Shown: positions 1-25,216 of the stretch, one piece after another
Numbering within the stretch: position 1 is the stretch's first letter
Layout: each line of letters opens with the position of its first letter
DNA from: a virus
Virus record (IMG/VR): IMGVR_UViG_3300020371_000051
Span: 1-25,216 of that record
Length of the DNA: 25,216 bases
Reading direction: 5' to 3' (one strand)
Program-made: the position numbers and the translations under genes
Notes under the pieces: generated by a model
What the model was told of the DNA's origin: nothing
Databases searched by the model: none
What the model saw: the letters and a program-made list of their open reading frames with translations, nothing else

Positions 1-452
1 CCACCCGCTGTGCAGTAAGAACCAAAGGTAGATGTTCCACCACTGCCTCCTCTGCCACCATTACGAGCATATCCGCCGCCAGCACCATATTGGTATGAGA
101 CGCTAGCAACGTTAGAAACATCGATATATTTAATTGCAGTGGCACCGCCACCACCACCAGCACCACGGTAGTTGTTGTCATTACAACGACAACCACCACC
201 TCCACCAGTGACATAAACTAGAACATGGTTACAACCTGCAGGTTTTGTCCAAGTTCCAGATCCACCAGCAGTGGATGTAACACCCCAAGATCCACTTTGA
301 GATGTGTACACTTTGATGCCCATCAGAGTACCAGAAGTGGTCATAGGAGAGTATCCACTGCCATTCCATACTCTGATTTCATCATTCTGCAGATCCATAA
401 TATTAACACCAGCGGTGTTTTGGATCTGGTCAACCTTTAGAATACCAGCCAT
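1..452 (-). CDS. Glycine-rich tail fibre/adhesin protein, amino-terminal part (3' end outside window)
   Basis: The frame opens at ATG (450-452) and stays open to the left edge, so about 150 residues are seen and the carboxyl terminus is missing. It starts MAGILKVDQIQNTAGVN, a start style I recall from short fibre proteins of T4-like marine phages. A segment with SGTWTKPAGCNHVLVYVTGG follows, then runs of glycine (GAGGGGGATAIKY, GAGGGYARNGGRGGSGG). The TWTKPAG...VxVxGGGGGG pattern is typical of the glycine-rich domain in many phage fibres and adhesins, where polyglycine packing supports receptor-binding loops; that role is inferred here. A compact CRC triplet sits inside the glycine tract. The gene starts 5 nt after the stop of the 3321-residue fibre gene. 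No strong Shine-Dalgarno is seen (only AAAG), but an exact TATAAATA lies 32 nt upstream. The sequence supports a fibre or adhesin but not the exact role. Confidence 0.85.
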   Translation of the reverse strand, partial: MAGILKVDQIQNTAGVNIMDLQNDEIRVWNGSGYSPMTTSGTLMGIKVYTSQSGSWGVTSTAGGSGTWTKPAGCNHVLVYVTGGGGGCRCNDNNYRGAGGGGGATAIKYIDVSNVASVSYQYGAGGGYARNGGRGGSGGTSTFGSYCTAG

Positions 453-457
453 AATCT

Positions 458-3400
458 TTATACAATAGCCCAGTTACCACCACTATTTATAGTTACAGTG
501 TAACCGTTTGCAATAGTGATAGGTCCTGCACTTACACAGTTGATGTTTGCGGGGATTGTGATATTTTCTGCAACAGTGTTGCTGTTAGACTTGAAGATAC
601 CGTAAGAGTCAATCCACTGTCTGACACCGTTAGCATACAGAGCACCATTCTCGATGTTAGTATCACCAGAAATATGTAGTTGATATGTAGGATCAACTCT
701 GTTGATACCAACTCTAGAGATTCTGTAGATGTCTGCTTGGTTGGATGCTTCAGTCCATCTGGAAGTAACGAATTCAGAGTTGTTCTGGAACAACTGACCG
801 TTGATGTTCATGTCTCCCTGAACATTCAACTTGTAGTTTCTGGTCTGGTTGTTGGAAGGATCAACGCCAGAGAATGCAGAAGTGTTGACTGCAATTGCGT
901 TCTCAGAACCATCAATCAAGAGAGCAGGTGTTCCCTTCCAGGAAGTACCGCCATTGTTACTGGATGCTGTGATTTCAAAGCAATCATTGAATCCAATCTG
1001 GTTACCAATTCTAAAGTTTCTTGCGGAAGAAGAACCACGGAAGTAAAGTGGAGCACCAGAGTTGTCATTGTCGGTGTCAATAGTAACGCCAGTGGTGAAC
1101 AAAGCATCACCAGCAACTTCGAGAGTGTAATTTGGTCTACGGTTGATATTGACACCCATTCTTCCAGAAGCAAGAATGTCTCCAGCAACTTTGAAAGCAA
1201 GAAGAGTTTCTGAACCTTCAATAAAGAAAGTTTCACCATAGTTACCGCCAGGCGATTGACTATCTTGGTGATTATATCTAAGTGTACCAACCTGACTTTG
1301 AGAACTCTGACTGCTAAATCTAATTTTTGCGTTAGCTCCATTAGTTACAGTACGGATGTACACACCACCATCACCTTTAACATCTAGCGGAGCGAGTGGG
1401 TTTACACCAGCATTGATGCCAACACGATCAGTAGATACATCGACGAACAATGTGTCGGTATCAACTGCAAGATCGTTTGTGATCGAAACGGTGCTCAGGA
1501 ATGTACCTGTACCTTGTACTTGGAAGTTAGATGCAGCACCAGTTAGGGTCAGCGAACCAGTCATGGTATCGCCTGCCTTGAGAACGTTCAGCGAAGCAGA
1601 ACCACTGATGGTTGCTGTGATTGTTCCAGCAGAGAAGTTACCAGATGCATCACGCTTGACTGCGGTGTTTCCAATGTTTGCAGATTGGAATTCGATGTTA
1701 CCTTCGTTCCAAATCTTACTGCCATTGACAGAGAAACCATCAGCATTGACAACCTGTACGTTGAGAGTACCAGATCCGTCAGATGCATTACCACCAGAAG
1801 CGATAATTGCTGAGTTGTAGTTTGCTGCCTGAGTAGAAGAGTTGAAGTATAGACCAGGAGAAGACTGGACTCCATCCTTTCTACCTAGTCTTAGGTTTGC
1901 TGTGCCACCGTCACTTTCCCACTTAGCAACTTCTACTGTGTTGTCATCTTCAATGGTGAACTCTTGGAATGGTACGTTGATTGCAACACTACCAATGTTA
2001 ATTGCACCAATGAAGTTACCAGTCGTTAGTCTACCAACGATGATGGTGTAGTCATTGAAGTTGTCAGCGGGGTCATCGTTGACGATGATGTTGTCAATTG
2101 CGATCTGACCTGTACCCTGACCATTTGAGTTGTACAGGTTGACGTTGTTACCAGGAGTGAATGGAGAAGTTGTTAGAGTTCTGCCACTGATGTAGATCTG
2201 ATACTTAGGATCGCCATTGAAAGACTTCAGAGTAATATCATCTCTGAATACTGTTGGACTAATGAATCTTGGAAGTCTGTTATCAGAGAGTGTTCCCTCA
2301 TTGATGTTCAGAGCATTCTGATACCATGTTCCTTGCTTATCATCTAGTCTGTCTGCGTTTAGACCAGATCCAACACCATCATTTAGAGAAGACCAAATCT
2401 TTGCCCAAGAACCGAAGCTGGTAACACCAGTTCCAGATCCACGCAACCACATGTTGTCATTGTCGGTAAATGCAAGTTGTCTTACACCACCACCAGATGC
2501 GTCGAAGTTGCTACCAAACTGTCTGATAGTCATGACGAGGTGCTTGTTACCACCGTCTAGCAACTGGTTGGAAGAGTTGTTTACAGTGTTAGCAACAATA
2601 CCTTCTTGGAAGAAGTTTGGAGTTGGGTTGGATGTTGGGTTGTTAGTACCAGTTAGAACTCTGAGTGTGTTACCAGAGGAACCAGAGATGTCAATGTTGT
2701 AAGTACCAGACAGTCTATCTGTTGGTAGCGTACCAGCGTTCTGGTTGCTAGAGTTTAGATAGAAGGAACCTTGTGCGCCGTCGAGAAGGTCAGCGTCGAG
2801 ACCAGAGTCAGGACCGACGTTTAGATCGACAGAACCATTTCCAGACTGACCGATGGTGAACTGAGACTTCTTGAATCTTGCAACACCAATCGTTCCATAC
2901 AAGTCAGAGGAGATCGTTAGATCGGTAACTCTCTGAACGTCAATGGAAACGTTTGCATACTGTCTGTTGACTGTACTTAGTTTTGCCTCTAGAACCAGAC
3001 CAGATCCTCCACCAATTTCTGGTGGTGGATTTGTGATCGAGAAGTCAGCGTTGTATCCAGTACCGCCGTCAGTAACAGTGATCTCGGTGACTGCATTATT
3101 TGCAACAATAATATTGCAGCGTAGTCCAGTTCCAGTTCCACCCGACAAACCAACGTCAAAGTATTGACCATTGGTGAATCCACTACCACCAGCAGAAATG
3201 ATAACGTCATCGATAAATCCACCTTGAGTGTAGCTGGACTCGAAGATCATTGGAGATCCACCACGCTCAAACTCGATGATGGTTCCTGCAGGGATTGTAG
3301 CGGTTACTGGGTTGTTGATCGAAACTGTCGTCAGACCAGCAGCAGTAATAACGCCTGTAATATTAGTATTGAGTTGGATACCAGAAACATTGTTTAGAAC

Positions 3401-6400
3401 TTCATGTCCAATCAATACATCAGAGTTGGTTGTAAAGATTAGAGAACTAGATCCAGCATTTACGTTGGAGTACAGTTGAGCAAAGTATCTTGTTTCAGAA
3501 CCCTTGACCGACTGAACTGCAAGTGCGAAGTTCTGGTCACCACGTAGGAATGTGAAGGAGTTTGCAGCACCACCAGTTGCCAATCTGTCGGTCTCTAGAA
3601 CACCAGATGTGATGTCAGAAGCAGCGATCTGGTTAGAGGATAGAGATACCCAGTTGTTGGCATTGCTAGAAGAAGTGTTGACAACTCTGCTAATGTTGAC
3701 AGCAACTGGAGGAACATCACTAGAGTCAATGTTGTCAGTATCAGTGATCTTGACATTGTTGACGATGTTACCGTACAGTCTGCTCTCGATGAATGCATCA
3801 CCTTGTGCTTGTGTACCTGCACCAGTTGGAGCAGCAAACGTAACAGTTGGTTGAGTTGTATATCCTTTACCACCCTTGATATTCTGGAACTCGATGACTG
3901 TAACGGTAACAACCTCGCCGTTAGCAATGGTACATTCTGCTTGTGCAGGAACTGCACCTAGTCCAGGGTTACCACCAGAGATTGTAACTGTTGGTGGGGA
4001 GGTATATCCAGAACCACCATCAGTGATATTAATCTGGTATACTACACCAGTTCTGTATTCGGTTGCCTGAATTCTACCACCAGAAATACTACCAGTGAAG
4101 ATATCATTGATAGTAAACTGCAGTGTGGGATCTACAGGGAATGCAGCGAATAGACTGGAGTTATCATTGTTCAGAATGAACGATGTAGATGTATCCTGTT
4201 GAATCGCGATGTCACCAGCAAGTGCGCCTTCGATAGCAAGTCTTGCAGGTTGATCGGGAACAGTGTAGACACTGAATGGTCTGAGTGCTGGGATCTGGTC
4301 GATGGAAATCTTACCAGAGTCGGTCAATTCAACCAGTGCTCTAGGAACAGCGTTCGTGGAGTATGGTTTGTTGATGTATGGACCAAGGTTGTTGGTGATG
4401 TAGTCTCTAACTGCCTTCTGAGTAGGTAGTTTGGAGTCAGTTGCGTTAGCACCACCAAGTGTGTTGGATGCGTCGAAACCAGTAACAACAACGTCGCCAC
4501 CTTTCAGTTTCAAGAATTCAACTTCAGAGATCGTAACCGTACCTGTGAAGGTAATAGCACCAGTTCTGTTTTCAATTCTTGCGAATGTACCAACCTTGAA
4601 GTCACCAAGTTCGTCAGTACCAGAAACATATACACGACCATAGTTCTCAGAGACTTGTTCAAATGCCTCAACCTTAGTACCACCGTTCTCAGGTAGTGCT
4701 AGGTAGTTGATACCAGAACCTGCAAATTCCCAAGTGTGGGAAGAAGAGTTGACGATAGATGGTCTGTGCAGATTGATTGTGGAACCAGTTAGTGATCCTA
4801 CAGAGATTGGGTTTCCAGTAGAAATACTGGTTAGATCCATTGCCTGACCAGTTCCATCGTCGATGGTCAACTGTGCAGAGAAAGGAGGACCAACAGTTAC
4901 AGAACCAACAGCATCGATAAAGTATTCGATGTCAGGATTTGTGTTTCTAACACCATCAATCTTGACAACATAATGCTCAAGAGGTTCTCTTCCAAGTCCA
5001 CTAACTGTTAGAATAGTTCTACCAGTTGGAGTTGCGGATACATTGGTGATTGTTGCAATATCAAAGACATATGGATCTTTTCTGAATCCTGTGCCTCTTA
5101 GTGCATATTGTCCAAAGTTAGTAGCAGAGTTGGTGATAGATGCGTAACCACCAGACTCACAAAGGACACCATCAGAACAGAAGATAACGAAGACAGAAAC
5201 CAACTGGGTGTAACCATCGTTGATAACCTTATAACCTGTACCACCAAAGGAAACGATCGTGAATGCTGCAGCAACCATCGACTTACCCTGGTTGGGGAAG
5301 GATGCTGTTCCGTCTAATTCTAGACCAGGGAAAGGACAGTTAGGTTGCTTGACCTTAGAACCGTCAATCAGAGCACCGCCACCACCTAGGAAGGAGATAA
5401 CAGAAGAGTTCTGGGTATATGGCGATGCTTCAATAATCGGGAAGTCATCGAAGTCACCACGGATTGCCATTCTGACGCCATCCTGATCATATGCAAAACT
5501 ATCAGGATAGGTTAGAATTTGTGAAGTATCATACAGAGTTCCTGTATTCTTAGTCGTAGCACCAGGAGCAACTGTGCCGTCTAGAATATCTTCTAGTAAA
5601 GCGAATAGTGTTGTGATTGTAGATGCTACGTTTGCACAATCTGGGTTTCCAGGATCAGCGAGAATAGTTCCGTCTGTGAACTGTGGGATTGGCGAAGATG
5701 TAGTTATGGCAGTGCCAGCACCATCAGTCCAGTTACGCATCGCAGCAATAGCGTAATCTCTTACTTGCTGATATGCATATAGAGTTTGTGGTAAGTATGC
5801 GGAGTCAATACCTGTTAGTTGTGCTCCAGTGTAGTAGAACTCTGCATTGGTTACAGTTCCAGAGTTACCACCCAAGCACAAGTCTCTTACAAGACCTTTC
5901 AGGATGAATCCGATATCTCTTCTGCACTTTCTTTCATCTACATTATTAAGTGCTAGTGCTGGATACTGAACAAGAGTGTCAAGATATGCCTGATCAGCAA
6001 TAAGATCCTTGTTACGAGCAATCAGATATGCTGCATCCAGATATGTTCCAGAAGCATTATTTGCAAGAACATCTACCCAGAGGTATGCTAGAGTATCAAT
6101 AGCGGATGCTACGTTAGCACAAGCAGGTGTTCCTGCTGTTGTTGTGATAACAGTATCATCAAAGTATCTTGGTAGAGAAGAGTATACTGGTGTGTAGACA
6201 GGATCACTTGGAGTTCTGTTACCAGTTCTCCAGTTACACATTGCGAAGGTTGCTAGTTCTCTAGCATACTCAATCGCACGAACTGTTTGAATGATCTCGT
6301 TTTCTACATATCCAATCTTAGCTCCAACAATGTACTTCTTAGCAGCTTCGATTACGTTGAAGTTAGATCCAAATTCTAAGTCTCTAGTTAGAGCATTCAG

Positions 6401-9400
6401 GAAGTGAACAACGTCTTGACGACACTGATCATCATCAACAGGAATGCTGAAACTTGGATATAGTTTCTGACCATTATCACACTCTAGTAGAATGTTATTG
6501 ATCTGAACCGTATCATCCTCTGCAATTCCAGGGATTGGAGATGCTAGAGTGACTGTTGCAGCACCACTAATAATATTATCCCAAACAAAGTTTGTGATAT
6601 TGTAAGTGTTTCCACCATATGTTACTGTACCACCACTTACATAAGTATGTGTCTGATCTGTGAATCCAAGGTAAATCTTGAATTCGGAACCACCAACACT
6701 CAGGGAGCTAGCTACAGATCTTACAAATGTATGTGCAGACTGTGGTAGATGCTTGACTGCATTAGCAGCTGCACCAGTAAATGTATGTGGAGATTGTGGT
6801 TCAAACTTAATTGCCTGTGCAGTTGCAGAAACAAAGGTGTGAACAGATCCAGATGCAGTTCCTGCATTACCAACAATGATGGATATCCAACCATCTTGTC
6901 TTCTGATTGCGTTAGCAGAAGCACTTACAAATGTATGTGTTCCAGTATAAGAGGAAGACCCTACGTTGATTGAGAATGTATTTGCATCAATAACTGCAAT
7001 TGGCATCCAACGTCCAGATGGATAGTCGTATCCAGCACGTGGGTATGTCTTCTGTGCAGTATTTCCGTCTAGGTCACAGGTATATGTAAGAGATCCATCT
7101 TGAATCTGTACATAGTCTCCACTGGAGAATCCATGATTGGCAACAGTAAATGTTACAGTTCCTGTAGAGGCATTGTATGGAGCATCAGTTGGAGTATGCT
7201 CTGTAAATCCAACATCCTGAATAGTAATAGACTGACCAGCAAATGGATCGCTTCCAGGACGTGGATAAGTGTGCTGAGTCTGGTTGCCGTCCAGATCGCA
7301 AGTAAATGTGAATGAGTTATCAGAAAGAACTACATTGCGCCCAACTCCAAGACCATGCTGTCCAATTTGACATGCCATGAGTCCCGAAACAGGATTATAG
7401 TTGACAGCAGAAGGTTGGAAGTATCTGTTAGGTTGCGATACACCAGCATTTACAGTGATAGTGTTTGCACTAACTGCTGTGATAGGCATAGACCTACCAG
7501 CAAATGGATCAATACCAGGACGTGGATATGTCTTGACTGACTGGTTGCCATCCATGTCGCAAGTGAACGACAAGGAGTTGTCATCGATAACAATACCCTC
7601 TCCAACAGAAAGTGTATGTGTACCAATGGTTAGAACTAGATCTCCAGTAGCAGGATCATAAGAAGCACCAGATGGAGTCCACTGCTGATCTGCTCCAGAT
7701 GCTCCTACATTTAGAGTAAAGGTGTTTGTATCTGCAGCAGTAATAGGAAGTGCTTTTCCACTCGCATACTGGTCAGATTCAGGCAGAGCGTGCTCTGTCT
7801 TATTGCTATCCATCGTACATGTAAATGTGATGGATTCATCAGCAATCTTAACACCATCACCAACTGACAGACCATGGTTTGCTACTGTGAATACAGAATC
7901 ACCTGTAGCAGGATCGTATGTGACATTAGTTGGGGTCAAAGAAGAATCTACAGAACCACCAATATCATATACAGAGTAGTATTCTTTCTTGAATTGATCG
8001 TTGATCTTTCCTACAACTTCATCAGCAATGAAGTCTCTGTTGTTGCGGATGAAAGTAACAGCATCCTGATATCTTCTATCAACAGGAGAAGATAGTGGGA
8101 ATTTATTTGGAGAGTTTAGTAGGGTTAGAGTGACGCTCTTAGCGTATGACTTGACAACCGCAGCAGATGATGGTTGGAAGTTAGCGTCTGTAATTGATGG
8201 GAATTTCTTAGGAATTACAAATCTTCTAGCACGACCATCAGCGTCTTCAATGACTTTGTAGATTCTCTGCTTACCATTCAATGCAGACAAGTCAGGACCA
8301 ACGGTAGGAAGACCGCTGATTTCAATTTCTTGACCTTCTTTGAAATCGTGGAAGTTTGTTCTACCAACCAGTTCACTGGTGTAGAATATAACACCACCAA
8401 GATCTTCCGCGTTACCAAACTGTGCGGAATGTACACCACCTGTTGCGATAGATGGATCTCCTTGTAGAGAGAAGTCAATTCTATGAATTGGTAGGGTAGA
8501 AGTAATATCTTCATCGACAGATACAACTTCACCTTCTGCTCTGATCGAGATTAGATCAGTAGTATCAATTTCTTCTACAACAACGTTTGCATCGTTGATA
8601 GTAAAGTTACATGGTCCAATAGTATCAAAATTGGGTGCGCCTAGAATTGGAGAGAATGATACGTACCACTCAGTAGCAGGAATGCTATTCTCAACATCTT
8701 CGTTATCATTTACCTCAATGATTTCATAGAACTGAGTTCCACTAAAGAATGTATTTGGAACGTCATCAATAGCAACATAAACACCACCAGTAAATGATGC
8801 GCTTTCTGGATTGCTGCTAAACTTGAGAGTATTTGATGCGTAGATTTCTGACGATGACTGTAGTAAACTACCACCATCAGAACCGCTGATCAGGTATCTA
8901 AAACTTTCACCCTGAATAAAGGAACCAGAATTCAGAGTAACATCAATTGTACCTGTTAGATATGCACTAGCTCCAGTTGTAGTTGTAAATGATACATCAA
9001 TGATACTTGCTCTAGCACCAGAGTTGATACCAACAATTTCTAAACCAGATGATAGTTGTGATAAACCAGTGTTATCTTGGAAGGTTAGACGGAACTGATC
9101 TGGTCCAAAGATTTGGTGACCGATTGGGAAGTTTACACCAAAGTCTCCATTAGTATCTTGGTCGATGATAATTCTTTGCTTATCGTCGAAGACCATCGCA
9201 AAGTCCCAAGTTGCGACAGAATCACCAAATGCGTCAACTTGGTCTCTATAGGTAACACCAATAACGTAGTTCTTATCACCAAACTTAAAGATGTGCTTCT
9301 TAGGGTTGGCAGGTCTAATGATTACCAGACGCAAGTTGTCACCAACAACCGAGCAATCAGGTGGCAGTGAGATTGGGTTATCTTCTACATAATCACCACC

Positions 9401-10423
9401 AGAAACAATCAGTGTTTCTTTGACACCAGGAGTTGACCATGCTAATTGTGCTGCCTTCTTGATTGTACGAACAGGACTGACAGCAGAGCGACCATCGTTT
9501 TCATCAGAACCAATCTGCTGAGAAACATAGATTCTGCCACCAACGTCGTTGGTTGCTAGGTTTAGAACGTATTCAGTTGTTGCAATCTTGTCTGATCTAT
9601 CACCCAATAGTGGTGTAATAGATCTTGGGAATACGCCTGCATCTCCAGTAGTATTATAACCAAATGCTTCCTCGTCAATAACTCGGAAACCAATATGTTT
9701 GAAGTTGACTTCTCCGTTTAGAACTACACCATCTACATGTTCGGGTGCATCGGATCCAGTCTGTCCAGTGTTTAGTGCTTGATAAACGTTAGCACCAAAA
9801 TATCTGTAAGAATCTTTTTGAATAATAACATTGTCAGCCCAGGGAATACCTGTATTATTGACATATGTTTTGAAGTTTGGACCTCTTAGGTTTAGGTCAG
9901 GTGTGATGAAGTTGTCAATGTCAAGGTTTAGAATTCTCGCCGTATCAGAAATGATAGACGTGGAGGTTCTAATAGCACCGTTGATGTCAAGTTCAAAATC
10001 AACTGTGTCAAGTTGTACGGTTGCTGTAGCACCAGCACCACCGCCACCACCAGTAATTACAGCATTGGGAGCAGTTGTATATCCACTACCAGGATTGTTG
10101 ACAGCAATGTTGATTACTCTGCCGTTGAAGATAAACGCAGAAGCAAGTGCTTGTACACCACCAGGAGTAGAAGGGGGATCAATCGTGACGGAAGGAACGA
10201 CAGTGTAACCAGCACCACCATCTGTTACGGTTACAGTGTTTACTCTCTGCCCAGTTCGGTTGATACCAACACGGGGCAAGGATGTATCAGCGTCAAGTTG
10301 AGTTCTGAGAATTTCCTTCTCAGCTGCCCCAACGCCTCCCCTAATTGTTAGTTCATTATCACCGATAAAAGCAGGTTTTGAACCTCTAAAAGTCTCCTTA
10401 TCGGAATTAATGTTAAAACTCAT
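458..10423 (-). CDS. Giant fibre-like virion structural protein (3321 aa)
   Basis: A 3321-residue modular protein with no catalytic motif that I recognise. Residues about 60-140 hold DGGAGY / GSGYTTAP beta modules. From residue 299 (YVSQQIGSDENDG, then a segment with VVGDNLR) it resembles the parallel beta-helix/pectate-lyase-like domains of phage spikes. Residues 836-1163 carry four tandem repeats with TFTCDLDGN, YPRPG and DPFAG, followed by short HTFV repeats to about 1235. Two Cys-containing helical modules start at C1334 (QCRQDV) and C1500 (KCRRDI). More glycine-rich GY modules lie near 2128 and 2408. The last third has fibre motifs: LDADLLDG (2542), LNADRLDD (2688), and VGIN/MGVN followed by LDVKGD, LEVAGD or LHISGD (about 3000, 3089, 3237). 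It ends NSGGNWAIV. I see no S74-type autoprocessing chaperone. The start has a strong AGGAGCT ribosome site 10 nt upstream. The role is inferred: a distal or side fibre that contacts the host. Confidence 0.93.
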   Translation of the reverse strand: MSFNINSDKETFRGSKPAFIGDNELTIRGGVGAAEKEILRTQLDADTSLPRVGINRTGQRVNTVTVTDGGAGYTVVPSVTIDPPSTPGGVQALASAFIFNGRVINIAVNNPGSGYTTAPNAVITGGGGGAGATATVQLDTVDFELDINGAIRTSTSIISDTARILNLDIDNFITPDLNLRGPNFKTYVNNTGIPWADNVIIQKDSYRYFGANVYQALNTGQTGSDAPEHVDGVVLNGEVNFKHIGFRVIDEEAFGYNTTGDAGVFPRSITPLLGDRSDKIATTEYVLNLATNDVGGRIYVSQQIGSDENDGRSAVSPVRTIKKAAQLAWSTPGVKETLIVSGGDYVEDNPISLPPDCSVVGDNLRLVIIRPANPKKHIFKFGDKNYVIGVTYRDQVDAFGDSVATWDFAMVFDDKQRIIIDQDTNGDFGVNFPIGHQIFGPDQFRLTFQDNTGLSQLSSGLEIVGINSGARASIIDVSFTTTTGASAYLTGTIDVTLNSGSFIQGESFRYLISGSDGGSLLQSSSEIYASNTLKFSSNPESASFTGGVYVAIDDVPNTFFSGTQFYEIIEVNDNEDVENSIPATEWYVSFSPILGAPNFDTIGPCNFTINDANVVVEEIDTTDLISIRAEGEVVSVDEDITSTLPIHRIDFSLQGDPSIATGGVHSAQFGNAEDLGGVIFYTSELVGRTNFHDFKEGQEIEISGLPTVGPDLSALNGKQRIYKVIEDADGRARRFVIPKKFPSITDANFQPSSAAVVKSYAKSVTLTLLNSPNKFPLSSPVDRRYQDAVTFIRNNRDFIADEVVGKINDQFKKEYYSVYDIGGSVDSSLTPTNVTYDPATGDSVFTVANHGLSVGDGVKIADESITFTCTMDSNKTEHALPESDQYASGKALPITAADTNTFTLNVGASGADQQWTPSGASYDPATGDLVLTIGTHTLSVGEGIVIDDNSLSFTCDMDGNQSVKTYPRPGIDPFAGRSMPITAVSANTITVNAGVSQPNRYFQPSAVNYNPVSGLMACQIGQHGLGVGRNVVLSDNSFTFTCDLDGNQTQHTYPRPGSDPFAGQSITIQDVGFTEHTPTDAPYNASTGTVTFTVANHGFSSGDYVQIQDGSLTYTCDLDGNTAQKTYPRAGYDYPSGRWMPIAVIDANTFSINVGSSSYTGTHTFVSASANAIRRQDGWISIIVGNAGTASGSVHTFVSATAQAIKFEPQSPHTFTGAAANAVKHLPQSAHTFVRSVASSLSVGGSEFKIYLGFTDQTHTYVSGGTVTYGGNTYNITNFVWDNIISGAATVTLASPIPGIAEDDTVQINNILLECDNGQKLYPSFSIPVDDDQCRQDVVHFLNALTRDLEFGSNFNVIEAAKKYIVGAKIGYVENEIIQTVRAIEYARELATFAMCNWRTGNRTPSDPVYTPVYSSLPRYFDDTVITTTAGTPACANVASAIDTLAYLWVDVLANNASGTYLDAAYLIARNKDLIADQAYLDTLVQYPALALNNVDERKCRRDIGFILKGLVRDLCLGGNSGTVTNAEFYYTGAQLTGIDSAYLPQTLYAYQQVRDYAIAAMRNWTDGAGTAITTSSPIPQFTDGTILADPGNPDCANVASTITTLFALLEDILDGTVAPGATTKNTGTLYDTSQILTYPDSFAYDQDGVRMAIRGDFDDFPIIEASPYTQNSSVISFLGGGGALIDGSKVKQPNCPFPGLELDGTASFPNQGKSMVAAAFTIVSFGGTGYKVINDGYTQLVSVFVIFCSDGVLCESGGYASITNSATNFGQYALRGTGFRKDPYVFDIATITNVSATPTGRTILTVSGLGREPLEHYVVKIDGVRNTNPDIEYFIDAVGSVTVGPPFSAQLTIDDGTGQAMDLTSISTGNPISVGSLTGSTINLHRPSIVNSSSHTWEFAGSGINYLALPENGGTKVEAFEQVSENYGRVYVSGTDELGDFKVGTFARIENRTGAITFTGTVTISEVEFLKLKGGDVVVTGFDASNTLGGANATDSKLPTQKAVRDYITNNLGPYINKPYSTNAVPRALVELTDSGKISIDQIPALRPFSVYTVPDQPARLAIEGALAGDIAIQQDTSTSFILNNDNSSLFAAFPVDPTLQFTINDIFTGSISGGRIQATEYRTGVVYQINITDGGSGYTSPPTVTISGGNPGLGAVPAQAECTIANGEVVTVTVIEFQNIKGGKGYTTQPTVTFAAPTGAGTQAQGDAFIESRLYGNIVNNVKITDTDNIDSSDVPPVAVNISRVVNTSSSNANNWVSLSSNQIAASDITSGVLETDRLATGGAANSFTFLRGDQNFALAVQSVKGSETRYFAQLYSNVNAGSSSLIFTTNSDVLIGHEVLNNVSGIQLNTNITGVITAAGLTTVSINNPVTATIPAGTIIEFERGGSPMIFESSYTQGGFIDDVIISAGGSGFTNGQYFDVGLSGGTGTGLRCNIIVANNAVTEITVTDGGTGYNADFSITNPPPEIGGGSGLVLEAKLSTVNRQYANVSIDVQRVTDLTISSDLYGTIGVARFKKSQFTIGQSGNGSVDLNVGPDSGLDADLLDGAQGSFYLNSSNQNAGTLPTDRLSGTYNIDISGSSGNTLRVLTGTNNPTSNPTPNFFQEGIVANTVNNSSNQLLDGGNKHLVMTIRQFGSNFDASGGGVRQLAFTDNDNMWLRGSGTGVTSFGSWAKIWSSLNDGVGSGLNADRLDDKQGTWYQNALNINEGTLSDNRLPRFISPTVFRDDITLKSFNGDPKYQIYISGRTLTTSPFTPGNNVNLYNSNGQGTGQIAIDNIIVNDDPADNFNDYTIIVGRLTTGNFIGAINIGSVAINVPFQEFTIEDDNTVEVAKWESDGGTANLRLGRKDGVQSSPGLYFNSSTQAANYNSAIIASGGNASDGSGTLNVQVVNADGFSVNGSKIWNEGNIEFQSANIGNTAVKRDASGNFSAGTITATISGSASLNVLKAGDTMTGSLTLTGAASNFQVQGTGTFLSTVSITNDLAVDTDTLFVDVSTDRVGINAGVNPLAPLDVKGDGGVYIRTVTNGANAKIRFSSQSSQSQVGTLRYNHQDSQSPGGNYGETFFIEGSETLLAFKVAGDILASGRMGVNINRRPNYTLEVAGDALFTTGVTIDTDNDNSGAPLYFRGSSSARNFRIGNQIGFNDCFEITASSNNGGTSWKGTPALLIDGSENAIAVNTSAFSGVDPSNNQTRNYKLNVQGDMNINGQLFQNNSEFVTSRWTEASNQADIYRISRVGINRVDPTYQLHISGDTNIENGALYANGVRQWIDSYGIFKSNSNTVAENITIPANINCVSAGPITIANGYTVTINSGGNWAIV
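484..491 (-). promoter_or_regulatory. T4-type late promoter core TATAAATA
   Basis: Read on the minus strand this is an exact TATAAATA, the T4 late-promoter consensus recognised by the gp55 sigma-like factor. It lies inside the last codons of the 3321-residue gene, 32 nt before the ATG at 452. A start about 6 nt downstream would give a leader of roughly 26 nt. Late-promoter function is inferred from match and position. Confidence 0.6.
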
Positions 10424-10433
10424 GGTGCCAACT

Positions 10434-10440
10434 AGCTCCT
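10434..10440 (-). promoter_or_regulatory. Shine-Dalgarno AGGAGCT of the 3321-aa gene
   Basis: On the minus strand AGGAGCT sits 10 nt before the ATG at 10423. It is the best ribosome binding site in the window and supports this start. It lies in a short CTAG-GAG-CTAG repeat, too small to call a stable hairpin. Confidence 0.75.
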
Positions 10441-10460
10441 AGCCCGTTTATCCTCGTTTA

Positions 10461-10468
10461 TATTTAGC
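10461..10468 (-). promoter_or_regulatory. Putative late promoter core GCTAAATA
   Basis: The 46-nt gap between the 166-aa and 3321-aa genes holds GCTAAATA on the coding strand, 38 nt before the ATG at 10423. The same octamer appears before the 2710-aa gene at 24834-24841. The core TAAATA matches the T4 late consensus TATAAATA, with the first two bases different. Promoter activity is inferred from recurrence and spacing. Confidence 0.5.
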
Positions 10469-10469
10469 A

Positions 10470-10970
10470 TCAAGCCCAACCGATGCTTACAACTTCAGTA
10501 GAAACTGCCCACTTGATATTTGAAGTAGTACCTGCTCTAACTGTAGCGTAGCTAAATCGGTTTGATGCACCTTGTGGTTCGATACTCCAAGTCTGACCAA
10601 TGGGAATATCATCTTTGATAGCGGTTGTCATTGTAGACATAACCGTCACATTACCAGCACCATCACAAAACGCTACACTCTCTTGTTTTGCTGAGTAGAC
10701 TACACCCTGTGGGTTGACACCAATGATGTGTCCTGTTATAAAATTGAGTGTAGAATTATCGATGGGAATTTGTGTACCAACAGGATCTAAAGCTAGAACT
10801 GCTGTGTTTAGTCCTCTGAGAATGTATCTGGTAATTTTACTATCAGCATACTCAGAATTTTTGATCTCTAAGGTGTTTAGATCCTTAGCATTTCTTAGTT
10901 CATCTACAACGGTGGTTTTATCAATAGAAAAACCACCTGTAGAATCAAACTTTTCTAAATTGACTGGCAT
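10470..10970 (-). CDS. Small virion structural protein (166 aa), possible adaptor
   Basis: This 166-residue protein starts MPVNLEKFDSTGGFSID and ends STEVVSIGWA. It is acidic to neutral and mixed alpha/beta, with no signal peptide, membrane segment or known catalytic motif. The first 60 residues look helical or linker-like (VVDELRNAKDLNTLEIKNSE). The remaining part, with many small and beta-branched residues, resembles a compact beta domain. I recall similar small proteins between large structural genes of T4-like cyanophages, annotated only as virion structural proteins. It starts 1 nt after the stop of the 1830-aa gene, with a weak AAGAAG ribosome site 4 nt before ATG, so translation coupling is likely. 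An adaptor or cap between the two giant neighbours is a guess from position only. Confidence 0.88.
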   Translation of the reverse strand: MPVNLEKFDSTGGFSIDKTTVVDELRNAKDLNTLEIKNSEYADSKITRYILRGLNTAVLALDPVGTQIPIDNSTLNFITGHIIGVNPQGVVYSAKQESVAFCDGAGNVTVMSTMTTAIKDDIPIGQTWSIEPQGASNRFSYATVRAGTTSNIKWAVSTEVVSIGWA

Positions 10971-10971
10971 T

Positions 10972-13900
10972 TTACTTCTTAGTGATGGTGGATGATACAG
11001 TAATATTTACTGTTTCTGTTGGTGCAACATCTGCACCCAACTCGAAGTTGATTCTAACTTCATTCTGTGGAGTAATTTCAAAGGTTGGGATGATGAGTTG
11101 TACACCAGTTCTCAAGTTTCCATACTCAGTATGATATACATCAGTTGTATTATTTGTAACACCAAACTCAATAAACTCACTCTCACCTGTTGTTGGGTTG
11201 GTTGCAATAACAACTGTCTTGGATCCTGCATTGGTTGCAGTACCATATATGACAGAGTTGCCATTATTAGAAGTACCTTTGACTAGGGAAATCTTCTCTG
11301 TTAGAATCTTGACATCAGCAAGTTCAAACTCTTTTAGATCTCCATCAAATACCTTGACTCCAGTGAATGTGCCAGTTCCAAATGTTGTGTTGAAATATAC
11401 ATCACCCTGGTTGTCCAATCTTAGAACAGGGTCTACAGTTAGACCACCAGATAATCCAAGATCAAAGTATTGCTTGGATGTATGTAAGAAGGTAGTGTCT
11501 ACCGCAGTGTTGTCTAGTGTAGTTTCTGCATTGTTGAATGTCATCAAGTTTGCAGTAATTTCAAACTGGTTGCTTGTCTGAGATCTAATAGTATCTACAG
11601 AGAAGAAGTCCATAGCAGTTGTGGTCAACTGTACGGTATTGTTTCCATCATTGTAGAAGTACAGGATGTTCTCATTTGCACCAGGAGATGTCTCTGGGAT
11701 GATATATGTGTTTTGATCAACGTCTTTGACGCCACCAAGAGATCCCCAGTTAGTTCCATCATAACCTTCATATAGTTGGTCACTGGTGTTGAATCTAATA
11801 GAACCAACTTCAGCAGCACCTCTATCTGCTGTAGTACCAGTAGGAATGACCAGTGTTGTATTGGTATCAATCTTGACTTTCTTGCCAGGATTTGGTCTGA
11901 TTAGAAGATCGTTGACATCAGTAGAGATTACGTTGTCTAAGAATCTTAGTTCTCCACTAACAACCAGTGGAAGACCGCCAAGTTTGCCGATTCTGAGTTC
12001 TTCGATATCTTCAAACTCTAGTGGTGCAACAGCAAGACCCCAGAAAGTAAGAACCGCAGAACCATTTGGTTGTGCTCCAGTGGTATGAGTTGGTTCGTTA
12101 CCAGTAGTAGCAGTTGTACCTGCGGTGGTTACCTCATATAGATTGTTTTTGTACTTGAGATATTGACCTAGTGTTACTGGAACATTAGCATTGTATTGCG
12201 TATAAGCAGGTGCCAGAACATTGTTAGAACGAATCTTCTTCATGTTCTGGAACTCCAGGTGCTGTGGAGTTACCTTAATGGTGTTGACATTATCATTGAT
12301 AAACCATAGTGTGTTATCATTAGCACCGATCGTTTCTTCTGCTAGAATGTAGGTGTTACCGTCTAGGTCTCTAACACCACCAAGCGAAGACCATGTAGTG
12401 GTTGATACACTGTATCCTTCATACTGACTTGTTTCTGTATTGAAACGGATACAACCATCTCTTACAATGCCAGGTCCAGGTCTTTCTGAAGTGTTACCAG
12501 CAGGAACTGCAAGTGCAGTAACTGTATTTGTATGTACAATTCTACCTAAGTCAGGAACAAGAGTAATATCTTGAGTATTCTGAGATGTGATAGATGTTGT
12601 AGCAGATTCAATAAGTAGGTTTGCACCAACACGTAGTTCTGGAGATTCAACATATCCAGTGGTTGTTATGTTACCAGTAGCACCAGTAATAGCGAGTTGG
12701 GAACCAAAGTTGAATGCTAGACCAGTGAAATTGATACTGTCTAGTGTTGGTTGCTGAACTGTCAGTTCTAAGTTTCCAGCAGCAGGTTGGAGTAGTGGAG
12801 TTGTTACACTAGTAGTAGCAGCAACTGTTGTAGATGCAAGTGCATTGATTGTAGCTTCTGGCGACGAGATATCTTGAGTCGTTAGAAGGTTGCAGGTAAA
12901 CTCACCTGTCAGGACTTCACCTTTGACAATTTGTTCTGTGGTTACATCAGTAACTAAAATCTCAAGACCAGTACCAAATGTCTTTGGATTATTTGGATCA
13001 ATAGTTAGAGTTGCTTCATCATTATCATCTCCACCCTCATTGACATGAGCAGGATCCTCTGTAGCACAGTAGTAATACAGAGTTGGGGTGGTTTCAGTAA
13101 TCTTGATTGTTAGATCTTGATCTGTTCTAGTAACACCCGTAGTGTACTCAGCACCCTTGACAGTTACTACAACATCTCCAGCAGTTGTGGGTGTATTATT
13201 AAGTTTCAGTGTGGTTCCGTTTACAACTTCCTCAATTAGAGTTCCATCTGCTAAGATGCCATCACCAGATTCTTTCTCAACTTCCATTCCAGCAAGCATA
13301 CCAGTCGTGCTTGCAACAATAATATTTTTAGATGTTGTAGAAAGGGTTGTGCTTACACCTTCAAATCTACTTGGACCCCATTGTCCATCTCTAAACTGAG
13401 ATAGAGCAAAGATGTGTGATCCTAGTGATCCATCTTGTAAATCAAACTGATAAGAGTTACCAGCATACATGGTCCACGATGGTGTCATTTGAGGACCGTT
13501 GCCATCGTTTAGATCAATGAAGAATCTATACTCTAGTGTTGCTGTATCAATGTCGTAACCAACAGCAGGAGCACTATCATTTACAAGAACATCTCCATCA
13601 GCAAAACCAAAGGTATCGATAACAATATTAGTAATATTGCCGCCAGATGTATTGACTTTTCTAACAGTAACAGGAGTTCCTGCATCGTTTACAGTATCGA
13701 CTGTTAGGACAATGTTATCTGCAGGAGTAGCACCGCCAACAGCAGCACCAGCAAGGGTAATTGTATCGTTTACTGCGTAGAAAGATCCTTCAGATCCTGT
13801 TGTAATAACTGCAGAAAGAACAGCACCTGTGTTGTCTCTTTGTACATCAAATGTAGCACCAGTACCATTTCCAGATGTACTAGTTTGTGCAACTGCAGTA

Positions 13901-16464
13901 TATACACCATCTGCTGCTCCAGCAACTGTTGTAGAAACTGTTACTGTAGATGCAAGGATAGATCCACCAGCATCTCTTACTTGATCTCCTACAGAGAATG
14001 TTGCAGCAGGGATTACATTACTTACAAAGTCGATAATATCAACTTCAGCATTTGTTACTGCGTAAACTTCTGGTTGTACAAGGTCAAATGCATTGACTGT
14101 CAGTGTATCACCTTGAGAGTATCCATTACCACCATCAATAACAGTTACTTCGCTGATTACACCAAGTGTACCAACTGTATATTGGAATCCTGAACCACCA
14201 CCATATTCTGGTTCAAAGTTTACAACCATTGCACCAGCAACAATTGGTGCAATAGACAAAGTAACTTCTGTTGCGCTTACAATAGCAGTAACAGTTGTTC
14301 CAGCAATAATATTTCCTGTACCACTTACATACACAACTTCCATTCCAGTTGTGATGCCAGAAGTATCTGGTACAGTGAGGTTTGTTAGATTTTGATTTGT
14401 AACTCTCAGGTCTGCATTACCAGGAACTGTTGGTGCTTCAGAAATCGTAAACTGAGTTGCGCTATCAACACTAACAACAACAGCTCCACCAGGAATTTGA
14501 CCAGGATTATTAATATTTTGAATTAGATCAACTGCGTCACCAACTCCAACACCAGCAGTAGAAGGAACAGTAATCTGTGGACTTCCTGCTTCAATCGTAG
14601 AAACGGAGATAGCAAGGTCGTTACCACCAGATCCAGGTTGAGCACCAGACTGCCCTCCAAGCGATCCTCCAGGGATATAGAGCGTGTCTCCTGGTAAGTA
14701 TCCAGAACCAGCATTGACGATGGTTACAGACTCATAGAAAGTGTTTCCACCACCGCTATTGACAACAACGTTTACAGTCAATCCAGAACCATTACTGTTC
14801 AGAGTAGAGACTAAAACATTTGAATATGTGGTATTGGGACCAGCAGCATTACCAGTATATTGAATTGCAGTAACACCAGCATTAGATGTAAATGTTACGC
14901 CTAAGAATTCAATTTCTCCTCTAGCATATGTGTTGACATTGTTGACCGCAGTTGCTAGTGTGAGTTGATCTCCAGTCTGATATCCTAGACCAAAATCTGC
15001 AATACCATCTAACTCATCAATAGATCCAAAGTTTCCACCAAGAGTATAGGCAAAACCAGAACCTTCTACCCCTGCTTGTAAACTGTTAGCATCATAGAGA
15101 TCTAAAGGATCTACAGACAGAACATCATTTAGTTGATATAGACCATCACCACCATTTGAGATGGTAACCGTCTCAATCTCACCACCAAGTTGATCTACAG
15201 TCATAGAGAATCCAGACTGTGATGGACTTGGATCGGTTAGAGTAATCTGACCACCCATATTTGGGTGAACACTGCAATTGTAGTACAGTGTGTTATTATT
15301 GGGATTTGTTGGTACTGTAAATGTAATGCGTTTAGTTGTAGCAGCAAACCACCCAGCAAGCCATGCTGTTCCTGTTACTACAGATCCATCCAATTCATAA
15401 ACAACACCATCTGCTGCATCAATCAGACCATTAGTATCGTTGAGTGCTGTTCCGATGTAGAATGGGTGTGAGACATTGTTAGAATTGTCTACTGTAAAGA
15501 TATAAGTCTTTCCTTTTAGAAGACTGAAATCTCCACCAAGAGCACCGTCAATAAAATATTTGTTACCCAAAGAAGATGTAATAACAAATGTCTGCGTTCC
15601 AGAAGTAGTAATACTTCCAGTTAGAACATCTCCTACAGTATATTGAGAAGTAACTGATACAAACTCACTACTGTCAACTCCACCAAATTGCTGAACACCA
15701 CCATTTACAACACGAAGGTTACAGAGCATTCCAGCACCATTACCACCTGTCATCGGGATACTCTTCCAGATACCATCTGGATAGTTAGAACCAGATGTGA
15801 CAGTAGCACCAAACAGACTGACCTCAATCTGTGCTTCCATGCCACTGCCGCTACCACCAGTCAGGGAAACATTATTATATGTTCCAGGATAGTAGTTAAT
15901 ACCAGCATTAGTAACAACACCAGAAATTTGTGGTACTGTGAAATCAATCAGAGCACCACTACCATTGCCACCAAGCAAAGGAATGTTTAGATAAGAACCA
16001 GGAGTGTATCCAGTACCACTATTAGAAATAGCACCTTGGAAACCATCAACAGTAATACCTAAGAGAGCAGAGTCGCCAGTACCACCAATAGCAGGGATGT
16101 CTGTGTAGTCACCACCATCATAGTTTGTACCAGCATTTGTGATTGACAAGAACAAACTGTCAAGACTGTTCTTCTCAATGATAAAGTCTTTGTAATACTT
16201 GGTTGAAGTAGAAGACAAGTCAGCAAGTTTTTTGCTCTGACTTGCAAATCCAAGTACGCCATTACTGGACCTGTAGATACCTAAACTGGAGTCATTTACA
16301 AACGCTAGAGATGGCAGAACAACTGTACCATCTCCAAGTTTCAAATTACCAGTAGATAGGTCAGACCCACCACTACTGATTTGGAATAACTGAGAACCGA
16401 GTTGATTGATTTTTACCCTTTGTTGTTCAAAGGTATCGGTTCTTGCGACGTTAACTGCTGGCAT
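10972..16464 (-). CDS. Beta-rich virion structural protein with cupredoxin-like domains (1830 aa)
   Basis: This 1830-residue protein starts MPAVNVARTDTFEQQRVKIN. Residues about 52-65 (SLAFVNDSSLGIYR) resemble a common fibre motif. Residues 106-252 hold four repeats of about 35 residues (TNAGTNYDGGDYTDIP, SNSGTGYTPGSYLNIP and so on). Residues about 300-411 form a cupredoxin-like domain: H333 in VSHPF, then YYNCSVHPNMGG with C397, H400 and M403. Further GY modules follow (VTIVNAGSGY, VTVIDGGNGY). Two beta modules of about 55 residues lie at 629-747, and a third at about 1046-1105 interrupts a second, degenerate cupredoxin-like domain (H1017, C1133, H1140, no Met). Residues about 1329-1413 and 1547-1627 are a duplication (IRFNT...YEGY...SLGGV.D.D.NTYI). 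The start overlaps the 68-aa gene by 14 nt, and GAGAG lies 10 nt upstream. Its exact place in the particle is unknown. Confidence 0.93.
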   Translation of the reverse strand: MPAVNVARTDTFEQQRVKINQLGSQLFQISSGGSDLSTGNLKLGDGTVVLPSLAFVNDSSLGIYRSSNGVLGFASQSKKLADLSSTSTKYYKDFIIEKNSLDSLFLSITNAGTNYDGGDYTDIPAIGGTGDSALLGITVDGFQGAISNSGTGYTPGSYLNIPLLGGNGSGALIDFTVPQISGVVTNAGINYYPGTYNNVSLTGGSGSGMEAQIEVSLFGATVTSGSNYPDGIWKSIPMTGGNGAGMLCNLRVVNGGVQQFGGVDSSEFVSVTSQYTVGDVLTGSITTSGTQTFVITSSLGNKYFIDGALGGDFSLLKGKTYIFTVDNSNNVSHPFYIGTALNDTNGLIDAADGVVYELDGSVVTGTAWLAGWFAATTKRITFTVPTNPNNNTLYYNCSVHPNMGGQITLTDPSPSQSGFSMTVDQLGGEIETVTISNGGDGLYQLNDVLSVDPLDLYDANSLQAGVEGSGFAYTLGGNFGSIDELDGIADFGLGYQTGDQLTLATAVNNVNTYARGEIEFLGVTFTSNAGVTAIQYTGNAAGPNTTYSNVLVSTLNSNGSGLTVNVVVNSGGGNTFYESVTIVNAGSGYLPGDTLYIPGGSLGGQSGAQPGSGGNDLAISVSTIEAGSPQITVPSTAGVGVGDAVDLIQNINNPGQIPGGAVVVSVDSATQFTISEAPTVPGNADLRVTNQNLTNLTVPDTSGITTGMEVVYVSGTGNIIAGTTVTAIVSATEVTLSIAPIVAGAMVVNFEPEYGGGSGFQYTVGTLGVISEVTVIDGGNGYSQGDTLTVNAFDLVQPEVYAVTNAEVDIIDFVSNVIPAATFSVGDQVRDAGGSILASTVTVSTTVAGAADGVYTAVAQTSTSGNGTGATFDVQRDNTGAVLSAVITTGSEGSFYAVNDTITLAGAAVGGATPADNIVLTVDTVNDAGTPVTVRKVNTSGGNITNIVIDTFGFADGDVLVNDSAPAVGYDIDTATLEYRFFIDLNDGNGPQMTPSWTMYAGNSYQFDLQDGSLGSHIFALSQFRDGQWGPSRFEGVSTTLSTTSKNIIVASTTGMLAGMEVEKESGDGILADGTLIEEVVNGTTLKLNNTPTTAGDVVVTVKGAEYTTGVTRTDQDLTIKITETTPTLYYYCATEDPAHVNEGGDDNDEATLTIDPNNPKTFGTGLEILVTDVTTEQIVKGEVLTGEFTCNLLTTQDISSPEATINALASTTVAATTSVTTPLLQPAAGNLELTVQQPTLDSINFTGLAFNFGSQLAITGATGNITTTGYVESPELRVGANLLIESATTSITSQNTQDITLVPDLGRIVHTNTVTALAVPAGNTSERPGPGIVRDGCIRFNTETSQYEGYSVSTTTWSSLGGVRDLDGNTYILAEETIGANDNTLWFINDNVNTIKVTPQHLEFQNMKKIRSNNVLAPAYTQYNANVPVTLGQYLKYKNNLYEVTTAGTTATTGNEPTHTTGAQPNGSAVLTFWGLAVAPLEFEDIEELRIGKLGGLPLVVSGELRFLDNVISTDVNDLLIRPNPGKKVKIDTNTTLVIPTGTTADRGAAEVGSIRFNTSDQLYEGYDGTNWGSLGGVKDVDQNTYIIPETSPGANENILYFYNDGNNTVQLTTTAMDFFSVDTIRSQTSNQFEITANLMTFNNAETTLDNTAVDTTFLHTSKQYFDLGLSGGLTVDPVLRLDNQGDVYFNTTFGTGTFTGVKVFDGDLKEFELADVKILTEKISLVKGTSNNGNSVIYGTATNAGSKTVVIATNPTTGESEFIEFGVTNNTTDVYHTEYGNLRTGVQLIIPTFEITPQNEVRINFELGADVAPTETVNITVSSTITKK
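11004..11011 (-). promoter_or_regulatory. Weak candidate late promoter core AGTAAATA
   Basis: AGTAAATA lies within the last codons of the 1830-aa gene, 34 nt before the ATG of the 166-aa gene. The spacing is like that of the other candidates, but only the TAAATA core matches and the site is coding, so it could be chance. Confidence 0.25.
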
Positions 16465-16657
16465 TTTTGATTAACTCTCTCAGTAGTGATTTTATTTCAG
16501 AGATTTCATTCTTCAACATATTTATGTCTTCTAACGCGGAACCGAGATGTTTCGATTTACGTCTTGCATCAATAGCAGAATCGTCGAGATTGATGATGGC
16601 ACCAGTGTTTTGGTCTCTTACGAGACCATCATGACCTTCAACTTTGATATAACTCAT
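16451..16657 (-). CDS. Small coiled-coil protein of T4-like marine phages (68 aa), function unknown
   Basis: This 68-residue protein starts MSYIKVEGHDGLVRDQNTG. The amino-terminal half, with VEGH.GLVRD and GAIINLD, matches a type of small protein I recall from many T4-like cyanophage genomes, where it has no assigned function. Residues about 38-65 (ALEDINMLKNEISEIKSLL) have leucines and isoleucines at heptad spacing, consistent with an oligomeric coiled coil. The gene sits 9 nt after the stop of the 2710-aa gene and overlaps the 1830-aa start by 14 nt, so it is very likely translated with its neighbours. The 9-nt spacer (TTTCCGCGC) has no Shine-Dalgarno, which suggests coupling to the end of the upstream gene. 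Its role in the particle or as an assembly factor is unknown. Confidence 0.85.
   Translation of the reverse strand: MSYIKVEGHDGLVRDQNTGAIINLDDSAIDARRKSKHLGSALEDINMLKNEISEIKSLLRELIKNASS
16519..16526 (-). promoter_or_regulatory. Putative late promoter core CATAAATA
   Basis: CATAAATA on the coding strand fits the NATAAATA pattern described for T4-like cyanophage late promoters. It lies inside the 68-aa gene, 55 nt before the ATG of the 1830-aa gene, further out than the other candidates. It could give the 1830-aa gene its own late transcript. Confidence 0.4.
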
Positions 16658-16666
16658 GCGCGGAAA

Positions 16667-19600
16667 TTAGAAGGATGCTACGGCTCTAATGTCTTGAATC
16701 TTAGGAACAAACGCGGGATCTACAGATGTCATGACAATTTTGATTGCAAAGGAGGAAAATTCTGGTAGATCTGCTACGCTGTATTTTAGATCCTGATATG
16801 CAGATTGCTTCTCAACTACACCAGAGATGGTGTTTTCACTAGTAGCAATTTCTGCTGTATCTGGCATTCCATCTTCATTGAAGAATACCCAATCGATATC
16901 CTCAAAGTTTTCTTGACTGGATGCTTTCTTGAATCTGTATAGAACTTTGACATCAGCAATGTCTTTGACATTTGCCAGTAGATGTACATCAATAGAAGTT
17001 GCAGGACTGTTGATTGCAATTTCCTTGGTAACATATTTTGCTGCAGCAGATCCATTCTTAGATGTATTCTCTGCAACAAACTCAGTACCATTTGTATAAG
17101 TAATTGTTCCAACTTCTAGATATGCTCTTTCGTTGGTCTCATCTGCATCAGGATGCATGATGAAGTCTCCAACACGGAAGATGTCTTTTTGTTGAGCAGT
17201 CGCACCCTCAGAATCAAATACTGCTCTAGTAAATTCACTACTATCAATAATTCTAGAAGTATAGTCATTGCCAATAGGTTGTGCATCAACTCTTACTGTC
17301 AGTTCTTGTGTCTTACTATTCCAAACAATAGACTTACCAGTGATGATGTTGTAGTATGCTTCTGTTCCGTCAGCAACAGTATTGTAGACACCTACTGGAT
17401 TGCGTGCTGTAATAGTAGCAGCATCTGCAATGTCAAAGAATAGTTGTGTTGGATTAGAATCAACAACTACTGCAGTTAATGCGGTGTCATCACTGAGAGT
17501 TACACCTTCACCTTTCTCGAAGAACTGAGATGTCTTGAGTCTTACGTAAAGAACGTTTCCGTCTACGCGAGCAATGATACCAGATGCCTTGGTTGTGTTA
17601 CCAACAATAGACTGATTGACGCTGATATCTGCTCCACCTTGACCAGATACTTCAAACTGATATACTGGGAAGAACTTGATAATTTGATCTCTTCTACCAT
17701 AACGATTTTCTTGTCCTTTAGCATTCTCAACTCTGTTTGTAGAAGTCTTGACAGATGCACTAGCAAGATCAATTACAGGAGATAGATGAGATACAGTGGA
17801 AGTCAAAGTCATCTTATAGTTCAGGGAACTTGTAAGATCATTCAGAGTTTCGTTGATATCAGATGCAATAAATTTCTGATTTGTAAAGTAATGAGATTCA
17901 TTCAAGAATGTTTTCTCGTACTCACTCTGGGAGTACGAAGTATAGTTAGTAGTGGAACTATCTACAGGAACAACATTGGTTGTTTTGACTTCTGTGTTTA
18001 GGGTTGTTCCAGTAAACGACAGATAGTGAACCTGTGGATATAGAGTTTCATACTTTCTATTATGGGAAGCATAAACCATATCTCCACCACCAACTGAGTT
18101 AGCAGCTGCTTTTGCTACAGTATTGATAGTGTAGTGATCGACACCAGAGTTGGAAACTTGGAACAATCCGTTGTTTAGTGTAGAAGCAGTAATTCCACCA
18201 ACTGTCTTTGCAGTTCTGTAGAATACATATGAATCTCCACCAGTTTCAAATCCGTTATCTCTGTGAGATACTTTGACGATAGCATTGTTGTTCTTGAATA
18301 GCAGGGATGTAGAATTGCTATCAGAACTTGCATTTGTCTCGAATGGATTTTCATCCAATAGTTCATATCCAAGAGAAGCATTTCTTAGTACCAATTCTGC
18401 AGGACGCTCAATAGCAAACTCTGCACGATACATGGTGAACTTGAGATCCTCGAAGATATCTTCTGTCCAACTTTCAGTGTTCTGAGATCTGTATACAGAA
18501 CCCAGTGCTGGTTGGGTGGTGATAACAGTGCTTGTAGCAATGTCAGTCTCACCTAGTCTAGATACCCACATCTCATAATCAACAGAATCAGTTTCAACTA
18601 CGAGTGCATACTCAGTATCATTCTGTAGATATACTGGATACTCATATCCAAAGTGTGTTGGAGTTGTGGATTCGGTAACACCGTCTCTATCAACAGCAAC
18701 ACCCATTCTTACTGCAGGGGTGTCAATTTCGATGAAAGTCTCAACTTCACATCCACCAGCACCGTTACCAACACCTCTGATAACAACAGAAGGTGCTTCG
18801 GTATATCCAAATCCAGGTAGAGAAACTTCTACGTTATAGATTTTACCACCAGAAACATTAATAGATGCTGTAGCAGTAGAACCGCCAGGAAGTTGTGGAC
18901 TCTCTAGTGTGAGAACAGCACTATCATAGTTAGCACCAGGATCAGTAACTCTGATTCCAGATAGTTTTCCACTGTCCTTAGCAATGCTTAGAACAAAGTC
19001 TGTTCCATCAGTAGCATTCGATAGTGTTACGGATGGGATGATCAGGTCTTCGTTTGCAGAGAAAGATCTGCCATTGTGGTTGCTCAAGACTACAGTATAG
19101 ACTTGCTCATTGGTGAGACTGTATCTACCAGATGCAGTAGCAACTAGTTCTACATTGTTCTTATCAAAGATCTGGAGAATAGGACCAGAAGCAGCAGAAG
19201 AAGCACCAGTTACGTTCTCTCCCTTATATACTGACATGTTTCCACTAGCAGTACACTTGAGGAATGTATTTGGAGATAGTACCTTTTCTGTTCCAGGGAC
19301 AATATTCTTGCCTGGTTTCTCTGCATCTACATTGGTGATGTATGTCTTGACTGGAATGTTGGTGCTCTTCTTATTGAAGTAGAGGTCAACACCAGTAACA
19401 AAACAACCACCATCTAGATTCTCAACTTTGAAAGTCTGAGCGAGAGGATTTGGTCTTACTGGATTATCAGTATTGCTCTCGATAAGTTGTACACCCTCGT
19501 TCGCTTTGAAGTAGGATGGTTTTGTGGATACAATGCTGGAAGGATTCTGTGGTAGAGTTCCAGAAGCATAGTATTTTACTTCTGCATAAGTATCAACAGT

Positions 19601-22600
19601 TTCTTTGCTCTCGTTTGTAGCACTAGATGTAAATCTGAATGTTAGTTCACCAGCAGTAAAGTTTACTTCTTCAGCATTAGTGTCATATGCTACAGTATCA
19701 ACATCTCCACCCCATGTTGCGTTTTGAAGTGGTGGGTGACCAGCAGGTAGAACAATCAGACCACTAGCGTTGCCGTATTCATCAGTGGTTACTGTGCCAT
19801 TGAAAGCAGACAGAGAGTTACCAGCAATACCACTAAATCTTAGGTCGGGGTTGACCCAACGATTAATATTTCTACCTTCAAGGAATACATTGATCTTAGT
19901 GTTTGGTTTTAGTCTACGAATGACAAACTTGACTGGTTTGCTTCTAGCAAAGAATGCTAGAGCAGTAGATACTTGAGTTTCGCCAACACTCTTGGATTGA
20001 ACGCCTTTTCCGATATCATTGTTTTGTGGACTGATGTTAGAAGAACTTCCAACAGATGCACTAGCAACAGAAGAAATTGCATCTTGAGTATTCAGTTCGC
20101 CAAGAGAATTGATAGAAGTAAATGCAGGTGAAGTTCCTACCCAGTTTACAACGAAAGAGTTGTGGAGACTTGATAGACTCTCTTTTACATTTTCTTTTGC
20201 AAGGAAAATTGTATATAGATTGGTGTTTGTATCTACAACTAATGGTTCTTGTGAATCATCATACCACTGATCGATAGATGGAGAAACCTCACCATCACCA
20301 ACATACTGTAGAACAACAAATGGATTTGGATTTAGAGTCTTGGAAGCAAAATCATTTCCTAGTAGTTCTAGACTTCCATATGGCAAAGTAACAATATTGC
20401 CAGATCTGGTGTATCCAGAAACAGATCTTTGATCATTTCTAGTATTAACTTCTACAAGATCAATAGAATCTTCTTTAGACTGTGGTCTTAGTGTAGACTG
20501 TCTGCTGTCGATAGAACATCTGTAGTCCAGAGAATTCAGGTTGCCAACTCTATGTGCCTCAAAATTATCGACAAAGAATCCAGACTTGAATCTGTCAAGT
20601 CCAATTTCATCTTTGACTTGCATATTGAGAGCTTGTTGCTCCAGGATGCTTAGTGTGGTATAGTATTCGAGACGCTCAATGCGCTTCTCCAACTTACCAA
20701 TATCACGCATCGTGTAGCGTCTATTGTCAACGGGGGTAATTCTTACATCCTTACTATCTTTTGTGAATGCAGGAATGTATGCATAGAAGAGAGGAACTGC
20801 ATCCTCAATAGGATCTGGTTTGGTTGGATTGAGAGAAGAGTTACCTTCTTTGACTACAAAGTTACCTTTCTTGTCTAGGAAAATACCATCAATACGATCT
20901 AGATATTGTACTTGACTGAAGGAGAAAGTGTATTCAATATTATTATCTGGAGCAGGAGTGCTAGAAACAACAGCACCAGAACCAGCAAACGAACCAGATA
21001 CTGACGCAAGACTTGTGTTGTTCTGGAAACCAGAAATAATAGTATTGGAATCTACCTTAGGTCTAAAGTCTAGTACATTCTTGAGTTCTACTACTTTATG
21101 AACAGAAGAATTGAATGTAGGAATCTCATCTTCGGGAACACCTGCTTCATGCAAGTAACTATCAATGGTGCAGAAATCTCCTTGAGAATGTACAAAATAA
21201 TCAAAAGCGATTACTAACTGACCACTAGTAGGTTCAAATCCTGGTTTTAGAACAAGTCTAGAAACATCATAAACAGTGTCTCTTTGACCATTATCAAACG
21301 TAAACTTGTTAGTTACATCTGTACCAGAAATTAGATTGCCTGCGCTATCAAGTTCAGGTGGTTGAGAAGAAGTTCCCTCATATACATATCTCAATTTGAA
21401 AGCATCAGAATAAGAGATAGTCTCAACTGCTTTGGTATCATAGTCAGATCCTCTGAATGGAACTATACGATCACCAGCAGAAGCAACTGTGATTCTCTTG
21501 TTTCTAATTGCTGTCTTCAACCTTGGTTTAGCATTGCTAACCTCAACAGTTGCTGTGAGTTTTAGTTTAGGATAGGTTCCGTTGGAAGGAATTGTACCAA
21601 AATAAGTTGGTGGAAGTTGTAGACTGATACTTCCAGAAGTTAGACCACTGCTTGTATCTGTCTTAGAAGTAATGTCTACTTGATCGGCATCAACATACAG
21701 AATATCACCAATCGCAATATTAGGTGCATCACCAGGATCGAGAACTGTAATCATAAAGTTCTCTTTGGTGTATGCAGCAAATCTCTGTGTTCCGAATGGA
21801 AGTTGTGCTTTGAATGTAATTGCGTTAGGATCACCAGAAGCAGTAGTAACAAAATCTCTACGGAAGTAGTATTTGATTTTGCTTTCTTCGTCACTATATG
21901 CTAGTTGAGATACTTGCTTGCTTCCAGTTGGGAAGATTAGTGTGCCACTGTTAGTATTGGCAACTCTAGGACGCAAACGAACGATGCTAGTATTAGTTAC
22001 TGGTCCTGGTAGAGCGGTATCAAAATAAACTCTAGTTTTGAATGGTCCATCTTGCTCAGTTGCATACTGAACAATTGCTCTTACTAGATTATTGTTATCA
22101 TCAGAGAACTGTACCAGATCTCCTTGCTGTAGAAGAGTGGATGCATCTGCACTGAAACTTGTAGATTCAATGAAGTTAGATCCTTGAGATCCGAAGAAGG
22201 TAAAGTCAGTAACGGATTTAATTTCAGAATAAGTCTGACTATCTACAACAACATCAGCACTGAAGTTGTTGGAGTTACCAGAACCATAACTGCAACCAAG
22301 AGACTTGACGTTCTGTGGTGTGTAAGTTGTTACACTGTTTCTGAATAGAACAGGGACAACTGCTGCAGCAGAGTTTGGAGCACCAGCAGCATCTGGATTT
22401 TTGACAGTTACAGCAGGTGGTTGTGCATACTCTAGAGATACTGCGTTTCTATCTGCAATAATTGCTTTGAATATCTTACCATCATTAGTCTTAGAAATTG
22501 CAATCTTAGAAGAATCAAATTCGAGACCATTGATCAGAAGAGTCACACCGTCTGCATAACCCAATCCTCTGTTTTGTACAACGAAGTGGGAAATAGTATT

Positions 22601-24799
22601 GTCTTTGGCAATTCTGGCAGTGTTTCCATCTTCATCTCTAATTGTTTCTCCAGAAAGGAATCTTCCAGAAAGAGTTTTCAGATATAAAAGTTGTCCAATA
22701 GAATAGACACCAGTATCAGATCCTTCTACAACACCATATGCATTGCTTTCTAATCCAAACACATACTTACCTGCTTGGAATGCACCAGATCCACTAGGAA
22801 CAGCATCTAGTTGAACCTTTGTAAAGAAAGATGGATCAAAGTAAGACAATCCAAAGATGGAATTGTAAGTAGCATCACCATTTGCCAAACGACCTTTGGA
22901 AAGAATGATGTCAGAATCTTCGTTGAATCCAGATCCTGCTTTCTGTAGTACAAAGTTGCTTGGTTTTGCTTTACCGATGACAGGAGTAATAGTATCACTG
23001 TAATCTACAATGAAACCAAATTCATTTGTATTGTTAGAAGCATCTGCCTCGGTCAAGAAGATTTTTCTCTTATATTCAGAATCAGAATCATCATACTCTA
23101 GTAAGAGTTGTTCTAGTTCATCTTTTCTACCAGAGACAGTGAGTTCTAAGAACTGCACAGATTCTGATGGATTGATTAGTGGTTTATTAGTCGTAGCAAA
23201 TGACAGAGATTTGAAACTTGCAATAGCAGTAGGTGTTCCAACGTCACTTCTAGTCTTAATAAAGAATAGTTCAGAGAATTGAGAATCAAAAGTTGCGTCA
23301 GTTACTGCACCAATAAGAGTTACAGTATTTGTAATTTGCAAAGTGATAGACTTGATACCATCATCTACACTGAATACTTCGCCTCTTCTGTTGATAGTTT
23401 GTCTGTGGTCACTTGGAAGTTCTGTATCATTTAGACCAATAGATCCATCGTTGAAAGATGCATAGAAGAATAGATCTGGATATGCTGTAAGTTCGGATCC
23501 TTCCTTGTTCAGAGGAACACTACCGAATACGTTTGTAATGCTGTAAGTTGGCAGACCTTTTGTTTTCAGAGTTACGTTGTCTGAAGAAAGACTTTCTCTT
23601 GCTTTACTGATATCAAGATACTTAGTTTCTTTGTTGACAATTTCATATCCCTTGACATATGCTTTACCAGGACCAATGGTTGCAACCATCTTCCTAGAAG
23701 CATCAGTAGAACTTAAATTGTTATACAGACCGAATTCATCTGCAGCATAGATACCACGGTTGCCATCTTTCTGAGCATACTCTCTAATATCTACAGCAAA
23801 GTTGTCTACAACGTAGTCTCCACTTTCATCAAATGTTCTACGTGCTAAAGTTTGCTCAAGAACACTGAAGTCTGTTCCTTGGATCTTTCTTTGAATTTGA
23901 CCTCTGGATACAGTAAGTAACTGAATAAAGTTCTTATCTGTAATTGCATTCAATGCAAATTCTTTTAGTTCTAGACTAATCTTCAGTCTATGACCACCAG
24001 GAGCAGTGTAGTTAGAAGAACCAATTGCATTGTCATACAGAGATGCATCTTCTTCTGGAGTTACAATAGACTCTTTGATTGTAAATCCAACTTTTGCAGA
24101 AGGTTTGTTGTAATATTCGTCGATAATAAGGAGTTGCTCGTCATTACGAACAAAGTAACCATTGACAAAATAAATGCCTTCTTGTACTTTTACAGCAGAA
24201 CCATAACCCATTGCAGGACTGTCAATGGATGTTACTTCTTGTGTGTCGGGATTTGTGACTTGGATGCTAGTTGGTAGAACACTACCGTCTGTACCGACAA
24301 CTAGAAGTGGTGTGTTGACACCATCAACAACCTCTAGGGTTTCGCCTTGCCTAAAAGTTTCTTCTGTGTTAGAGTTACCACTGTTGATATAATTTACATA
24401 AACAGTATCAGCACTAGAGTCAGTTGCAAGTCTTGCTGCTAGAACTGTTGCTGTTACACCAGATGTCAGACCATTCAGCTGCTGTCCAACTAACTGTGTA
24501 ATATCATACTTTTTATATACAATGTCATTGCCTTCACCTACTGCTACTTCGGATACAGAAGACAATTTTACATAATCTAATTTTGTGTTTAGTCCCACTT
24601 CACCAGGGATGACCAATTCCCCTTGTTTAAATGCGTACTTACCAAAAGATTCAATCTGATTCTGAAGAATCGATTGAACCTGGGTTAATTCTCTACCTTG
24701 AATCGAGTAACCAGGACGGAATAGAATCTTATAAAAATTCTTGTTCGCGTCGAAGTCCTCGTAATAAGGATTTACATTAAGGTTAGTCTTTTGTGGCAT
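16667..24799 (-). CDS. DUF4815-type baseplate/fibre virion protein (2710 aa)
   Basis: This 2710-residue protein has an amino terminus with NPYYEDFD, FYKILFRPGY and QGRELTQVQSILQNQIE. That is the pattern I know as DUF4815, found in large virion proteins of T4-like marine phages. A beta-rich region follows. A heptad-patterned coiled coil lies at about residues 1364-1397 (RDIGKLEKRIERLEYYTT). Near 1623-1650 is IRRLKPNTKINVFLEGR. Near 1777-1846 is NPLAQTFKVENLDGG with VDLYFNKKS, a module shared by baseplate-attached fibre proteins. DGGxGY-like modules lie near 1947-2018 (DPGANYDSA, GFGYTEAPSVVIRG). The tail near 2307-2363 (SSLNYKMTLTSTVSHLSPVI) also recalls cyanophage proteins. It follows the gp8-like gene and starts with GGAG 4 nt before ATG. 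I infer an outer baseplate-wedge or fibre-attachment role; the exact T4 equivalent is uncertain. Confidence 0.93.
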   Translation of the reverse strand: MPQKTNLNVNPYYEDFDANKNFYKILFRPGYSIQGRELTQVQSILQNQIESFGKYAFKQGELVIPGEVGLNTKLDYVKLSSVSEVAVGEGNDIVYKKYDITQLVGQQLNGLTSGVTATVLAARLATDSSADTVYVNYINSGNSNTEETFRQGETLEVVDGVNTPLLVVGTDGSVLPTSIQVTNPDTQEVTSIDSPAMGYGSAVKVQEGIYFVNGYFVRNDEQLLIIDEYYNKPSAKVGFTIKESIVTPEEDASLYDNAIGSSNYTAPGGHRLKISLELKEFALNAITDKNFIQLLTVSRGQIQRKIQGTDFSVLEQTLARRTFDESGDYVVDNFAVDIREYAQKDGNRGIYAADEFGLYNNLSSTDASRKMVATIGPGKAYVKGYEIVNKETKYLDISKARESLSSDNVTLKTKGLPTYSITNVFGSVPLNKEGSELTAYPDLFFYASFNDGSIGLNDTELPSDHRQTINRRGEVFSVDDGIKSITLQITNTVTLIGAVTDATFDSQFSELFFIKTRSDVGTPTAIASFKSLSFATTNKPLINPSESVQFLELTVSGRKDELEQLLLEYDDSDSEYKRKIFLTEADASNNTNEFGFIVDYSDTITPVIGKAKPSNFVLQKAGSGFNEDSDIILSKGRLANGDATYNSIFGLSYFDPSFFTKVQLDAVPSGSGAFQAGKYVFGLESNAYGVVEGSDTGVYSIGQLLYLKTLSGRFLSGETIRDEDGNTARIAKDNTISHFVVQNRGLGYADGVTLLINGLEFDSSKIAISKTNDGKIFKAIIADRNAVSLEYAQPPAVTVKNPDAAGAPNSAAAVVPVLFRNSVTTYTPQNVKSLGCSYGSGNSNNFSADVVVDSQTYSEIKSVTDFTFFGSQGSNFIESTSFSADASTLLQQGDLVQFSDDNNNLVRAIVQYATEQDGPFKTRVYFDTALPGPVTNTSIVRLRPRVANTNSGTLIFPTGSKQVSQLAYSDEESKIKYYFRRDFVTTASGDPNAITFKAQLPFGTQRFAAYTKENFMITVLDPGDAPNIAIGDILYVDADQVDITSKTDTSSGLTSGSISLQLPPTYFGTIPSNGTYPKLKLTATVEVSNAKPRLKTAIRNKRITVASAGDRIVPFRGSDYDTKAVETISYSDAFKLRYVYEGTSSQPPELDSAGNLISGTDVTNKFTFDNGQRDTVYDVSRLVLKPGFEPTSGQLVIAFDYFVHSQGDFCTIDSYLHEAGVPEDEIPTFNSSVHKVVELKNVLDFRPKVDSNTIISGFQNNTSLASVSGSFAGSGAVVSSTPAPDNNIEYTFSFSQVQYLDRIDGIFLDKKGNFVVKEGNSSLNPTKPDPIEDAVPLFYAYIPAFTKDSKDVRITPVDNRRYTMRDIGKLEKRIERLEYYTTLSILEQQALNMQVKDEIGLDRFKSGFFVDNFEAHRVGNLNSLDYRCSIDSRQSTLRPQSKEDSIDLVEVNTRNDQRSVSGYTRSGNIVTLPYGSLELLGNDFASKTLNPNPFVVLQYVGDGEVSPSIDQWYDDSQEPLVVDTNTNLYTIFLAKENVKESLSSLHNSFVVNWVGTSPAFTSINSLGELNTQDAISSVASASVGSSSNISPQNNDIGKGVQSKSVGETQVSTALAFFARSKPVKFVIRRLKPNTKINVFLEGRNINRWVNPDLRFSGIAGNSLSAFNGTVTTDEYGNASGLIVLPAGHPPLQNATWGGDVDTVAYDTNAEEVNFTAGELTFRFTSSATNESKETVDTYAEVKYYASGTLPQNPSSIVSTKPSYFKANEGVQLIESNTDNPVRPNPLAQTFKVENLDGGCFVTGVDLYFNKKSTNIPVKTYITNVDAEKPGKNIVPGTEKVLSPNTFLKCTASGNMSVYKGENVTGASSAASGPILQIFDKNNVELVATASGRYSLTNEQVYTVVLSNHNGRSFSANEDLIIPSVTLSNATDGTDFVLSIAKDSGKLSGIRVTDPGANYDSAVLTLESPQLPGGSTATASINVSGGKIYNVEVSLPGFGYTEAPSVVIRGVGNGAGGCEVETFIEIDTPAVRMGVAVDRDGVTESTTPTHFGYEYPVYLQNDTEYALVVETDSVDYEMWVSRLGETDIATSTVITTQPALGSVYRSQNTESWTEDIFEDLKFTMYRAEFAIERPAELVLRNASLGYELLDENPFETNASSDSNSTSLLFKNNNAIVKVSHRDNGFETGGDSYVFYRTAKTVGGITASTLNNGLFQVSNSGVDHYTINTVAKAAANSVGGGDMVYASHNRKYETLYPQVHYLSFTGTTLNTEVKTTNVVPVDSSTTNYTSYSQSEYEKTFLNESHYFTNQKFIASDINETLNDLTSSLNYKMTLTSTVSHLSPVIDLASASVKTSTNRVENAKGQENRYGRRDQIIKFFPVYQFEVSGQGGADISVNQSIVGNTTKASGIIARVDGNVLYVRLKTSQFFEKGEGVTLSDDTALTAVVVDSNPTQLFFDIADAATITARNPVGVYNTVADGTEAYYNIITGKSIVWNSKTQELTVRVDAQPIGNDYTSRIIDSSEFTRAVFDSEGATAQQKDIFRVGDFIMHPDADETNERAYLEVGTITYTNGTEFVAENTSKNGSAAAKYVTKEIAINSPATSIDVHLLANVKDIADVKVLYRFKKASSQENFEDIDWVFFNEDGMPDTAEIATSENTISGVVEKQSAYQDLKYSVADLPEFSSFAIKIVMTSVDPAFVPKIQDIRAVASF

Positions 24800-24802
24800 T
24801 GT

Positions 24803-24846
24803 ACTCCGCCAAATACTAGCATCTTGTCCCTAGTATTTAGCGGAGT
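24803..24846 (-). promoter_or_regulatory. Leader hairpin masking the ribosome site of the 2710-aa gene
   Basis: The arms 24803-24819 and 24830-24846 form a 17-bp stem with a 10-nt loop. The single non-Watson-Crick position is a G-U pair in minus-strand RNA but an A-C mismatch in plus-strand RNA, which favours a role in the coding-strand transcript. The 3' arm contains the Shine-Dalgarno GGAG (24804-24807), 4 nt before the ATG at 24799. On the minus strand no U-run follows the hairpin, so it is not an intrinsic terminator for these genes. Confidence 0.8.
24834..24841 (-). promoter_or_regulatory. Putative late promoter core GCTAAATA inside the hairpin arm
   Basis: GCTAAATA lies in the 5' arm of the leader hairpin, 35 nt before the ATG at 24799, and is identical to the octamer at 10461-10468. 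By analogy with T4 late promoters, the start would be about 6 nt downstream, at the edge of the loop. Such RNA would lack the 5' arm and leave the ribosome site free. Confidence 0.55.
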
Positions 24847-24856
24847 AAAAAAGAAA

Positions 24857-25216
24857 TCAGAACTCGATTACTAGTTTGATATCTTCGATCTGGTCAGGAG
24901 CACGGGTGATGAGACGACGGTTCTCGATGTAGATTACATTACCCGAGTTGTTCTCGATCTCTGGATTAGCAAGACCTGCAGCGAAGGTAGAACCTAGAAG
25001 TGCAGAAGCGTAACCAGTGTCAACGTTACCAGATGCAGCAGATGCCTCACCAGTAATTGCGTTAGCACCATTGCTCTCGAATGCTCTTACAACACCCTGA
25101 TCAGTGTGTGCATCAGAGGTTTGGATGTACTTGAGAACACCAGCGGTAGTAGAACCACTGTCAAGTGTCCAAGAAACAACAGTACCTCTTGCAGTACCAC
25201 CAGTTACAGTTTGAAC
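24857..25216 (-). CDS. Baseplate wedge protein, gp8-like, carboxyl-terminal part (5' end outside window)
   Basis: The frame is open from the right edge to a TGA at 24857-24859 and gives 119 residues of the carboxyl terminus. It holds GGTARGTVVSWTLDSGST, VLKYIQTSD, ANPEIENNSGNVIYIENR, and ends APDQIEDIKLVIEF. The ending pattern GNVIYIENR..ITR..DQ.EDIKLVIEF resembles what I remember of T4 gp8-like baseplate wedge proteins of marine myoviruses. Its place just before a DUF4815 protein fits a baseplate gene set. The assignment rests on this ending only, so another baseplate protein is possible. The gene ends 57 nt before the next start, the longest intergenic gap in the window. Confidence 0.6.
   Translation of the reverse strand, partial: VQTVTGGTARGTVVSWTLDSGSTTAGVLKYIQTSDAHTDQGVVRAFESNGANAITGEASAASGNVDTGYASALLGSTFAAGLANPEIENNSGNVIYIENRRLITRAPDQIEDIKLVIEF

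Follow-up and report, generated by a model that had tools for sequence, protein, structure and literature searches.

The closest described counterparts of the domain considered here were the cupredoxins plastocyanin, azurin and amicyanin (PF00127, Copper-bind), with which it shared the His...Cys-x2-His-x2-Met order and the short amicyanin-type loop C-x2-H-P-x-M-x-G. These cupredoxins are small periplasmic electron carriers, whereas the domain in our window (the whole 25,216-base virus sequence that was analysed) was embedded in an 1830-residue virion protein. Moreover, the window copy fell under Pfam detection, had a His-Cys distance of 64 residues and showed an axial Gln in many of its orthologues. 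Another related system was the green cupredoxin AcoP from Acidithiobacillus ferrooxidans (PDB 7z3b), to which the window domain was matched best in the PDB by Foldseek. Its ligands H85 and C159 (PMC4059628) had a long separation similar to that in the window domain. However, AcoP differed in its loop (C-x6-H-x4-M) and in having a cytochrome c oxidase partner, and it was only 16% identical to the window domain. In the copper nitrite reductase TsNirK, the T1CuC site was built from Cys428, His431 and Met434 (PMC6400189) with the same spacing as C397, H400 and M403 of the window protein, and the T1CuN site had an axial Gln like a part of the orthologues described below. On the other hand, the TsNirK sites belonged to enzyme domains with additional copper centres.

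Metal sites have also been reported in phage tails. Namely, the T4 gp37 tail fibre had iron sites (HxH), and marine phages have been proposed to adsorb in the manner of a Trojan Horse (PMC11705849). Similar to these cases, the putative metal site of the window belonged to a phage tail protein from a marine setting. However, the gp37 sites contained iron with octahedral His coordination in trimeric fibres, whereas the window had a single-chain, Cys-containing candidate copper-type site. Additionally, T4-like cyanophages were known to encode a cupredoxin, the plastocyanin gene petE (PMC3037559), but this was an auxiliary metabolic gene whose product was made in the infected cell, outside the particle. 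In the literature that we covered, which was incomplete and mostly without subscription journals, no paper was found that connected phage tails with cupredoxins or blue copper. Type-1 copper sites were well known, but their systematic presence in virion proteins appeared to be unreported. To our knowledge, copper in virus particles has apparently never been measured.

The structural gene block and its two candidate sites

The minus strand of the window carried four genes in the order P0002, P0001, P0004 and P0003 (Table 1). The P0001 protein gave a strong profile match to phrog_6005 (1738.6 bits), and its C-terminal part was similar to phrog_32294, a baseplate wedge subunit. The gene order around the P0001 counterpart was the same in Synechococcus phage S-H9-2 and in phage Syn1, both of which belonged to Kyanoviridae. 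Therefore, the window was recognised as a structural block of a T4-like cyanophage. Many of the 'virion structural protein' labels were presumably based on the virion proteome of phage S-SM1. In that proteome, 41 proteins were measured by Sullivan et al. 2010 (PMC3037559).

Table 1. Genes and features on the minus strand of the window
Feature	Length or residues	Positions	Strand	Description
P0002	2710 aa		-	DUF4815
68-aa ORF	68 aa	16657-16451	-	Between P0002 and P0001
P0001	1830 aa	10972..16464	-	phrog_6005, virion structural protein of T4-like cyanophages
Copy A	291-412	15229..15594	-	Cupredoxin-like domain with His-Cys-His-Met candidate site (homology, model)
H333	333	15466..15468	-	First His, putative ligand, directly before a strand
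C397	397	15274..15276	-	Putative Cys ligand, end of the penultimate strand
H400	400	15265..15267	-	Second putative His ligand
M403	403	15256..15258	-	Putative axial ligand; Gln in one orthologue clade and in P-RSM6
Copy B	~980-1146	13027..13527	-	Diverged second copy; H1017, C1133, H1140, E1143
P0004	166 aa		-	phrog_5449
P0003	3321 aa		-	

An earlier note, made from the DNA letters alone, had proposed an amicyanin-like copper motif at 15232-15567. This span corresponded to residues 300-411 on the minus strand, and homology extended the domain slightly on both sides (copy A in Table 1). All four proposed ligands were located precisely at the claimed residues of a real open reading frame, H333 within SNNVSHPFYIG and C397, H400 and M403 within TLYYNCSVHPNMGG. 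Thus, the type-1 ligand set His-Cys-His-Met (or Gln) was present in the right order, with Cys, His and Met on one loop of the amicyanin type (C-x2-H-P-x-M). However, the earlier note overlooked the second copy in P0001 as well as the recurrence of the domain in many marine-phage tail proteins.

Among its 1830 residues, P0001 contained only 5 Cys, 9 His and 15 Met. The two putative sites together held 6 of its 14 Cys and His residues, namely H333, C397 and H400 in copy A and H1017, C1133 and H1140 in copy B.

Copy B was split by an inserted segment of ~70 aa and had the loop spacing C-x6-H-x2-E. The C-x6-H part of this spacing was common to AcoP, where it was reported as unusual (PMC4059628). 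Copy B was kept in every full-length close orthologue, and its ligand residues were absent from S-H9-2. Judging from its residues, copy B was possibly an altered metal site with an axial Glu.

Conservation of the candidate ligands

When P0001 was shuffled with its own composition, the C-x2-H-x2-M motif together with an upstream His appeared in 2 of 20,000 sequences. Conservation among homologues argued against chance more strongly than these shuffles. Homologues were collected from viral contigs with peptide patterns that did not contain any ligand residue, which gave 80 loci, and the iterated profiles produced 85 distinct domain segments. In an alignment of 56 domains, the only fully invariant columns were F33, H43 (H333 of P0001), P44, Y105, C107 (C397) and H110 (H400). 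In a larger alignment of 89 domains that included bacterial relatives, the H, P, C and H were still invariant and the M was present at 90% or more. After grouping into 31 clusters (<60% identity), positions H43, C107, H110 and M113 of the domain were among the eight most conserved ones.

Among 127 distinct homologous domains, the quartet was HCHM in 112 and HCHQ in 12, so that His/Cys/His with Met or Gln was preserved in 124 of them. The earlier note had named non-conservation of the four residues as a refutation, and this clearly failed. The three exceptions (YSQM, NGTL and NATA) had lost all of His/Cys/His. These were spare second copies from proteins that kept an intact one, and none of the 127 domains had a single loss among the three residues. 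Such joint loss argued for a single cooperative site. The genome set was biased because one of its search patterns contained Cys and His. The viral set alone consisted of 53 HCHM and 11 HCHQ domains, i.e. 64 of 64 had His/Cys/His with Met or Gln. Additionally, a profile search, which was not pattern-selected, found the domain in 17 of 185 genomes from the class of the SAR86 bin; the ten loci read from this set all had His, Cys, His and Met (10/10) at greater divergence.

Thus, it was vanishingly improbable that the motif had arisen by chance in a virion protein of low complexity. We excluded this explanation based on the shuffles and on the invariance over the 56 and 89 homologous domains, and found no point supporting it; the ligand pattern described in the earlier note was confirmed. 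A fold retained without its metal, which had been listed there as an option, became disfavoured since a metal-free relic would not be expected to keep or lose His/Cys/His as a set.

The axial position was more variable. Among the close orthologues, it was Met in the window and in L002-L005 and Gln in the others, where the loops were CSVHPNQGG and CSVHPLQGG. Gln replaced Met in 11 orthologues and, as a separate case, in P-RSM6, a distant relative with the loop CHHHTGQGD. Parsimony on a FastTree tree required four changes in total among Met, Gln and lost states, which would fit two losses and two replacements of Met by Gln. Gln was documented as a natural axial ligand of type-1 copper in TsNirK T1CuN and in stellacyanin (PMC6400189), and so this was a change that a working copper site would tolerate.

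The same variation could be viewed as a tuning of potential if the site served as a redox element, with Cu(I)/Cu(II) cycling acting as a trigger or as oxidant protection on the particle. Indeed, blue copper proteins transfer electrons through a His2-Cys-Met/Gln site, and the potential of a type-1 site is expected to be lower when its Met is replaced by Gln. However, neither a redox partner nor a second redox centre was found among the window proteins searched, and the rest of P0001 read as an ordinary long structural protein. We considered this role possible but unsupported and very unlikely.

Predicted fold and relationship to blue copper proteins

The AlphaFold2 model of the window domain (pLDDT 88.5, pTM 0.84) was a beta-sandwich. 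In this predicted structure, the placement of H333 and C397 relative to the strands (Table 1), together with M403 preceding the last strand, was the cupredoxin arrangement. The best Foldseek match of the model in the PDB was AcoP (E 2.2e-4, prob 1.00, TM 0.53), and plastocyanins were matched at E 8e-3. Peptidylarginine deiminases were matched too, and we take their N-terminal region to be cupredoxin-like. Thus, the window model leaned towards the cupredoxin-like fold proposed in the earlier note, although with less force than the conservation spoke for the ligands. The model of a compact family member (pLDDT 97.6) did not have any PDB match better than E 0.1, and its 50 best PDB matches contained no cupredoxins and were largely immunoglobulin-type beta-sandwiches. 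Because of this, the cupredoxin fold, an eight-stranded Greek-key beta-sandwich, was considered probable rather than certain for the window domain.

The BFVD matches to the window model included A0A481Z6J5 (Pithovirus LCPAC302, E 4.7e-6) and A0A481YVH3 (Marseillevirus LCMAC201, E 2.4e-5), both of which were 'Beta-sandwich' proteins. These structural matches hinted that a domain of the window type may occur in giant viruses too.

At the sequence level, hmmsearch of the PDB with the 56-domain profile placed azurins first (E 2e-3), one of them with a CTPHPFM loop. Plastocyanins, pseudoazurin and copper nitrite reductases followed among the lower matches, and antibody chains were among the weaker ones. 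With the 89-domain profile, the top five matches were plastocyanins (E 4e-4 to 1e-3), and the best three were aligned across most of their length. Hence, the profile comparison recommended in the earlier note ranked plastocyanins and azurins at the top with their ligands aligned. In the HMM-HMM comparison (hhalign) with 31 cellular PF00127 domains, the score was 35.1. Shuffling the columns 100 times gave scores that averaged 9.3 and reached at most 15.2, and the reversed alignment scored 17.7. After masking the four ligand columns, the score was 17.2, which was near noise; therefore, the sequence link to cupredoxins mostly consisted of the ligand columns. PF00127 was matched at E <= 0.01 by 7 of the 89 family members, and the bacterial relative L111 scored above its curated cut-off (23.1 vs 21.2 bits). 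The window domain had no Pfam match of its own at the curated cut-offs, including PF00127 and PF25489, and a single-sequence PDB search with the window copy gave no useful match. Altogether, these profile comparisons lent statistical support to a sequence relationship with the cupredoxin superfamily. A recent capture of the cyanophage petE gene was unsupported, as the likeness to plastocyanin was at the profile level only.

The main sober rival was a non-copper role of the same residues. They might hold another metal (e.g., Zn) or form a metal-free hydrogen-bonded core in a beta-sandwich that resembled cupredoxins at the loop only. This would fit the compact family model without a cupredoxin match, the origin of the HMM-HMM signal mostly from the ligand columns and the Glu at the axial place in copy B. 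However, it is copper sites and not zinc sites that typically have Met or Gln as their fourth ligand, and the joint loss of His/Cys/His again argued for one cooperative site. We thus regarded the non-copper role as unlikely.

Occurrence of the domain family and its proposed function

In the cyanophage isolates P-SSM4, S-CAM8 and P-RSM6, the domain was present in gp10-like proteins of the baseplate, in tail-fibre genes and at the C-terminus of gp9, which was annotated as 'baseplate wedge tail fiber protein connector'. There were up to four domain matches per isolate genome. In the gp9 connectors of P-SSM4 and S-CAM8 (L082:6082-7311 and L086:3124-4344), the motif HPFRIQ...YYQCT(L/I)HA(A/S)M was intact, and the N-terminus of the P-SSM4 protein remained T4 gp9/gp10-like. 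Members of the family matched phrog_677, 708, 693, 30742, 6005 and 32294, all of which were annotated as tail, baseplate or virion families. The window domain matched 245 phage records, all from cyanobacterial phages, and using the compact member as a query added pelagiphages, Methylophilales phages and other marine phages. For example, pelagiphage Baldr had the domain in an annotated tail fibre. In a Pelagibacter-binned contig (L099:4570-6420), the domain was located close to the C-terminus of an encoded T7-type tail fibre (PF03906). Since this protein started with the T7 tail-fibre domain, the matches to 'Pelagibacter' genomes were at least partly phage DNA.

Some of the cellular relatives, from SAR86, SAR92 and Woeseiaceae bins, had lipobox-like N-termini. 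One lipoprotein-like SAR92 protein (L120:5191-6276) had a phosphatidylethanolamine-binding (PBP) domain fused to the copper-type domain. Further relatives were secreted gammaproteobacterial proteins, one of which (L262:1324-2661) passed PF25489 with 36.8 bits against a cut-off of 27. Thus, apart from PF00127, the named Pfam domain closest to the wider family was PF25489 (At5g54830-like, named after a plant protein). A copper site is possible in the PF25489 family as well.

The location on tail fibres, gp9 connectors and baseplates, together with the related domains on secreted or lipid-anchored bacterial proteins, would also suit a copper bait, where the loaded domain is recognised by copper-uptake or outer-membrane receptors of the host in analogy to the iron 'Ferrojan/Trojan Horse'. 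Metal-bearing tail fibres were already known (T4 gp37) and such adsorption was proposed for marine phages (PMC11705849). However, instead of forming a fibre tip, the domain was often located inside proteins of >1000 aa, and a copper receptor would be needed in each of such different marine hosts as Prochlorococcus, Pelagibacter and Methylophilales. We also know of no such receptor. The bait was therefore possible but unsupported, and we considered it quite unlikely.

The explanation that we favoured as reasonably probable was a copper-binding cupredoxin-like module on the virion tail with a structural or adhesive role. Namely, residues 291-412 would form a cupredoxin-like beta-sandwich with a type-1 site of the amicyanin loop type, in which one copper ion is bound by H333, C397, H400 and M403. 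The carrier, a large T4-like cyanophage protein of the tail or baseplate, would probably face the host, and marine phages would use modules of this family on proteins of the baseplate, the fibre connector and the fibre. Most likely, the metal would lock the loop-rich end of the beta-sandwich, and the locked domain could then serve as a rigid and stable adhesion or connector module on the particle exterior. The analysis demonstrated the residues, how they are conserved, the likeness in sequence to blue copper proteins and the occurrence in families annotated as virion structural proteins; the copper itself, its uptake and this stabilising or adhesive role are inferred. Several observations counted against the copper module: the TM to AcoP was only about 0.5, the window domain lacked its own Pfam match, the compact member model had no cupredoxin among its best matches and the HMM-HMM score was near noise without the ligand columns. 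Additionally, phages assemble in a copper-poor cytoplasm. The copper might be acquired by the preformed site after release, or from host copper proteins. We considered it likely that the purified window domain binds copper. A broader model, in which marine phage particles are copper proteins with a widespread functional type-1 module, Met/Gln tuning, a Glu-type second site and copper involved in host contact or triggering, was tentative and rather doubtful.

The analysis suggests which fold a recurring, unannotated domain of the phrog families listed above probably has, and it proposes a chemistry that can be tested. If the site binds copper, then abundant ocean viruses would bear a blue-copper-type centre at the place where the particle meets its host, and colour, EPR and ICP-MS would become a simple handle on marine phage adsorption proteins, which are hard to study. 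In this case, copper would join the iron already known in phage tails, virions might act as ligands of a trace metal that is both scarce and toxic, and copper may be carried routinely by virus particles.
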